Shown here: positions 1 through 64,000 of the stretch, piece by piece
How the letters are laid out: every line of letters starts with the position of its first letter
Numbering within the stretch: position 1 is the stretch's first letter
Source of the DNA: Thermoanaerobacter pseudethanolicus ATCC 33223
GTDB taxonomy: Bacteria; Bacillota; Thermoanaerobacteria; Thermoanaerobacterales; Thermoanaerobacteraceae
Reading direction: 5' to 3'
Length of the DNA stretch: 64,000 nucleotides
Assembly (NCBI RefSeq): GCF_000019085.1
Contig: NC_010321.1
Location: forward strand, 1,437,001 to 1,501,000
Notes under the pieces: generated by a model
Told to the model about the DNA's origin: nothing
Database searches by the model: none
The model's input: only the letters and a program-made list of their open reading frames with translations
Program-made: the position numbers and the translations under genes

Positions 1-807
1 CGCCATATAAGAATGGGCTCCTGCACCAAATCCCAAATAATTTTTGCATTCCCAGTATAAAATATTGTGGCGACATTCAAATGTGGGCAATGCAAAATTA
101 GATATTTCGTAATGGTGATAGCCTTTTTCTTTTAAAAACTCTATACCCCAATGATACATTTTAAGCTCTTCTTCCTCATCAACTATAGGCAACTGACCCT
201 TTTCATAAAGTCTGTAAAAGGAGGTGTTAGGTTCTAAAATCAAGCTATAAGTAGAAACATGCGTCGGCTGTAATTTTACTACTTCTTTTAAAGTTTCTTG
301 CCACTCTTTAAAGGTTTGAGTAGGAAGAGCGTACATCAGGTCTATATTTATATTGTCAAAGAACTTTTTCACTAACTCATAATTTCCAAAAAATTCTTCT
401 ACTGTATGAATTCTACCTATATATTTTAAAAGCCTATTTTGAAAAGCTTGAAGTCCAATACTTACTCGGTTTATCCCGTTGTCTTTATAAATTTTTAGTT
501 TTTCTTCAGTTATAAGGCCGGGATTCATTTCAATAGTAATTTCGCAACCATCAAGTATTTTATAATTTTTAAATACAGATTTCAATATCTTCTCTATATA
601 AGAAGGAGGCAAAAGGTTAGGGGTACCTCCTCCTATATAAACCGAAACCACATTATAATCTTTTGTAGAATTTGATTCTATTTCCATAAGTAGTGCCCGA
701 ATATAGTCGTCAAAAAGATAATCATAGCCTGCATAAGAATTAAAATCACAATAATAGCATTTTCTTTTACAAAAAGGAATGTGAATGTATAATCCTATCT
801 CCCTCAT
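1..807 (-). CDS. hemW: HemW-like radical SAM protein (3' end cut off by window)
   Basis: Reads leftward from an ATG at 807 and runs off the window at base 1, so only about 269 N-terminal residues are present. The start [13 protein letters not shown] is followed by the radical-SAM triad C13-x3-C17-x2-C20, then YIGGGTP (about residue 58), the SAM-binding glycine motif of the HemN/HemW family, and NIDLMYALP further on. HemW binds heme and is proposed to transfer it; it is often misnamed oxygen-independent coproporphyrinogen oxidase. The ATG overlaps the lepA stop by four bases (ATGA), so the two are translationally coupled. lepA-hemW is a very common order in Firmicutes, which supports HemW over HemN. 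Confidence 0.9.
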
Positions 808-2615
808 TTTTCATCATCTAATTTCAATATTGACATAAAAGCCTCTTGAGGTATTTCAACACTTCCCACCTGTCTCATGCGCTTTTTACCTTCTTTTTGC
901 TTCTCCAAAAGTTTTTTCTTACGAGTTACGTCTCCTCCATAGCACTTGGCAAGGACATTTTTCCTCAAAGCTTTTACAGTCTCTCTTGCAATAATCTTAG
1001 AACCTATTGCAGCCTGGATTGGGATTTCAAAGAGGTGCCTTGGAATATTTTCTTTTAACTTTTCTACAATTTTTCTCGCTTTTTCATAGGCTTTATCTTT
1101 ATGAACTATCATGGATAAAGCATCTACCAATTCGCCATTTATCAAAATATCAAGCTTTACCAAATTAGATTCTTTATACCCTTTAAGCTCATAGTCGAAA
1201 GAGGCATAACCCCTTGTTCGTGATTTTAAAGCATCAAAAAAGTCGTATATTATCTCATTTAAAGGCATTTCATATTTTAAAAGTACGCGAGTTTGTTCTA
1301 AATATTCCATTCCTAAATATACTCCCCGTCTATCCTGGCAAAGCTCCATAATCGCCCCTACATATTCAGTAGGCACCATAATAGTAGCTTCCACAATTGG
1401 CTCTTCAATATGATCTATTTGCGTAGGAGGTGGCATTTTTGTAGGATTGTCCAAATCCAATACTTCTCCATTAGTCTTATATACTTTATAGATTACACTT
1501 GGAGCAGTAGTGACAAGGTTTAAATTGTACTCTCTTTCAAGTCTTTCTTGGACTATTTCCATGTGCAAAAGTCCCAAAAAGCCACACCTAAATCCAAAAC
1601 CTAAGGCAGCAGAGGTGTCAGGTTCAAATACAAGTGACGCATCATTTAGCTGAAGTTTTTCTAAAGCTTCTTTTAAATTTTCATAATCTTGTCCATCCGC
1701 AGGATAAATTCCACAAAAGACCATTGGCACTACTTCTTTATAGCCAGGAAGTGGAGAATCGGCTGGATTGTCTGCGTCTGTTATTGTATCTCCTACACGA
1801 GTGTCTTTTACATTTTTTATGCTGGCAGCAATGTAGCCAACTTCACCGGATTTAAGCTCTTCTACTGGATAAAGGTTAGGTCTAAACATACCCACTTCTG
1901 TAACTTCAAAAACTTTGCCAGTAGAAAACATTTTTATTCTCATTCCTGGTTTAACAATTCCATCTACTACCCTTACAAAGCTTATTGCTCCTTTGTAATT
2001 ATCATAAAAAGAGTCAAAAATTAGCGCTTTTAAAGGCTTATTTTCATCTCCTTTTGGAGGGGGAATTCTATTTACAATGGCTTCTAAAACTTCTTCTATA
2101 CCTATGCCTTCTTTAGCAGAGGTAAGCAAAGCATCTTCTGCGTCAATCCCAATCACGTCTTCAATTTCTTTTTTTACATGTTCAGGATTTGCTGAAGGAA
2201 GGTCTATTTTATTTATCACAGGTACTATCTCTAAATCATGTTCTAAAGCCATATATACATTAGCAAGGGTTTGCGCCTCAATCCCTTGTGTAGCATCTAC
2301 TACAAGCAGGGCTCCTTCACAAGCTGCAATACTTCGGGATACCTCGTAAGTAAAATCCACATGTCCAGGGGTATCAATGAGATTAAGCTCATATTCATTT
2401 CCATCTTTAGCTTTATAAATCATTCTTACAGGCTTTAACTTTATAGTAATTCCTCTTTCCCTTTCTAATTCTAAATTATCTAAAATTTGCTTATCTGTTT
2501 CCCTTTCAGAAAGAAAACCTGTTTTCTCAATAAGTCTATCTGCAAGAGTAGATTTACCATGGTCTATGTGAGCAATAATGCAAAAATTTCTAATATACTG
2601 CATCCTCTCTGACAT
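804..2615 (-). CDS. lepA: Elongation factor 4 (LepA) GTPase
   Basis: 603-residue translational GTPase, full family length. G1 AHIDHGKST is at residues 15-23, followed by G2 RGITIK, G3 DTPGH, G4 NKID and G5 SAK; the C-terminal LepA-specific domain is intact. EF4 is a ribosome-associated factor that back-translocates stalled ribosomes or helps 30S biogenesis. The ATG at 2615 ([10 protein letters not shown]) is chosen because AGGAGGT at 2621-2627 lies six bases upstream; the in-frame TTG at 2630 lies within or upstream of that site and is unlikely. It is coupled to hemW downstream. Confidence 0.97.
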
Positions 2616-2648
2616 TTTGTACCTCCTCAAAAATTAAAGACTTAGACC

Positions 2649-2918
2649 TCATTTCCAAAATCGGCCTTTAAAGTATTGGCTTAACCCTCCTATGTCAATA
2701 ACTGACTCCTTACCAAAAATTTTAACGATCACCTTTTCGCTATTTGAATATACACCAAATATTTTTACTTTCCTCACTCCAGTAGTAATTTCATTAAAGG
2801 AAGAATCAGCTATTACAAGTCCTACTACCATAATAACAATGTACAATAAAAGAGCAAAGATTACAAGTCTCTTTCTTTGAATCTGTTTCTTTCTCTCTCT
2901 TGTCCTTGTAAGCCTCAT
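2649..2918 (-). CDS. Small single-pass membrane protein, unknown function
   Basis: 89 residues. A strongly basic N-terminus (RLTRTRERKKQIQRKR) is followed by one hydrophobic segment at about residues 18-39, then a soluble tail of about 50 residues with alternating beta-like hydrophobic residues. Topology by the positive-inside rule is N-in, C-out. It sits between the glycosyltransferase remnant and lepA, 34 bases ahead of the lepA start. I do not recognise a family. The composition and position in a minus-strand operon make it a believable gene. Confidence 0.6.
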   Translation of the reverse strand: MRLTRTRERKKQIQRKRLVIFALLLYIVIMVVGLVIADSSFNEITTGVRKVKIFGVYSNSEKVIVKIFGKESVIDIGGLSQYFKGRFWK

Positions 2919-2921
2919 CTT

Positions 2922-3170
2922 TTATCTTCCCTTCAAGGTATGATAAATCTGTTGTATTTCTTTAATCATTTTATCATAACTATATTTTTCTGCACTTTCT
3001 TTTCCTTTTAAGCTTATATTTTTTCTCAGTTCTGCAACTTTCAAAAAATTCTCCATAACTTTTTTCCATTTTATACCTATTTTGTCTAATAATATCACTA
3101 GTTATAGTAAATGTTTTTTTATTCCTCCTTCTGATTTTCTTACAATTTGCAATACCTTCATTTTTACCAT
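2922..3170 (-). pseudogene. Glycosyltransferase remnant with a large internal deletion
   Basis: An ATG at 3170 with AGGTGG in front starts a reading frame beginning MVKMKVLQIVRKSEGGIKKH, the typical first strand and loop of a GT-B (family 4) glycosyltransferase. After 22 codons it meets TAA, and the same frame then continues with KVAELRKNISLKGKESAEKY and ends at TAA 2924-2922. That tail looks like the C-terminal helices of the same family. Some 300 middle codons, including the whole catalytic core, are missing. The frame, the intact SD and both gene ends point to one deletion plus a nonsense change rather than two unrelated scraps. The partner gene would have been the alkaline-phosphatase-like gene just upstream. 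Confidence 0.6.
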
Positions 3171-3181
3171 AAAACCACCTT

Positions 3182-5356
3182 TTAAGAGATTTCATCAATA
3201 ACAAGATGTATTAGCATAGGTCCTACAAACACCATCATTGTAGCTGCCGCTACAATTCCTGAATCATTAAAAACCAATGCAAGAATGCTTCCTATAATCG
3301 TCGCAACAAAGCATATTCGAATGTAGGAGTGTTTTTTGAAAATTTCACTCAACACTCCAACGGGTTTGAAGAAAAGAATTAGTAAAACACCTATAAGTGT
3401 CAACAATACTCTCGACCATATAGAATATTTTATGAGTTTATAATTCATTAAAAGCTTTCTTTCAAAAATTTGCAATAAAGATTCTATGCCATGGTTTTTT
3501 ACTAAAGCAAAAGTTTGTCCTATGTGAGTTTGTTGAGAAACCGGCCTTAAAGAATCCAAGTAAAACAGTCCTATAAGCATTAAAACTATCCCTATCCCAA
3601 TATACAATAGATTTCTTATGTTAATTTTTTTACCAGATAAAAGTAACAATGCCACAGCAAAAGCTCCAAAGGCCGTTATCGATCCTCCAACATTTGTACC
3701 TATACTTGGAGCTGCAATAAAGTAGAATACCAGTGCGTATATTATTGAAGTTATAGCTAAAAGCAGCTTTTTATTCGAAAAAATTTCAAAAGCCATTGTA
3801 GTAAAACATAAGACGGCTCCAATCAATACCCCCAGATACTCGTTTCCTATGCCATAAAAACGGGCCCCTACGATGACGTCATAGCTTAAAAAAGAATTTT
3901 TTAGCAAATATTGCCCTGTCACAAGGTCAATTAGCAAAACAAGGGAAGTAATTAAACCTATTATAGCATAGAAATAATAACCATAAGGATTAATTTCATG
4001 AATCGCTATAATTGCTACTGCTGTCAAAAATAATATTCCCACGATGCTATTTGATAGACTAGTATAATTAAACAAAGGTAATAGCAAAAAAGTCAAAGGA
4101 ATAGTAGAAACAAAAAATAATAGAGGCTTTAAATAGACCGCATACTTTTTTAAAAAAAACAAAACTAATAGGGCTAAAATTAAAATTATTATCTCTAAAA
4201 CCACATAAGTCCTTAAGAAAATAGGCCTATAAGTGTAATTAAAAACAAGTTTATGACTTTCAGCCAATAATTTGTCTACACTTCCTTTGTAACCAGAATT
4301 ATAAAGGGGATGTCCCATCAAAAAAGTGGGTATAGGAATGTCAAAATACTGTAAAATTGTCGGCATTAAATCTGTATTTGTGACAATCCCCTCTCTTTTT
4401 GTTGTGTCTGAAGTAACATAGCCTTTAGTAAAGCCTGGTCCAAAAAGTATTATGGGGGTTAAATAACTCTTTTGCCCCATATCTTTAGATGGAGGAAGTG
4501 GAGTTAAGACAATGTATAAGGTGTTGGGACTGCCTTCTCTTATGACTTTGCCAATAAATTTATCTGCTTCGTATAAAGCCCTTTTTTTATTTCTCTCATT
4601 AATTTTATCCATCGCATATTTATGGTAATCATTCGCTCTTAACGTATCCCCTAATTGAAAAACCGTTAAGTCGGGTTTTTCCTTCATCTCAGTATATTTT
4701 TGATAAAGCAAATCATAATCTGTCATAATTCCAAAAGGGCTGAAAGGGTCTCTTTTTAAGACATTATCACTCACATCCCCAAAATCTACAATTCCTTTTT
4801 CATCCATTACTATAAGAGGTGCATATCTTCTTTGTTCTACATCAGTATCTTCATTACCAAACACAGCAACAGTTTTTCCATTTTGTTTTAAAAGAGTGCC
4901 TAATAAGCCAGGTACTACAATGTGATTTCGAGTTAGGTTATTTCTCTCTACTTGCGCAAAATCTAAATTTACTATATTAAATACTTGGGGTTTAATACCT
5001 GTATTTCTTTTGAAAATTATAGAGGCTTGTTCTCCATTTACTATTTCAGAAGCATTAAAATTAAGGGAAGCTTTTTCAGATCCTACAGCTCTTGTCCCAC
5101 AACCAATTGTCATATACACGTTTTCAGGGGTCCTGCCTCCATCAGAATTTACCGTCATAAGTCCATATGTACCATTTTCCATGAGGTATTTTATATTAGG
5201 AAGGTCATTTTCAACATAGTCATTTAAATTAACCCTGTCTACAATAAAAATAACTATTTTTCTATCTTTTATACTATTTACTTGTCCATAAGAAACAGTA
5301 CTAAAGAGGATTAAAAACGCCAAGACCAATCCCATTATTCTTGCTACAAATTTCAT
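3182..5356 (-). CDS. Alkaline-phosphatase-fold ectodomain fused to polytopic membrane domain
   Basis: 724 residues. A signal peptide (about 1-25) leads into an extracellular domain to about residue 385 resembling the alkaline phosphatase/sulfatase superfamily: KIVIFIVDRV near the N-terminus, NIKYLMENGTYGLMTV, and GIVTNTDLMPTILQYF near its end. About ten hydrophobic segments follow (386-720). The substrate is unknown; an exported phosphate- or phosphoglycerol-transfer or hydrolysis role at the envelope is only an inference, and I cannot place all metal ligands. The start has AGGAGGTTCTTT before the ATG. It lies downstream of spoIIP with its own promoter at 5394-5422, and upstream of the dead glycosyltransferase. 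Confidence 0.8.
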   Translation of the reverse strand: MKFVARIMGLVLAFLILFSTVSYGQVNSIKDRKIVIFIVDRVNLNDYVENDLPNIKYLMENGTYGLMTVNSDGGRTPENVYMTIGCGTRAVGSEKASLNFNASEIVNGEQASIIFKRNTGIKPQVFNIVNLDFAQVERNNLTRNHIVVPGLLGTLLKQNGKTVAVFGNEDTDVEQRRYAPLIVMDEKGIVDFGDVSDNVLKRDPFSPFGIMTDYDLLYQKYTEMKEKPDLTVFQLGDTLRANDYHKYAMDKINERNKKRALYEADKFIGKVIREGSPNTLYIVLTPLPPSKDMGQKSYLTPIILFGPGFTKGYVTSDTTKREGIVTNTDLMPTILQYFDIPIPTFLMGHPLYNSGYKGSVDKLLAESHKLVFNYTYRPIFLRTYVVLEIIILILALLVLFFLKKYAVYLKPLLFFVSTIPLTFLLLPLFNYTSLSNSIVGILFLTAVAIIAIHEINPYGYYFYAIIGLITSLVLLIDLVTGQYLLKNSFLSYDVIVGARFYGIGNEYLGVLIGAVLCFTTMAFEIFSNKKLLLAITSIIYALVFYFIAAPSIGTNVGGSITAFGAFAVALLLLSGKKINIRNLLYIGIGIVLMLIGLFYLDSLRPVSQQTHIGQTFALVKNHGIESLLQIFERKLLMNYKLIKYSIWSRVLLTLIGVLLILFFKPVGVLSEIFKKHSYIRICFVATIIGSILALVFNDSGIVAAATMMVFVGPMLIHLVIDEIS

Positions 5357-5393
5357 AAAGAACCTCCTAAATCTTTGATAATTACAGTAATTT

Positions 5394-5422
5394 ATTTTAA
5401 CCTTTTTTTAAATTAATATCAA
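5394..5422 (-). promoter_or_regulatory. SigA-type promoter for the phosphatase-fold membrane gene
   Basis: On the minus strand TTGATA (5422-5417), a 17-base spacer and TAAAAT (5399-5394). It lies between the spoIIP terminator and the gene starting at 5356. Confidence 0.55.
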
Positions 5423-5433
5423 CATCTATCGCT

Positions 5434-5459
5434 ATAAAATAAAAAGCAGTTTTCACTGC
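5434..5459 (-). terminator. Rho-independent terminator of spoIIP
   Basis: Minus-strand hairpin GCAGT/ACTGC (arms 5455-5459 and 5446-5450) with a short loop, followed by TTTTTATTTT. The stem overlaps the spoIIP stop codon. The stem is short, so termination may be partial. Confidence 0.5.
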
Positions 5460-6643
5460 CCAAAATCTTGTTGCTGCTTTATCACTTCACTAATGGCTTT
5501 AGCCAGATACTTTGTAGTTGCAATTGCCTCCTCTAAAGTATTATAGTTACTTCCTAATTCTATCAGTATCGACTTTTCAAGAAGATGCTGATTATATTCA
5601 CTGTAGGGCTTTACCTGTACTCCTAAAGATAGGCCGGGATAAAGCTCATTTAATTTATCACTTATTCTTTTGGCAAATTCGTAATTTTTTCTCCAATCTT
5701 GTTGCATTTCCGGTGTCCTTCTTGAGCCTATTATGAAAGAAACTCTTGCTACTTTTTCCCCGTTTATTTCCATCACATATTTTTTTCTAAAATCTTGGTT
5801 TGGCAAATTGCTCAAAACAGGAATAGTTTCTACTCCTGGTTTCATAACAGCACCATAGCCATCTCTATGCAAATCAATCGCTGCCTTAATAGAAGGATAC
5901 TCCTTTAAAATTTTACTGACTGTTGCAAAAGAGTTTACATAAGATTTGTCATAGTTATAATCGTTGATAGTTTTGTCGTGCAATACAGGAATTCCTTCTT
6001 TTCTAAGATATTCCGTAAGATAATCCGCTACTTTTGCAACAGTATAATTTAAATCATCTGTCCTATCATAGCCGTACCTTGCTATGTATTTGTTCTTTTC
6101 TGTAGCAGCATAAGCTTCCATAGTATGAGTGTGATATATCAAAAGATAGGGTTTACTATTATCTATATTTTTCAAAACTGGTTTTTCTTCCTCTCCTTGT
6201 GTCTGAGATGTGTTTTTGTCACTTTGTGCATTAGTATCAAACAAATTCACATTGTTATTAGAAGGAGGATTTGTTTGTGCATCATCATTCTGTATATTAT
6301 TAGTACTTACCTTTTTCAAATCTACCTGTGCTAAAATTGGAAGTTGAAATTTCAATATATTGATAGGGTCTTTAACTTTAGCATTTAACAAAGTGGAAAA
6401 GGTTAAATCCTTTCCTGTATATCCCTGAGAGGTAAAAGCTACTTCTATTATCGGCAGGGTATAATTTATTGAAGTTACAAATAAACTGTCTAATTTATCA
6501 TACTCCTCTGAAAAAGAATCACCAATTATTTGTTTATATTCACCTTTATAAGGTTGTGTCATCCAATTATAAAGAAAAACATTTGTCAATAACAAAATTA
6601 AAAACATTATCCTGCTTATCTTTAAACTATAATACCTGTACAA
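5453..6643 (-). CDS. spoIIP: Stage II sporulation protein P, septal peptidoglycan hydrolase
   Basis: SpoIIP is the amidase/endopeptidase that works with SpoIID and SpoIIM to thin septal peptidoglycan and drive engulfment. One N-terminal membrane anchor (about residues 8-28) is followed by a low-complexity linker rich in Asn/Gln/Ser, then the amidase domain with YHTHTMEAY, AAIDLHRDG and a late ILIELGSNYNT carrying the metal-binding Glu. The start chosen is TTG 6643: AGAGAGG at 6658-6652 is eight bases upstream. The more upstream in-frame GTG at 6652 lies inside that SD and is unlikely. The SD itself is in the 3' arm of a 10-bp hairpin (6647-6699). Confidence 0.93.
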   Translation of the reverse strand: MYRYYSLKISRIMFLILLLTNVFLYNWMTQPYKGEYKQIIGDSFSEEYDKLDSLFVTSINYTLPIIEVAFTSQGYTGKDLTFSTLLNAKVKDPINILKFQLPILAQVDLKKVSTNNIQNDDAQTNPPSNNNVNLFDTNAQSDKNTSQTQGEEEKPVLKNIDNSKPYLLIYHTHTMEAYAATEKNKYIARYGYDRTDDLNYTVAKVADYLTEYLRKEGIPVLHDKTINDYNYDKSYVNSFATVSKILKEYPSIKAAIDLHRDGYGAVMKPGVETIPVLSNLPNQDFRKKYVMEINGEKVARVSFIIGSRRTPEMQQDWRKNYEFAKRISDKLNELYPGLSLGVQVKPYSEYNQHLLEKSILIELGSNYNTLEEAIATTKYLAKAISEVIKQQQDFGQ

Positions 6644-6646
6644 AAG

Positions 6647-6699
6647 AAGCACCTCTCTTTGGTTTTTATATTTTATAAATATTCCATCAAGAGGTGCTT
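6647..6699 (-). promoter_or_regulatory. Hairpin burying the spoIIP Shine-Dalgarno
   Basis: In minus-strand RNA the segment AAGCACCUCU (6699-6690) pairs perfectly with AGAGGUGCUU (6656-6647), loop 33 nt. The 3' arm holds most of the spoIIP SD (AGAGAGG, 6658-6652). It lies directly after the gpr stop and could work as a weak gpr terminator or as a block on spoIIP translation in read-through mRNA. Confidence 0.55.
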
Positions 6700-6712
6700 T
6701 AGTACTTCATGT

Positions 6713-7678
6713 TTAATGAAGTAATTGATTCATTTCCCTTTCTGTAAGACCAGGTTGCAGTGCAAGATTTATTCCTCTAGATATAATTGAAGCTATATTT
6801 CGTACCAATAAATCTATTTCTTTAGGAGTAACTACAAGATTATGTACATAAGGTGTTAAAACTTCTTGAATGAGACTGTATTTCTCTTGTTGACTCATGT
6901 TCTTAAGCACTTCATAAAAAGGGCTTTCTTCTTTGGTGTGTTTTAGTAACTCTTCTGTTAAATATTCGATGGTGTCGTTAGCAATTGTTACTGCATCTAC
7001 TACTGTAGGAACTCCTATGGCTATTACGGGTATACCTAAGCTTTGCTCAGTAATGGAAAGCCTTCTATTACCTATTCCAGACCCTGGACTTATACCTGTA
7101 TTTGAAATTTGAATAGTAGTTGACAGCCTCTCTAATCTTCTTGAAGCCAAAGCATCAATTGTAATTATTAAGTCAGGTTTTATTCTGTCAACTACTCCTT
7201 TTAAAATTTCAGCCGTTTCTATTCCGGTAATTCCCAAAACTCCGGGAGAAATTGCACTGACAGACCGAATTTCATCGCCAAACTGTTGAGGTGCGTATTC
7301 CTTTAAATGCCTTGTTACTACAATATTGGAAACTACACGAGGTCCCAACGCATCAGGAGTTACATTCCAATTACCTAACCCCACTACTAAAACTTGTGTA
7401 TTTTCCGTCAAATTAGCTATTTCTTTAATTATATCTGCTAAAACTTTTGCAACTTCTTCTTCTAAATCTAAATCCCTTTCAATGAGGCCGGGGGCTTCAA
7501 TAGTTATATAGTCCCCCACTGGCTTCCCCATTGCTTTTTCTCCTTCTTCATTTAAAATTTTGACCTTTGTCACCTTTATACCCTCTAAGTGTTTCTCATC
7601 CACCCTAACCCCTGGAATCTCTCTTCCTTTGTATAATTCTCTCGCTTCTACTGCAAGGTCTGTCCTTATACTGTACAT
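6713..7678 (-). CDS. gpr: GPR germination endoprotease
   Basis: 321 residues. GPR is made in the forespore as a zymogen, autoprocesses, and degrades small acid-soluble spore proteins at germination. The N-terminus MYSIRTDLAVEA corresponds to the autoprocessing region of the Bacillus enzyme but with a very short propeptide. The core carries QVLVVGLGNWNVTPDALGP, SAISPGVLGITGIET, DLIITIDALASR and NTGISPGSGIGNRR, all family hallmarks. GAGGTGATGTAA precedes the ATG at 7678. The next gene downstream is spoIIP, and the two are separated by the hairpin above. Confidence 0.95.
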   Translation of the reverse strand: MYSIRTDLAVEARELYKGREIPGVRVDEKHLEGIKVTKVKILNEEGEKAMGKPVGDYITIEAPGLIERDLDLEEEVAKVLADIIKEIANLTENTQVLVVGLGNWNVTPDALGPRVVSNIVVTRHLKEYAPQQFGDEIRSVSAISPGVLGITGIETAEILKGVVDRIKPDLIITIDALASRRLERLSTTIQISNTGISPGSGIGNRRLSITEQSLGIPVIAIGVPTVVDAVTIANDTIEYLTEELLKHTKEESPFYEVLKNMSQQEKYSLIQEVLTPYVHNLVVTPKEIDLLVRNIASIISRGINLALQPGLTEREMNQLLH

Positions 7679-7683
7679 TTACA

Positions 7684-8010
7684 TCACCTCAACTCTGTGG
7701 GTACAAAGGCGTCAACTAGTCCTATCACAAAAGCAGCAATCAACGAACCAACTATTGTTGCATGAATGGTAGGAACAATAAACTGAGAAACGTATATCAC
7801 TACCGCCGCAACAATAAATCCTACAAAACCACGGCTTCTTGGTGAAATATCTTTTCCTAATATTAATTCTACAATATAACCCAACAAAGCTATTACCAAT
7901 GCTGAAATAAGAGCTCCCCAAAAGCCTGCAACACTAAAGCCAGGTACAAGATATCCCACCACCAATAGCACAATAGCTGACACAATAAAACGTATAATGG
8001 TTTGTAACAT
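7684..8010 (-). CDS. YvlD/phage-holin-IV-like 4-TM membrane protein
   Basis: 108 residues with four hydrophobic segments and a GxxxPGFSVAGFWGALISA core typical of the small YvlD (phage holin family 4) proteins, which are mostly chromosomal and of unknown function. ATG 8010 is preceded by AGGAGGTG at 8023-8016, a far better start than longer upstream frames. The stop lies five bases before the gpr start, so gpr is probably co-transcribed. Despite the domain name nothing links it to a phage. Confidence 0.8.
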   Translation of the reverse strand: MLQTIIRFIVSAIVLLVVGYLVPGFSVAGFWGALISALVIALLGYIVELILGKDISPRSRGFVGFIVAAVVIYVSQFIVPTIHATIVGSLIAAFVIGLVDAFVPTELR

Positions 8011-8088
8011 CAAATCACCTCCTCTAATTATGATAAACAAATTGACAAATTTTATACCTCTGTGATAAAGTAGAAAATGTATTAATCC

Positions 8089-8117
8089 TTGAAAAACTAT
8101 TTCTTTCGTGGTAAAAT
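8089..8117 (+). promoter_or_regulatory. SigA promoter of rpsT
   Basis: TTGAAA (8089-8094), 17-base spacer, TAAAAT (8112-8117). It lies 26 bases before the rpsT start. A second weaker candidate, TTGACA at 8042-8047 with GATAAA at 8064-8069, lies upstream. Confidence 0.65.
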
Positions 8118-8143
8118 TAAATTCGATTGAGGAGGTGAAACTT

Positions 8144-8428
8144 TTGGCAAACACAAAATCTGCAAAGAAAAGAATATCTATTATCGCAAAAAGGACTTTG
8201 CGTAATAAAATGATAAAATCAAGAGTCAAAACATTTATTTCTAACTTTAATAAAAGTTTAGCAACAGGAGATATAGAAACAATAAAAGAAAAATTAAGAC
8301 TTGCCGTCAAAGAATTGGACAAAGCTGCCACAAAAGGAGTTCTTCATAAAAACACAGTGGCAAGAAAAAAATCCAGACTTTATGCAAAATTTAATGCACT
8401 TTTAAAATCAGCAGCAAGTAATGAATAA
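8144..8428 (+). CDS. rpsT: 30S ribosomal protein S20
   Basis: 94-residue S20, the 16S-rRNA-binding helical-bundle protein. It starts with LANTKSAKKRI (initiator TTG read as Met) and carries KNTVARKKSRLYAKFNAL near the end. GGAGGTG at 8131-8137 sets the TTG at 8144; the longer frame from 8108 would put this SD inside the gene. It is a single-gene unit on the plus strand between divergent genes, with its own promoter and terminator. Confidence 0.97.
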   Translation: MANTKSAKKRISIIAKRTLRNKMIKSRVKTFISNFNKSLATGDIETIKEKLRLAVKELDKAATKGVLHKNTVARKKSRLYAKFNALLKSAASNE

Positions 8429-8453
8429 AGCGTACCTTAAAAGTACGCTTTTT
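8429..8453. terminator. Bidirectional terminator between rpsT and holA
   Basis: Arms AGCGTAC (8429-8435) and GTACGCT (8443-8449), followed by TTTTTATC for rpsT. The opposite strand gives the same stem followed by TTTATTC after holA. Confidence 0.75.
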
Positions 8454-8454
8454 A

Positions 8455-9471
8455 TCATTTGCACAATTTTTTTACAAGCTCCTCCAATGCCAAACTGCTA
8501 TCCGCCCCTGATTTCAATGCAATGTCACATTTTAAGCATTCTTTATATGCCCTTTCTAAATCCTCTTTTTTAAAAAACTTACTTTGTCTTGTTAGTTCTT
8601 CTACTACAAAATATGGCACTCCTAAAGAAGATGCTATACTCTTTTTATCTACAAATTTGCTTTCAAAAGTTTTGATTTTAGCGATCAGCCTCATCTGTCT
8701 TACTATCATGGACAATATAATAAGAGGTACTTCTCCCTTTTCTAAAAGGGCGTATAAAACTTTATAAGCCTCTTTTTCTTTTTTCATTCCTATAGCACTA
8801 ACAAGATTGAAAATGTTTTGTTGCAGGTTTATAGTAAGGACTTCTTTCATTTTTTCCATTTTTATTTCTTCACTGTCAGAATAACAAACCACTTTATGTA
8901 TTTCATTTACAATAGCATACAAATCAGTTCCTACACTTTTTACAAAGTATTCTGCATCAGATTTGCTTATCTTTTTCCCACTTTTTTTAAAAAAATAACC
9001 TGTGTAATTTACAGCTTCTTCAAATGAAAGCTTTTGAAAATACACTATTTTACCTGTTTTTTCTATAAATTTGTAAAACTTCTTCCTCAAGTCTACCTTT
9101 TCTCCATCTACAATAATCAAAACTGTTTTATTCTCCGCCATATTGGCTCTTTCTTCCATATAATTCACAAGCTTTTTTAAACTCTTATCACTCAATTTAG
9201 AAAGTTGGTCCTCCTCGTTTTTTACTACAACTAACTTATACTCAGAAAAAAAAGGCAAAGTCTCACAGCTTTCAATGATAGCATCTACATACTCTTCTGG
9301 ATCATTCTTTTCAATAACTATGTAATTCATCTCATAGGTTTCTTCTTTTAAGATCTTTGATTTAAACCTTTTGATAGCGTCTGACAACAAAAATCTCTCT
9401 TCTCCGTAAAAAAGATATATATTATGTATTTCTCCTTTTTTTAAACTGTCTATTAATTCTTTATACTTCAT
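8455..9471 (-). CDS. holA: DNA polymerase III delta subunit
   Basis: 338 residues. HolA opens the beta clamp within the clamp loader. It starts MKYKELIDSLKKGEIHNIYL and has the family pattern LFYGEERFLLSDAI (P-loop-like but degenerate, as expected for delta), TLPFFSEYKLVVVKN, the long middle region and the C-terminal LALEELVKKLC. Four bases separate it from the comEC stop; the holA-rpsT-comEC neighbourhood is standard in Firmicutes. Confidence 0.93.
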   Translation of the reverse strand: MKYKELIDSLKKGEIHNIYLFYGEERFLLSDAIKRFKSKILKEETYEMNYIVIEKNDPEEYVDAIIESCETLPFFSEYKLVVVKNEEDQLSKLSDKSLKKLVNYMEERANMAENKTVLIIVDGEKVDLRKKFYKFIEKTGKIVYFQKLSFEEAVNYTGYFFKKSGKKISKSDAEYFVKSVGTDLYAIVNEIHKVVCYSDSEEIKMEKMKEVLTINLQQNIFNLVSAIGMKKEKEAYKVLYALLEKGEVPLIILSMIVRQMRLIAKIKTFESKFVDKKSIASSLGVPYFVVEELTRQSKFFKKEDLERAYKECLKCDIALKSGADSSLALEELVKKLCK

Positions 9472-9475
9472 TCTT

Positions 9476-11749
9476 TCACTCCTTAAGAACAGTCCTTATA
9501 TATGCCTTTTTCCCATCTGTCTTTACAATAATGGTACCATTTTTGTCTGTTCTATACACTATAGACCTTTCTTGAAGATATTTTAGCACTCTCTCATCAG
9601 GGAGTCCATAACTGTTTTTACCTACTTGGAGAATACATACTTTCGGATTGGCTTTTTCAATGAATTCTTCTGAAGATGAAGTACTTGACCCATGGTGAGC
9701 CACCTTCAAAATATCAGTCTTTATGTCTAAATTCTTTAAAATTTCTTCGGCCGGTTTTTCTATATCACCTGTAAATAAAAACTCCATATCTTTATACTTC
9801 ATTTTAAAAACAAGACCATTGTTATTTATGGGATTTTCTTCTATCAAATTTGCTGGGTCAGGGTGCAAAACATATATTTCAACACCATCTACTTTGACTT
9901 TATCACCCTTTTTTAAAAACACAACGGGAATGTTTTTTGATTTTGCAATTTCCATCAATTCTTTGAAATTATCATCAGTAACTTTTTGTATCCCTATAAA
10001 GATTTTGTCAACTTTCATTTGCTGCAAAATACTAAGTATCCCGCCTACATGGTCGATGTCAGTATGGGATATAAAAACTCCATCAAGCTTCATAACACCT
10101 TTGTAATACAAAAATGGAAGTACCACATCTTCTCCGACATCAAATGAAGAAATTGCAAATAAGGGTCTGCCTCCCCCATCTATTAAAAAAGTTTTGCCGT
10201 GGGGTGTCCTGACAAAAGTGCTGTCCCCTTGTCCTACATCCAGGAAAGTCACTTCTAAATCTTTAGGCAATAGATAATTATAAAAGAAAATTGCTATAAC
10301 AAAAGTCAAGGCAATTGCAATAGAAATCTTTTTAGTTTTTTTATCAAAACTGCTAAGTAGGACTGCTAAAATCCCATAATACAAAACAATCACATACAAA
10401 GGCGGAACAATAGTATTTATACTGGCATAAGGAAAGCTATTGAATAATTTCGTTATGTACAAAATAACTTCTACAACAGGTATATTTATAAAATTTATAA
10501 AATAGGACAAGGGAGGAAAAATCAGCCCTATCATAGCCGATAAAAATCCCAAAACGACTGCTATATTCGCCAATGGCACTATTACAATGTTGGACAAAAG
10601 CGAAATTATGGATATATAATGAAAATAATACATGGTAAAGGGGATTGTGCCAATTTGAGCAGAAAGAGTTAAAGCGACTAATTCTCGTATTTTGGGATTT
10701 AGCATTGATAATTTTTCTCGTATCGGCTTATAGAAATACAAAATAGCTAAAGTAGCAACAAATGAAAGTTGAAAACCTACATCCCACAGCATTAAAGGAT
10801 TAAATATTAATATCACAAAAGCAGCAAAAGACAAAGAATTTATAGAATTATGTTTTTTGCCATAAGTAGTGCCAATTAAAGCGATAGAAGCCATAAGAGC
10901 TGCCCTTATAACTGGCGGATTTGCTCCTGTTAAAATTGCATAGAAGGTCAATACAATTATAATGATAGGAACTTTGTACCTTCTAATGTTAAAAAGACTT
11001 AACATATAAAGTATAAAACCTGTTATGATTGCTACGTGCATTCCTGATACGGAAATAATATGTGAAATACCTGCTGTCCTAAATTGTACCAAAGTCTCAT
11101 CGTCAACAAGTTTATCTCCTAAAAAAATCGATATAACAAACTTAGCATCTCTTTCGGGCATTGAATTTATATAATTAACTTCTGTTTTTTGCTTTGCAGC
11201 ATATATAACCTTCTCAATAAAATTTAAATTGCCTTTGCCCACAATGTCAACGGCATACCCCTGCACCCTCATAACTGCATAAATTCCTTTTTTCTTTAAA
11301 AAGAGCTTGTAGTCAAAGCCTCCTGGATTTGTAGCTTTTTGGGGAATTGAAATTATCCCTCTTATACTTACAATATCTCCCTCTGAAGGATATTTGCCCC
11401 CATATTGAGTAACCAATACTTTAGGTAATTTAGGCGGTTTAACTATGTATTTAGCATATCCCTCATATTCTTTTACCTCGTACACCTTACCATTTATAGT
11501 TATAAATTTATCTTCAAACTTTAGATAAGGATTGGGAGAATTAAAAGCATTGCCACTTAAAATTGCACCTACAAAAATAAAAGAAATTAAAAGAAGTAAA
11601 CTGACATTTTTATTTTTCAAATACCGCCACAAAGAAATAGCCACTGAAATTGCTAATAAAAGCAAAAAAGCAAAAGGATGAAAAACATATCTTCCAATTA
11701 TTATTCCTAAAGAAAGAGCTACAGTAAGATATAAAAATGGAAATTCCAT
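9476..11749 (-). CDS. comEC: ComEC/Rec2 DNA-uptake channel with MBL nuclease-like domain
   Basis: 757 residues, full length. An N-terminal hydrophobic region and soluble OB-like segment (GDIVSIRGIISIP) lead into the Competence transmembrane core (GDKLVDDETLVQFRTAGISH, SVSGMHVAIITG). A metallo-beta-lactamase domain follows from about residue 500, with DVGQGDSTFV, FISHTDIDHVGG and VAHHGSSTSSSEE. It would carry single-stranded DNA through the membrane and perhaps degrade the other strand. Its partner comEA is also in this window (22299-22904). Whether the strain is transformable cannot be read here. Confidence 0.95.
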   Translation of the reverse strand: MEFPFLYLTVALSLGIIIGRYVFHPFAFLLLLAISVAISLWRYLKNKNVSLLLLISFIFVGAILSGNAFNSPNPYLKFEDKFITINGKVYEVKEYEGYAKYIVKPPKLPKVLVTQYGGKYPSEGDIVSIRGIISIPQKATNPGGFDYKLFLKKKGIYAVMRVQGYAVDIVGKGNLNFIEKVIYAAKQKTEVNYINSMPERDAKFVISIFLGDKLVDDETLVQFRTAGISHIISVSGMHVAIITGFILYMLSLFNIRRYKVPIIIIVLTFYAILTGANPPVIRAALMASIALIGTTYGKKHNSINSLSFAAFVILIFNPLMLWDVGFQLSFVATLAILYFYKPIREKLSMLNPKIRELVALTLSAQIGTIPFTMYYFHYISIISLLSNIVIVPLANIAVVLGFLSAMIGLIFPPLSYFINFINIPVVEVILYITKLFNSFPYASINTIVPPLYVIVLYYGILAVLLSSFDKKTKKISIAIALTFVIAIFFYNYLLPKDLEVTFLDVGQGDSTFVRTPHGKTFLIDGGGRPLFAISSFDVGEDVVLPFLYYKGVMKLDGVFISHTDIDHVGGILSILQQMKVDKIFIGIQKVTDDNFKELMEIAKSKNIPVVFLKKGDKVKVDGVEIYVLHPDPANLIEENPINNNGLVFKMKYKDMEFLFTGDIEKPAEEILKNLDIKTDILKVAHHGSSTSSSEEFIEKANPKVCILQVGKNSYGLPDERVLKYLQERSIVYRTDKNGTIIVKTDGKKAYIRTVLKE

Positions 11750-11750
11750 T

Positions 11751-12473
11751 TTATATCACATAAACTTCAAAATCTCTTGCAATTTCTGTATTTCCAAAGA
11801 CTTTAATTGCTTCATCATAATAATCCTTGATAGAAATAAGCGGTGACAAATGAGTCAAAACTAGTCTTTTGCACTCGGCTTTCTTAGCAATTTCAGCAGC
11901 TTCCGCAGCAGTTAAGTGTGGTCCTTGCATTCCTGTCAAGAAATTTCCATCACATAGGAATAAATCAGCTTTATTTGCAAAAGATATTAAATCTTCATTA
12001 TAGGTGGTATCACCACTATATACAAAGATTTTTTCTCCCTTTTTAATCTTCACAGCATAAGTCTCTACAGGATGCGTCATCTTTTTAAAAGAAATCTCTA
12101 TTCCCTCTAAATTTAAAGTAGCCTCTTCATTTATAATGTGTAAATTAAAAACATCTTTAAACTTAAAATCTTCAAAAACATTTTCTGGTGTTTGTGGACA
12201 ATATACATTCACAGGTTCAGTTATCATGCCTCTTGACTTCATAATATCAAGAGCATATCTTAAAACCATCATGTCTGCTACATGGTCAGAGTGCAAATGA
12301 GACAAAATTATGTATTTTAATTTATTTAAGTCGTAATACCTTTGGTATCTGCTTATTACTCCACTGCCACAGTCCAGTAAAATATGAGTATTTTCATCTT
12401 CTACTAAATATCCGGAAGTAGCCCCATAAGGCCCAGGGAAAGGTCCATGACACCCTAACACTGTGACTTTCAT
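11751..12473 (-). CDS. MBL-fold hydrolase, YhfI/RNase Z-like
   Basis: 240 residues. Metal motifs are LSHLHSDHVAD (HxHxDH), a His in MTHPVETYAV, the Asp of YSGDTTYNEDL and LTHLSPL. This order matches the RNase Z-type phosphodiesterase branch, and the closest recognisable type is YhfI. The long exosite arm of true RNase Z is not evident, so a tRNA-processing role is doubtful. Its start overlaps the HAD gene stop by four bases, and comEC follows after one base, so the three are one operon. Confidence 0.85.
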   Translation of the reverse strand: MKVTVLGCHGPFPGPYGATSGYLVEDENTHILLDCGSGVISRYQRYYDLNKLKYIILSHLHSDHVADMMVLRYALDIMKSRGMITEPVNVYCPQTPENVFEDFKFKDVFNLHIINEEATLNLEGIEISFKKMTHPVETYAVKIKKGEKIFVYSGDTTYNEDLISFANKADLFLCDGNFLTGMQGPHLTAAEAAEIAKKAECKRLVLTHLSPLISIKDYYDEAIKVFGNTEIARDFEVYVI

Positions 12474-13195
12474 AAATTTTTGCCTCCCTCCTTAAAGCTA
12501 CAGACAAATTCATATAAATCTTTGTAACTACCCTTTTGTGTCGCTACTATATCTTTTGAATTTCTATTTATCATATAGTCCTCAATCAAAAAAGTCTTCA
12601 TACCCAACTTAAAAGCTATCAAGTCCTCTTCCACATCATTTCCCACCATATAACAATTTTCCGGCTTTTTATTTATAACTTTTAATATCTCTTCATAGTA
12701 TTGTATATGGGGCTTACAAAAATGCATATTTTCATAAGTAGTTATAAAATCAAAATAGCTTTCATTAAGGCCTGCCCATCTAAGCCTCTCTAAAATTGCA
12801 ATTCTTGGAAATACAGGATTGGTTGCTAAAACAAGTGTATAGCCTTTTTCTTTCAAAATTTCTAAGGATTTCTTGACGTATTCATTGGGCTTAATATTTT
12901 TTCCTAACTCTTTGTAATCATTTAAATAAAAGTCTTCAAAAAGTACATCCAATTCCTCTTTTGGATAGTTGACTTTTTTTAAAAAAGAATCAAAAAACAC
13001 CTCTTCATTGGTTTTGTTGGGTTCCAAATTATTTATCATGTCCATACTGGCACTATAAAGACTTTTAAATAAAAAATGGGGGTCAAATAGAGGAGAAAGC
13101 TTTTTTGTAAGACTTAAAAAGTATTCATCTAACATCTTATCCGTATCGACAGGAAGCAATGTCCCGTCCAAGTCAAATAAAAATGTATCAATCAT
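12470..13195 (-). CDS. HAD-superfamily hydrolase
   Basis: 241 residues from ATG 13195 (MIDTFLFDLDGTLLP), chosen because GAGGTG at 13207-13202 is six bases upstream; the ATG and GTG just upstream fall on or next to that SD. HAD motif I is DLDGT, motif II LATNPVFPR, and motif IV GNDVEEDLIAFKLG. A helical cap lies between. It is likely a small-molecule phosphatase with unknown substrate. Confidence 0.88.
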   Translation of the reverse strand: MIDTFLFDLDGTLLPVDTDKMLDEYFLSLTKKLSPLFDPHFLFKSLYSASMDMINNLEPNKTNEEVFFDSFLKKVNYPKEELDVLFEDFYLNDYKELGKNIKPNEYVKKSLEILKEKGYTLVLATNPVFPRIAILERLRWAGLNESYFDFITTYENMHFCKPHIQYYEEILKVINKKPENCYMVGNDVEEDLIAFKLGMKTFLIEDYMINRNSKDIVATQKGSYKDLYEFVCSFKEGGKNL

Positions 13196-13242
13196 TCTCA
13201 TCACCTCAATTTCTCTTTCCTATATAATGATATATTTTTACA

Positions 13243-13272
13243 TAAAAAAAAGCAAGGTTTAAAAAACCCTGC
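13243..13272 (-). terminator. Terminator of the ECF S-component gene
   Basis: Minus-strand stem GCAGGGTTT/AAACCTTGC (13272-13264 and 13260-13252, one G-U pair) followed by TTTTTTTT. The stem overlaps the stop codon. Confidence 0.75.
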
Positions 13273-13772
13273 TACACTTTGTTAAATAGTTCCAATCGAG
13301 ATATCAAACGTATCAAAATATACCCTATTATTATACTTGCAAAACCTTGCACTAAATTACTTGGCACATCAACTAATGAAGTTTTAAAACCGTACATGAT
13401 TCCTCCTGCTATATAGTATCCTAACACCATCCATAAAGCTCCTATTATAAGAGATACAACTTTTAAATATTCCTTAGTATATTTTTTATACATAAGTCCA
13501 ACAATCAACCCTTCTATCCCTTTAATTATAAAGGTCCATGGCGACCAATATGCATAACCTGATAATAAGTCCGCAAGAGCAGAACCAATGCCTCCAGTTA
13601 CAAATCCCATTGTAGGACCAAATAAAGCAGAACTTAAGAATATAAAAGAATCGCCTACGTTTATATAGCCTTTTGTAGCCGGAGTGGGTATCTGAATTAC
13701 CATAGTACCAATAGTAACCAATGCCATCATAAAAGCCCCATATACTACTTTTTTAACATTGTTTTGTTCCAT
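13272..13772 (-). CDS. ECF transporter substrate-binding (S) component
   Basis: 166 residues from ATG 13772 with GGAGGTGG at 13785-13778. About six hydrophobic segments; the N-terminal pattern MxxxVxxGAFMMALVTIGTM and YINVGDSFIFLSSALFG are typical of S-components that share an ECF-AAT energising module coded elsewhere. GYINVGD followed by GPTMGF resembles the pantothenate/HMP type, but the vitamin is not assignable from sequence alone. It is monocistronic, between its own promoter and terminator; I see no riboswitch in its short leader. Confidence 0.8.
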   Translation of the reverse strand: MEQNNVKKVVYGAFMMALVTIGTMVIQIPTPATKGYINVGDSFIFLSSALFGPTMGFVTGGIGSALADLLSGYAYWSPWTFIIKGIEGLIVGLMYKKYTKEYLKVVSLIIGALWMVLGYYIAGGIMYGFKTSLVDVPSNLVQGFASIIIGYILIRLISRLELFNKV

Positions 13773-13808
13773 ATTTCCACCTCCAATAAATGTATGTAGG
13801 ATAGTTAT

Positions 13809-13836
13809 ATTATAACATACAATTGTAATGGTGCAA
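13809..13836 (-). promoter_or_regulatory. Promoter of the ECF S-component gene
   Basis: TTGCAC (13836-13831), 16-base spacer, TATAAT (13814-13809). The -10 lies within the palindrome GTTATATTATAAC (13804-13816). Confidence 0.55.
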
Positions 13837-13851
13837 TCATAGCAATATAAT

Positions 13852-13889
13852 AACAAAAAAAGAAAAGCCCTTGTTTCTTAAAAGGCTTT
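13852..13889 (-). terminator. Terminator of the Spo0E-like gene
   Basis: Minus-strand stem AAAGCC/GGCTTT (13889-13884 and 13869-13864) followed by TCTTTTTTTG. Confidence 0.7.
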
Positions 13890-14073
13890 AGATATAGTTT
13901 CCAACTGTGGAATACCTATCTTTTTTGTTGATTATATATGAAACAATCAAATCATCCAGTTTACGACTTATATCAAGCACTTTTTCATAGTCAATCTCTT
14001 CCTTAGTAACGAGGTTATCCAGTTCTTTCCTCAAAACACTTATCTGTCTTTCTAATGCTTCATTACTTTTCAT
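13888..14073 (-). CDS. Spo0E-like small phosphatase
   Basis: 61 residues. Two helices with the signature SRKLDDLIVSYI, matching the SxxLDxLIxxY motif of the Spo0E family that dephosphorylates Spo0A~P. AAGGGG sits nine bases before the ATG. It would act as a brake on sporulation entry. A separate mini-Spo0B is at 34720. It is a monocistronic gene ending in a clear terminator. Confidence 0.8.
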   Translation of the reverse strand: MKSNEALERQISVLRKELDNLVTKEEIDYEKVLDISRKLDDLIVSYIINKKDRYSTVGNYI

Positions 14074-14145
14074 TTTGTTTACCCCTTTTTAAAAGTTCGT
14101 ATATACAATTTTACCATCATAATACAAAAATTACAATAGGCTTTA

Positions 14146-14364
14146 TTAAGAAACAACCCTTAATTTATCTACTATATTAACCAATTTCTTATAAATTTCT
14201 ACAATTTCTCGTCCACACTCTACTTTCCAATCATTTTCTCCCTCATTTACCTGTCCAGCTTCATTAGTTAGTATCCTATTCAAGATATCGTCACTTTTTA
14301 TTTTTTCCTTAATACTCTCCATGCTTCGTTTTAATTCTTCATCTACTTTTTTTACTACACCCAT
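14146..14364 (-). CDS. Small hypothetical protein
   Basis: 72 residues, highly charged and predicted helical (MGVVKKVDEELKRSMESIKE then DWKVECGREIVEIYKKLVNI), no membrane segment or known motif. GGGGAGAGTAGGGAG precedes the ATG, which supports translation. I do not recognise the family. It stands alone between the Spo0E-like gene and an AlaX-type pseudogene. Confidence 0.45.
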   Translation of the reverse strand: MGVVKKVDEELKRSMESIKEKIKSDDILNRILTNEAGQVNEGENDWKVECGREIVEIYKKLVNIVDKLRVVS

Positions 14365-14446
14365 CTCCCTACTCTCCCCATTTTAAATATTTATTATAAT
14401 ATATTCTATATATGTTATAAATTTCCTGCTAAAATTTTAAAAATTT

Positions 14447-14865
14447 TTATCTCTTATTTATTTCGTCTATAACAATACTCAACGCCTTGTCCATTGCTAA
14501 TTCTAATCTGTCTGGGGAGACTCCGCCTTGACACATATAAGCGTTTCCTCCGCCTTTTCCGTCAAAAACCCTTAATACCTCTGTTTTCTTTCAAAATATT
14601 AACTTCTTTTTTAACCTCTTTATTCTCTTCAAGTAATTTTGACACATTTATCTACTACATGGTATATTACATCATTTTCCTCATATACTTTGTAAACTTT
14701 AAAGCCATCAATTATCCCTGTATCACTCGGTTGTCTACCACTTTCAGGATAGAAATAAGTTTTATCTAACACTAACTCCCATTTATCGTGGGTTTTCCTT
14801 TTATCTATGATGTTGGCATCAAACTAGGTAACATAGTTATTTTCATAAAAAAGCTTTTCAGTCAT
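14447..14865 (-). pseudogene. Decayed alanyl-tRNA editing (AlaX/DHHA1) gene
   Basis: An ATG at 14865 opens MTEKLFYENNYVT, then a TAG, then the same frame gives FDANIIDKRKTHDKWELVLD and TYFYPESGRQPSDTG, the N-terminus of the AlaX/AlaRS-like editing family. After about 80 codons the frame jumps to a short coiled segment (LEENKEVKKEVNILKENR). In a shifted frame it then gives VFDGKGGGNAYMCQGGVSP, the DHHA1 C-terminal motif, ending at TAA 14447. Such proteins are normally about 400 residues, so a large internal deletion, one stop and one frameshift have killed it. Loss of trans-editing is tolerable if AlaRS edits. Confidence 0.72.
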
Positions 14866-14881
14866 AAAAATCATCCCTTCT

Positions 14882-14916
14882 TTATAAGAAATTGCATGGA
14901 AGTCATCCATGCAATT
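14882..14916 (-). terminator. Terminator-like hairpin after ilvE
   Basis: Perfect 10-bp stem AATTGCATGG/CCATGCAATT (14916-14907 and 14899-14890), 7-nt loop, followed by TCTTATAAA. The T-tract is poor. Confidence 0.55.
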
Positions 14917-14917
14917 C

Positions 14918-15793
14918 TTATTCATAAACCTTTGTTCCTAAAGCAGTAGTAAGTTTTCTAAACTCTTCTATTATCTTTTTCGTTATGGGACCAGGTTTTC
15001 CATCTCCTATTACCCTATGATCTACTTCTACCACTGGTATTGCTTCAGCAGCTGTACCTGTCAAGAAACATTCATCTGCAGTATACACGTTAAACAAGGA
15101 AAAATACCTTTCTTCAAAAGGGATTCCTAATTGCTTTGCTATATCAATTACAGTAGCCCTTGTAATTCCTCCTAATGCTCCTACTGCCGAAGGAGGAGAA
15201 TACAAGGTGCCATTTGAAACTATAAAAATATTGTCACCAGTACATTCAGCCACATATCCTTCTTGGTTTAGTATAAGAGCTTCAGGATACCCAGCTTTTA
15301 CTGCTTCAATTTTTGCAAGAATATTATTTAAATAATTTAATGACTTTATCTGGGGATCTAAAGCCTGAATAGAATTTCTTCTATAAGTAGAGGTAATAAT
15401 TTTTAAACCGTTTTGATACATAGATTCAGGATATAAAGTAATCTTATCAGCTATTATTACGACTGTGGGTTTAGGACATTTATATGGGTCAAGGCCTAAA
15501 TCACCTTTTCCTCTTGACACTACAAGCCTTATATAGGCATCCCTTAAATTATTAACTCTTACCGTTTCCACAACTTTTTCTTTCATCTCTTCCATCGTCA
15601 TAGGAATGTCGAGAAGAAGGGCTTTTGCCATACTATAAAGTCTTTTTAAGTGCTCATCAAGTTTGAATATAACTCCATCATAAGCCCTTATGCCCTCAAA
15701 AATACCGTCCCCATAAAGATAGCCATGGTCAAAAACCGAGACTGAAGCTTTCTCACTGTCTACAAATTCTCCATTCACATATACTAACCCCAT
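14918..15793 (-). CDS. ilvE: Branched-chain amino acid aminotransferase (PLP fold IV)
   Basis: 291 residues. Begins MGLVYVNGEFVDSEKA; SVFDHGYLYGDGIFEGIR and AYIRLVVSRGKGDLG are typical. The PLP lysine is in DPQIKSLNYLNNI, and the cofactor loops are LNQEGYVAECTGDNIF and EAIPVVEVDHRVIG. It transfers amino groups between Glu and 2-oxo acids of Leu/Ile/Val. The closely related D-amino-acid aminotransferase family shares the fold, but length and motifs favour IlvE. AAAGGAGGAG is well placed before ATG 15793. It is monocistronic and not linked to other ilv genes here. Confidence 0.9.
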   Translation of the reverse strand: MGLVYVNGEFVDSEKASVSVFDHGYLYGDGIFEGIRAYDGVIFKLDEHLKRLYSMAKALLLDIPMTMEEMKEKVVETVRVNNLRDAYIRLVVSRGKGDLGLDPYKCPKPTVVIIADKITLYPESMYQNGLKIITSTYRRNSIQALDPQIKSLNYLNNILAKIEAVKAGYPEALILNQEGYVAECTGDNIFIVSNGTLYSPPSAVGALGGITRATVIDIAKQLGIPFEERYFSLFNVYTADECFLTGTAAEAIPVVEVDHRVIGDGKPGPITKKIIEEFRKLTTALGTKVYE

Positions 15794-15868
15794 ACTTATG
15801 ACTCCTCCTTTACTTCAAATTAATTTAGCAAAATTTTATCACTTTAAAAGAGTTTAGTCAATGTAATA

Positions 15869-15901
15869 TAAAAAACAAAAAGCCCCAAAATGAGGCTTTT
15901 T
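15869..15901 (-). terminator. Terminator of the ferredoxin gene
   Basis: Minus-strand stem AAAAAGCC/GGCTTTTT (15901-15894 and 15884-15877) followed by GTTTTTTATA. Confidence 0.75.
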
Positions 15902-15910
15902 GTTTTTAAA

Positions 15911-16081
15911 TCATTCAGCTTTTATAGCACCTGTTGGGCACACAGCTTCACAAGCACCACAGTCAATGCAAGTATCAGGGTCAATCTCGTATTTTCCATC
16001 ACCTTCGTGAATAGCATCTACCGGGCATTCTGCAGTACAAGCTCCACAGCTTATACATTCATCAGTAATGTAATGTGCCAT
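15911..16081 (-). CDS. 2[4Fe-4S] ferredoxin
   Basis: 56 residues: two CxxCxxCxxxCP motifs, CISCGACTAECP (residues 9-20) and CIDCGACEAVCP (38-49), as in clostridial ferredoxins. It is the soluble low-potential electron carrier that links pyruvate oxidation with hydrogenases such as HydABC in this window. ATG 16081 follows GGGAGGGGG; a longer upstream reading is not supported. Strong promoter (16123-16151) and strong terminator fit high expression. Confidence 0.96.
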   Translation of the reverse strand: MAHYITDECISCGACTAECPVDAIHEGDGKYEIDPDTCIDCGACEAVCPTGAIKAE

Positions 16082-16122
16082 TATTTTCCCCCTCCCTGTA
16101 TACAGTATGTAGTTCCTCAAAA

Positions 16123-16151
16123 ATTATAAATCATTTACATGCAATTGTAAA
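16123..16151 (-). promoter_or_regulatory. Promoter of the ferredoxin gene
   Basis: TTTACA (16151-16146), 17-base spacer, TATAAT (16128-16123). Confidence 0.65.
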
Positions 16152-16204
16152 TAAGCAAATTTAATTTTTGGAATTTAGCAAATTTTTTAAAAACTAAAAG
16201 GGTC

Positions 16205-16233
16205 TTGTCAAAAGATAAAACCTATGCTATAAT
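16205..16233 (+). promoter_or_regulatory. Promoter of the tRNA-Gln/tRNA-Glu unit
   Basis: TTGTCA (16205-16210), 17-base spacer, TATAAT (16228-16233), 17 bases before the tRNA-Gln 5' end. It points toward the mobile island downstream. Confidence 0.7.
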
Positions 16234-16250
16234 TACTTTCGTCGAGGCGC

Positions 16251-16324
16251 TGCCGAATGGTGTAATGGTAGCACAGGTGACTCTGGATCATCTAGTCTAG
16301 GTTCGAGTCCTAGTTCGGCAGCCA
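16251..16324 (+). tRNA. tRNA-Gln (anticodon CUG)
   Basis: Acceptor stem TGCCGAA/TTCGGCA, discriminator G and encoded CCA (16322-16324). The anticodon stem GGTGA/TCATC encloses loop CTCTGGA, giving anticodon CUG. The T-loop TTCGAGT is present. Cloverleaf complete. Confidence 0.95.
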
Positions 16325-16328
16325 TTTT

Positions 16329-16404
16329 GGCCCCATCGTCTAGCGGCCTAGGACATCGCCCTCTCACGGCGAAGACAGGGGTTCGAGTCCCCTTGGGGCT
16401 ACCA
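16329..16404 (+). tRNA. tRNA-Glu (anticodon CUC)
   Basis: Acceptor GGCCCCA/TGGGGCT, discriminator A, encoded CCA (16402-16404). The anticodon stem TCGCC/GGCGA encloses CTCTCAC, anticodon CUC. It lies four bases after tRNA-Gln, so the two are co-transcribed. No terminator is visible before the intron end 10 bases on. Confidence 0.95.
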
Positions 16405-16414
16405 ATATAAAAAT

Positions 16415-16914
16415 ATCGAGTAGGAGCTGAATAATTATTTTATTCAGCGTCCTCTCACACCACCGTACGTACCGTTCGGTATACGGCGGTTCATTAGGAA
16501 TTGTGTACAATTAGATATCTTTGGGATAAACTCTTATAACCTATGCTTTCAAAGTATTTATTTGTAAGAGTCTTATTTAGGATTGGGCTATTGGATATTC
16601 TCCAGTAGCCTTTCCTTGTATTGGCGTATTCCCAGGCTTTTTGTTCTTCTACTCCTAGTTTTACTAAGTTATCATGCTTCGTTTTTATCTTCTTCCATTG
16701 TTTCCATATACATGCCCTTAGTCTTCGCCTTATCCATTCGTCAAGGGTTTTCATTATGCTTTTCGCGTCTGCTAATCCAAAATAGTTGACCCATCCTGTT
16801 GTTATTTGATTTAGTCTTTTTATTCTGTTTTCCATGCTTATTCCCTTGTTCCGATTGGTTATTTCTCTTACTTTTTCCTTAAACCTTTTGATGGATTTTT
16901 CATGGATTCTTATT
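16415..16914 (-). mobile_element. 5'-truncated group IIC intron copy (3' 500 bp only)
   Basis: These 500 bases match the 3' end of the full intron at 31457-33368 with only two mismatches that I can see by eye. It contains intron domains V and VI (GCCGTATACC-GAAC-GGTACGTACGG, then GCTGAATAA/TTATTCAGC) and ends in CTCGAT, like the full copy. The match stops abruptly at 16914, exactly where the transposon begins. The catalytic 5' RNA and two thirds of the RT are missing, so it cannot splice or move by itself. Confidence 0.9.
16494..16914 (-). pseudogene. C-terminal fragment of group II intron reverse transcriptase
   Basis: About 140 codons equal to the last 30 percent of the intact RT at 31536-32948: the thumb/maturase (X) domain only, ending in the same stop. 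The RT active-site YADD segment is missing. No SD supports a new internal start, so it is a dead remnant. Confidence 0.88.
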
Positions 16915-17028
16915 TGTCATTTCTCAAATTAATTTAGCCCAAAACCGATAAAATTTTTCAGATTAAATAATCTTGTGATAAAATTAATGCTAAAGGAATT
17001 TGATAAATTTTTTTCAGATTCCTTTAGC
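16915..17028 (+). repeat. Left-end transposase-binding repeats
   Basis: Terminal motif TTTCTCAAATTAATTTAGCCC (within 16915-16940) and two weaker copies, TTTTTCAGATTAAATAATC (16954-16972) and TTTTCAGATTCCTTTAGC (17011-17028). All are in the same orientation, as in multi-site transposon ends. Confidence 0.55.
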
Positions 17029-17037
17029 ATTAATTTT
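16980..17037 (+). repeat. Perfect 20-bp inverted repeat upstream of the first transposon gene
   Basis: Arms 16980-16999 and 17018-17037, 18-nt loop, sitting 5 bases before the SD of the first gene (17042-17048). The RNA would form a strong hairpin ending in UUUU; it may stop read-in transcription from the tRNA promoter or limit translation, as hairpins do in IS10/IS50-type elements. Confidence 0.75.
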
Positions 17038-17054
17038 AATTGGAGAGGTTACTT

Positions 17055-17636
17055 ATGCAAATAATTTTCCATGTTGATAACATTGAAGAATATTTACATA
17101 AAGGTAAAGATTACAATTTTCCTGACCCACCAGATAGATGTCCTTATCCCGATTGCAAGTGTAGAGTAAAACTAAAAAAGCACGGGTTTTATTACCGTTA
17201 CTATTTAGATGGACCTAACTGTATAAAAATAGCCATAAGAAGATATATATGTCCTGTGTGTAAAAGAACTCTTTCCTACCTTCCTGATTTCTGTCTTCCC
17301 CATTTTCAGTATTCTTTCAATATGATTGTAAAGTCTTTAAAAGAGACACTTACAAGAGAAAAAACTCTCAGTTCTTTCATAAGTGACTTAAAAAGAAACT
17401 TTCCCACCATACTATTTTCAAGACAGCATATATATTTTTACACCAAAAGGATAATGAATAATTTAAGTTTTATCATATACGGATTAAGGCAAATAGACCC
17501 TTACATAAAGTTATCTGAGACTGACTCACAAAGAGAGAGGGCCAGAGAGATTTTGGACATAATAAGCATTGTACCACTCTTCTCCCAACGGTTTTATGCT
17601 CATTGCCAAAAATCATTTCTGGCCTCTCTCACATAA
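17055..17636 (+). CDS. Zinc-ribbon protein of the transposon (DUF6431-like)
   Basis: 193 residues from ATG 17055, six bases after GGAGAGG; an upstream in-frame start at 17040 precedes the SD and is rejected. The N-terminal half has CPYPDCKCRVKL and YICPVCKRTLSYLPDFC, a Cys-rich zinc-ribbon pattern; the C-terminal half is helical and basic (YTKRIMNNLSFIIYG, RERAREIL). It resembles the short proteins annotated DUF6431 that travel with DDE transposase/ATPase pairs in Firmicutes. It may bind end DNA or target DNA, but the role is not established. It is always first in the element here, and gene order suggests co-regulation with the transposase. Confidence 0.75.
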   Translation: MQIIFHVDNIEEYLHKGKDYNFPDPPDRCPYPDCKCRVKLKKHGFYYRYYLDGPNCIKIAIRRYICPVCKRTLSYLPDFCLPHFQYSFNMIVKSLKETLTREKTLSSFISDLKRNFPTILFSRQHIYFYTKRIMNNLSFIIYGLRQIDPYIKLSETDSQRERAREILDIISIVPLFSQRFYAHCQKSFLASLT

Positions 17637-17772
17637 TTTTAGCATTAAATCCGAAAGATTTAAATAAAAATTTTGATTTTTTCTTAGCAACATAACTTTT
17701 TCCTTTAATGTCCCCCAGGTATGAGCTAAAATTACGATTAAGAAATCAAAAAAGTGAAGGGGGAACATATAA

Positions 17773-19098
17773 ATGCTTGATGAAAAAGCGAGAGAAGCTA
17801 TAGCATTAAAGAGATTTTCACTGATAAGTCCGGTGCTAAACGGACAGGTAAAAAATCAGAAAGAATATTTTGATGCTCTTTCCGATAAACCTATTGAGAT
17901 ACCTTATCTTGGAATGAGAAGATATACTCCCAAGACACTTAGAGGGTGGCTATATCAGTATTTAAGAGGCGGTATAGAAGCGTTAAAGCCGGGTTATCGA
18001 AGCGACAGAGGCAAATACAGAAAGATAAACTTTGAACTTTCAGAGAAAATAAAGCAAAAAAAGCTTGAACATCCTGAAATGCCAAACAAACTTCTTTATG
18101 AGACATTGATAGGAGAAGGAATAATCTCACCGGATAAAGTATCCCTTTCGACATTCTATAGGTTTTTGAAAAACATTCCTGTAAAATCTTTAGATAAAGA
18201 AAAAGAGGGTAAAACAAAGAGATTTTCCCATGAATTCATCAATGAACTGTGGCAGACTGATGTCATGTATGGGCCATATATTAAAGAAGGTAAAACAAAA
18301 AGGCAAACGTACCTTATTGCATATATAGATGATGCTTCCAGGCTGTGTACCTATGCTCGCTTTTACTATACCCAGAATTTTTTAGCTTTAAGAGACTCAT
18401 TTAAAGAAGCAGTGCTAAGAAGGGGAATACCCAAAATGCTCTACACTGACAATGGAAAGATATATAGAAGCACTCAATTTGAATATATATGTGCATCATT
18501 AGGTACATCTCTTATTCATGCTGAGCCCTTTTCACCTCATTCAAAAGGGAAAATAGAAAGATTCTTTCATACGGTGAGAATGAGATTTTTAAGCACAATA
18601 GATCCTACATCCATAAAGAGTATAGATGAGCTCAATATGATGTTTTTTAAATGGCTGGAGGAGGATTACAACCGAAAAGAACATAGCAGTATTGGCATGA
18701 GTCCTTTAGATTTTTTCATGTCTCAAATATCAAGGGTAAATATGTGTGGTGACATAGATATGTTGAATGAATGTTTTCTCATAAGAGTAAATCGTAAAGT
18801 AAACAAAGATGCCACACTTAAAGTGGAAAATATACTTTACGAAACAGAAGAAAAGTTTAAAGGTATGCGCTTAGAAGTCAGATATGACCCGCAGTGGCTT
18901 AAGGATAATACACCCCTTTTACTTTTTCATGAAGGCAAAAAAGTAGGGGAAGCGTATAAGGTAAATTTTCATGATAATGCTAAAATTCCTGTAGAATATA
19001 TCGAAGACAGAAAGGTTGTAAGCGAAAATGAAGATACTGTGGATTTTGCGGCAAAACCTAATTCCCCAGTAATATCCTTTAATGATATCATTGATTAA
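17773..19098 (+). CDS. TniA/TnsB-like DDE transposase
   Basis: 441 residues. N-terminal helical DNA-binding region (about 1-145, including YTPKTLRGWLYQYLRGGIEA), then an rve-type catalytic core with D163 (LWQTDVMYGPY), D226 (LYTDNGKIYR) and E262 (SKGKIERFFHTVR); D226 and E262 are 35 residues apart, the classic D,D35E. A C-terminal beta domain (about 330-430) follows, as in Mu/TniA transposases. It would nick 3' ends and join them to target DNA. AAGGGGGAAC precedes the ATG. With no TnsA partner, replicative (cointegrate) transposition is expected. Confidence 0.93.
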   Translation: MLDEKAREAIALKRFSLISPVLNGQVKNQKEYFDALSDKPIEIPYLGMRRYTPKTLRGWLYQYLRGGIEALKPGYRSDRGKYRKINFELSEKIKQKKLEHPEMPNKLLYETLIGEGIISPDKVSLSTFYRFLKNIPVKSLDKEKEGKTKRFSHEFINELWQTDVMYGPYIKEGKTKRQTYLIAYIDDASRLCTYARFYYTQNFLALRDSFKEAVLRRGIPKMLYTDNGKIYRSTQFEYICASLGTSLIHAEPFSPHSKGKIERFFHTVRMRFLSTIDPTSIKSIDELNMMFFKWLEEDYNRKEHSSIGMSPLDFFMSQISRVNMCGDIDMLNECFLIRVNRKVNKDATLKVENILYETEEKFKGMRLEVRYDPQWLKDNTPLLLFHEGKKVGEAYKVNFHDNAKIPVEYIEDRKVVSENEDTVDFAAKPNSPVISFNDIID

Positions 19099-19115
19099 AA
19101 AAAGAGGTGTTTACA

Positions 19116-19916
19116 ATGTTTACCCAATATTTTGGAATGAAATTTAATCCATTTTCTAAAGAGATAAGTGTAAACGACCTTTACATAAGTGAAGACATTG
19201 CTGAATTAAATGCCAGGCTAAAATATTTACAAGAAACAAGGGGTATAGGACTTGTCGTTGGGGAGGCGGGTTCAGGCAAATCTACCGCATTAAGAAAATA
19301 TGCTGAAAGCCTCAATCGTTCTACATTTAAACCATGTTACTTTGCCCTTTCTACACTCACAGTGAGAGAATTCTATCAAGCATTGGCTATGATTTTAGGC
19401 GAAACCCCCTCATACAAAAAAGTAACGCTCTTTCACCAGATACAAAGAGCGATAACAGAACTTTATTACAGCCAGAAGATAACTCCTGTCATAATATTAG
19501 ATGAAATACAACTGGTTTCTAATGATGTTCTTGAAGATTTGAGAATAATATTTAACTTTAATATGGATTCTCAAAACCCGTATATATTGATACTTTCAGG
19601 ACAACCACACATAAGAAACAAACTAGCCTTGAATGTAAACAGTGCACTAAGGCAAAGAATTTCTATAAAGTATGTAATGCAAGGGCTAAAAAAAGAAGAA
19701 ATTCAAGATTATATAAAAACAAGAATGAAAATAGCTGGAGTGATGGATGATATATTTACACCATCGGCATATGAAGCAATATATTCTCTAACAAAAGGGC
19801 TGCCAAGGATAATAAATAACCTGGTAACGGCTTCTCTTCTCTATGCGTATTCTAAAAGGCTAAGAGAAATAGATGAAGAAGTAATATACCAGGCACAAAA
19901 TGAAATCAGTTTATGA
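19116..19916 (+). CDS. AAA+ ATPase transposition regulator (TniB/TnsC/ExeA-like)
   Basis: 266 residues from ATG 19116 (AGAGG eight bases upstream; the GTG at 19107 overlaps the SD). Begins MFTQYFGMKFNPFSKEI, typical of the ExeA/GspA-type branch. Walker A is GEAGSGKST, Walker B VIILDEIQLVS, sensor-1 ILSGQP, and a late GLPRIINNL is the sensor-2-like segment. In Tn7, Tn5053 and Mu such ATPases choose target DNA and activate the transposase. The gap to the transposase gene is only 17 bases. Confidence 0.92.
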   Translation: MFTQYFGMKFNPFSKEISVNDLYISEDIAELNARLKYLQETRGIGLVVGEAGSGKSTALRKYAESLNRSTFKPCYFALSTLTVREFYQALAMILGETPSYKKVTLFHQIQRAITELYYSQKITPVIILDEIQLVSNDVLEDLRIIFNFNMDSQNPYILILSGQPHIRNKLALNVNSALRQRISIKYVMQGLKKEEIQDYIKTRMKIAGVMDDIFTPSAYEAIYSLTKGLPRIINNLVTASLLYAYSKRLREIDEEVIYQAQNEISL

Positions 19917-19947
19917 GAGTAGTAGCTTTCGCTACTCTCATTTTTTA
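19915..19947 (+). terminator. Terminator of the transposon operon
   Basis: Stem GAGAGTAG (19915-19922)/CTACTCTC (19932-19939) followed by ATTTTTTATTA. It begins inside the ATPase stop codon. Confidence 0.8.
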
Positions 19948-20036
19948 TTATACTTCAATTAACCCAAATTGCCAATAACAGATATTAACATATTTTGGCG
20001 GTTATGCTCTTAAAAAGTGAAAAAAATTTTTAATCA

Positions 20037-20128
20037 GGCTGTGATAATTTGAGAAAAAATACTTTTATGCACTTAAAAAATGCCATTATAATTTGAAAAT
20101 CTTTGGAGATTTAATTTGAGAATTGACA
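20037..20128 (-). repeat. Right-end transposase-binding repeats
   Basis: Read on the minus strand there are three copies of TTYTCAAATTA: the terminal one (20105-20128), TTTTCAAATTATAATGGC (20082-20099) and TTCTCAAATTATCACAGCC (20037-20055). The rest of 19948-20036 shows no gene. Confidence 0.7.
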
Positions 20129-20129
20129 T

Positions 20130-20161
20130 AATAGTATCACCCTTATAAGGGTAATACTATT
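20130..20161 (-). terminator. gltX terminator stem, T-tract lost at the transposon junction
   Basis: Arms 20161-20147 and 20144-20130 form AATAGTATTACCCTT/AAGGGTGATACTATT with one mismatch. A T-tract should follow, but the transposon end (TGTCA..) starts one base after the stem. Confidence 0.6.
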
Positions 20162-20202
20162 GTCTATAGTAGTAAAAATTATACACTATGTCAATATTTT
20201 TG

Positions 20203-21642
20203 TTATTTCCTCATCTTTTGAATAAAATCTATGGCTTTTTCAATTCTCTCTATAGTTCTTTCTTTTCCCAAAAGTTCCATTATGTCAAATAGTCCTGGAC
20301 CAAAAGTTCTACCTGAAATAGCTAATCTCGTGGGATGGAAAAGTTCACCACTGGATATTTGTAATTCCTCCACAAGTTTGCGATACGCTTCCTCAGTTGT
20401 AAATTTATTAAAAGGCTCGACTTCTTTTAAAGTCACTACTGCTTTTTTTAGGATATCCACAACTTTTTCTTTAGTAAAATACTTTTTAACTCCTTTTTCC
20501 TCATATTCGTAAACTTCTGTAAAATAATAGCTCATGGCATCAGCTACATCCACAAGAGTTTTTTCCCTTTCTCTTACTACACTTACTATTTTTTTGATAT
20601 AATCATAATCGAAATCTTCCCCAATAAAGTTTTTAGCTTTCAAAAATGGAATGACTACTTCAGTTAATTTATCTAAATCATAATTCCTTATGTAATGGCC
20701 GTTTATCCACGTCAGCTTTTGTACATCGTAAATAGCTGGATTTTTTGATACCCTTTCTAAAGTAAATTCTTTTTTGCTTTTTGACACATCAAAAATTTCT
20801 TCCCCATCTTTTGGAATCCATCCCAGCAAGGTTATATAATTTACAATTGCTTCAGGAAGATATCCTTGGTCTCTAAACTCCTGCACAGAAGTCGCTCCAT
20901 GTCTTTTACTAAGTTTACTTCTATCAGGGGCTAAAACCATAGACACATGGGCAAATTGAGGAATTTCTAAGCCTAAAGCTTCAAAAATTAGTATTTGCTT
21001 TGGGGTATTTGACAAATGTTCCTCTGCCCGTATAACATGTGTTATCCCCATTTGGTAATCATCTACCACAGTAGCAAAATTATAAGTAGGCATATTGTCT
21101 GATTTCATAATTATAAAGTCATCAAAGGTGGAATTATCAAACTCTACATCCCCTCTTATTATGTCGTGAACCACTGTCTTCCCTTGTTGAGGCACTTTTA
21201 ATCTTATTACAGGTTTTTTCCCTTGCCTTAAATACTCCTCTATTTGCTCTTTGGTCAAATTTCTACATTTTCCCGTATACATTGGAGGCCTACCTTCTTT
21301 TTCTGCCTGTTTTCTCATTTCCTCTAACTCTTCTTTTGTGCAAAAACAGTAGTAAGCCTTTCCTTCCTTTAATAATTTATTTGCGAATTTTCTATATTCT
21401 TCTAACCTTTGCGATTGGTAAATAGGTCCTTCATCCCAATCAATACCTAACCACTTCAGTCCTTCAAGTATCCCTTTCATAGATTCTTCTGTCGACCTTT
21501 GTAGGTCAGTGTCATCCACCCTTAAAATAAATTTTCCTCCATTGTGCCTTGCAAAAAGCCAATTAAAAAGAGCAGTCCTGGCACCACCTATATGTAAACT
21601 CCCTGTAGGACTTGGGGCAAATCTTACTCTCACTTCACTCAT
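20203..21642 (-). CDS. gltX: Glutamyl-tRNA synthetase
   Basis: 479-residue class I synthetase. [13 protein letters not shown] (HIGH motif) near residue 10, KLSKRHGA (KMSKS motif) near 244, and a full C-terminal anticodon-binding region. It charges tRNA-Glu and, in organisms using GatCAB, also tRNA-Gln. Both tRNAs lie 4 kb away. It is monocistronic with a strong promoter at 21676-21704; its terminator is clipped by the transposon. Confidence 0.97.
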
Positions 21643-21675
21643 CTTATCACCTCTTCATAAGTTTAAACTATTTTG

Positions 21676-21704
21676 ATTATACTTTAATTGAAGTGTTTTT
21701 TCAA
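21676..21704 (-). promoter_or_regulatory. Promoter of gltX
   Basis: TTGAAA (21704-21699), 17-base spacer, TATAAT (21681-21676). No T-box leader is visible between it and the gene. Confidence 0.7.
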
Positions 21705-21730
21705 CAAAGAAGTATTTCATCAAAAATTTG

Positions 21731-21739
21731 TGGTATAAT
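21731..21739 (+). promoter_or_regulatory. Extended -10 promoter of the PgpA/YutG-like gene
   Basis: TGGTATAAT, an extended -10 without a good -35, 33 bases before the ATG. Confidence 0.45.
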
Positions 21740-21771
21740 CATACTATAAACTTAAAAAAGGAGCTGTTAAA

Positions 21772-22245
21772 ATGAAAGATATTGTTATAAACCTTTTAAA
21801 AGAAAGAGGAGTTATTTTAGGAGATATGGCAATATTAGTATTAGACTTGCAAAAAAAGTATTATGATGATTTAACAATAGAGGAATGCATAGAAAATTTA
21901 CATCATGTACTTGAGAAAAGAGAAGTTCAAAATGCAATCTTGACAGGAATCGCTTTAGACAAATTAGCAGAAAAAGACCTGCTAGAAGAACCTCTTTTGT
22001 CGATTTTAAAAAGAGATGAACCTTTATACGGCATTGACGAAATTTTGGCCCTTAGTATAACAAATGTTTATGGTTCTATAGGTCTTACTAATTTTGGATA
22101 TCTTGATAAAGTAAAACCCGGCATAATAGGAAAACTTAATGAAGATAAACAAAAAAAGTGTAATACTTTTATTGATGATTTAGTAGCTGCAATAATCGCC
22201 GCGGCATGTGCTAGAATTGCTCATTCCAAAAAGAAAGATTCATGA
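21772..22245 (+). CDS. PgpA/YutG-family protein (phosphatidylglycerophosphatase A-like)
   Basis: 157 residues. The C-terminal half has NVYGSIGLTNFGYLDKVKPG and NTFIDDLVAAIIAAACARIAH, the conserved YutG/PgpA pattern. Unlike the E. coli PgpA it lacks the long membrane segments, as is usual in Firmicutes. YutG-type proteins are assigned phosphatidylglycerophosphatase activity by homology only. AAAGGAGCTG precedes the ATG. It stands alone between divergent gltX and convergent comEA. Confidence 0.8.
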   Translation: MKDIVINLLKERGVILGDMAILVLDLQKKYYDDLTIEECIENLHHVLEKREVQNAILTGIALDKLAEKDLLEEPLLSILKRDEPLYGIDEILALSITNVYGSIGLTNFGYLDKVKPGIIGKLNEDKQKKCNTFIDDLVAAIIAAACARIAHSKKKDS

Positions 22246-22298
22246 TACGTGTTTAACTGTAACATTTTTTGTTCTATGTGGAACTATTTAACAAATAC

Positions 22299-22904
22299 TT
22301 AATCAACTGTAATTTTATCCTTTATCTGTTCAAACATCTTAGGCCCTATTCTAGAAACATTCACTATATCCTCTATTTTTTTAAAAGGTCCTTTGCTTTC
22401 TCTAAATTCTATTATTCTTTCAGCCGTTACAGGACCTATCCCTGGCAATGTCTGTAATTCCTCTCTTGTAGCTGTGTTTATATTTATTTTTTTATCTTTT
22501 GCTGTAGTATCAGAAAATGAAACCATCGCTTCCTCACCTTTTTTAGGCACTTTTATCATCTGCTCATCTTTAACTTTTTGCGCAAGATTGATATTGGTAA
22601 GGTCTGCCTCTTCCAATGGACCCCCAGCTTTATTTATAGCATCTATTACTCTTTCTCCTTCTTCCATAAGATAAACTCCTGGATTTTTAACTAGGCCCGT
22701 CACATAAACTTTTATTTCCGAAGGTTCTTTTTTATTCTCTTCAATACTATTATTTACCTCTTCTGATATATCATCAGCATTTGTACTAATAACAAAATCA
22801 TTTTTTAATTTGTAATTTTTATAAATTACATACCCTGAAAACAATAAGATAAAGGATAATAAAACAACTATGGCATACTGTTGTCTCTTTGAAAAATAAG
22901 TCAT
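22299..22904 (-). CDS. comEA: ComEA competence DNA receptor
   Basis: 201 residues. One N-terminal membrane anchor (about 10-27), an acidic linker, a SLBB-type domain (IKVYVTGLVKNPGVYLMEEG), then a double helix-hairpin-helix at the C-terminus (ININTATREELQTLPGIGPVTAERIIEFR). It binds double-stranded DNA outside the membrane and hands it to ComEC, coded separately at 9476-11749. Confidence 0.95.
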   Translation of the reverse strand: MTYFSKRQQYAIVVLLSFILLFSGYVIYKNYKLKNDFVISTNADDISEEVNNSIEENKKEPSEIKVYVTGLVKNPGVYLMEEGERVIDAINKAGGPLEEADLTNINLAQKVKDEQMIKVPKKGEEAMVSFSDTTAKDKKININTATREELQTLPGIGPVTAERIIEFRESKGPFKKIEDIVNVSRIGPKMFEQIKDKITVD

Positions 22905-23022
22905 GCTATCACCTCTTTTTACAAGCTCCTTTATTTATTTCTACATAAATCAAAAAATTCCTTTTTATTTTTCGCGTTTTTTTGTTATACTTTAAGTATC
23001 AGCATAAATTGGAGGCATAAAA

Positions 23023-24288
23023 ATGAAAAAGATAATAGCTTCTTTGCTCACACTATTTATTTTGGTAGTGCAAATAACTCCTGTATACGCTAATGTGCCA
23101 CCACCACCTGAAATTGTAGGCCCAACTGCAGTTTTAATGGATTTTACAACAGGTCAAGTATTGTATGACAAAAATATGCACAAAAGAATGTACCCCGCAA
23201 GCACAACTAAAATTCTTACTGCAATTATTGCTATAGAAAAGGGAAACTTAAACGATATTGTAACTGCTAGCAATAATGTTACAAAAATAGATGGAAATTC
23301 CATATTTCTTTCTCCTGGTGAGCAACTTACGTTAGAACAATTACTTTATGCGATTATGTTACAATCTGCCAATGATGCAGCAATAGCAATTGCTGAACAC
23401 ATTGGTGGAAGCGTAGAAAACTTTGCTAAAATGATGAATGAAAAAGCTAAAGAAATTGGAGCTTATGATAGCCATTTTGTAAATCCAAATGGTCTTCCTG
23501 ATGACAATCATTATTCCACCCCTTATGATATGGCATTAATAGCAAGGTATGCAATGCAAAATCCAGAATTTAGAAAAATAGTAACTACAATACATTATCA
23601 AATTCCTCCTACTAATAAGTTTGATAAAGTAAGAGACCTATGGTTAAGCAATCGCTTAATCAAACCTTCAAGTTTTCGCTATGAAGGAGCTGATGGAGTA
23701 AAAACAGGATACACGGTTGCAGCTGGTCAAGTTTTAGCAGCTTCTGCAACAAGAGATGGTCGCAGACTTATATCCGTCATAATGGGAGACCAAGGAACAA
23801 ATATCTGGACAGATACTATAAAACTTTTGGACTACGGGTTTCAAAACTTTAGTTTAGTGAAAAAAACAGAAAAGGGTGAAACAATAACATATATCGACTT
23901 AGGAAAGTCCCACTTTAAACTTCCTCTTATTGCAAAAGAAGACTTTTACTACGAAGTTCCTAAAGGTCAAGAAAATTCTATAGAGACCCAAATAATTCTA
24001 AATAAGGATATCAAAACGCCAATAAATAAAGGAGATGTGTTAGGGTACATCAAATATACTTTAGATGGCAACGAAATTGGTACAAATCCTCTCATTGCAG
24101 CCGAATCTGTTTATAAAAACTTTTGGGGAAACTATTATACGGAGGTACAATCTTCTGGTGTAAAAAATACAATGTATACTAACCCCGTAAAATTTATTGC
24201 TGGAACAACAATTTTAGGAATAGCTTTTATCCTTTGGAGAAGACGGAAAATTAGAAATAGAAAAAAATATATCTTCTCAAAATATTGA
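23023..24288 (+). CDS. dacF: D-alanyl-D-alanine carboxypeptidase (DacF/PBP5 type)
   Basis: 421 residues. Signal peptide 1-23, then penicillin-binding motifs S60-T-T-K63 (YPASTTKIL), SAN in LQSANDAAIA, and KTG in GVKTGYTVAAG. A C-terminal PBP5 beta domain is followed by a hydrophobic anchor (GTTILGIAFILW) and basic tail. It trims the terminal D-Ala of peptidoglycan stem peptides. DacF (forespore) versus DacA (vegetative) cannot be separated from sequence alone; the symbol is tentative. Confidence 0.88.
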   Translation: MKKIIASLLTLFILVVQITPVYANVPPPPEIVGPTAVLMDFTTGQVLYDKNMHKRMYPASTTKILTAIIAIEKGNLNDIVTASNNVTKIDGNSIFLSPGEQLTLEQLLYAIMLQSANDAAIAIAEHIGGSVENFAKMMNEKAKEIGAYDSHFVNPNGLPDDNHYSTPYDMALIARYAMQNPEFRKIVTTIHYQIPPTNKFDKVRDLWLSNRLIKPSSFRYEGADGVKTGYTVAAGQVLAASATRDGRRLISVIMGDQGTNIWTDTIKLLDYGFQNFSLVKKTEKGETITYIDLGKSHFKLPLIAKEDFYYEVPKGQENSIETQIILNKDIKTPINKGDVLGYIKYTLDGNEIGTNPLIAAESVYKNFWGNYYTEVQSSGVKNTMYTNPVKFIAGTTILGIAFILWRRRKIRNRKKYIFSKY

Positions 24289-24291
24289 TTT

Positions 24292-24318
24292 AAAAAGAGG
24301 GCAGAATGCCCTCTTTTT
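24292..24318. terminator. Bidirectional terminator between dacF and asnB
   Basis: AAAAAGAGGGC (24292-24302) and GCCCTCTTTTT (24308-24318), an 11-bp perfect stem with a 5-nt loop and T-runs on both strands. Confidence 0.85.
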
Positions 24319-25828
24319 ATGCATATATTTGGTTGTCATTGAGGCTTCTACTTCTTCCCATGTCCTTTATAAAAGAATCAACATTAAAAAATCTTTTTAA
24401 AATTTTAAAATAATACAACTCTTCTTTAGACTTTATTTCAAAACCGTTAGGTAGGAATCTATTTTTTATATACTCTGCATCACTAATTTCTGATTCGGCT
24501 ATTTTATTTAATATTTCAGATGTACCAGTTCCTATTGCAAATTTTTCTTTTCTTCTCCATACAATTGATTCTGGTAAATAATTTTCTGCAAGCTTTCTAA
24601 GTATCCACTTTTCGGTTTTTTCTCGGCCGTTAATTTTAAATGACGGTGTTATTTTAAATGCGTACCGTAACACTTCTATATCTAAAAACGGTACACGTCC
24701 CTCAATGGAATGTGCCATTGTCATTCTGTCAACTCTTTGAAGATTTGTATTATGCAAATTTCGAGTTATATATTTTAATTCAGATTGTAATTTCCAAGGA
24801 TTTGTATAATTTTTGAGGTAATGGTATCCACTAAATAACTCATCAGCACCTTCTCCCGAAAGAATAACCTTTACGTAATTGCTTGCAAGTTTTGATACAA
24901 AATATGTTGCAACAGCACTTCTGACTAAGGCTGGATCACAGGATTCAAGATGATATATAACTTTGGGTAAAACTTTTTTTATGTCCTCCTCTGTATAAAT
25001 AAATTCATGGTGAATCGTACCTACATAATCAGCAACAACTCTTGCATTCTTTAAGTCATTACTTCCTTCGACACCTACTGCAAATGAGTGAAGGGGATTT
25101 TTGTATTTTGCTGCTATTGCTGCTATAAGGCTGCTATCCAATCCGCCACTTAAAAATACTCCAACAGGCACATCAGCAATCAACCTTTTTCTTACTGAAT
25201 CCTCTAATCTAAGCCTTAATCCATTAATAATATTATCAACATCTGCAAAATGCATCGGATCCTGTGGAATTGAATAATATCTCTCAAATCCGTTTTCAGT
25301 TGTATAAATATATCCATTAGGAAATTCATTTATATCATCAGTTACTTCCTGAAGTGCTTTAATCTCCGAAGCAAAGGCAAAATAACCTTCTTTTGTTTTA
25401 CCATAATACAATGGCTTTATTCCTAACGGATCGCGAGCAATAAATATGGTCTTTTTTTTAGAGTCATAAATAACTAAAGCAAACATTCCATCAATATAGT
25501 TAACACAATTTTTACCTAGTTCTTCATACAAATGAATTATTACTTCGCTATCAGTATCTGTGGAAAAAATATGGTTTTTTAACTCTTTACGCAATAATTG
25601 GTAATTGTAAATTTCTCCATTATAAATAAGCCAATACCTGCCATCTTCGTTTTTTATAGGTTGGCGTCCATGATAAAGGTCAATTATCGTCAACCTATTA
25701 TGGCCTAATGTAATATTTTCATCTGCAAAAATACCTGACTCATCCGGGCCACGATGTCGTATTTTATCAAGCATCCTTTGTACTTTGCTCTTATCACCAG
25801 TTCCTATAATTCCTGCCAATCCGCACAT
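24317..25828 (-). CDS. asnB: Asparagine synthetase, glutamine-hydrolysing
   Basis: 503 residues. Class II glutamine amidotransferase with Cys2 (MCGLAGIIG), RGPDESG and YNGEIYN; then the ATP-pyrophosphatase domain with FLSGGLDSSLIAAI and GEGADELFSGY. It makes Asn from Asp using Gln and ATP. GGGGAGG lies 12 bases before the ATG. It is slightly shorter than the about 610-residue Bacillus paralogues, matching the compact AsnB type. It appears monocistronic. Confidence 0.92.
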   Translation of the reverse strand: MCGLAGIIGTGDKSKVQRMLDKIRHRGPDESGIFADENITLGHNRLTIIDLYHGRQPIKNEDGRYWLIYNGEIYNYQLLRKELKNHIFSTDTDSEVIIHLYEELGKNCVNYIDGMFALVIYDSKKKTIFIARDPLGIKPLYYGKTKEGYFAFASEIKALQEVTDDINEFPNGYIYTTENGFERYYSIPQDPMHFADVDNIINGLRLRLEDSVRKRLIADVPVGVFLSGGLDSSLIAAIAAKYKNPLHSFAVGVEGSNDLKNARVVADYVGTIHHEFIYTEEDIKKVLPKVIYHLESCDPALVRSAVATYFVSKLASNYVKVILSGEGADELFSGYHYLKNYTNPWKLQSELKYITRNLHNTNLQRVDRMTMAHSIEGRVPFLDIEVLRYAFKITPSFKINGREKTEKWILRKLAENYLPESIVWRRKEKFAIGTGTSEILNKIAESEISDAEYIKNRFLPNGFEIKSKEELYYFKILKRFFNVDSFIKDMGRSRSLNDNQIYA

Positions 25829-25875
25829 TTGACTATCATTCCTCCCCTTCAGATATATTTAAAGAAATTGAATAA

Positions 25876-25902
25876 GGAACGTAAGAAAAGATCTTACGTT
25901 CC
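25876..25902 (-). terminator. Hairpin after the B12-binding gene
   Basis: 10-bp perfect stem GGAACGTAAG/CTTACGTTCC (25902-25893 and 25885-25876), followed by TTATTCAATTT. T-tract weak. Confidence 0.6.
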
Positions 25903-25909
25903 TAAGTTT

Positions 25910-27562
25910 TTATACTTCTATAGCTGATTTTTCATATTCACGTAAAATCTTTTCTACCCTTTCTTCTTCAGGTATTATTCTTTGTTTTTCATAGTCATAA
26001 GCGTAACATGCTCCATCTATCACTTTTGTTTGTAGTACTCCTTTAGCATATTTGTTACCTTTAAGATGAGGTGCATCCAATAGACCTATTTTTATTGCTA
26101 ATGCCAGCACATCTGGATCTGCCAGTGGATCAGGGCTATGAGGTGCCAAGTTCTTTATCGCTTCCAATAAAATCCTTGTCTCTTTCTTTAACTGTTCTTT
26201 TCTTTGAATTACTTCTTTATCTTGAGTCAAATCAGGCATTCCAAACATAGAATTTTTTATCACGGCTTTTACTATTTTAACGCTTTCAATTATATCTTCT
26301 GGCGTTGCAGCATGATGAGCTTCACAATATCCCACTACGTGATATATATGAGGTCTTATAGCCATAGAGAGATAAGCACTGGAAGCTAACTGACCCTTGG
26401 CTTCTAAAAGGTCAGTTGGAAAACTTGCAAGTCCCGCTCTTGCTTGCCTTATAACTCTGAAATTTTCATCTTGTAATTCTTCTATCAATTCTATCTTAGC
26501 TAACATCTTTGCCAAATCCATTTTTGGTGAAATAGAAGCAGGTACATTAAACATAAACTGAGCTACATAGTCTCTTACTCCCATCTTTTTGGCATTATAT
26601 GCTGCAAGATAAGCCATTGTTACTCCAATTACGTCGTGAGCATCTCTCAAGCTCCAATGATGTGCTTCGTTTACTTCTACAGGTACTCCTTTTTCAGCGT
26701 GCCATTTCATAAGCTGCTGATTTTCTCTTATGGAAGTATTTACATCCCTTGGTCCTCTGCCGTCCAATACATTATACCAGCAAAGGGGAATCGCTGCCCA
26801 AGCGTTATGGATAGTCTCTAGAAGCATCTCTGCCATCTTGAAAACATCATTTGTACCACTGTAACATCTGAGAAGAGGATAGTTACCTCTTCTTGAAGCC
26901 TCATATATTCTTATTAAGTCTTCTTCCTTTCTTATAGGAACACCGCCTGCTCCGTCCAAAGATTTGTCATATTTTTTATCAAAGAAGTGCTCTTGAGCAT
27001 TTTGGTCTGGTGCTATAGAAATTACATCTAAAACTTCTGCTTCTGCTATCTTCTTAACTCCTTCTATAGTGTCCTCCAATGAAGGAAGCCCAAAGTGATG
27101 CCTTATTATAGGATAAGGATATTTATCTTCTATTCTTCCAATTAATGTATCAGCAAAAACTCTTTGTCTATGGTTTGAACTTCCTCCTCTTAAGAAATTA
27201 ATTGTAGCTTCATCGCCATTTTTACCATCAAAAACTGCTGCAAATATTCCTGATTTACGAGCTACTTCTGCAGTAGGCTCTGTCCCTCCAAATACCCATT
27301 TTATATGTTGCAAATTATTTACTTCTATTTCCCTCTTGAGTTCTTCTAAAAGTTTTTCAAGAGCTGAAGGAGTCAGTCTAAAGCTTACTCCTACAATCTC
27401 CGGCTTATGTTCTTTAACAGCTTCAATCAATTTTTTAATAGGAACTGCAGGACCTAAAAATACAGTCTCATAACCTTGCTGTTCTGCAAATCTCAAAAAG
27501 TTATACACACCTGCTACATGGACGCAATTACCTATCGCTGCCGCTACAATTAACTTTTTCAT
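25910..27562 (-). CDS. B12-binding, glutamate-mutase-like protein
   Basis: 550 residues. The N-terminal B12-binding domain (about 1-130) has CVHVAG at residues 13-18, in place of DxHxxG, then VGVSFRLT and VFGGTEP for the later loops. H15 could be the lower cobalt ligand. The rest (about 150-500) looks like a mutase TIM-barrel close to glutamate mutase MutE: CYSGTNDVFKMAE, EAHHWSLRDAHD, FMFNVPASISPKMDLAKML. It is therefore a candidate adenosylcobalamin-dependent carbon-skeleton or amino-mutase; the substrate is unknown. The ATG overlaps the stop of the opine-dehydrogenase gene (ATGA), so it is coupled to it and to the c-di-AMP riboswitch. Confidence 0.82.
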   Translation of the reverse strand: MKKLIVAAAIGNCVHVAGVYNFLRFAEQQGYETVFLGPAVPIKKLIEAVKEHKPEIVGVSFRLTPSALEKLLEELKREIEVNNLQHIKWVFGGTEPTAEVARKSGIFAAVFDGKNGDEATINFLRGGSSNHRQRVFADTLIGRIEDKYPYPIIRHHFGLPSLEDTIEGVKKIAEAEVLDVISIAPDQNAQEHFFDKKYDKSLDGAGGVPIRKEEDLIRIYEASRRGNYPLLRCYSGTNDVFKMAEMLLETIHNAWAAIPLCWYNVLDGRGPRDVNTSIRENQQLMKWHAEKGVPVEVNEAHHWSLRDAHDVIGVTMAYLAAYNAKKMGVRDYVAQFMFNVPASISPKMDLAKMLAKIELIEELQDENFRVIRQARAGLASFPTDLLEAKGQLASSAYLSMAIRPHIYHVVGYCEAHHAATPEDIIESVKIVKAVIKNSMFGMPDLTQDKEVIQRKEQLKKETRILLEAIKNLAPHSPDPLADPDVLALAIKIGLLDAPHLKGNKYAKGVLQTKVIDGACYAYDYEKQRIIPEEERVEKILREYEKSAIEV

Positions 27563-28659
27563 GCTATCGTTACCTCCTTTCTTTTCCCTTCAACCAATTC
27601 TATAATTTCTTCAACTGTCATACCTTGTATGCCAAGCTTTTCAGCTGTTCTTCCAATTTTCCAATAATCTTTTCCGTGCATAACTGAAGCAAGATGTATA
27701 ACAGCATCAATAGTGGGGGTCTTAATGCCTATCTCTTTCCCTATAGAAGACATAGGCACTAAACTCATAGGAACATCTTCAAATATATAACGGCAATCTA
27801 ATGTTTGAGGAGCTAACAAACCCACATAAGCTTTTGTATTTTGAATTGCCTCATATAGATTTTCTCCTTCTGCATTATAACTTTCTTTTAGCCATCTTTT
27901 AGCGGAAATAGTATTTACACCTAGAGCTTTCGCCACCATCATTCTCTCATTATCTATTTTTTCCAGTATTTTTGCAACAGAAGGAGAAATGCCTTCCCGA
28001 TAATATTCAAAATTCCCTTTAGTAGTTTCTATTCTCGCTGCATTCAAAAGAGTAGGTGTAGGATGAAAAACAGCTCCAAAATTGTTAAGACTCGTTTCAA
28101 GAACGTTTTGCGCCGGAATAAATTGAGGAAAGGCAGTATTAAGTGTTTCCACCACTATTTCTGTTTTTTCTTTAGGTATTGCAGCAACAGACACAACTTC
28201 CTTTATCTTATATATTTTCGATTTTCCCATGGAAGACCTGCAGGCATATATAAAAGTATCTGTTTCTGCAATAACTACATCTAAATCTTCTCTTTTTCTT
28301 ATAACATTATGAAACTCTAAAGCACCACCAGTTCTTCCAGGATTTAATACAATTATTTGACCATCCTTAAGATATAGCAGCATGTCTTCGGCAATTTTAT
28401 AATGGGCAGAAGCAGGAACTACAACTAAAATTATATCAACATCTTTAATAGCTTTCTCCATGTCATCAGTTATCACATTTAACTTGCCAAACCCTTCTAC
28501 TTCTCCTTCTAATTCAATTCCACCTTTTTCTATAATAGGAAGTAATTTTTGATAGGTTCTATTGTACAAATTAACTTTATAGCCTTTTAAAGCGAGATGC
28601 CCCGCTATCGCTTGACCCCCATTCCCAGCTCCAATTACTGCAAAAGAGAGTTGTTTCAT
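27559..28659 (-). CDS. NAD/NADP octopine/nopaline (opine) dehydrogenase family protein
   Basis: 366 residues. Rossmann motif VIGAGNGGQAIAGHLALKGY at the N-terminus, VVVPASAHYKIAE, then the C-terminal domain with NNFGAVFHPTPTLLNAARIE, typical of the opine dehydrogenase family. Members reductively join an amino acid and a 2-oxo acid or run the reverse oxidation. AAAGGGGG precedes the ATG at 28659. It is first in a two-gene operon with the B12 protein, behind a c-di-AMP riboswitch. Substrate unknown; pairing with a mutase suggests an unusual amino-acid pathway. Confidence 0.88.
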   Translation of the reverse strand: MKQLSFAVIGAGNGGQAIAGHLALKGYKVNLYNRTYQKLLPIIEKGGIELEGEVEGFGKLNVITDDMEKAIKDVDIILVVVPASAHYKIAEDMLLYLKDGQIIVLNPGRTGGALEFHNVIRKREDLDVVIAETDTFIYACRSSMGKSKIYKIKEVVSVAAIPKEKTEIVVETLNTAFPQFIPAQNVLETSLNNFGAVFHPTPTLLNAARIETTKGNFEYYREGISPSVAKILEKIDNERMMVAKALGVNTISAKRWLKESYNAEGENLYEAIQNTKAYVGLLAPQTLDCRYIFEDVPMSLVPMSSIGKEIGIKTPTIDAVIHLASVMHGKDYWKIGRTAEKLGIQGMTVEEIIELVEGKRKEVTIA

Positions 28660-28685
28660 TTTTACTACCCCCTTTTAAAGAAATG

Positions 28686-28715
28686 AAAAAGCTATAGAGG
28701 GAAATCTATAGCTTT
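28686..28715 (-). terminator. Riboswitch expression-platform terminator
   Basis: Minus-strand stem AAAGCTATAG (28715-28706)/CTATAGCTTT (28697-28688) followed by TTTTC; it lies 27 bases before the opine dehydrogenase ATG. A separate stem GGTGTC/GACACC (28750-28745, 28728-28723) lies between it and the aptamer. Confidence 0.75.
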
Positions 28716-28752
28716 AGCCTTCGGTGTCTGAAAAGACATAAAAAGACACCAT
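28714..28752 (-). CDS. Possible 12-codon leader peptide in the riboswitch
   Basis: AAGAGGAGGA (28770-28761) is followed nine bases on by ATG 28752 and a reading frame MVSFYVFSDTEG ending at TAA 28714, inside the terminator stem. The SD part also belongs to the aptamer's 3' flank, so it may be chance. No homology is expected at this size. Confidence 0.3.
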   Translation of the reverse strand: MVSFYVFSDTEG

Positions 28753-28772
28753 TGCTATCATCCTCCTCTTTC

Positions 28773-28884
28773 AACGCTTACGAGGTTAGCTGACGGGTTC
28801 GGGTCGAAAGATAACCCTACCATCTTATCAAAAGATGGATTCACCCCCAAAGTGGTTCCCCCGCTTCTTTACGAATTCAGCGTT
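28773..28884 (-). ncRNA. Cyclic di-AMP (ydaO/yuaA) riboswitch aptamer
   Basis: In minus-strand RNA the P1 stem AACGCU (28884-28879) pairs with AGCGUU (28778-28773). Between lie the conserved blocks GAAGCGGGGGAACCA, UGGGGGUGAAUCC, GGUAGGG, GACCCGAACCCGUCAGCUAA and CCUCGUAAGCG, the hallmark of the ydaO family. A rho-independent terminator follows, so c-di-AMP binding is expected to switch the downstream genes off. These RNAs usually control K+/osmolyte transport or cell-wall hydrolases; here they control an opine-dehydrogenase/B12-mutase pair. Confidence 0.92.
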
Positions 28885-28954
28885 TAGCATTTTATTCAAT
28901 TTTCAATTTATTTTTATTATATCATAAAATCAAAAAGTTGTAAAGGAAAACATA

Positions 28955-29605
28955 CTAATATTTCCCAAACTCCTCTCCTACCCTTATTTCATCCAAATAG
29001 TTATATATAGTATATCTGGAAACACAGAGTATTTTTGCTACGTAATCCACAGCGCCCCTTATCAAAAAAGTCCCTTTTTCATCCAACATCTTTACCACTT
29101 GTACCTTCTCTTCTTTTGACATGAAATTAACAGGTTTTCCGTAATTTTCCAATGTTGTGTTTACTATACTTTCTAGTACATCGCTAACACTACCTGTATA
29201 AGCCTCTCGAGCCTCTTCGTTGGTATCCGCCACATCGCAAAACTCTGATAAAGTATTTTTTACCATTATAAATTCTGAGATATCAATATTGATGGTAAGG
29301 CATCCAACAGGCTTACCATTTTCGTCTTTTATAAAAAGAGCAGATGACTTCAAAATTTTCCCATCTTTCCCTTTGTTTTTATAGTTTATTAAATTTTCAA
29401 CGTTATCAGATTTCAATACTTTCGATATAGTTTCAGGCAAAGGGCTCCCTACATCTCTTCCTGTCACATGCCCGTTTACAATTGCGATAATCGAATTTTG
29501 TGGAGAAGAAAAGTCATGCAACGCCACTTCGCAATTTTTGCCAAATGTATTAGCTATACCTTCTAGTACTGGGATTATGCTTTTCAAGATAGGATGCGTC
29601 TTCAT
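28955..29605 (-). CDS. YheO-like PAS/HTH transcriptional regulator
   Basis: 216 residues. N-terminal YheO-type PAS domain (about 10-125; EVALHDFSSPQNSIIAIVNG, GKPVGCLTINIDIS) and C-terminal helix-turn-helix (about 165-210; GAVDYVAKILCVSRYTIYNYL), the DauR/YheO arrangement. DauR controls D-arginine catabolism, so an amino-acid ligand is plausible. It lies just upstream of the riboswitch-controlled pair on the same strand, making it a candidate second regulator of it. GGGGG is nine bases before the ATG. Confidence 0.85.
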   Translation of the reverse strand: MKTHPILKSIIPVLEGIANTFGKNCEVALHDFSSPQNSIIAIVNGHVTGRDVGSPLPETISKVLKSDNVENLINYKNKGKDGKILKSSALFIKDENGKPVGCLTINIDISEFIMVKNTLSEFCDVADTNEEAREAYTGSVSDVLESIVNTTLENYGKPVNFMSKEEKVQVVKMLDEKGTFLIRGAVDYVAKILCVSRYTIYNYLDEIRVGEEFGKY

Positions 29606-29703
29606 CGGCTTGAATCCCCCTAATCATACAATTTAAATATATGCAATGAGGTGATGAAAAATTACTGATAGGCTATAAAAATCCATCTGCACAAAGAGAT
29701 AAG

Positions 29704-29729
29704 ACGTTAATAAAAAAATTTATTAACGT
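29704..29729 (-). terminator. AT-rich hairpin after rsfS
   Basis: Perfect 11-bp stem ACGTTAATAAA/TTTATTAACGT (29729-29719 and 29714-29704) followed by CTTATCTCTTTG. Low GC makes it weak. Confidence 0.45.
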
Positions 29730-29742
29730 TATTATACATGCC

Positions 29743-30096
29743 TCAAACAAGGTTGTCAAGCAGTATTTCTTTTGCATCTGCCCACAATCTTTCTAAATTA
29801 TAAAAATTTCTCTCTTCTTGTTGGAAAATATGAACTATTACATCACCATAATCCATTAAAACCCATTTGCCTGCTGCATAACCCTCAATGTGATGAACAA
29901 AAATTCCTTCTTCCCAAAGTTTTTTCTCAACTTCGTCAGTCAAGGCTTTTACATGGGTATCTGAATTCCCCGTAGCTATAATAAAATAATCAGCAATAGT
30001 TGTTAAATCCCCAATATACAAAATCTTTATATCAAAGGCTTTTTTGTCTTCTAACACATTATATATCTTTGATACTTTCTCTTTTAACTCTATCAC
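29743..30096 (-). CDS. rsfS: Ribosomal silencing factor RsfS
   Basis: 117 residues, full length. KAFDIKILYIGDLTTIADYFII and HIEGYAAGKWVLMDYGDVIVHIF are family signatures. RsfS binds L14 and blocks subunit joining when nutrients are scarce. It is third in the nadD-yqeK-rsfS operon, the standard Firmicutes order. Confidence 0.96.
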   Translation of the reverse strand: MIELKEKVSKIYNVLEDKKAFDIKILYIGDLTTIADYFIIATGNSDTHVKALTDEVEKKLWEEGIFVHHIEGYAAGKWVLMDYGDVIVHIFQQEERNFYNLERLWADAKEILLDNLV

Positions 30097-30161
30097 TAAA
30101 TCACCCCTCTATCATAATTTTTCTTCCGCTTATATTATTCTTTAACTTACTTCAATTTACT

Positions 30162-30734
30162 TCAATAAAGTTTTAAGAGAATATCATTTCTCGCTCTTAT
30201 TGTTTTTTCATAAAGAAGCAATTTTCTTTCTATTACATAGCAAATAGTGCTGTCAAAAGCTTTTAATACAGCCATATCCACATCCTGCTCAGCCAATTGT
30301 TTTAATTTTTCAACCCCTTCAAAATTCCTATTAGGTTCAATATAGTCAGCCAAAAATATTATCTTATCTAAAATTGTCATATTAACATCCCCAGTAGTAT
30401 GAAGAGCAATTGCTCTTTTTATTTCTTCGTCTTTTATTCCAAAAATTTCTTCTACCAAATGTGCACCTACAGGACCGTGTAAAAGAAAAGGCGCATGTTT
30501 TAAAACTTCATCTACTTCAATTCCATATCTTTGAGCAAATTTTAAAAGTTCCTCATCAGAATAGCCCTTTGCACAATCGTGCAACAAACCTGCAACTTGC
30601 GCTTTTTCTACATTAGCATCGTATTTTTTAGCAAGGTATATTGCGGTTTCCATAACACCTATAGAGTGTAAATACCTTTCTTCATCTAACAAACTTCTTA
30701 ATTTGCTTTTTAAAAATTCTATGTCATACCCCAT
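30162..30734 (-). CDS. yqeK: HD-domain Ap4A hydrolase YqeK
   Basis: 190 residues from ATG 30734 ([12 protein letters not shown]). AAGGA lies eight bases upstream; the in-frame ATG at 30743 is only a base from it. HD motifs are [22 protein letters not shown] and [11 protein letters not shown], with [16 protein letters not shown] near the end. YqeK-type enzymes cleave diadenosine tetraphosphate symmetrically. It overlaps the end of nadD by 11 bases. Confidence 0.92.
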
Positions 30735-31359
30735 TTTCCTCATCCTTTTTGTACAAGTCGTATTTTTGAATATATCTTTCTACAGACTCCGGCAACAAAT
30801 ACTTTATAGGTCGTCCCCCTGCTACTCTTTCCCTTATATCAGTTGAGGAGATAGCCAAAGAAGGAACAGTCACTTTGTAAATGACATTTCCATAAAGTTT
30901 TCTAATTTTATTTAATTCTTCATCTATTCTATTGCCTTCTACTCCTGGCCTAGTTGCGGCAACAAAATTACACATCTTTAAAAGCTCATCTGCACTTTTC
31001 CACGTCAAAATCTCTAAAACAGCATCCGCTCCTGTTATAAAATAAAGTTGAGTTTTCTCCCCATAAATTTTTTTAAACTCTTTGATAGTATCAATAGTAT
31101 AAGTATACCCTTCCCTGTCAATTTCAATCGTCGATACCTCAAAAAAAGGATTAGTTATTGTGGCAAGTATAGTCATTAAATAACGATGTTTTTTATCTGT
31201 CACCTTTCGCTTCACTTTATGAGGCGGATTACCTGCTGGAACAAAAATCACCTTGTCCAATTTGAATTCAGACCTTACCGCTTCAGCAGTAACTAAATGA
31301 CCATAATGAATAGGGTCAAAAGTGCCTCCCATTATCCCAAGTCTAAGCTCCCTTTCCAA
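30724..31359 (-). CDS. nadD: Nicotinate-nucleotide adenylyltransferase
   Basis: 211 residues. [15 protein letters not shown] carries the nucleotidyltransferase motif (GxFxPxHxGH), and [15 protein letters not shown] the ISSTxIR motif. It adenylates nicotinate mononucleotide in NAD synthesis. The TTG at 31359 (MERELRLG) is seven bases after GGGGGA, while the TTG at 31374 overlaps that SD. The IIC intron sits about 80 bases upstream, between obg and nadD. Confidence 0.94.
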
Positions 31360-31456
31360 GTTACTATCCCCCAATTTATATTTCTTTTATATTATTATTA
31401 TACATTATACATTAAAAAAGGTAAATTGCACAAGCTTACCCTGAGACCTCATTAAA

Positions 31457-33368
31457 ATCGAGTAGGAGCTGAATAATTATTTTATTCAGCGTCCTCTCAC
31501 ACCACCGTACGTACCGTTCGGTATACGGCGGTTCATTAGGAATTGTGTACAATTAGATATCTTTGGGATAAACTCTTATAACCTATGCTTTCAAAGTATT
31601 TATTTGTAAGAGTCTTATTTAGGATTGGGCTATTGGATATTCTCCAGTAGCCTTTCCTTGTATTGGCGTATTCCCAGGCTTTTTGTTCTTCTACTCCTAG
31701 TTTTACTAGGTTATCATGCTTCGTTTTTATCTTCTTCCATTGTTTCCATATACATGCCCTTAGTCTTCGCCTTATCCATTCGTCAAGGGTTTTCATTATG
31801 CTTTTTGCGTCTGCTAATCCAAAATAGTTGACCCATCCTGTTGTTATTTGATTTAGTCTTTTTATTCTGTTTTCCATGCTTATTCCCTTGTTCCGATTGG
31901 TTATTTCTCTTACTTTTTCCTTAAACCTTTTGATGGATTTTTCATGGATTCTTATTCTTACTTCGTTTTCTTTTGTGTAGAATGAAAATCCAAGAAATTT
32001 TCTTCTCCATGGTCTATCTACAGCACTTTTTGCTTCGTTGACTTTTAGTTTTAATTTGCTTTCTATGAATTTCTTTATGCTCTTCATTACTCTGTTTCCT
32101 GCAGACCTGCTTTTTACATATATGTTGCAGTCATCTGCATATCGGCAGAATTTATGCCCTCGTTTCTCAAGTTCTTTGTCTAGTTCGTCCAACATTATGT
32201 TTGCTAATAGGGGACTTAATGGCCCTCCTTGGGGTGTCCCTTCTTCTGTTGATACTTTGACTCCGTTTATCATTACTCCTGATTCTAAGTATCTTCTTAT
32301 TAACTTTAGTACTCTTTTGTCTCCTATCCGCTTTTCTAGTTTGGACATTATTATGTCGTGGTTTACTCTGTCAAAGAACTTTTCTAAGTCCATATCTACA
32401 ACCCATGTATATCCTTCATTTATATATGCTTCTGCGGCTTTTATTGCGTCTTTTGCACTGCGTCCTGGTCTAAATCCATAACTGCTATCAGAAAATGTAT
32501 GGTTGTAGACTCTATTTAGTATTTGGGCTATTGCTTGTTGTATTAGCCTATCTAGTGCTGTAGGTATTCCTAGTAGTCTTACTCCTCCATCTGGTTTGGA
32601 AATTTCTACTCTTCGCACTGGTTGTGGTTTGTATTTCCCCTCCAGCAGTTGTTGTTTTATGGTTGCCCAGTTTTCTTTGAGATACGGTAGAAGTTCATCT
32701 ACTTCCATCCCATCGACTCCATGGCTTCCTTTATTTGCAACAACGCGCTTGTATGCTGCTTCCATGTTCCCTCGTTCTACTATCATTTCAAGCATCTTGC
32801 TGGTATATCTTTGTACATCGTTTCTTCTATCTTTTGACGCCGATGATATACTATGCACTTCCGTTGTCTTTTGAAATTCCATTTCTCTATTCAACGGATA
32901 GCCTCTTTGTTGAGTTGTCTGCAGTCTCTGCATATCTTTCGAGTCCATAAGATTTCCAAAACCTCCTAACGTTCGGCCCTTCCTTATCTATTCATGACTA
33001 GATAAGTACTATGACCTCTGCTGACTTCTCAAGGTTCAACCATACATCACTGTATGGGTTGTCACTTCAGAGTTCACTTTAGTGACTTGTCCTTGAGACC
33101 TCCCCGGGTAAGAACGATAACTTTCATCTCATATATCTGCCAGATTTACTGTATGGGATTCGGGTAGTGTTGGACTTCGTTTTGTTACGCAAACTCATCC
33201 ATCCCAATTCAGCCTCTTATCTGGTTCTTGTTCATCAGACCGAGATTTTGCCTTAAGCTTCCTTCAGATTCCACCTCACGATGGACACCCTTGCTTTTGG
33301 CTAGTGGTTCCCACTACCAAGCCCACAGCGGACTTTCACCGCCTAGCTATCGCCCATGCCGGGCGCAC
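31457..33368 (-). mobile_element. Complete group IIC intron
   Basis: 1912 bp. The 5' border GTGCGCCCGGC (from 33368) fits the group II GUGYG start; the 3' border is CTCGAT after domain VI. Domains V/VI lie at 31457-31535 and are the same as in the truncated copy. About 420 bases of 5' ribozyme RNA (32949-33368) contain no gene. The intron lies a few bases after the obg terminator hairpin, the classic target of class C introns, which use the stem and T-tract for recognition. Confidence 0.93.
31536..32948 (-). CDS. ltrA: Group IIC intron reverse transcriptase/maturase
   Basis: 470 residues. RT domains include VVDMDLEKFFDRVNHD (RT3), EEGTPQGGPLSPLLANI (RT4), FCRYADDCNIYVKS with the YADD active site (RT5), and KFLGFSF (RT7); then the maturase/thumb (MENRIKRLNQITTGWVNYF). 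There is no C-terminal HNH endonuclease, as in class C. The sequence is close in pattern to the thermostable Geobacillus GsI-IIC RT, from memory. A roughly 40-residue N-terminal extension (MDSKDMQRLQTTQQRG) precedes the usual start. AGGAGGT is 12 bases before the ATG. Confidence 0.95.
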   Translation of the reverse strand: MDSKDMQRLQTTQQRGYPLNREMEFQKTTEVHSISSASKDRRNDVQRYTSKMLEMIVERGNMEAAYKRVVANKGSHGVDGMEVDELLPYLKENWATIKQQLLEGKYKPQPVRRVEISKPDGGVRLLGIPTALDRLIQQAIAQILNRVYNHTFSDSSYGFRPGRSAKDAIKAAEAYINEGYTWVVDMDLEKFFDRVNHDIIMSKLEKRIGDKRVLKLIRRYLESGVMINGVKVSTEEGTPQGGPLSPLLANIMLDELDKELEKRGHKFCRYADDCNIYVKSRSAGNRVMKSIKKFIESKLKLKVNEAKSAVDRPWRRKFLGFSFYTKENEVRIRIHEKSIKRFKEKVREITNRNKGISMENRIKRLNQITTGWVNYFGLADAKSIMKTLDEWIRRRLRACIWKQWKKIKTKHDNLVKLGVEEQKAWEYANTRKGYWRISNSPILNKTLTNKYFESIGYKSLSQRYLIVHNS

Positions 33369-33369
33369 G

Positions 33370-33401
33370 TAAATAAAAAAGTGGAATCAAATTCCACTTT
33401 T
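33370..33401 (-). terminator. obg terminator, target of the IIC intron
   Basis: Stem AAAAGTGGAAT (33401-33391)/ATTCCACTTTT (33387-33377), then TTTATTTAC; the intron begins right after this AC. Confidence 0.8.
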
Positions 33402-34680
33402 ATTCATAGTATTCAAATTCAAAATCTCTCACATTTATTGTATCACCACTTTTAAATCCCTTTTCCTTAAGAGCATCTATTACCCCGCTCTTTCTAAGAA
33501 GCATTTCAAAGTACCTTAAAGAATGTTCATCTTGTAAATTTACTCTTTTTAAAAGTTTGTCAATTTTTGTACCGCTAAGATAATAGGTATTATCTTTTAC
33601 TTCTATATTGAGAGTTTCTTCCTCTTCAGGAGGTGTATAAACAATAACTTCTGGCACTTCCTTTATCTCCTCAACCGGAATAGAAGAAAGAATTTCTATA
33701 GTCTTGTCCAAAAGTTTGTCAATTCCCACTTTTGTCAAAGCAGATATAGGATATACCTCATAACCTCTTTTTTTGATTTCTTTTTCAAAAGCAGGAAAAT
33801 TTTCTTTACCGCTTTGTATATCAATTTTATTTGCTGCAACAATTTGAGACAAAGTAAGTAATCTTTCACTGTAAAGTTTCAGCTCCTCATTTATCTTCTC
33901 AAAATCTTCTATAGGGTCTCGCCCCTCACTGGCGGAAACATCCACCACGTGTATCAACATTTTTGTCCTTTCAATGTGCCGTAAAAAATCATGTCCTAAT
34001 CCTTCGCCTCTGTGGGCCCCTTCAATTAAACCTGGAATATCTGCCATTACAAAGGATTTCCCTTTATGTTCTACAACTCCCAAATTAGGTGTCAGTGTTG
34101 TAAAAGGATAATTGGCAATTTTAGGTTTTGCTCTTGTGCAACTGGCTAGAAGAGTAGATTTCCCTGCATTAGGAAATCCTATTAATCCTACATCAGCGAG
34201 AAGTTTTAGCTCTAACCGTACCCACATTTCTTTGCCTTTTTCACCGCTTTCAGCGAAACGAGGAGTCTTCAAAGTAGGAGTAGCAAATTTAGCATTTCCT
34301 CTTCCTCCCTTACCTCCCCGTAAAACAATAGCTTTTTGATTAGGTTTTACAAGGTCAGCTATAATTTCTCCTGTTTCATCGTTAATTATCAAGGTTCCTA
34401 CAGGAACTTTTATGTACAAATCTTCTCCGTTTTTGCCATATTGATTTTTACCTCTACCATTTTCTCCATTTTGCGCAATGTACTTTTTCCTGTATTTAAA
34501 ATCTAACAAAGTAGACAAATTAGGATCTGCTATAAATATAACATCTCCACCTTTTCCTCCGTCGCCACCGTCCGGCCCACCATAAGCAACGTATTTTTCC
34601 CTTCTAAAAGATATAATTCCATTTCCACCGTCTCCAGCTTTTATGTATATCCTTGCTGTGTCTATAAACAATTCTATCAC
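33400..34680 (-). CDS. obgE: Obg/CgtA GTPase
   Basis: 426 residues. The glycine-rich Obg fold (about 1-158; GDGGNGIISFRREKYV, GGDGGKGGDV), the G domain (GFPNAGKSTLL, DIPGLIEGA, NKID, SAL) and a C-terminal OCT domain (about 350-425). It acts in 50S assembly and stringent/sporulation signalling. It is last of the conserved rplU-prp-rpmA-spo0B-obg cluster. Confidence 0.97.
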   Translation of the reverse strand: MIELFIDTARIYIKAGDGGNGIISFRREKYVAYGGPDGGDGGKGGDVIFIADPNLSTLLDFKYRKKYIAQNGENGRGKNQYGKNGEDLYIKVPVGTLIINDETGEIIADLVKPNQKAIVLRGGKGGRGNAKFATPTLKTPRFAESGEKGKEMWVRLELKLLADVGLIGFPNAGKSTLLASCTRAKPKIANYPFTTLTPNLGVVEHKGKSFVMADIPGLIEGAHRGEGLGHDFLRHIERTKMLIHVVDVSASEGRDPIEDFEKINEELKLYSERLLTLSQIVAANKIDIQSGKENFPAFEKEIKKRGYEVYPISALTKVGIDKLLDKTIEILSSIPVEEIKEVPEVIVYTPPEEEETLNIEVKDNTYYLSGTKIDKLLKRVNLQDEHSLRYFEMLLRKSGVIDALKEKGFKSGDTINVRDFEFEYYE

Positions 34681-34719
34681 CTGCCTTATTTTATAGTATA
34701 TACTACTTCTCGTATTTTT

Positions 34720-34935
34720 TTACTCTTTTAATAGCTTCTTTATAATTTCCTGTGCATTTTCAGAATTAAAGATATCTCTTTCTCTATTAAGGTGGTCAAT
34801 AGTAATGTGGAGAGATTCAATCACTTTCTCTAATTTCCCTAGTTGAGCATAGCCTAATACCAATTGTAAATCATTTAAAAGCTCATGTCTGCTTCTTTTG
34901 ATGTAGTCTACCAATAACTCCACATCTGACACCAT
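34720..34935 (-). CDS. Mini Spo0B: helical phosphotransfer domain only
   Basis: 71 residues. RSRHELLNDLQLVLGYAQLGK matches the H-box helix of Spo0B (RHDWMNKLQ-type), so H17 could be phosphorylated. The C-terminal ATPase-like domain of Bacillus Spo0B (about 120 residues) is missing; only the two helices of the dimerisation bundle remain. Its position between rpmA and obg is exactly that of spo0B in Bacillus, supporting orthology. Whether it passes phosphate to Spo0A/Spo0F is unknown. Confidence 0.75.
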   Translation of the reverse strand: MVSDVELLVDYIKRSRHELLNDLQLVLGYAQLGKLEKVIESLHITIDHLNRERDIFNSENAQEIIKKLLKE

Positions 34936-34969
34936 TTTTTCACCACTTTCTTTTTTTATTATTATTTAT

Positions 34970-34996
34970 GAAAAAATCCTGGTATAAACCAGGATT
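34970..34996 (-). terminator. Terminator between rpmA and mini-spo0B
   Basis: Perfect 9-bp stem AATCCTGGT/ACCAGGATT (34996-34988 and 34983-34975), 4-nt loop, followed by TTTTC. Partial read-through would still feed spo0B and obg. Confidence 0.75.
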
Positions 34997-35283
34997 TAAT
35001 TCTGTGCAACTTTTCTTTCCGGATAAACACTTACTTGTTTTTTGTCACGTCCTTTTCTTTCAAAAGTAACATACCCATCAATTAATGCAAAAAGTGTATC
35101 ATCTTTCCCTTTGCCTACATTTACACCTGGATGAATTTTAGTTCCTCTTTGCCTTACAAGGATATTACCAGCTAATACAAATTGGCCATCTGCCCTTTTT
35201 ACTCCCAAACGCTTAGATTCACTATCACGGCCATTTCTGGAACTTCCCACACCTTTTTTATGAGCAAAAAGTTGGAGTTTCAT
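34996..35283 (-). CDS. rpmA: 50S ribosomal protein L27
   Basis: 95 residues. The N-terminal extension [15 protein letters not shown] keeps the site after LFA that Prp cleaves in Firmicutes, exposing the mature N-terminus that reaches the peptidyl-transferase centre. [18 protein letters not shown] and [15 protein letters not shown] are conserved. Overlaps the prp stop (ATGA). Confidence 0.97.
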
Positions 35284-35618
35284 TCTTCACACCTCCTATC
35301 CATAACCCTTACATATTCAGGATAATCCGCTTCAATATCTTTAAGGCCTAAAACCATAGTCTCCAGAATAGCTTTTAGTTGTATATCATCTTCTGGCAAA
35401 CCTTTATCAATAATGTCAATCTGCAAATCGCCACTTTCTATTTTTTTCTTTATCTTAACAGTTTTTAACGCCTCTATTCCCAGCACCGCTGTCTGAGATA
35501 TAGCAGAAACAGCTGCACATATGATGTCCTTTCCATACTCATCGAAACCTGCATGTCCTTTTATATTAAATTTATAAATATTCCCTTTTGAATCTCTCAA
35601 TATTTCTACTCTAATCAT
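35280..35618 (-). CDS. prp: Ribosomal-processing cysteine protease Prp (YsxB)
   Basis: 112 residues. [22 protein letters not shown] contains the catalytic His (GHAG) and Cys (IICAA). It removes the L27 extension encoded by the next gene. Standard position between rplU and rpmA. Confidence 0.93.
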
Positions 35619-35621
35619 GGC

Positions 35622-35936
35622 TTACTGAACTATTTTTTCAATCTGTACTTTTGTATAAGGTTGACGATGTCCTTGTCTTCTTCTATAATTTTTTTTGGGC
35701 TTATACTTAAAAACTCTTATTTTTGGCCCTTTGCCATGCTCTATAATCTTGGCATTCACCTTAACATTTTCTAAATATGGTTTGCCAAACTCTACATTAC
35801 CATCCTCTTTTGACACAGCCAAAATTTTGTCAAAAGAAATAACTTCCCCTTCTGGATAATTTAACTTTTCTACTACAAGAACATCTCCTTCACGAACCAT
35901 ATACTGTTTTCCACCAGTTTCGATTATTGCGTACAT
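35622..35936 (-). CDS. rplU: 50S ribosomal protein L21
   Basis: 104 residues, complete: [18 protein letters not shown] at the start, [19 protein letters not shown] near the end. First gene of the rplU-prp-rpmA-spo0B-obg operon. AGGAGGTGCAAAA precedes the ATG. Confidence 0.97.
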
Positions 35937-36008
35937 TTTTGCACCTCCTCCATCCAGTCTCGCCAGGAAACAAGGTAAAAATTTAAAAACCCGTCCTGAG
36001 CGGCCACA
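35937..36008 (-). ncRNA. Probable L21 leader RNA
   Basis: The 5' UTR of rplU runs from the predicted start near 36008: GGCCGCTCAGGACGGG then CCTTGTTTCCTGGCGAGACTGG. In other Firmicutes this position holds the L21-leader autoregulatory RNA; the GC-rich blocks in an AT-rich region agree with that, but I could not align it to a model. Confidence 0.45.
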
Positions 36009-36041
36009 AGTGATATTTTAACATAATAAAATATCACTTGT
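36006..36041. repeat. 15-bp perfect dyad within the rplU promoter
   Basis: ACAAGTGATATTTTA (36006-36020) and TAAAATATCACTTGT (36027-36041), 6-base spacer. It covers the region from the -35 to past the -10. Confidence 0.8.
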
Positions 36042-36044
36042 CAA
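36015..36044 (-). promoter_or_regulatory. Promoter of the rplU operon
   Basis: TTGACA (36044-36039), 18-base spacer, TAAAAT (36020-36015). It overlaps the dyad 36006-36041. Confidence 0.6.
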
Positions 36045-36123
36045 TTAAAAAAGCAAGTACCTTTTATTTCCGCCTCAAAAACGAATTGGGTAGTAAATAT
36101 GTCTTCACCAAGTGCCAAATCGA

Positions 36124-36495
36124 CTAAAGAGTTTGTGTTCCTTTTTCTTCCTCCTCTTCCTTGGCATCGCTTTGTTCTTTTGTTTTTTCTTCCGCTAATT
36201 TATAGTTTTGTAATTCTATAACCTTTTGATTCAATTCTTCCTTTTCTTTTTCCAACTCTTTTATCCTATTGTTAAGTCCTCTTATCGTTACGCTATAGCG
36301 AATTTGTCCAAACAAACCTATTGTCCCCACAATTATAGCTCCAATAGCTGCTGACAATAAAATTACTAAAGCTTGAGAAATTGAATAATGCCAATACAAA
36401 AAACTTATATCCACAGGTCCAGCATTAGAAATAGCAAAAATCGCTACTATAATTGCGAATATCAAAGCTAATATTGTATAATATTGCCCCTTCAC
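36124..36495 (-). CDS. LapA-domain (DUF1049) membrane protein
   Basis: 123 residues from GTG 36495 (MKGQYYTILALIFAI), eight bases after GGAGG; the longer frame to 36525 starts before the SD. Two membrane segments (residues 5-25 and 39-62) separated by NAGPVDISFLYWHYSIS, then a coiled coil (RGLNNRIKELEKEKEELNQ) and an acidic tail. Typical of Firmicutes LapA-like proteins, function poorly known. Confidence 0.82.
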   Translation of the reverse strand: MKGQYYTILALIFAIIVAIFAISNAGPVDISFLYWHYSISQALVILLSAAIGAIIVGTIGLFGQIRYSVTIRGLNNRIKELEKEKEELNQKVIELQNYKLAEEKTKEQSDAKEEEEEKGTQTL

Positions 36496-36665
36496 AAAAT
36501 TCACCTCCCCCATCTTCAGTAACACTCATTAACACCTTTCTACCTTTATGATAAATTATACAAATTATTATTGTCAATAAAAATTATAAATTTTTCGATA
36601 ATAATAAAACATCATTCTTAACTTTTATCATTTGATTGAGAGAAAAACTGTCCGTGTAAAATTTC

Positions 36666-36907
36666 AGTAGGTAAGGCTAAGTAGCTGACATTTTGCCAGC
36701 TCGCTCCGGTGACATCGCAGGCTAAACTAGCGCTTAACCTCGGACTCCGGCGGGGTTCCTGGCCCATTCGGCGTCCTTGCCTCAGGGGCCAGCCTCCGGC
36801 ATCCTTGCCTCCGGCCCCGCCTACGTCTTTCGGTCTCGCTGAGTTTAGCAACTGCTCTGTCAAGTCGCTTCTCTTGTGCAAAATGTCAGCTGAATGCGTC
36901 ACCTACT
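36666..36907. ncRNA. GC-rich, strongly folded 242-bp element (possible HEARO-like RNA or MITE)
   Basis: 59 of 80 bases in 36741-36820 are G or C, unlike the surrounding AT-rich DNA. Nested complementary arms: AGTAGGT/ACCTACT (36666-36672, 36901-36907), a 14-bp perfect pair 36683-36696/36878-36891, GCTAAACT/AGTTTAGC (36721-36728, 36842-36849), GGCGGGG/CCCCGCC (36749-36755, 36815-36821) and CTGGCCC/GGGCCAG (36759-36765, 36786-36792). No convincing protein frame. The minus-strand sequence contains TAAACTCAGCGAGACCGAAAG, which reminds me of HEARO RNAs that accompany IsrB HNH proteins; this is from memory only. It fills most of the gap between the LapA gene and queT. Confidence 0.6.
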
Positions 36908-36940
36908 AATTCTTGACACGAACGAGAAAAAGTTTTTATG

Positions 36941-36970
36941 TTGAAACTACTCCAGTAGTTGTGTTAAAAT
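36941..36970 (+). promoter_or_regulatory. Promoter of queT-queF
   Basis: TTGAAA (36941-36946), 18-base spacer, TAAAAT (36965-36970). The spacer holds the small dyad ACTACTCCAGTAGT. Confidence 0.6.
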
Positions 36971-36995
36971 TGATTATAGTGAGCAAAATGCTCAC

Positions 36996-37030
36996 CTGGG
37001 TCGCAGTAACCCCAGTTAACAAAACAAAGG
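36996..37030 (+). ncRNA. preQ1-I riboswitch
   Basis: CTGGGTCGCAGTAACCCCAG then TTAACAAAACAAAGG: stem CUGGG/CCCAG, ligand loop, and the A-rich tail that folds back as an H-type pseudoknot. It matches what I remember of the T. tengcongensis preQ1-I aptamer, which regulates translation. The tail runs into the queT SD (AAAGGAGG, 37026-37033), so preQ1 should hide it. A separate hairpin GTGAGC/GCTCAC (36980-36995) lies just upstream. Confidence 0.95.
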
Positions 37031-37040
37031 AGGTAATTTT

Positions 37041-37523
37041 GTGTCCAAAAAAAGAATAAAAGATCTAGCAGAAATTGCTCTGGTCGCGGCAATTTATTTT
37101 GTACTCACAGTTATATTTTCTTCCATTTCTTTTTTACCCCTTCAGTTTCGCGTAGGGGAAATTACAAAATCCATTGTAGTATTCAACAAAAAATATGCTA
37201 TTTCCATGATGATAGGAAATTTTTTTGCAAATTTGTTTAGCCCATTTGCTGGCACAATGGAGCTAATTTTTATGCCTCTCTCAAACTTAATCGGTTGTAC
37301 AATTGGATACTACATTGGAAGAGTTACTCACAAATTGGTAGGGGCTGTATTTGTAGCTCTTTGGATTGCTGCATCGGTAGGAATCACCTTAAATGTCTCT
37401 GCCAATATACCATTTATTCCAACTTTCTTAAGCGTAGGATTGGCTGAGACTGTACTTCTTGTAACTGGATATTTTCTGCTTTTTATAATTGAAAAGAAAG
37501 GAGCTGTGAAATTTGACAGATAA
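37041..37523 (+). CDS. queT: QueT queuosine-precursor ECF transporter S-component
   Basis: 160 residues from GTG 37041. Five to six hydrophobic segments with [20 protein letters not shown], the QueT pattern; the substrate is preQ1/preQ0-type, as the upstream preQ1 riboswitch confirms. AAAGGAGG gives the start. Translationally linked to queF, which begins inside its 3' end. Confidence 0.93.
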
Positions 37524-37914
37524 ATATAAAGAAAGAAGATTTGACACTTACGGTTATGAAAAGATCGACAAAGAAGTTTTAGAATCCATTGAATATGAAT
37601 ACCCTGAAAAAAATACAATTGTAGAATATATAACTAATGAGTTTTCTTCCGTCTGCCCTTGGACAGGATTACCTGACAATGCAAAACTCACAATAAGATA
37701 TATACCTTCTAAAAAATTAGTAGAACTTAAATCTTTAAAGTATTATCTCACCTCCTATAGAAATGTAGGCATACTGCAAGAACATGCTATAAATAGGATT
37801 TTAGATGACTTAGTTGAACTTCTACAGCCAAAATTTATGGAAATAATAGGCGAATTTCAAGAAAGAGGTGGAATAGCCACGAGAATTGTGGCAAAATATG
37901 AAAAAGAAAAGTAG
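37513..37914 (+). CDS. queF: NADPH-dependent 7-cyano-7-deazaguanine reductase
   Basis: 133 residues, the unimodular QueF type. [11 protein letters not shown] holds the catalytic Cys, followed by [16 protein letters not shown]-like substrate loop ([15 protein letters not shown]) and [11 protein letters not shown]. It reduces preQ0 to preQ1. TTG start at 37513 overlapping the queT end. Other que genes are not in this window. Confidence 0.95.
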
Positions 37915-37918
37915 ATAT

Positions 37919-37953
37919 AAAGCTGCCCAAAAATTCCATTGGGCAGCTTTTTT
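37919..37953 (+). terminator. Terminator of queT-queF
   Basis: 12-bp perfect stem AAAGCTGCCCAA (37919-37930)/TTGGGCAGCTTT (37939-37950), followed by a T-run. Confidence 0.88.
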
Positions 37954-37965
37954 AAATTTGATTCT

Positions 37966-39399
37966 TCATTCAAATTCTATCTCAAAATGGCCATATTTTT
38001 TATTATTGTCAACAACAAGTTCGAGATCTACATTAAATTTCTCTTTGTAAAATTTTATAATTCCTTTTTCTGACGCGATTTTAACAACTTTATCATTCCC
38101 TTTTATGTAGATTTTTCGCGCATTTACATGCCGCAACACTCTCTCTATATTATTCCTTAATCTTCTGTAGATGTACTCAGTTGAATAAACCATCCCTTCT
38201 CCTTCACATATAGGACATTTTTCTTTAAGGTATGAGCCTACTTGCGACCTCACCCTTTTCCTTGTCATCTCAACAAGTCCTAATTGAGTATACCCTAATA
38301 CAGTGCATTTTGTCCTGTCTTTTTGGAGTTCTCTTTTGAAAAACTCCAGCAAATCCCTTTTAAAATTTTCATTTTTCATGTCTATAAAATCAATAATAAT
38401 TATTCCACCAATATCCCTTAACTTAAGCTGCAGGGCAATTTCTTCAGCTGCTTCAAGATTGGTCTTGTATATTGTCTCCTCTAAAGAAGATTTTCCTACG
38501 TACTTTCCTGTGTTTACATCAATTACAGTAAGAGCTTCTGTTTGGTCTATTATTACAAAGCCCCCACTTTTTAGCCACACCTTTTTTTCTAACAATTTAT
38601 CAACTTGAAAATCTGCTCCATAAATCCCCAGTAAGTCTCCTTCTTCATAAGTAACTGAAATATTTTCCTTTCCTACATTTTTTAAATATCTTTTTATGTT
38701 CTCATACTCTTCTTTGTCGTTTACCACAATTTCATCTACCTCATCAGAAAGCAAATCCCTCAAATACTTAATTGCAAAATCCTCTTCTTTGTATATCAAA
38801 GAAGGAAGGGGAGCATTTTGAAAATCTTTTTGTATTTTCTCATATAAGCGAATTAATTCTTCTAAATCCTCCCGTATTTGCTGTTCTGTCGCCTCCAACG
38901 CAGCTGTTCTGACAATTATCCCTATACCCTCAGGTTTTAATTTTTTTACAATTTCCTGAAGCCTCTTTCTCTCCACTTCTTCTTCAATCCTATGAGAAAT
39001 TCCAATGTAGTCGACATTAGGCATTAAAACTACATATTTCCCCGGCAAAGAAATATTAGCAGTGACTCTGGGATTTTTCATGCCTACTGCCTCTTTTGAT
39101 ACTTGAACCATTATTGGTTGGCCTGGTTTTAAAACTTGTGTAATGCTTTTGGGTAAATTTTCTTGTTGAAAAAGCACATCGTCAAAAAATAAAAAAGCGT
39201 TCTTGCCAATTCCAATATCTACAAAGGCTGCCTGCATACCTTTTAAAACATTTTGAATCTTACCTTTATAAATATTTCCCAAAATATTTTTTCCATCTCT
39301 TTTCTCTGGATGGTACTCCTTTAGCTTCCCATTTTCTAATAAAGCAATTTGGCTCAAATTTTCATCAATATCCAATATAAGTCTTTTCAAAATTTTCAC
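37966..39399 (-). CDS. rng: Ribonuclease G/E
   Basis: 477 residues. S1 domain at the N-terminus (about 38-125; GKIQNVLKGMQAAFVDIG), the catalytic DNase I-like region with LTVIDVNTGK and IIIIDFIDMK (metal Asp residues), and the Zn-link CPICEGEG near residue 400. RNase G type: no long degradosome scaffold. It processes rRNA/mRNA. Operon with the two radical-SAM-linked genes upstream. Confidence 0.94.
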   Translation of the reverse strand: MKILKRLILDIDENLSQIALLENGKLKEYHPEKRDGKNILGNIYKGKIQNVLKGMQAAFVDIGIGKNAFLFFDDVLFQQENLPKSITQVLKPGQPIMVQVSKEAVGMKNPRVTANISLPGKYVVLMPNVDYIGISHRIEEEVERKRLQEIVKKLKPEGIGIIVRTAALEATEQQIREDLEELIRLYEKIQKDFQNAPLPSLIYKEEDFAIKYLRDLLSDEVDEIVVNDKEEYENIKRYLKNVGKENISVTYEEGDLLGIYGADFQVDKLLEKKVWLKSGGFVIIDQTEALTVIDVNTGKYVGKSSLEETIYKTNLEAAEEIALQLKLRDIGGIIIIDFIDMKNENFKRDLLEFFKRELQKDRTKCTVLGYTQLGLVEMTRKRVRSQVGSYLKEKCPICEGEGMVYSTEYIYRRLRNNIERVLRHVNARKIYIKGNDKVVKIASEKGIIKFYKEKFNVDLELVVDNNKKYGHFEIEFE

Positions 39400-39406
39400 C
39401 CCGTAC

Positions 39407-40060
39407 TTATTCTAAAATCATATTTTTTCTGTGAAGTTTATAAGAGTCTATATCAAATAAATTTCCTAAATAGTCGTTTAAAGCCTTTAATAAATGTAAA
39501 GGATTAGGAGCTCCCTCTTCTAATTTTAATTTTATATAAAATTTCAAATAATCTTCTGCCTCTTCAATTACCTTTAATTCCAAAATACAAGGTCTTATAT
39601 TTACCATTTTTCTGCCACTTTTACTCTCTTTTTCTATTTCAATTATATCTTTTCTCATAAATTCTTCTATTTTATTTTGAATATATTTAATACTTTTTTT
39701 AACATTGACTTGCAAAATATACTCTGCTGCTTTTATTTTTGTAGAAAGCGCATCATTTAATTCTACCTCATAGCTTTCCACAATTTCAATACCAGGTGGT
39801 AACACTTTGTTCATCTTTTTTCTGAATTCTTCAGGAGAAATATCTTCTTCCAAATCTATATCCATATAATCCCCCTCTGTCGTCGCACCTACTATAAGAG
39901 CAGGCCCAAAAGAAATTTTAGGATGGGGATTAAATCCTTGTGAAAAAGCGACTTTTATATCGGCTCTTCTCAAAGCCCTTTGAAATACTCGCAAAAGGTC
40001 TAAATGGGAAATAAATTTGACTCTTTCATCTTTTATATACTTATTTCTGAGGCGCTTCAA
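39407..40060 (-). CDS. TIGR03936 (DUF2344) radical-SAM-linked protein
   Basis: 217 residues from TTG 40060, nine bases after GAGGGGG. RVKFISHLDLLRVFQRALRRA and FSQGFNPHPKISFGPAL are diagnostic. Always found beside or fused to the TIGR03960 radical SAM protein, here overlapping it by 20 bases. Function unknown; the fixed neighbourhood with rng and rplU suggests RNA or ribosome modification. Confidence 0.9.
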   Translation of the reverse strand: MKRLRNKYIKDERVKFISHLDLLRVFQRALRRADIKVAFSQGFNPHPKISFGPALIVGATTEGDYMDIDLEEDISPEEFRKKMNKVLPPGIEIVESYEVELNDALSTKIKAAEYILQVNVKKSIKYIQNKIEEFMRKDIIEIEKESKSGRKMVNIRPCILELKVIEEAEDYLKFYIKLKLEEGAPNPLHLLKALNDYLGNLFDIDSYKLHRKNMILE

Positions 40061-41894
40061 AACACACTACCCCCTCATCAAAATCCTTTACTCCACAACC
40101 TGTACAATAGAGCCTGCAGTCAGGTGTAATTCTTCCTTCTTGAGATTTTTTATATTCTCTAATCAAATATCTTTTATCTACCCCAACGTCTATTACATCC
40201 CATGGAAATACTTCTTCTAAACTTCTTTCTCTGTTAGCATAAAAATGAGGATTTACACCTGCTTCCTTAAAAGCCTTTTCCCATTTGTCATAATTAAAAT
40301 ATTCTTCCCATCCGTCAAATTTGCATCCTTTTTCCCACGCTTTTATTATAGCTTTTCCTACTTTTCTATCTCCTCTCGAAATAACAGCTTCTAAAAAACT
40401 CATATAAGGATTGTGCCAGTTGTACTTTAACACTTTACTCTTAAGTTTCTTTTTTAGCAAATCTTGCTTTTCCATTATTTCTTTAATGCTGTTTTGAGCC
40501 GTCCACTGAAAAGGTGTAAAAGGTTTAGGTACAAAAGTAGAAGTGCTTATGGTGACTTTTAAATTCTTCACATTCCCTTTTACTTCTTTGTAATTATCTA
40601 CTATTTTATAAGCCAAATCCACTATCCCCTCTACATCTTCCATCGTCTCTGTAGGAAGACCAATCATAAAATAAAGTTTGACATTTGTCCATCCTGCAGA
40701 AAAAGCCTCTTTTGTCGCCTCTAGAATATTTTCCTCTGTAATCCCTTTATTAATTACATCTCTAAGTCTTTGTGTGCCAGCTTCTGGTGCTAAAGTAAGA
40801 CCTGTTTTTCTAACCTTTTGTATTTCTTTCAGCAAATTTATAGATACAGCGTCTACCCGTGTAGAGGGTATAGAAACTCCAACTCCTTTATCCTTATATT
40901 TCTCAATCAGTTTTTTGACTAAGTCTTCAATTTGAGAATAATCACAAGTACTTAAAGAAGTTAAAGATATTTCCTCATACCCTGTAGATTTTATAAGCTT
41001 GTCCGCTAAATCTAAAATTTTTTCCTTTGATTTTTCCCTCACTGGCCTATATATCATGCCAGCTTGACAAAATCTGCATCCTCGTGTACAACCTCTAAAG
41101 ATTTCTAACATTATTCTATCGTGAACTATGTCCATAAAAGGAACAATTTGCTCCTCAGGATGATACACATTTTCAAAATCTTTAACTATTCTTTTCTTTA
41201 CCTTTTCGGGCACTCCTTTTTTAATAGTCCTTATCTCTTTTATTGTTCCATCTTGATTGTATACTTCTATATAGTACTTAGGAACATATACTCCTTTGAT
41301 TTGAGAAACAATTTGTAAAAATTCTTCTCTTTCTCCTCTTTTTTTCTTCCAATCTATATAAGCGTCAATAATTTCATTTATAACCTCTTCTCCTTCTCCC
41401 ATTACAAAAAAGTCAATAACGTCAGATAAAGGAGCAGGGTTATACGCACAGGGTCCACCAGCAATGACAAAAGGTAACCCTTTCCTCTCTCTTGATAGGA
41501 TAGGAATACCCGCTAAATTAAGCATATTTATTACATTTGTATAACTTAACTCATACTGAAGAGTAAAACCTATAAAGTCAAATTTATCTAATGGGGTTTT
41601 TGTCTCTAAACTAAAAAGAGGAATGTTATTTTCCCTCATGAGTTTTTCCATATCCAACCATGGCGCAAAAACCCTTTCACAATATACGTCTTCTCTTTTG
41701 TTTAAAAGATGGTATAAAATTCGTAGTCCCAAATGAGACATTCCCACTTCATATACATCCGGAAAAGCAAAGGCAAACCTTACTTTGACTTCCTCCGGAT
41801 TTTTTATAGAAGAATTTAATTCTCCTCCTGTGTATCTTGTAGGTTTGCTTACTTTCATAAGCAAAGCATCTATTTTATCCTTTAAGTTATTCAT
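40041..41894 (-). CDS. TIGR03960 B12-binding/radical SAM protein
   Basis: 617 residues. N-terminal B12-binding-like domain (about 30-190; RFAFAFPDVYEVGMSHLGLR), radical SAM core with EIFRGCTRGCRFCQAG (C-x3-C-x2-C) and YFMIGLPTETMEDVE, and a C-terminal region ending in CRLYCTGCGV. Likely modifies RNA or protein, but no reaction is proven. Coupled to the TIGR03936 gene. Confidence 0.92.
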   Translation of the reverse strand: MNNLKDKIDALLMKVSKPTRYTGGELNSSIKNPEEVKVRFAFAFPDVYEVGMSHLGLRILYHLLNKREDVYCERVFAPWLDMEKLMRENNIPLFSLETKTPLDKFDFIGFTLQYELSYTNVINMLNLAGIPILSRERKGLPFVIAGGPCAYNPAPLSDVIDFFVMGEGEEVINEIIDAYIDWKKKRGEREEFLQIVSQIKGVYVPKYYIEVYNQDGTIKEIRTIKKGVPEKVKKRIVKDFENVYHPEEQIVPFMDIVHDRIMLEIFRGCTRGCRFCQAGMIYRPVREKSKEKILDLADKLIKSTGYEEISLTSLSTCDYSQIEDLVKKLIEKYKDKGVGVSIPSTRVDAVSINLLKEIQKVRKTGLTLAPEAGTQRLRDVINKGITEENILEATKEAFSAGWTNVKLYFMIGLPTETMEDVEGIVDLAYKIVDNYKEVKGNVKNLKVTISTSTFVPKPFTPFQWTAQNSIKEIMEKQDLLKKKLKSKVLKYNWHNPYMSFLEAVISRGDRKVGKAIIKAWEKGCKFDGWEEYFNYDKWEKAFKEAGVNPHFYANRERSLEEVFPWDVIDVGVDKRYLIREYKKSQEGRITPDCRLYCTGCGVKDFDEGVVCFEAPQK

Positions 41895-41910
41895 TTTCCT
41901 TCCTCCATAG

Positions 41911-42765
41911 TCATTTTATAATCTCACCAATTGGTAAATACAATCCATGTTCTACCGCATATTCAAAAAGCTGAGTCTCGGTTATTCTATATTTTTCCCT
42001 AAATTTGTCGTCTAATATTATTATAACATGGTATTTAGCAGGTATAAAACTTTTTATAACATTTACAATTGTCTCCTTTTCTAATACTGCTATATGATGT
42101 ACCCCCATCAATCCTTTTTTATAGAACTCTGCTTTTTTCCTAAAAAGATCTCTCATTTGCAAAAAAGCTGATGCCTTTTTCTCTTTATTTGCCGCGACTA
42201 CTAATAGCACCGATAAAAAAGCATAAACAACATTTAGCTTCCAATTGAATATGTCTTTTAGAACGAGATATAACATAACGAGAGAAATAACATAGGAAGA
42301 AAAAACAGCAGTCGCAATAGCACTTCTTAGGCTAATAAAATACGACAAAACACTTTTTAAAATTCGTCCTCCATCCAAAGGAAGCCCTGGAAGTAGGTTA
42401 AAAAAAGCCATTACAATATTAGTTTTTATAAAATAATCCATTTCTATTTGTAAAACTTGTGAAATAAATTCTCCAAAAAAAGCAAAAAAAATATTGGACA
42501 TAGGTCCTGCCAGTGCAACTAGCACTTCTAAGTCTGGCCTTATAAACACTACGCTGTCCAAAAGAGCAATTCCTCCAAAAGGATAGATATTGACTTGTAA
42601 TACCTCTACTTTCAGTTTCTTGGCAATATAAATGTGTCCCCATTCGTGAACAAAAACTGTAGCAAAAATAGCAATTAATTCTTTTATAAATCCCGTCGCA
42701 ATTAAAAGTAATGCAAATACAAAAGTAGAAAAATGTATTTTTACTTCGATCCGTCTAAATTTCAT
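41911..42765 (-). CDS. spoIVFB: SpoIVFB-type site-2 protease
   Basis: 284 residues, polytopic. Zinc motif HEWGH (FVHEWGHIYIAKKL) in an early helix and NLLPGLPLDGG, the NPDG-equivalent Asp motif of S2P enzymes. In Bacillus SpoIVFB cleaves pro-SigK in the mother cell. C-terminal CBS-like region is only partly recognisable. Overlaps spoIVFA by four bases. Confidence 0.88.
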   Translation of the reverse strand: MKFRRIEVKIHFSTFVFALLLIATGFIKELIAIFATVFVHEWGHIYIAKKLKVEVLQVNIYPFGGIALLDSVVFIRPDLEVLVALAGPMSNIFFAFFGEFISQVLQIEMDYFIKTNIVMAFFNLLPGLPLDGGRILKSVLSYFISLRSAIATAVFSSYVISLVMLYLVLKDIFNWKLNVVYAFLSVLLVVAANKEKKASAFLQMRDLFRKKAEFYKKGLMGVHHIAVLEKETIVNVIKSFIPAKYHVIIILDDKFREKYRITETQLFEYAVEHGLYLPIGEIIK

Positions 42766-43511
42766 TTTGCGCCTTCACTGGCAACATCCCCTATAACAAC
42801 CTTTGTCAAGGGGTCTACTGGCTTGCCATTTTCCCAAACTTCAAAATGCAAGTGAGGAGCAGTGGCTTTTCCAGTATCGCCTGTCTTTCCAATTATATCC
42901 CCTTGTTTTACTTGGTCTCCTTCTTTCACTAAAATTTCTGATAAATGAGCATATACGGTCCTTACATCATTAGCATGCCTTAAAACTATGACTTTTCCAA
43001 AATCCTGGTTTTGCTCATCCACTAACATTACTACCCCATCTAATGCTGCTTTCACTTCTATTCCAATAGGAGCATCTATATCAATACCAGTATGATTTGT
43101 CAATTGATTTGTAATGGGATCAATCCTCATTCCAAAGCCAGAGGTTACCTTTCCACTAATAGGTGCAATCATTTTGATAAAAGCCTGAGAAACCTCAGAA
43201 GAAGTTTTATTTTCTGAAGTTTTTTCTTCAGTAGGAGAAAAAACTTTTATCACACTCTCTTTGAGCCAAGGAATCTTACTTTGAACTAATTTTAAACCTT
43301 TCTTTGTGTTTTCGTAATTCATATCATAACTTAGCACACTTTTAGTAGCATTTATAAAAGAGTTGGCTATAGGCACGTCAACTGCTTTAAAAAGTAAAAT
43401 CATTCCTAGTAAAATTAATGATATAATTAATTGATTTTCAAACAGCTCTGTATACTTTTTGTAAGTACTAAATTTTTTGGGAAAATAATAAGGAATTCGT
43501 TGGTATTTCAT
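42762..43511 (-). CDS. spoIVFA: SpoIVFA-type M23 peptidase-domain protein
   Basis: 249 residues. N-terminal cytoplasmic stretch, one membrane segment (about 31-47), then LytM/M23 domain with GKVTSGFGMRIDPIT, HTGIDIDAPIG and HAHLSEI-type motifs ending HLHFEVWENGKPVDPL. SpoIVFA holds SpoIVFB inactive until SpoIVB signalling. Position directly before spoIVFB is conserved. SD AGGAGG eight bases before ATG 43511, buried in a hairpin (43517-43556). Confidence 0.88.
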   Translation of the reverse strand: MKYQRIPYYFPKKFSTYKKYTELFENQLIISLILLGMILLFKAVDVPIANSFINATKSVLSYDMNYENTKKGLKLVQSKIPWLKESVIKVFSPTEEKTSENKTSSEVSQAFIKMIAPISGKVTSGFGMRIDPITNQLTNHTGIDIDAPIGIEVKAALDGVVMLVDEQNQDFGKVIVLRHANDVRTVYAHLSEILVKEGDQVKQGDIIGKTGDTGKATAPHLHFEVWENGKPVDPLTKVVIGDVASEGAK

Positions 43512-43516
43512 GATAT

Positions 43517-43556
43517 ATGCCTCCTTCTATGTTACATTTTATTTTGAAGGAGGCAT
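43517..43556 (-). promoter_or_regulatory. Hairpin burying the spoIVFA Shine-Dalgarno
   Basis: Minus-strand ATGCCTCCTTC (43556-43546) pairs perfectly with GAAGGAGGCAT (43527-43517), loop 18 nt. The SD AAGGAGG lies wholly in the 3' arm. No T-run follows, so it is not a good terminator for mgsA. Confidence 0.65.
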
Positions 43557-43573
43557 TATTATGATAAATTATT

Positions 43574-43972
43574 TTATTTATCTTCTATTTCTCTCCACTC
43601 TAAAAGTCCTTGCTCCATCCCCTTCAATAAAACTTCTGCAGTAGCTATATTAGTTGCCAATGGAATAGAATGTACATCACAAACTCTAAGCAGAGCCAAA
43701 ATATCTGGTTCATGGGGTTGAGCCGTAAGTGGGTCTCTTAAAAAAATCACCATATCAATCTTATTTTCAGCAATCATTGCACCAATCTGCTGGTCTCCAC
43801 CAAGAGGGCCAGGTAAAAGGCAATTTACATTTAGGCCTGTCGCCTCCTTGATAAGTTGTCCTGTATGGCCTGTTGCGTATATATTGCATTTTTCAAAGAT
43901 ATGCTTGTAGGCAATTGCGAAATTCACCATAAGTTCTTTTTTTTGGTCATGGGCTATCAAAGCTATATTCAT
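43574..43972 (-). CDS. mgsA: Methylglyoxal synthase
   Basis: 132 residues. [40 protein letters not shown] (catalytic Asp) and [14 protein letters not shown] are all diagnostic. Converts dihydroxyacetone phosphate into methylglyoxal. Lies 11 bases after rodA, in the cell-shape operon, an arrangement common in clostridia. Confidence 0.97.
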
Positions 43973-43983
43973 GGAAATTCCCC

Positions 43984-45081
43984 CTAAAAGTTTATCTTTT
44001 GCCTTCTCATGCTTATATTTTCTAAAAGTCCTATTGCCATCATATTCGCTACCATTGCACTTCCACCATAGCTCATAAAGGGAAGAGGAATACCTGTGAT
44101 TGGCATTATCCCAATAGTCATCCCTATATTTTCAAAGATATGAAATGTAAACATAGCAATAATTCCTACAGCCACCAGCATACCATATTTATCCTTAGCA
44201 TTATAAGCAATCTTCCAAGCTCTATACAACATAATAGCATAGAGAACTATTAGTATAGATGCCCCTATAAACCCTAATTCTTCCCCTACAACAGAAAAAA
44301 TAAAGTCTGTCCATGCTTCGGGAAGATAATAGAGCTGAGTTTGGCTTCCGTCAAAAAGCCCCTTCCCCCAAAACATTCCTGAACCGATAGCAATTTTAGA
44401 CTGAATCACATGGTAACCTGTTCCCATCGGGTCCAGTTCCGGATTTAAAAAGGATAAAAGTCTATTTCTCTGGTAAGGTTTTAATAGTTTGTATCCAATA
44501 GGCAGCAGGGCAATTCCTAAAGCAAAAAGCTGTGCCAATACCTTTGTCCTTATCCCCGAAATATATACTATGGCTAAAAAAATTGCGATAAATACAAGCC
44601 CTGTCCCTAAATCCGGCTGCAACATCACTGCAACAAAAGGAATCCCTAAATAAGCCATTGGCCACAAAAGCTCTTTAAAAGTCTTTATTTCTTCCATCTT
44701 ACTAAACATATTCGCCAAAGTTAACACTAATGCCAACTTAGAAAATTCGGAAGGTTGAATATTCACAGGCCCTAAACTTATCCAGCTTTGTGCACCCTTA
44801 CTTTCCTTTCCTATGGCTAAAACTAACACAAGACCAAAAAGGTTGAGAATATATATAAAAGTAGAAAACTTAGCAAGGGTATTATAATCAAAAAGACATA
44901 TTAGAGCGATAGAAATAAGCCCTACTAAAATTGCCGCAATTTGGATAATAACTTTTCTGTAAGAGCCTGTTTGAAGTGTGTGAGAGGCACTTGTCACAAC
45001 AATAACACTATATACACATATTAAAAGTACAACTATTAACAATCCCCAGTCAAAATTTTTTAAAAGTTTTTTATCAAACAT
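43984..45081 (-). CDS. rodA: RodA SEDS-family glycan polymerase
   Basis: 365 residues, about ten membrane segments. [35 protein letters not shown] (PEAxTDFI) and [16 protein letters not shown] are SEDS hallmarks. Partner of the PBP2 at 47048-49348 in lateral wall synthesis. FtsW is an alternative, but the mre/min context favours RodA. Confidence 0.94.
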
Positions 45082-45139
45082 TTTAATCCCCTCTTTTCAG
45101 CAATTCAACTTGTATTATACCATACAAATGAAATTTTCA

Positions 45140-45168
45140 CTATACAAAAAAACTGGCTCAAGGCCAGT
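45140..45168 (-). terminator. Terminator of minCDE
   Basis: Stem ACTGGC/GCCAGT (45168-45163 and 45157-45152), 5-nt loop, followed by TTTTTTTGTATAG. It overlaps the minE stop. Confidence 0.8.
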
Positions 45169-45443
45169 TATCTTATCACCTGTTTCATTTTCTTTATAGG
45201 AATATTCGCATGAAGAGCAGGTATATAGGTATTATCACTTCTTTTTTCTTTTGTAATTTCTACATTTAATCCTGCTTCATCAATATCCACGTAATTAGAA
45301 ATGACATTTAATATGTCTTCTTTTATCATCTCCAAAAATTTAGGAGAAACATCCGCCCTATCATGCACCAATAAAAGTTGCAACCTCTCTTTTGCTATAT
45401 TTTTACTGTTGTTTTTCCCTCCAAAAGATTTAAATAAATCCAC
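45168..45443 (-). CDS. minE: Cell-division topological specificity factor MinE
   Basis: 91 residues. MDLFKSFGGKNNSKNIAKER membrane/MinD-binding N-terminus and the dimer domain LNVEITKEKRSDNTYIPAL. MinE makes MinCD oscillate so FtsZ rings form only at mid-cell. Its presence shows an E. coli-type oscillating system rather than DivIVA/MinJ alone. Confidence 0.93.
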   Translation of the reverse strand: MDLFKSFGGKNNSKNIAKERLQLLLVHDRADVSPKFLEMIKEDILNVISNYVDIDEAGLNVEITKEKRSDNTYIPALHANIPIKKMKQVIR

Positions 45444-45464
45444 AAATCACACCTCCTAAAAGCG

Positions 45465-46259
45465 CTAAGCCAGCTTAAAAAGCTTTTTGAGTCTATCCAT
45501 AAATCCATTTCCTACATCAAGGTTAATTAAAGGCACATTATTCCCTAAAAGTCTTTCCACCAAATTTCTATAGGCTTGTCCAGCCAATGACCTTTCATCC
45601 ATAACAATTGGTTCACCTTTATTGGAAGAAATAATTATATTTTCATCATCAGGAATTACACCTAAAAGGTCAATAGCTAAAATATCTATAATATCTTCAA
45701 TATCCATCATATCTCCTCTTTTTACCATATCCATCTTAATCCTGTTTATAACTAACATAGGATCATGAAGTTCCGCCGCCTCCAAAAGTCCTATAATTCT
45801 ATCAGCATCCCTAACCGCTGAAACTTCTGGTGTAGTTATGACAATTGCTCTATCAGCACCTGCAATTGCATTTTTAAATCCTTGTTCAATACCTGCAGGA
45901 CAATCTACTAATATATAGTCAAATTCCTCTTTTAAATCTCCTATTAATTTTTGCATTTGCTCTGGAGTAACAGCAGATTTATCTCTTGTTTGGGCAGCAG
46001 GTAAAAGATATAGCCCATCAAACCTTTTATCCTTTATCAAAGCTTGCTTTAATCTGCACTGCCCCTCTACTACATCAACGATATCATACACAATTCTATT
46101 TTCTAATCCCATCACTACATCAAGATTTCTTAAACCTATATCAGTATCAACTAAAGCAACTTTATAACCTTTCATAGCAATGTATGTACCAATATTCGCA
46201 GTAGAAGTAGTTTTCCCAACTCCACCTTTTCCAGAAGTTATAACTATTGCTTCGCTCAT
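45465..46259 (-). CDS. minD: Septum-site determining ATPase MinD
   Basis: 264 residues from ATG 46259 (MSEAIVITSG), seven bases after GGAG. Deviant Walker A SGKGGVGKTT, LVDTDIGLRNLD, and the C-terminal amphipathic membrane helix GFMDRLKKLFKLA. Upstream starts would sit too close to the SD. Confidence 0.97.
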   Translation of the reverse strand: MSEAIVITSGKGGVGKTTSTANIGTYIAMKGYKVALVDTDIGLRNLDVVMGLENRIVYDIVDVVEGQCRLKQALIKDKRFDGLYLLPAAQTRDKSAVTPEQMQKLIGDLKEEFDYILVDCPAGIEQGFKNAIAGADRAIVITTPEVSAVRDADRIIGLLEAAELHDPMLVINRIKMDMVKRGDMMDIEDIIDILAIDLLGVIPDDENIIISSNKGEPIVMDERSLAGQAYRNLVERLLGNNVPLINLDVGNGFMDRLKKLFKLA

Positions 46260-46299
46260 CATACCACTCCATTCCATTAATATTATTTTTTAGAATATT

Positions 46300-46944
46300 T
46301 TACCACAAATCATTGAGATGGTAAAGAGGCTTTACAATAATTTTACCTTTTTTAACAACTGCAATTTCGGGATAATCACTAGCATCATCTTTATCTGGAG
46401 CCCTGGAAATAACATTAGCTATTCTAAGCTGCATTGCTCTTAGGGAAGAAGCTACGATTACAGCCTCTTTATTGCCAGTAAATCCCGCATGAGCTATTCC
46501 CCTCAACGTCCCCATAACAACTATATTACCGGCAGCTTGTACTAATCCTCCAGGATTCACATCTCCAATTATTACAAGATTACCATGGTATTTCACAACC
46601 TGTCCTGATCTGACAGTACCTTTATGAAATTTTGTTATCCCCTCTTCTAACCCATTAAATATTTCGTCATCTGTCACATTTTTTATATGCTTTTCTTGAA
46701 AATTTTTTATCCGCACCTCAATACCGTATTTTTCAAAAATAACGTCTTTTAATTCTTGTAATTTCTCTTCTTTGACGCTTAAACTTTTTACTCTCACAGT
46801 AAGAGTTGCACCCTCAAAAAATTTAAGAGATTTCTCAATTCTATTCACTATTTTCTCTTTTAGTGTTTCAATATCTACATCCTCTTCTAATACAATTACC
46901 AGCCCTTCTTTTGTCCCTTGAATTTTTATTGCTTCTTTTATCAT
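46300..46944 (-). CDS. minC: Septum-site determining protein MinC
   Basis: 214 residues. N-terminal FtsZ-inhibiting domain (1-100) and C-terminal beta-helix with GQVVKYHGNLVIIGDVNPGG and GTLRGIAHAG, binding MinD. First in minCDE. Confidence 0.95.
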   Translation of the reverse strand: MIKEAIKIQGTKEGLVIVLEEDVDIETLKEKIVNRIEKSLKFFEGATLTVRVKSLSVKEEKLQELKDVIFEKYGIEVRIKNFQEKHIKNVTDDEIFNGLEEGITKFHKGTVRSGQVVKYHGNLVIIGDVNPGGLVQAAGNIVVMGTLRGIAHAGFTGNKEAVIVASSLRAMQLRIANVISRAPDKDDASDYPEIAVVKKGKIIVKPLYHLNDLW

Positions 46945-47012
46945 AATCTACCTCCGTAAAACCCTCGTTATTATCTATATTCTCCATAAATCGTAATTTT
47001 CCTTCTTGTTAA

Positions 47013-47037
47013 AGAAAAAAAGAGGATAAAACATCCT
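47013..47037 (-). terminator. Terminator of the mreBCD-PBP2 operon
   Basis: Stem GAGGAT/ATCCTC (47037-47032 and 47027-47022), 4-nt loop, followed by TTTTTTTCTTT. Confidence 0.75.
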
Positions 47038-47047
47038 CACCCCAAAA

Positions 47048-49348
47048 TCATCTTATAGGCAAATTTATCACATTGAAGGTTTCACCTGTATTATTTTTAC
47101 TCAGTCCAAAATAAGCATCAAAAATATCTCTCGCTACATAACCTGCGTAAGAACCATGTCCTCCTTGGTATATAACCACAACTACAACTATTTGAGGATC
47201 ATCATAAGGGGCAAAACCAACAAACCAAGCATAATTAGCCCTTCTAACTGCTTCTGCAGTACCTGTCTTGCCTCCTACAGGAATAGGGAAATTGTGAAAA
47301 GCACCGCTTGCAGTACCTCCTCTTTCGGTTACTCCTTTCATACCTAACTTTATAGCATCGAGGTATTCCTTGGAAATATGAATTCTATCTAAAACTTCTG
47401 GTTTTGTTTCTTCAACAATTTTTCCTTCGGGGGATATAATTTTATCAACTAAATGAAGTCTATATCTAATCCCCCCATTTATTAATGTAGACACATAACT
47501 GGCAATTTGTAAAGGAGTAAACTGATTATCACCTTGACCTATTGCCGCACTACAAGTATTTGTCAAGCTCCAATGTTTTGCATAATACATCATTTCCCAT
47601 ATCTTCTTTTGAAGCTTTGTATCTTTTATACCCATCTTTTCTAATTGTAAAAAGGTATTATAGTCACTCAAATTCCCTTTATCAATGATTTCTACAATTT
47701 TTTGATACTGTTCTTCCGTTATAACTCCATCTGGATTTGTATCTGTTTTCACCATTGATTTTATCAACCCAAGATAATATTCTCTTTTATATTGTGGACT
47801 TGCAATAACACCTTTTGCTTCATACAGTTCTATTCCTGTTTTTTGGTCTAAACCAAATTTCTTGGCATATTCGACTATTTTATCTATTCCCATTCTTCTT
47901 CCCATTTCAAAAAAATAGGTATTAGTAGAATATTTAATTGCATCAGAAACATTTACCCAACCTTGTGTCCGTGGCCACGCCCAGTTACGTTGTCCTGTAT
48001 AAGGATATATTCCTGGGTCTAAATATTTTTCATCAACCGTTGTGACACCCGTGTCTAAAGCTGCGAATGCAACAGCCATCTTGAAGGTAGATCCTGGAGG
48101 TACTGCTCCTTGAGTTGCATAATTGAAAATAGGACTTGGATCAACAGTAGCATCTCTTGATTTAAAAAGTTCATTTACTACATCTTTAGGAGGATTGCCA
48201 GTGGCAAAAATGTTTGGATCATAACCCGGGATATTGGCTAATGCTAAAACTTTACCTGTGTGTACATCTACAACCACTGCTGCTCCAATATTAGCAGGAA
48301 ATGACTCGCCATATTTCCCCTCTCTTATATTTTGCATAGTTGTGATAAGAGATTGTTCTGCCGCCTCTTGAATATTTTTGTCAATGGTTAAAAATATAGT
48401 GTCACCTGGTACAGGAGGTTCTGTCCCTAAATTCTTTATTAATCTTCCATAATTATCTACTACTACTTGTTGTCCACCATCTTTCCCCCTTAAATACTTT
48501 TCATACAATGCTTCAAGGCCAGAACGCCCAACCAAATCTGTAAGTTTGTATTTACTCATATCCAAGTTTTTTAAATCTTCTTGAGTAATTCGACCAATAT
48601 ATCCTAAAGTTTGGGATAATAGTGTTTCATAAGGATAATATCTAACAGGCTTTACATTTATCATAATTCCTGGCAATTCTAAATGATTTTCCTCAATCTC
48701 AGCAATCGTTTTTTGGTCCACGTCCACAGCTATTTCTACTGGCTGATATTGATTATATCCTTGTTCTTCCATTAATTGACGTACAACCATTATTTTTCTT
48801 GCTTCTATTGGATCCATATCCTTAGGTATTTTAAATTTTTTTATTAAAATATCCCATGCCTCTTTAGCAGTAGCATTTTCATGTATGTTATTAGCTTTTT
48901 TCCAGGCTTTTTCTCGAGCTTTTAAAGTTTCTTCTTTTACTGATACTTCATCTGAATTTTTAAAATTGAAATAAGGATTTCCATTTTCATCTAAATAGAT
49001 AGGCAAATCGTCTTTATATTTTACATTATTTTTCGTCAAAATATTCATTAATTTTAATATAGTCTCGTTAAGATGACTATCAACCACTTCTCCTTTTATA
49101 ATATCTACAGAAAAGCTTGGTCTATTTGTGGCTAATTTTACTCCATACCTATCAACAATTTCTCCACGAGGAGCCTCAATAGGTATACGTCTAATTGCTT
49201 GGCGCATTGATATTTCTCTATAATAGTCGCCCTTTATCAGCTGTAAATAGATTAAGCGGGAAACTAAAACGACAAGAAGAACAAGGATAATGGCTCCAAA
49301 AGTATAAAACTTTTTTTTAAGGCTCTCATTCAATGATATCACCTTCAA
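47048..49348 (-). CDS. mrdA: Penicillin-binding protein 2 (transpeptidase)
   Basis: 766 residues. N-terminal membrane anchor (14-33), PBP dimer domain with RRIPIEAPRGEIVDRYG, then transpeptidase motifs PPGSTFKMAV (SxxK), KYSTNTYFFE (SxN) and VGGKTGTAEAV (KTG). Cross-links lateral wall with RodA/MreBCD. It is about 100 residues longer than a typical PBP2; extra segments lie near 130-200 and before SLTNTCSAAIGQG (about 540-600). Last gene of mreBCD-mrdA. Confidence 0.94.
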   Translation of the reverse strand: MKVISLNESLKKKFYTFGAIILVLLVVLVSRLIYLQLIKGDYYREISMRQAIRRIPIEAPRGEIVDRYGVKLATNRPSFSVDIIKGEVVDSHLNETILKLMNILTKNNVKYKDDLPIYLDENGNPYFNFKNSDEVSVKEETLKAREKAWKKANNIHENATAKEAWDILIKKFKIPKDMDPIEARKIMVVRQLMEEQGYNQYQPVEIAVDVDQKTIAEIEENHLELPGIMINVKPVRYYPYETLLSQTLGYIGRITQEDLKNLDMSKYKLTDLVGRSGLEALYEKYLRGKDGGQQVVVDNYGRLIKNLGTEPPVPGDTIFLTIDKNIQEAAEQSLITTMQNIREGKYGESFPANIGAAVVVDVHTGKVLALANIPGYDPNIFATGNPPKDVVNELFKSRDATVDPSPIFNYATQGAVPPGSTFKMAVAFAALDTGVTTVDEKYLDPGIYPYTGQRNWAWPRTQGWVNVSDAIKYSTNTYFFEMGRRMGIDKIVEYAKKFGLDQKTGIELYEAKGVIASPQYKREYYLGLIKSMVKTDTNPDGVITEEQYQKIVEIIDKGNLSDYNTFLQLEKMGIKDTKLQKKIWEMMYYAKHWSLTNTCSAAIGQGDNQFTPLQIASYVSTLINGGIRYRLHLVDKIISPEGKIVEETKPEVLDRIHISKEYLDAIKLGMKGVTERGGTASGAFHNFPIPVGGKTGTAEAVRRANYAWFVGFAPYDDPQIVVVVVIYQGGHGSYAGYVARDIFDAYFGLSKNNTGETFNVINLPIR

Positions 49349-49863
49349 AATTTGCTTTTTCTAAAAAGATTTACTTTATTTTCATTAACATATCTGTTAA
49401 AGGAAACTAAATATCTATAGGCAAAAGCAGTAATTACAGAATTATAAACCGCCTGTATCATCGCGATATTCATAAAATCTAATAAGAAATTAAACTCATA
49501 CTTCATCAAAACCATTGAAAACATCGTTACAAGGTTATAAAGAAGGGTTCCTAAAAAGACAAACACAAAAGCCACAAAAGAACTTTCTTTAAAAACACTT
49601 TTGCTTAAAAGTCCTGTAATGTAGCTGACAATGAGCAAGGAAAAAGTAGTAACCCCTAAAGCATTATTAAAAAGAATATCTTGAATAAGCCCACCAAAAA
49701 GACTTAAATAAATTGCTTCCCAAGAACCGTTTAAAAGTGAAAAACTTAGCACTACAATAAAAACTGCATCTGGTTTGACACCGAAAATATCTATAAATCT
49801 GAATAAAGTTGCTTGTAAAACAATTAACAAAACAATCAATAAATATTTATACACTTTTCTCAT
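49345..49863 (-). CDS. mreD: Rod-shape protein MreD
   Basis: 172 residues, about five membrane segments with GVKPDAVFIVVLSFSLLNG and GGLIQDILFNNALGV, typical of MreD. Overlaps the PBP2 start by four bases. Poorly conserved family; position confirms it. Confidence 0.93.
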   Translation of the reverse strand: MRKVYKYLLIVLLIVLQATLFRFIDIFGVKPDAVFIVVLSFSLLNGSWEAIYLSLFGGLIQDILFNNALGVTTFSLLIVSYITGLLSKSVFKESSFVAFVFVFLGTLLYNLVTMFSMVLMKYEFNFLLDFMNIAMIQAVYNSVITAFAYRYLVSFNRYVNENKVNLFRKSKF

Positions 49864-49869
49864 AATAAT

Positions 49870-51758
<1,889 letters not shown>

Positions 51759-52439
51759 TTATTCAAACTCATAATACCCTTTTTCTTTAAGACTTATACC
51801 TCTCCCATCTCCAATTATAACATGATCTAAAACTTTTATACCCAGTATATTTCCTCCTTCTACCAACCTTTTTGTCACTTCTATGTCTTCTCTGCTAGGA
51901 GTAGGGTCTCCACTGGGGTGATTGTGAACCAAAATTATAGAGGAAGATGACCTTTCAATTGCAGCCTTAAATACTTCTCTTGGATGCACAATGGAAGTAT
52001 TTAGACTTCCTATAGAAATAGTCTCTATCGCAATAACTTTATTCTTTACATTGAGCATTATCACTTTAAAATGCTCTTTCGTCAAATACCTCATTTCATC
52101 CATCATCAAATTTATGACATCTTCTGGCGATGTTATTGTAAAACTATCACTTCCCGTAGATAACATCATTCGACGTCCTAATTCTACTGCAGCTTTTAGC
52201 TTTACTGCCTTAGCTATACCAATTCCTTTTATGCTGGCAAGCTTTTCTACACTTGAATCTACAATGAATTTAAGCCCTCTATCTTCCATTATAAGCCTTT
52301 GTGCTAAACTAATGGCACTTTCTCTTTTACTTCCTGTCCCTATTATTATAGCTATCAACTCGACATTTGACAATACTTGAGCCCCATGTTTTATAAGTCT
52401 TTCTCTGGGTCTTTCTTCGTAAGGCAAGTCTTTTATCAT
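51759..52439 (-). CDS. radC: RadC/JAB-domain protein
   Basis: 226 residues from ATG 52439 (MIKDLPYEERPRERL), with AAGGATG upstream; a GTG at 52469 in frame is possible but has its SD-like GGG next to it. N-terminal helix-hairpin-helix region (GIGIAKAVKLKAAVELG) and JAB/MPN motif VHNHPSGDPTPSREDI. Originally linked to repair; real function unclear. Lies between maf and mreB as in most Firmicutes. Confidence 0.93.
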   Translation of the reverse strand: MIKDLPYEERPRERLIKHGAQVLSNVELIAIIIGTGSKRESAISLAQRLIMEDRGLKFIVDSSVEKLASIKGIGIAKAVKLKAAVELGRRMMLSTGSDSFTITSPEDVINLMMDEMRYLTKEHFKVIMLNVKNKVIAIETISIGSLNTSIVHPREVFKAAIERSSSSIILVHNHPSGDPTPSREDIEVTKRLVEGGNILGIKVLDHVIIGDGRGISLKEKGYYEFE

Positions 52440-52473
52440 GATTTTTGCATCCTTGCCCAATACTTTCACCCTT

Positions 52474-53049
52474 TCAAAGTAACCTCACATCAAACTCTCT
52501 TTTTAAAATATCAAAAAGCTTTGAAATCGGAAGACCTACCACATTAAAATAATCTCCTTCAATCTTTTCAACAATAAGAGCACCAACTCCTTGTATGGCA
52601 TATGCTCCAGCTTTATCATAACCTTCGCCAGTATCAATATAATTAAAAATTTCCTCATCTTCTAATTTTTTAATCCAAACTTTTGTCTCTTCAAAATCGC
52701 TTACATATTTAAAATCTTTAGTCCTAACGATAGTAATTCCTGTATATACTGTATGAACTCTTCCTTGTAAGTTTTTAAGCATGATAAAGGCTTCATCTCT
52801 ATCCTTTGGTTTCCCTAAAACTTTATCTTCAATTACCACAATAGTATCAGCACCTATCACTATAGCTTCTTCCTTTAATTTTTTAGCAACTGACATGGCT
52901 TTATTAAAAGATAAATCCATAACATATCTTGAAGGATGCTTTTCACTTGAAAACTCCTCCACATTACTTTCGATCACTTCAAAGTCAAGTCCTAAATTTG
53001 AAAGTAACTCTCTTCTTCTTGGCGATTTAGAAGCGAGGACAATTTTCAT
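52474..53049 (-). CDS. maf: Maf nucleotide pyrophosphatase
   Basis: 191 residues. ASKSPRRRELLSNLGLDFE, IGADTIVVIEDKVLGKP and GYDKAGAYAIQGVGA are family motifs. House-cleaning dTTPase/UTPase acting on noncanonical or modified nucleotides; Maf over-expression blocks septation in Bacillus. Operon with radC and mreB. Confidence 0.96.
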   Translation of the reverse strand: MKIVLASKSPRRRELLSNLGLDFEVIESNVEEFSSEKHPSRYVMDLSFNKAMSVAKKLKEEAIVIGADTIVVIEDKVLGKPKDRDEAFIMLKNLQGRVHTVYTGITIVRTKDFKYVSDFEETKVWIKKLEDEEIFNYIDTGEGYDKAGAYAIQGVGALIVEKIEGDYFNVVGLPISKLFDILKREFDVRLL

Positions 53050-53057
53050 TTTATCAC

Positions 53058-53306
53058 CTACATTTTGTAATAAGCGTATATTGCAAGAATTAATCCTACT
53101 ACAGTCCCTATGTTTATCTTAACAGATAACAGAAAGGAAAATTTAATAAAATTCAGATCCAAAGTAAGAGGATTGTTCATACCTATTATTTGCTGATAAG
53201 CTAATTCTTTAAAAAAATGCGCCAATAGGTCCCCTAAAAAACCTCCTAAAATTAGTCCTACGACAATTAAAAATACCAATGTCCAAGGACTTTTACCTCT
53301 TCTCAA
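53058..53306 (-). CDS. DUF4321 small membrane protein
   Basis: 82 residues, two membrane segments (9-32 and 62-80). PWTLVFLIVVGLILGGFLGD matches the DUF4321 family found just upstream of maf in Firmicutes. TTG start after AAGGAGTG. Extended -10 TGATATAAT lies upstream, near 53362. Function unknown. Confidence 0.8.
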   Translation of the reverse strand: MRRGKSPWTLVFLIVVGLILGGFLGDLLAHFFKELAYQQIIGMNNPLTLDLNFIKFSFLLSVKINIGTVVGLILAIYAYYKM

Positions 53307-53400
53307 TTTCTTTCACTCCTTAAGTTGTATTGTCCTCATAAACTACCATTCTTTTTTATTATATCACAAATTATATACATTTCTATAACTAACTTTAAAA

Positions 53401-53443
53401 TAAAAAAATGGTAAAGCTCCCAATAAAGTATTGGAAGCTTTAC
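53401..53443 (-). terminator. Terminator of the hyd operon
   Basis: Stem GTAAAGCTTCCAA/TTGGGAGCTTTAC (53443-53431 and 53423-53411, one mismatch), then CATTTTTTTATTTT. Confidence 0.85.
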
Positions 53444-53455
53444 TATTAATTAAAT

Positions 53456-55201
53456 TTATTTTACCAAAGGATACAATTCCTTCTTGGAATAATGAGTGTG
53501 GAGCAAGTGATGAGACTTTTCGCTTAAAGGACTGCCCAAAAATTCTTCATAAAGTTTTTGTATTGCAGGATTTTTGTGAGATTTTCTGATAGGCAAATTT
53601 TTATCTGCTTCGTAAATAGCCTTCGCTCTTAATTCTTTTACTTTTTCCATTTCATTTGGATTGTGAATCGGCTGACCGCCTCCCATTATACATCCTCCTG
53701 GGCAGCCCATTACCTCTATGAAGTGATACTCTACCTCGCCAGCTTTTACTTTGTCAAGAAGTTTTTTCGCATTTCCTGTTCCATTTGCTATGGCAACTTT
53801 TATGTCCTTACCATCTATTCTTATAGTAGCCTCTCTAACACCTTCTAACCCTCTCACTTCTTCATAATCAAATTTGTCTAAATCTTTCCCTTCTACAATA
53901 TCCGCAACTGTCCTTAAAGCTGCCTCCATAACTCCACCTGTAGCTCCAAATATTACTGCCGCACCCGTGGACATTCCAAGAGGTTCGTCATATTCTTCAT
54001 CAGGAAGATTTACAAAGTCAATGCCCATTTCTTTTATCATTCTCGCCAATTCTCTTGTGGTAAGGACAGCATCTACATCTTTTATTCCATTATGCTGCAT
54101 TTCTGGCCTTTCAATCTCTAGTTTTTTAGCAGTACATGGCATAATAGATACTATATATATATCCTCAGGATTAAGCCCTTTCTTTTCTGCATAATAACTC
54201 TTTACTAATGCCCCCATCATCATGTGAGGAGACTTACAAGTTGAAAGATTATCTATAAATTCTGGATAATATTTTTCACAGAAAGCTATCCAACCAGGGC
54301 TACAGGAAGTTATCATAGGAAGTTTTCCGCCATTTTTAAGCCTTTCAAGAAGTTCCGAACCTTCTTCCATTATAGTCAAGTCCGCCGCAAAATCCGTATC
54401 AAATACCGCGTCAAAACCCATCCTCTTCAAAGCTGCTACCATTTTTCCAGTAACGATACTTCCTATAGGCATACCAAACTCTTCACCTAATGCTACTCTT
54501 ACTGCTGGAGCTGTTTGAGCTACTACATATTTTTTCTCATCAGCTAAAGCTTCATAAACTCTTTTTGTATGGTCTTTTTCATATATAGCTCCAACAGGAC
54601 ATACCTCAATACACTGTCCACAACTTATACAAGGGGAATCTTTTAAACTTCTCCCAAAAGAAGGTGCTACCATTGTTTTAAATCCTCTATTTACCATTCC
54701 AATGGCAAATACGTTTTGCACTTCTGAACATACTGCTACACATCTTCTACAAAGTACACACTTATTTGGATCTCGAACTATAGCAGGAGAAGCATTATCT
54801 ATAGAATACTTTATATTTTCCCCTTCAAACCTTATTTCATTTACTCCTAATTTTTTAGACAATGATTGAAGCTCACAGTTAGTATTTCTAATACAAGTCA
54901 AACAACTTCTATCATGATTTGAAAGTATAAGCTCAAGATTTAATTTCCGCGCTTCTCTTATTTTAGCTGTATTTGTATACACTTTCATGCCATCAAATAC
55001 CGGATAAGTGCAGGAGGTTTGTAAATTTCTAACTCCCTCTATTTCAACTACACATATACGGCAAGCGCCAATTTGGTTGATTTCCTTGAGGTAACACAGT
55101 GTGGGGATATCTATTCCTGCTTCTTTTGCTGCTTCCAATACGGTATAATGGGAGGGAACTTCCACAGTGATGCCATCTATCGTAACACGAACTTTGTCCA
55201 T
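53456..55201 (-). CDS. hydA: NAD-linked [FeFe]-hydrogenase catalytic subunit HydA
   Basis: 581 residues. [2Fe-2S] domain (C36, C47, C50, C64), His-ligated [4Fe-4S] (H96, C100, C103, C109), two [4Fe-4S] sites (C148-C158 and C191-C201), then the H-cluster domain with L1 ITSCSPGW (about 297), L2 MPCTAKK and L3 CPGGCIMGGGQP, and the small-subunit-like C-terminus. L1 has Ser instead of the second Cys of TSCCP, a variant I know from NAD(P)-linked multisubunit enzymes. Forms, with HydB and HydC, a bifurcating or NADH-dependent hydrogenase that makes H2 from NADH plus ferredoxin. Confidence 0.95.
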   Translation of the reverse strand: MDKVRVTIDGITVEVPSHYTVLEAAKEAGIDIPTLCYLKEINQIGACRICVVEIEGVRNLQTSCTYPVFDGMKVYTNTAKIREARKLNLELILSNHDRSCLTCIRNTNCELQSLSKKLGVNEIRFEGENIKYSIDNASPAIVRDPNKCVLCRRCVAVCSEVQNVFAIGMVNRGFKTMVAPSFGRSLKDSPCISCGQCIEVCPVGAIYEKDHTKRVYEALADEKKYVVAQTAPAVRVALGEEFGMPIGSIVTGKMVAALKRMGFDAVFDTDFAADLTIMEEGSELLERLKNGGKLPMITSCSPGWIAFCEKYYPEFIDNLSTCKSPHMMMGALVKSYYAEKKGLNPEDIYIVSIMPCTAKKLEIERPEMQHNGIKDVDAVLTTRELARMIKEMGIDFVNLPDEEYDEPLGMSTGAAVIFGATGGVMEAALRTVADIVEGKDLDKFDYEEVRGLEGVREATIRIDGKDIKVAIANGTGNAKKLLDKVKAGEVEYHFIEVMGCPGGCIMGGGQPIHNPNEMEKVKELRAKAIYEADKNLPIRKSHKNPAIQKLYEEFLGSPLSEKSHHLLHTHYSKKELYPLVK

Positions 55202-55222
55202 CTTTTACACTCCTTCCTTCAA

Positions 55223-57013
55223 TTATTTTTTGTAGATTGCGCCAAATGGACATTTTTCAATGCATGTGCCGCACTTTATACATTTGTCTTGGTCAATCAC
55301 ATAAGGCTGCCTTGGTTTTCCAGAAATAGCATTGACAGGACAATTTTTAGCACAAATTCCACAGCCCTTACACTTATCGGGGTCAATATAAAATCTTAAG
55401 AGGGCTTGGCATACGCCAGCTGGGCATTTTTTCTCTTTTATATGCGCCTCATATTCATCTCTGAAATATCTAATTGTAGATAAAACCGGATTTGGGGCTG
55501 TTTGTCCAAGGCCGCACAAAGCTGTCGCTTTAATGGTTTTCGCAAGTTCCTCCAACTTTTCAATGTCTCCTTCTTCACCTTTACCAGAAGTTATCTTTTC
55601 TAAAAGCTCCAGCATTCTTTTTGTGCCAATCCTACAAGGCGCACATTTACCGCAGGACTCATCAACTGTAAACTCAAGGAAGAATTTTGCAACATTGACC
55701 ATACAAGTGTCTTCATCCATTACAACAAGTCCACCTGAACCCATCATAGAACCTACATTTATTAAGGAATCGTAATCTATTGGTGTATCTAAATGCTCTG
55801 CAGGAATGCAGCCACCTGAAGGTCCTCCAGTTTGAGCAGCTTTAAATTTCTTTCCGTTAGGTATTCCTCCACCTATTTCGTAGATAATTTCTCTTAAAGT
55901 AGTTCCCATTGGAACTTCAATAAGACCTGTGTTGTTTACTTTACCAGTTAAGGCAAAAACTTTTGTCCCTTTTGATTTTTCTGTACCTATGCTTGAAAAC
56001 CACTCAGCACCATTTAAAATAATTGGTGGAATATTAGCAAATGTCTCTACATTATTTATAATTGTTGGTTTATCCCATACACCTTTTACAGCAGGAAATG
56101 GAGGTCTTGGTCTTGGTTCTCCTCTTCTTCCCATTACTGAATTTAAAAGTGCAGTCTCTTCTCCACAGACAAAAGCACCTGCTCCTAATCTTATCTCAAT
56201 GTCAAAATCAAAACCTGTCCCAAATATGTCTTTCCCTAAAAGACCATATTCTCTTGCCTGTTCAATAGCAATTTTAAGCCTTTTTACTGCCAAAGGATAT
56301 TCTGCCCTTACATAAATATATCCATGGTTTGCTCCAATTGCGTATCCTGCTATTGCCATTGCCTCTAAAACACTGTGAGGGTCTCCTTCCAATATGCTTC
56401 TATCCATAAAAGCACCAGGGTCACCTTCATCGGCGTTGCAGACTACATATTTAGGAGTTTCTTTCTGGTTGTAAGCAAATTCCCATTTTACACCTGTTGG
56501 GAATCCTCCACCACCTCTACCCCTTAGCCCGGATTTCTTTACCTCGTCAATAACCTCTTTAGGAGTCATTTGAGTAAGAACCTTTGCTAACGCCTTATAT
56601 CCGTCAAAAGCAATTGCTTCTCTTATATCTTCAGGATTGATAATACCGCAGTTTCTAAGGGCAATCCTCTTTTGTTTCCTAAAGAAAGGAGTTTCTTCCA
56701 ATGGCTTTATTTCTCTTTCTGTCACGCTTTCCCCATAGAGATATTTCTTAACAGGTCTTCCTTTTAGCAAGTGCTCTTCTACAATTTCAGGAACATAGTC
56801 AGGTTTAACTCTGCTATAAAAAACTCCTTCAGGATACACTACAACAACTGGTCCTAATTCGCAAAGGCCAAAACACCCTGTCCTAACAACTAATACTTCC
56901 TTATCTAAACCAGCTTTTTTTATTTCCTCCGTAAAACGCTCTGCTACTTTATCAGAATCTGAAGATGTACATCCGGTACCACCGCATACCATTACGTGTG
57001 ACCTATAAAGCAT
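55223..57013 (-). CDS. hydB: Hydrogenase flavoprotein subunit HydB (NuoF-like)
   Basis: 596 residues. N-terminal thioredoxin-like [2Fe-2S] domain ([23 protein letters not shown]), NuoF core with FMN site [13 protein letters not shown] and [18 protein letters not shown]/Fe-[12 protein letters not shown], and two C-terminal [4Fe-4S] ferredoxin motifs ([24 protein letters not shown]). Oxidises NADH and hosts the site of flavin-based bifurcation. Confidence 0.95.
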
Positions 57014-57028
57014 GCTATTTTCCCTCCT

Positions 57029-57394
57029 CTATTCGTAATTTTCAATAGTCCATTCTCTGATTGGATGGCCATTTATAACATGTTCAACAACTATTTGCCT
57101 TGCCTTTTTCTCATCAACCTTTACGTAAGTGACTTTTTCTTGTCCTGGAACATAAACATCTACAATAGGTTCTAATTTACACATACCTATACAACCAGTC
57201 TCTGTGACAATTACATCAGTCACATTCCTCTTACTGAGTTCATCTAATATCGCCATCATGACAGGCCTTGCTCCTGCTGCAATACCACAAGTAGCCATTC
57301 CAACAGCAATTCTTATACCTGACCTGTCTTTTCTTAAATTGATTTTTCCCAATGTCTCTTTCCTAATTTTTTCTAATTCCTCTATAGATTTCAT
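57029..57394 (-). CDS. [2Fe-2S] thioredoxin-like ferredoxin (HydD-like)
   Basis: 121 residues. C33 in VGMATCGIAAGARPVM, then TGCIGMCKLEPIVDVY gives further Cys ligands. Same fold as the N-terminus of HydB. Seen between hydC/ATPase and hydB in related thermophiles; a carrier or accessory subunit. Confidence 0.85.
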   Translation of the reverse strand: MKSIEELEKIRKETLGKINLRKDRSGIRIAVGMATCGIAAGARPVMMAILDELSKRNVTDVIVTETGCIGMCKLEPIVDVYVPGQEKVTYVKVDEKKARQIVVEHVINGHPIREWTIENYE

Positions 57395-57396
57395 TA

Positions 57397-57942
57397 TTAC
57401 ACCTCCGTATCACCTTTCATATTCTCTTTTACATATTCCTTTATCCAGCTTAACACCTTGATATCATTTATATTGACTTCCTTTAGTATTTTTTTGAGTT
57501 CTTTAGTGTCAAATAAGAATTCGTAGTTATCTTTGCTGTATTTGTATACAATATCCAAGTCCGGCGCAGATAATATCAGCGACACAATTGTTGAAGCCAT
57601 ATCTCCTATTGGAACAAGGTCTATACTTGAAAGCTTAAAAGTACCTATTATTTTTGTTCCTTTTCCTTCTACAGAAAAAATCTCAAAGTTTCCTTCACAC
57701 AGCTGGGCAAGCTCCTTAAAGAGCGGAATTCCAAGCCCTACTTTTCTCTCCTTTCTTGTGGTTATAAAAGGGTCTGTGACTTTTTTTAATAATTCCTTAC
57801 TCATTCCACATCCATCATCTTCTATAGAGACTTTAAGCATATCTTTTGAAGTATCTATATTTATTTCAATATAAATATTTTTTGCTCCCGCTCTTATGCT
57901 ATTTTGTGACAAATCTAATATATAAAGAGCTAATTCTTTCAT
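57397..57942 (-). CDS. Stand-alone HATPase (histidine-kinase-like) protein in the hyd operon
   Basis: 181 residues from ATG 57942. N-box LDLSQNSIRAGAKNIYIEI, G1 EDDGCGM, G2 GLGIPLFKEL and KGTKIIGTFKLS are complete, but no dimerisation or phospho-acceptor helix is present. It is closer to anti-sigma/ATP-binding proteins. The TTG at 57963 would overlap hydC and lacks an SD. Probably regulatory, perhaps tied to the HATPase at 60969. Confidence 0.78.
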   Translation of the reverse strand: MKELALYILDLSQNSIRAGAKNIYIEINIDTSKDMLKVSIEDDGCGMSKELLKKVTDPFITTRKERKVGLGIPLFKELAQLCEGNFEIFSVEGKGTKIIGTFKLSSIDLVPIGDMASTIVSLILSAPDLDIVYKYSKDNYEFLFDTKELKKILKEVNINDIKVLSWIKEYVKENMKGDTEV

Positions 57943-57955
57943 AACAATCAAACTC

Positions 57956-58438
57956 TTACTCAAATTTACTCAATATTTCATCAACATCATCAGGAGTTAA
58001 TCTTCCAAAAACTTCACCATTTATCATCATAACAGGAGCCAATCCGCAAGCTCCAAGGCATCTAGTAGGTTCTAAAGAAAATTTCCCATCTGGAGTTGTT
58101 TCACCTACTTGAATTCCCAATTTCTCTTTTATTTTTTCCAGCACCATTGCAGCTCCTCTTACATAACAAGCTGTTCCCATACACAAATTGATCTTGTATT
58201 TACCCGAAGGCTTTAAAGTAAACCTTGAATAAAAAGTAGCTATTCCAAATATTTCTGTCAAAGGCACATTCATTTCTTTTGAAATATAAAGTTGAACTTC
58301 AATAGGAAGATATCCAAAAATTTCTTGAGCCTCATTCATAATTGCAATCAAAGAGCCAGGGATATTTTTTAATTCCTCCAAAGCCTTTTTAAACCTCTCT
58401 ACTTTCTCTTCACCGAATTTTCGGCATAAGGTCTCCAT
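57956..58438 (-). CDS. hydC: Hydrogenase subunit HydC (NuoE-like)
   Basis: 160 residues. Helical N-terminus and thioredoxin-like [2Fe-2S] domain with four Cys: CMGTACYVRGA and RCLGACGLAPVMM. First gene of the hyd operon; AAGGAGGGAAATAA precedes the ATG. Confidence 0.95.
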   Translation of the reverse strand: METLCRKFGEEKVERFKKALEELKNIPGSLIAIMNEAQEIFGYLPIEVQLYISKEMNVPLTEIFGIATFYSRFTLKPSGKYKINLCMGTACYVRGAAMVLEKIKEKLGIQVGETTPDGKFSLEPTRCLGACGLAPVMMINGEVFGRLTPDDVDEILSKFE

Positions 58439-58512
58439 TTATTTCCCTCCTTATGAATTAAAAATTTCATGTTCCAAGCTCTAAGTAAACTTTGTATTCA
58501 ATGTTCGTCAAT

Positions 58513-58541
58513 ATTATATCATATATTTATTAAATTTTTAA
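58513..58541 (-). promoter_or_regulatory. Promoter of the hyd operon
   Basis: Extended -10 TGATATAAT (TATAAT 58518-58513) with TTAAAA at 58541-58536, 17-base spacer; about 75 bases of leader precede hydC. Confidence 0.6.
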
Positions 58542-58544
58542 CAA
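58527..58544 (-). promoter_or_regulatory. Rex-like operator over the -35
   Basis: TTGTTAAAAATTTAATAA differs at one base from the clostridial Rex consensus TTGTTAANNNNTTAACAA. Rex senses the NADH/NAD ratio and represses fermentation and hydrogenase genes, so the site placement makes sense. Chance occurrence in AT-rich DNA is possible. Confidence 0.55.
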
Positions 58545-58606
58545 GCTTTTATAAAAAAATTTTTATTTTCTGATAATCCCAACTAATTTAGTAGAATTAC
58601 AAAAAC

Positions 58607-59314
58607 TCAATAACCGCAAAGCCAGTCTACAACACTTTTTAATTCTGACTTACACAGTAAGAATTCCTCTCTTTCAGAAATATCTCCTAAATAATGGGCA
58701 TCTGACGACCTTATAATTTTATATTTTCTATATTCAGGATATGAGTGTAAAAAATTTTCTGTCACAATACCTTTTGATATCTCAATTGTTGTTAAATTTT
58801 TAATATTAGGGATAAATCCAAGATTTGATACAATACTATAGGCAGGCCGATCCACATGGGCTGTGACCGCTACCCCCTTGCCCTCCATGTATTCAAAAAT
58901 TTCATTAATGCTCAAATTTGATGAAATTAACAATGAGTAATCTATCTCTTCTATAACATTATCTTCTTCATCCATCACAAATTGATTCCCAAAGATTGTT
59001 TTTTCATTTTTAATTTTTATCAAATTTTCGTTAATAATTTCGCTAAATTTTGCGCATTCATCTACTGAATAAAAATAACAAAGTATGTGAACCTCTTCTC
59101 TTGTCTGTACCTCTATACCAGGCACTACTATCAAGCCTTTTTTTAATCCAAGATTATACACAGCTTTCACATTTTTTGCGCTGTTGTGGTCTGTTATAGC
59201 TATTACATCAAGTCCTTTTATAGAAGCCATATTGACAATATTGTTAGGAGTCATATCATCAGAAGCGCAAGGGGATAAAGCCGTATGAATGTGCAAATCA
59301 TAATAAAGCATCAT
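58607..59314 (-). CDS. PHP-domain phosphoesterase-like protein
   Basis: 235 residues. DLHIHTALSPCASDDMTPN, DHNSAKN, VPGIEVQTREEVH and SSDAHYLGDI are the four PHP metal motifs, as in TrpH/YciV. Likely phosphatase or nuclease; substrate unknown. Last in the sensory module; overlaps the DRTGG gene by four bases. Confidence 0.88.
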   Translation of the reverse strand: MMLYYDLHIHTALSPCASDDMTPNNIVNMASIKGLDVIAITDHNSAKNVKAVYNLGLKKGLIVVPGIEVQTREEVHILCYFYSVDECAKFSEIINENLIKIKNEKTIFGNQFVMDEEDNVIEEIDYSLLISSNLSINEIFEYMEGKGVAVTAHVDRPAYSIVSNLGFIPNIKNLTTIEISKGIVTENFLHSYPEYRKYKIIRSSDAHYLGDISEREEFLLCKSELKSVVDWLCGY

Positions 59315-59646
59315 TTCATCATCTCGTACAAAGTTATTGCCGCTTCATAAGAAGTCCCTGTAAAACTTAATATAGGGATGCCTTCTTCATCAGCCTTTTT
59401 CTTAGCTTCTTCATCTAATTTCGCATCTTCAGGAATTATTATACAACTTATTTCGGCCAACAAAGCTACTGCTACGATATTTACATGAGTTTGAATTGTT
59501 ATCCAGGCGCTCTTTGCTTTTGCATGGGCCATAACCCAACTTAAAAGGTCGCATATATACACCCCCTCAATTTCTTTGTCAATTCCGTTGCCCCCTGCAA
59601 CTAATTTAAATCCTCTATTGACAAGATCAGCTACTTTTATCCTCAT
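59311..59646 (-). CDS. DRTGG-domain protein
   Basis: 111 residues. Fold of the DRTGG family (WITIQTHVNIVAVALLAEI, GIPILSFTGTSYEAAI). DRTGG domains occur in HprK, Pta and CBS proteins as ligand-sensing modules. Second such protein in the operon (61390). Confidence 0.8.
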   Translation of the reverse strand: MRIKVADLVNRGFKLVAGGNGIDKEIEGVYICDLLSWVMAHAKAKSAWITIQTHVNIVAVALLAEISCIIIPEDAKLDEEAKKKADEEGIPILSFTGTSYEAAITLYEMMK

Positions 59647-59652
59647 AACATT

Positions 59653-60960
59653 TCACTCCTTTCCCTCACTTAAAACTGGAGGAATTTTACCTGCAAGTTC
59701 ATTTAATTCTTGAGACAAATTTTTTATTTTGTCTTTTAATATAAAAATGCAATCATATTCCGTAGCATAACCTTTCACTATATCTTCTGCCAATGCCCTA
59801 CAAGTAGGTGAACCACAAGAACCACAGTCAAGTCCTGGTAAGGCTTTGTATTGTGTGTCTATTTGTTTCATCATTTCGAGCGCCTTAGAAATGTCTTTGT
59901 CCAACTTCATAACTTCACTTTTTTCTATTTTCTTTTTCCATTTCACCTCTTCAAAATCAATATCTTTCTCATCAAACATAGGCTCTTCTCTTTTGAGAAG
60001 TTTTTCCGTCAGTTTTCTTATTCTGTTTTTGGCCACAAAATTATTTTCAACAGTCAAAGGTCCACCAATACACCCACCGATACATGCAAGCCCTTCAAAA
60101 AAGTCTAAATCGTTCAATTTTCCTAATTCAATCTCTTCTAGAACATCTACAACATTGTGTATCCCGTCTACATAAATACTATTTTCTGTAAAGGTACCAA
60201 ATGCTTCTCCACCAGAGTTTGCCCATCCAACACCTATCATAGAAGCTTTGCTTAAATCTCTGACAACAGTAGTCTTAGCTTTTTCAATGATTAGGCCATA
60301 TATTTCTTTCATAGAAAAAACCCCATCAATTTTGGATTTTTCTATACCAATAGGATTTTTCACACTTGTCACTTTTGCAGCACAGGGGGAAATGAAAAAA
60401 ACTCCTATTTCCTCTTGCTTCAGTCCCGTCTTTTTAATTGCTTCCTTTTTTGCTAATATTGCCGCAGTATCCATAGGAGAACATATATCCAATAAATTAT
60501 CAATCAAAGAGGGAAATTTGATTTGTACGAATCGCACAACAGCGGGGCAAGCAGAAGATATAACTGGCTTTTTTAAATTTCCTTTTGCCAATGCTTCCCG
60601 CGTAAATTTAGAAACAATTTCAGCAGCATATGCCACTTCAAAAACTTCATCAAAGCCTATATCCAGCAATGCACTCAATATTTGATTAATAGTTAAATCC
60701 CTAAATTGTCCATATAAAGAAGGAGCAGGAAGTGCAATCTTGTACTTAAAATTTTTCATCGTATCCAAACTATCAGTTACCGCCAATTTAGCATGATATG
60801 GGCACACACGTATACATTCACCACAATCTATGCACCTTTCATTTATAATCCTTGCTTTCCCATCTCTTACCCTTATTGCCTCCGTAGGACATCTTTTTAT
60901 GCAATTAGTACACCCTCTACATCTATCCTTATCTAATGTAACAGAGTGAAAATATGACAT
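59653..60960 (-). CDS. Sensory-type [FeFe]-hydrogenase-like protein
   Basis: 435 residues. Two [4Fe-4S] sites (C14-C24, C43-C53), an H-cluster-like domain with SSACP (C138), SPCAAK (C193) and CIGGC (C293, C297), and a C-terminal FeS motif CGSCGSPTC (C379, C382, C387, plus C404). The four Cys for the H-cluster cubane are kept, but the first Cys of TSCCP is Ala, as in putative sensory HydS. No NAD module. Likely binds H2 or redox signal rather than turning over quickly. Confidence 0.82.
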   Translation of the reverse strand: MSYFHSVTLDKDRCRGCTNCIKRCPTEAIRVRDGKARIINERCIDCGECIRVCPYHAKLAVTDSLDTMKNFKYKIALPAPSLYGQFRDLTINQILSALLDIGFDEVFEVAYAAEIVSKFTREALAKGNLKKPVISSACPAVVRFVQIKFPSLIDNLLDICSPMDTAAILAKKEAIKKTGLKQEEIGVFFISPCAAKVTSVKNPIGIEKSKIDGVFSMKEIYGLIIEKAKTTVVRDLSKASMIGVGWANSGGEAFGTFTENSIYVDGIHNVVDVLEEIELGKLNDLDFFEGLACIGGCIGGPLTVENNFVAKNRIRKLTEKLLKREEPMFDEKDIDFEEVKWKKKIEKSEVMKLDKDISKALEMMKQIDTQYKALPGLDCGSCGSPTCRALAEDIVKGYATEYDCIFILKDKIKNLSQELNELAGKIPPVLSEGKE

Positions 60961-60968
60961 TTTATCAC

Positions 60969-61388
60969 CTACTTAAATAAAATTTCCATTACCACAGTTG
61001 TCCCATTTTTACTGCTTTTTATATCCATAAAATCAGAATTTTCCTTCATATTAGGAAGTCCCATGCCGGCTCCAAATCCCATTTCCCTTATCTCTTCAGG
61101 AGCAGTAGAATATCCTTCTTTCATGGCAAGTTCAATGTCTTCTATTCCAGGACCTGTGTCTTCTGCAGTTATGCGTATTTTATCGCCAAAAATTTCTATT
61201 TTCATGTGACCTCCATAAGAATGAATTATTATATTCATCTCTGCTTCATAACAAGCTATGCAACTTCTCCTTACAACATTTGGATTTAAGGAAAGCTGTT
61301 TTAACACAGCTCTTAAATTGCTGGAAACCTCTCCTGCAGAATCAAAATCTCTCGCTTTAACATCAAAATCTAAACTATAAAGTACCAT
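60969..61388 (-). CDS. Anti-sigma/serine-kinase-type HATPase
   Basis: 139 residues from ATG 61388 (MVLYSLDFDVKARDFD), right behind the previous stop; the longer frame would overlap the DRTGG gene by 50 bases. RsbW/SpoIIAB-like ATPase: AEMNIIIHSYGG (N box), AEDTGPGIEDIE (G1), EMGFGAGMGLPNMK (G2). Its co-location with the hydrogenase-like sensor suggests signal output through protein phosphorylation or binding. Confidence 0.85.
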   Translation of the reverse strand: MVLYSLDFDVKARDFDSAGEVSSNLRAVLKQLSLNPNVVRRSCIACYEAEMNIIIHSYGGHMKIEIFGDKIRITAEDTGPGIEDIELAMKEGYSTAPEEIREMGFGAGMGLPNMKENSDFMDIKSSKNGTTVVMEILFK

Positions 61389-61389
61389 T

Positions 61390-61743
61390 TCATTCACCAC
61401 TTCTACAAGTAAGCCCATTAGAATACAAAAGGCCACAGGCAATATAAAGAGGATATTTTGTCTTCATTATCACAAGTCCTGCTTTTTTAGCAAGTTCCAA
61501 TATTTCCTCTCCCGGAGTCTTACCTCTTACAAACACTATACATTTAATATCTCCCACTACTTCTGCAGTCCTTATAACTTGGACATTAGTAAGCCCTGTC
61601 AAAAGCACAGCCTTTTCGTCACGAGATGCCAAAACATCACTCATCAAGTCTGCACCACAAGCAGTAAATACTTCTTCTTCTAATTTTTCTTCTCCCACCA
61701 TAACTTCTGCATTTAAAATTTCTTTTACCTCTTTTAATTTCAT
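61390..61743 (-). CDS. DRTGG-domain protein, first of the sensory module
   Basis: 117 residues. LTGLTNVQVIRTAEVVGDIKC and TKYPLYIACGLLYSNG give the DRTGG fold. Starts 15 bases after the SPOR gene stop. Confidence 0.75.
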   Translation of the reverse strand: MKLKEVKEILNAEVMVGEEKLEEEVFTACGADLMSDVLASRDEKAVLLTGLTNVQVIRTAEVVGDIKCIVFVRGKTPGEEILELAKKAGLVIMKTKYPLYIACGLLYSNGLTCRSGE

Positions 61744-61757
61744 ACCTTAACACCCCA

Positions 61758-62528
61758 TTATTGGTTTTGCATAACAATTGTTTTTAAAAAAGTATTATAT
61801 TCTTCACAAGATTGCCATAAACTTTCTTGCAATAAACTAAAGGTATTTCCATCTTCTAAAGCAGCCGATATTTCAATTTTTTTAATATCATTTGTTATTT
61901 TATCGACAATCTCTATCGTCTTTTGTATTAGTATTGTCACTTCTTTTTTTTCAAAATCCTCCTTACTATTTTTAAAACTATCCACTTTTCTCTTTAATTC
62001 TTCTAATTCTTGTTTTTCTAATTTGTCATTAGAAGCTTTATAAGAAAGAGCCGACATATAATCAAAAATTTGTTGAAAATCTTGTAATTTGCTTGTAAAA
62101 ACATCCATTTCTGATGTTAATTTCTTGTCATATGCAATTTTTATAGAAGGCCCTTTTTTTACATATACTTCACTGGAAATACCTTGAGACTTTAAGGAAG
62201 AAGAAAATAAAGCAGCTTGTTCTCTATCTAAAAATATTCCACCTATTAACAAATATTTGTCAGAATCTTTACTAACAAAAGAATAAACTCCCTTCATCTT
62301 CATTAAATCATCCTGATACTTTGCAGTCTCAAAATCTGAATAGCTACCTAAAACAACTTCAAACAAGTCAATTCCTTTAACAACCATCTCTTCAAAATTA
62401 TCACTGTCATTTGTTTTTGAAATGTTAGGTTCTACAATATCTTTTGAAATAAAATAACCTGCTAAAAGAGAAACTAGAGGAATTATTAATACAACAATTA
62501 AAACTTCCAGCATTCTTTCGTTTTTCAT
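61758..62528 (-). CDS. SPOR-domain membrane protein
   Basis: 256 residues from ATG 62528 (MKNERMLEV), with AAGGG about 11 bases upstream; an ATG at 62549 has no SD. One membrane helix (about 6-26), a SPOR domain (about 60-135; FEVVLGSYSDFETAKYQDDL) that binds denuded glycan, then a long helical tail (about 150-255). Likely at the septum or in sporulation. The function of the tail is unknown. Confidence 0.78.
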   Translation of the reverse strand: MKNERMLEVLIVVLIIPLVSLLAGYFISKDIVEPNISKTNDSDNFEEMVVKGIDLFEVVLGSYSDFETAKYQDDLMKMKGVYSFVSKDSDKYLLIGGIFLDREQAALFSSSLKSQGISSEVYVKKGPSIKIAYDKKLTSEMDVFTSKLQDFQQIFDYMSALSYKASNDKLEKQELEELKRKVDSFKNSKEDFEKKEVTILIQKTIEIVDKITNDIKKIEISAALEDGNTFSLLQESLWQSCEEYNTFLKTIVMQNQ

Positions 62529-62702
62529 TTCTTTATCAACCCTTACCATAAATCTTTATACGATAAATCTTTACACTTATATTATACTATACTTCCTTAA
62601 AAAATCCTTTAAAAATTTTAATAGGACTTTTTTACTAATTTGCACTTTTAAAAGAGGTTTTAGAAGAATTTTGTCGAATTATATATTATAGGAGGGATTG
62701 AA

Positions 62703-63263
62703 TTGACAAATATTGTAAATCAAATAATTGAAAATAAATTTCGCGAAATTCAAAGCAGACTCCCTGCTAATATAAAAATATTTAACACTGATAAACCTTT
62801 TGCTGAAGTTTTAAACAATGCTATAGAAAATCAACAATACAATTCAGGAAATGTGAGTAATAATGCGCCATCAAAAAATACAAATTTACAACAAATTGAA
62901 GATTTAATACAACGGGCCAGTCAAAAATATAATGTAGATGCAAATCTCATCAGAGCGGTCATCAAAGCAGAGTCTAATTTTAATCCATTCGCAGTTTCTT
63001 CTGCAGGAGCGATGGGACTTATGCAGCTTATGCCTTCAACTGCAAAGGAATTAAATGTATCCAATCCTTTTGACCCTTCTCAAAATATAGATGGAGGAGT
63101 AAGATACCTAAAAAATTTGTTAGACACTTACCATGACATAAGATTAGCATTAGCTGCATATAATGCTGGTCCTCAATCAGTAGAAAAATATCAAGGTATT
63201 CCCCCTTACCAAGAAACTATAAATTATATAAACAAAATTTTAAATGACTTATATAATAAATAA
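62703..63263 (+). CDS. Soluble lytic transglycosylase (SLT domain)
   Basis: 186 residues from TTG 62703, with GGAGGG six bases before. Variable N-terminus (1-75), then the SLT fold: [20 protein letters not shown] with the catalytic Glu, [10 protein letters not shown], and [12 protein letters not shown]. No signal peptide is evident, unlike most secreted lytic transglycosylases; the N-terminal third has no known motif. Convergent with typA. Confidence 0.88.
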
Positions 63264-63290
63264 TAAAGGAGCCAAAAAGGCTCCCCTATT
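63258..63290. terminator. Bidirectional terminator between slt and typA
   Basis: Stem GGAGCC (63268-63273)/GGCTCC (63279-63284), 5-nt loop. On the minus strand it is followed by TTTATTATT, a fair T-tract for typA; on the plus strand by CCTATTTG. Confidence 0.65.
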
Positions 63291-64000
63291 TGTTGTATTT
63301 TGCACTTTTATATCTTTGTTGAGAATCCAAAATCTTTTTTCGTATTCTAATGCTTTGAGGAGTAACTTCCACTAATTCATCATTATCTATAAACTCTAAT
63401 GCTTCTTCTAAGGACATCTTTTTTACAGGAGATAGCCTCAAAGCCTCATCCGCCGTTGCAGACCTTAAATTTGTCACATGTTTTTTCTTACATACATTGA
63501 CATCAATATCTCCACTTCTTGAATTAACTCCCACAACCATCCCTTCATACACTTTTGTACCTGGCTCTATAAAAAGTGTCCCTCTCTCTTGAGCATTGTA
63601 AAGGCCATAAGTTGTCGCAACCCCCGTCTCAAAAGCTACAAGAGCGCCTCTCGTACGAGAAGGAATGTCTCCTTTGTAAGGTGCATAATCATAAAAGACA
63701 GAGGTCATTATGCCATTTCCTTTTGTATCTGTTAAAAATTCAGACCGATACCCTATTAAGCCTCGTGTAGGTATTTTAAACTTAAGCCTTATAGTTCCTG
63801 GCTTTAATGTGTGCATATCCATCAATTCAGCTTTTCTCGGTCCTAATTTTTCCATCACAACTCCCATATATTCTTCAGGAATATCTATTGTCAAAAGTTC
63901 AATAGGTTCCATTTTTACTCCATTTATTTCTTTAAAAATCACTGTAGGCTTAGAAACCTGTAATTCATACCCTTCCCGTCTCATAGTCTCAATTAAAATA
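63286..64000 (-). CDS. typA: TypA/BipA translational GTPase, C-terminal part (5' end outside window)
   Basis: The frame is open to the window edge, so about 238 C-terminal residues are seen; the GTPase domain is missing from the window. EEYMGVVMEKLGPRKAELMDM, RLKFKIPTRGLIGYRSEFLTDT, GIMTSVFYDYAPYKGDIPSR and NLRSATADEALRL identify the EF-G-V-like and BipA-specific domains. BipA helps 50S assembly and low-temperature or stress growth. Confidence 0.95.
   Translation of the reverse strand, partial: ILIETMRREGYELQVSKPTVIFKEINGVKMEPIELLTIDIPEEYMGVVMEKLGPRKAELMDMHTLKPGTIRLKFKIPTRGLIGYRSEFLTDTKGNGIMTSVFYDYAPYKGDIPSRTRGALVAFETGVATTYGLYNAQERGTLFIEPGTKVYEGMVVGVNSRSGDIDVNVCKKKHVTNLRSATADEALRLSPVKKMSLEEALEFIDNDELVEVTPQSIRIRKKILDSQQRYKSAKYNK

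Follow-up and report, generated by a model that had tools for sequence, protein, structure and literature searches.

A GC-rich nested hairpin between two divergent genes

The question raised by this locus is whether a strongly folded stretch of the Thermoanaerobacter pseudethanolicus chromosome should be read as a structured RNA, as folded mobile DNA, or as both. The hairpin has a GC content of 0.58, against 0.34 in the window, as we call the whole 64-kb stretch of DNA that was analysed; its richest 80-mer holds 60 G/C, and among the matches listed for the window all ten 80-mers with at least 59 G/C lie inside the hairpin. The two strands of 36666-36907 fold with z = -8.46 and -8.21 relative to dinucleotide shuffles (0 of 200 shuffles were as good), which bears out the GC-rich nested-hairpin element of a preliminary description of this DNA; the motif TAAACTCAGCGAGACCGAAAG is also present on the minus strand, as claimed there. 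Of the five nested, perfectly complementary arms that it reported, the nesting stands and the perfection does not: the arms contain conserved internal loops and, near the tip, a three-way junction. The boundaries lie slightly further out, at 36650-36923, flanked by GAGAAAAACT and GAGAAAAAGT, and the whole 274 bp form a nested hairpin fold with z = -10.5. The features are as follows:

36640-36649, no strand: left target-site duplication GAGAAAAACT, 9/10 identical to 36924-36933
36650-36923, no strand: whole non-autonomous mobile element with ISLre2-type ends, 274 bp (empty orthologous sites; fold)
36650-36674, plus: left terminal inverted repeat GTCCGTGTAAAATTTCAGTAGGTAA, matching an intact ISLre2 transposon (1.73 kb) of the same genome at its end GTATAAAATTTCAGTAGGTGATG
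36682-36895, minus: GC-rich structured core common to ISLre2-type and IS1182-type elements (genome copies; compensatory changes)
36749-36821, minus: 73-nt three-way-junction domain, a divergent TwoAYGGAY centre (alignment with 48 relatives; weak RF01731 match)
36749-36755 with 36815-36821, minus: stem P1, closing the 73-nt domain
36759-36792, minus: hairpin P3, with a 7-bp stem, a CTGA/GAAT internal loop and the tip GGC-AAGGAC-GCC (model R1)
36793-36814, minus: hairpin P2, with the apical loop AAGGAU closed by C-G and a GGA/GGA internal loop (sequence; loop rule of the genus copies)
36899-36923, minus: right terminal inverted repeat GTTCGTGTCAAGAATTAGTAGGTGA, the left end inverted; the other ISLre2 end is GTGTCAAGATTTTGTAGGAGA
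36924-36933, no strand: right target-site duplication GAGAAAAAGT (sequence)

A coding reading was rejected, the open reading frames on both element strands having no Pfam match. A phage or plasmid origin was likewise discarded: searches of phages and plasmids returned nothing similar to the element, and the exact apex motif was absent from the viral contigs searched.

The neighbours of the element are two divergent genes, one with a LapA domain (36124-36525, minus) and queT (37041, plus), and the insertion leaves the promoter-like sites of both intact. On the queT side, a possible outward promoter at 36913-36942 would combine TTGACA, contributed by the element's right end, with TATGTT 18 bases further along; the native TTGAAA/TAAAAT pair lies beside it at 36941-36970. 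Directly upstream of queT (37041-37523; Pfam QueT, E 1e-28), the PreQ1 riboswitch model matches 36991-37034 below threshold (23.7 bits, E 0.015); in all likelihood this is a true preQ1 riboswitch that narrowly misses the Rfam cut-off. Elsewhere in the window, group II intron pieces (RF02001, RF01998, RF00029) occur at 31457-33285 and 16415-16491, including two domain V copies of identical score about 15 kb apart.

The element is mobile and carries ISLre2-type ends

Three related genomes (G001, G004 and G006) lack the element at the orthologous site, where its two sides are joined, with flanks of 78-98% identity; the empty site in G001 reads TTGATAGAAAAAGTTTTT, a single copy of the target sequence. 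The insertion is therefore recent. The 10-bp target duplications of the window copy are imperfect, 9 of the 10 positions agreeing between GAGAAAAACT and GAGAAAAAGT. Its ends, GTCCGTGTAAAATTTCAGTAGGT and GTTCGTGTCAAGAATTAGTAGGT, match those of a 1733-bp transposon that is present intact in this genome and encodes a transposase of 480 aa (Pfam UPF0236; NCBIfam ISLre2 NF033529, 348 bits, cut-off 200). The two have in common the terminal inverted repeats GTNNGTGTAAAATTTCAGTAGGTGA and a 9-10 bp duplication, but the window element has no transposase gene and holds a structured core instead. The window copy is thus an ISLre2-type MITE: it has the terminal inverted repeats of an autonomous ISLre2, a target duplication and an empty site in relatives. 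It is non-autonomous, and we suggest that it would be mobilised in trans by an ISLre2-family transposase.

BLAST of its own genome finds the element in 20 places, at least 12 of them substantial copies of the core. This contradicts the single-copy case considered in the preliminary description, as the relationship of the homologues to RF01731 (see below) contradicts the case of no Rfam hit; its broader expectation of a structured RNA or a folded mobile DNA is borne out on both counts, the element being structured-RNA-like and mobile, with many copies. At other sites in the same genome short solo arms occur, and these look like deletion products because one site that is short here has the full element in G004 and G009. 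Literature searches by sequence string and for Thermoanaerobacter MITEs returned nothing relevant.

Two known kinds of repeat were considered and set aside. REP/REPIN sequences are palindromes of 20-40 bp with a GTAG-type tag and a linked TnpA-REP gene; the present element is 274 bp long, has terminal inverted repeats and a target duplication, and lacks a recurrent linked gene. HEARO RNAs insert without target duplication or inverted repeats and have an HNH/IsrB partner gene. An orphan copy of such an IsrB-associated RNA had been proposed for this locus, and the general resemblance (GC-rich, structured, mobile) is real. The absence of a nearby HNH gene, also noted then, was confirmed, with no IscB/IsrB-type gene nearby and LapA-domain and QueT genes as neighbours. 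However, RF02033 gave no match at the gathering threshold or at E up to 1 and 10, the homologues match a different Rfam family (RF01731), and the presence of target duplications and terminal inverted repeats speaks for transposition of the DDE type. The element is no orphan either, given its ISLre2 ends and the intact ISLre2 in the same genome, and we consider a HEARO origin hardly conceivable.

The same core travels in a second transposon envelope

About 19 further elements of the same genome have the same GC-rich core and different ends, CAG[AT][CT]TGT.GACAAA. In the related genome G008 these ends bound a transposon of 1560-1566 bp (eight copies examined) whose transposase belongs to the IS1182 family (NF033551, 490 bits). 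Insertions of this type show a duplication of at least 15 bp in 34 of 52 cases, and hairpins with stems of 6 bp or more are present in 79 of 104 flanks, compared to 2.3% in shuffles. The targets are intrinsic terminators, and the duplicated unit is the entire terminator hairpin of 17-32 bp, for example ATCTGCAAAGGTTTCTTTGCAGAT on both sides. Since whole terminators are duplicated, the terminator of the target gene is kept intact. In G008 the IS1182-family transposon and its MITEs (L137-L144, L145-L156) lie in terminators, and a terminator remains on each side. At L030 (388355-388620 of the own genome), the terminator hairpins on the two sides now differ, their stems having changed in pairs, which suggests that both may still be functional.

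Terminator targeting is also known for IS1272, of the same family as IS1182, where the stem-loop is replaced (PMC4923244); a model for IS1272 also draws a variant with duplication (PMC5678879). The sister elements with our core are similar in having IS1182 ends and inserting in terminator hairpins (PMC4923244, PMC5678879), whereas IS1272 replaces or deletes the stem-loop and the elements described here duplicate the hairpin, all 17-32 bp of it, so that each side has a copy. The window copy does not belong to this group.

Conserved structure, and loops that outlast their stems

Copies of the core elsewhere in the genome are 82-85% identical. Across 53 genus-level and sister-genus copies, 61 pairs were found independently on both strands, about 93% of them Watson-Crick, with many compensatory changes. 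Model R1 matches P3 at exactly 36759-36792 on the minus strand (54.3 bits). The P3 covariation of 0.753, against 0.164 in shuffles, is inflated because only sequences with 5 or more of the 7 pairs entered the set; the unselected count is the comparison of the stem of about 7 bp. A scan of genome contigs for the apex motif found 85 stretches, in Lachnospiraceae, Moorella, Desulfovirgula, a Thermoanaerobacteraceae MAG and a few Gammaproteobacteria. In unrelated lineages the P3 stem has a completely different sequence, still about 7 bp long, with an invariant tip. Neighbour genes did not recur among 85 loci, except for local orthology in Moorella and open reading frames inside the repeat. In a sister genus (L113-L117) a single core copy occupies an apparently conserved place beside a glycerate-kinase-like gene and is possibly domesticated. 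In the MAG genome G020, a THF riboswitch (L120 517-612, 78.5 bits) lies about 100 bases from a TwoAYGGAY-like element.

A selfish repeat in neutral decay, whose paired changes arise by template switching between palindrome arms and not by selection, would account for the symmetric G-U and A-C counts given below, for the rarity of GU, and for the common fragments and solo arms. It fails at the loops: across families the unpaired loop positions are conserved better than any other part, the stems change completely, and template switching cannot preserve loops. We thus regard neutral decay as very improbable.

Which strand, and is the structure needed as DNA or as RNA?

Counted over the 61 shared pairs, G-U on the plus strand (59) is as frequent as A-C (67, equivalent to G-U on the minus strand), so that the pairing has no strand preference. 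The unpaired bases do discriminate, in favour of the minus strand. In the 53 copies GGA occurs 374 times on the minus strand (7.06 per copy) and 36 times on the plus strand (0.68 per copy), and it is the commonest unpaired trinucleotide of the minus strand. Read on this strand, the core has purines at its junction and in its internal loops (GAA, GA/GA and CTGA/GAAT). The genus copies follow the loop rule C-A-N-GGA-N-G, with N free, in 49 of 53 cases for P3 and 47 of 53 for P2 (there as C-A-N(0/1)-GGA-N-G). The P2 loop, which had no part in the locus search, mostly retains GGA in distant families, with CGA in its place in some Lachnospiraceae. Outside P3, 41 diverged loci have 174 GGA against 65 TCC, a difference that belongs to a general purine bias of the minus strand.

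Insertions show no orientation bias towards neighbouring genes (7 vs 6 for the IS1182 type, 6 vs 6 for the ISLre2 type). A minus-strand promoter-like pair, TAGACA-17-TATTTT, is kept at the right end only in one IS1182-type subfamily (21 of 31 elements) and is absent from the window copy. The missing G-U strand bias, orientation bias and shared promoter call for caution on the RNA reading.

These observations bear on the view that the structure matters as DNA only, as a cruciform or single-strand hairpin that aids transposition or as a landing pad for hairpin-targeting insertion sequences, with no RNA function. The pairing without strand preference and the unbiased orientation of insertions fit this view, as do the hairpin targets of IS1182 insertions and a nested element, CCCGGCACTCAA...TTGAGTGCCGGG, which was observed at the same position inside several cores (L015, L034, L086-L088, L094). 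However, the GGA bias is strand-specific (374 vs 36), only one strand has the tandem GA loops, and the rule that the loops follow fits a known RNA-protein site; moreover, one and the same core is combined with two unrelated kinds of transposase and is therefore not something that one transposase needs. A purely DNA-level role thus seems unlikely to us, while deserving some weight.

A divergent relative of TwoAYGGAY RNA

TwoAYGGAY has been an RNA without known function since 2010. At the gathering threshold an Rfam scan of the window copy gave no match; below it, RF01731 (TwoAYGGAY) aligns its twin-hairpin part to 36761-36815 on the minus strand (19.4 bits, E = 1.5; gathering cut-off 43 bits). 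Matches to HOTTIP_2 and NPPA-AS1 were dismissed as chance, and no other Rfam family is supported for this copy. Six homologous loci from other Bacillota, two of them BLAST homologues of the window core (L118, L122) and four distant relatives (L158, L259, L266, L268), reach or exceed the RF01731 gathering score, at 52-128 bits and on the same strand and position as the window core. The window copy is therefore a divergent TwoAYGGAY relative by homology, not a member by score.

With the TwoAYGGAY RNA (Weinberg 2010, PMC2864571) the core shares a pair of hairpins that have conserved loops of the ANGGAN type and rise from one stem, and the strand is the same in both. Of the A-Y-GGA-Y loop, the window loops AAGGAU and AAGGAC keep the GGA and the flanking A, with A and not Y in second position, where the genus copies have A, U, G or C. 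Tandem GAs, noted for TwoAYGGAY (PMC4333381), are present as well: CTGA/GAAT is invariant in P3, and P2 has GA/GA or GGA/GGA. The Thermoanaerobacter copies differ in scoring below threshold, in their GC-rich compact junction, in allowing G, C or A at the N positions of the loop, and in sitting inside MITEs. No earlier report of TwoAYGGAY mobility was found in the literature searched; the mobility of this RNA type, its two transposon envelopes and the csrA co-occurrence described below are new here, and can be read, like the conserved structure and loops and the homology itself, from the sequences.

The cargo could instead be a TwoAYGGAY-derived RNA that acts in cis, at the 3' ends or leaders of its neighbours. 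RF01731 is typed Cis-reg in Rfam, and IS1182-type copies lie in terminators, hence at 3' ends. Against this, the 85 loci share no recurrent neighbour gene, insertion orientation is unbiased, and the rating for cis-regulation in Weinberg 2010 was 'n' (PMC2864571). We consider a cis role improbable and give it little weight; a free, minus-strand RNA remains our preferred reading of the cargo.

A candidate CsrA-binding RNA

RNA antagonists of CsrA are documented mainly from Gammaproteobacteria, and B. subtilis uses the protein FliW. In the genome studied here csrA adjoins fliW. The ANGGAN hexaloop is the binding site of RsmE/RsmN (PMC3791407, PMC7652899), and both loops of the element agree with the consensus for CsrA-binding sRNAs given in these studies, namely paired hairpins with an apical GGA in C-ANGGAN-G. 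The P2 loop AAGGAU is identical to that of RsmZ hairpin 2, which has been solved with RsmN (PMC3791407). TwoAYGGAY has already been proposed as a CsrA-binding sRNA (Gardner 2014, PMC4333381), at a time when CsrA-sequestering sRNAs were stated to be known only from Gammaproteobacteria (PMC4333381).

Like CsrB, CsrC, RsmX, RsmY and RsmZ, the element presents GGA in C-G-closed hairpin loops, with the same AAGGAU loop as RsmZ-2 (PMC3791407), and each copy holds several extra GGA triplets. Unlike those sRNAs, which have many hairpins per RNA, it has two strong ones, and it is multi-copy and mobile, without a known regulator or promoter; scans of the window and homologues gave no covariance-model match to the CsrB/RsmX/Y/Z families.

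In a sample of 398 genomes searched with the P3 model and Pfam CsrA, the lists being matched by eye, csrA is present in all 47 genomes with the hairpin (in G037 as a weak match only), compared to 292 of 398 overall (hypergeometric 1.6e-7; by genus 1.6e-5, ancestry being uncorrected in these statistics, so that lifestyle or phylogeny may confound the association). In a second set csrA was found in 39 of 41 genomes with the element.

Based on this, we suggest, with a probability of about two in three, that the element is an ISLre2-mobilised MITE that carries a divergent TwoAYGGAY RNA on its minus strand as cargo and acts as a dispersed CsrA-binding sponge. The domain would be read from the minus strand, and its RNA, folded as a three-way junction, would present two C-ANGGAN-G hairpins at a distance of about 28 nt, and each of these could fill one RNA site of a CsrA dimer; the copies together could then act as dispersed CsrA-binding RNA. 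Minus-strand transcription, CsrA binding, and titration of CsrA or other help to the element are steps that we infer.

Implications

In this genome a fliW-csrA pair occurs together with candidate RNA antagonists of CsrA. A life as transposon cargo would also explain the scattered, multi-copy distribution of TwoAYGGAY without a fixed neighbour gene; a regulatory RNA appears to spread by hitch-hiking in transposons. More tentatively, and as a conjecture that we would not yet favour, at least two unrelated transposon families may carry CsrA-binding RNA as portable cargo, so that sponges would travel as mobile DNA, inside a genome and from one Bacillota genome to another, and a global regulator would be reset with changes in their copy number. 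Strains that differ in the copy number of the element would offer a testing ground for the CsrA idea.
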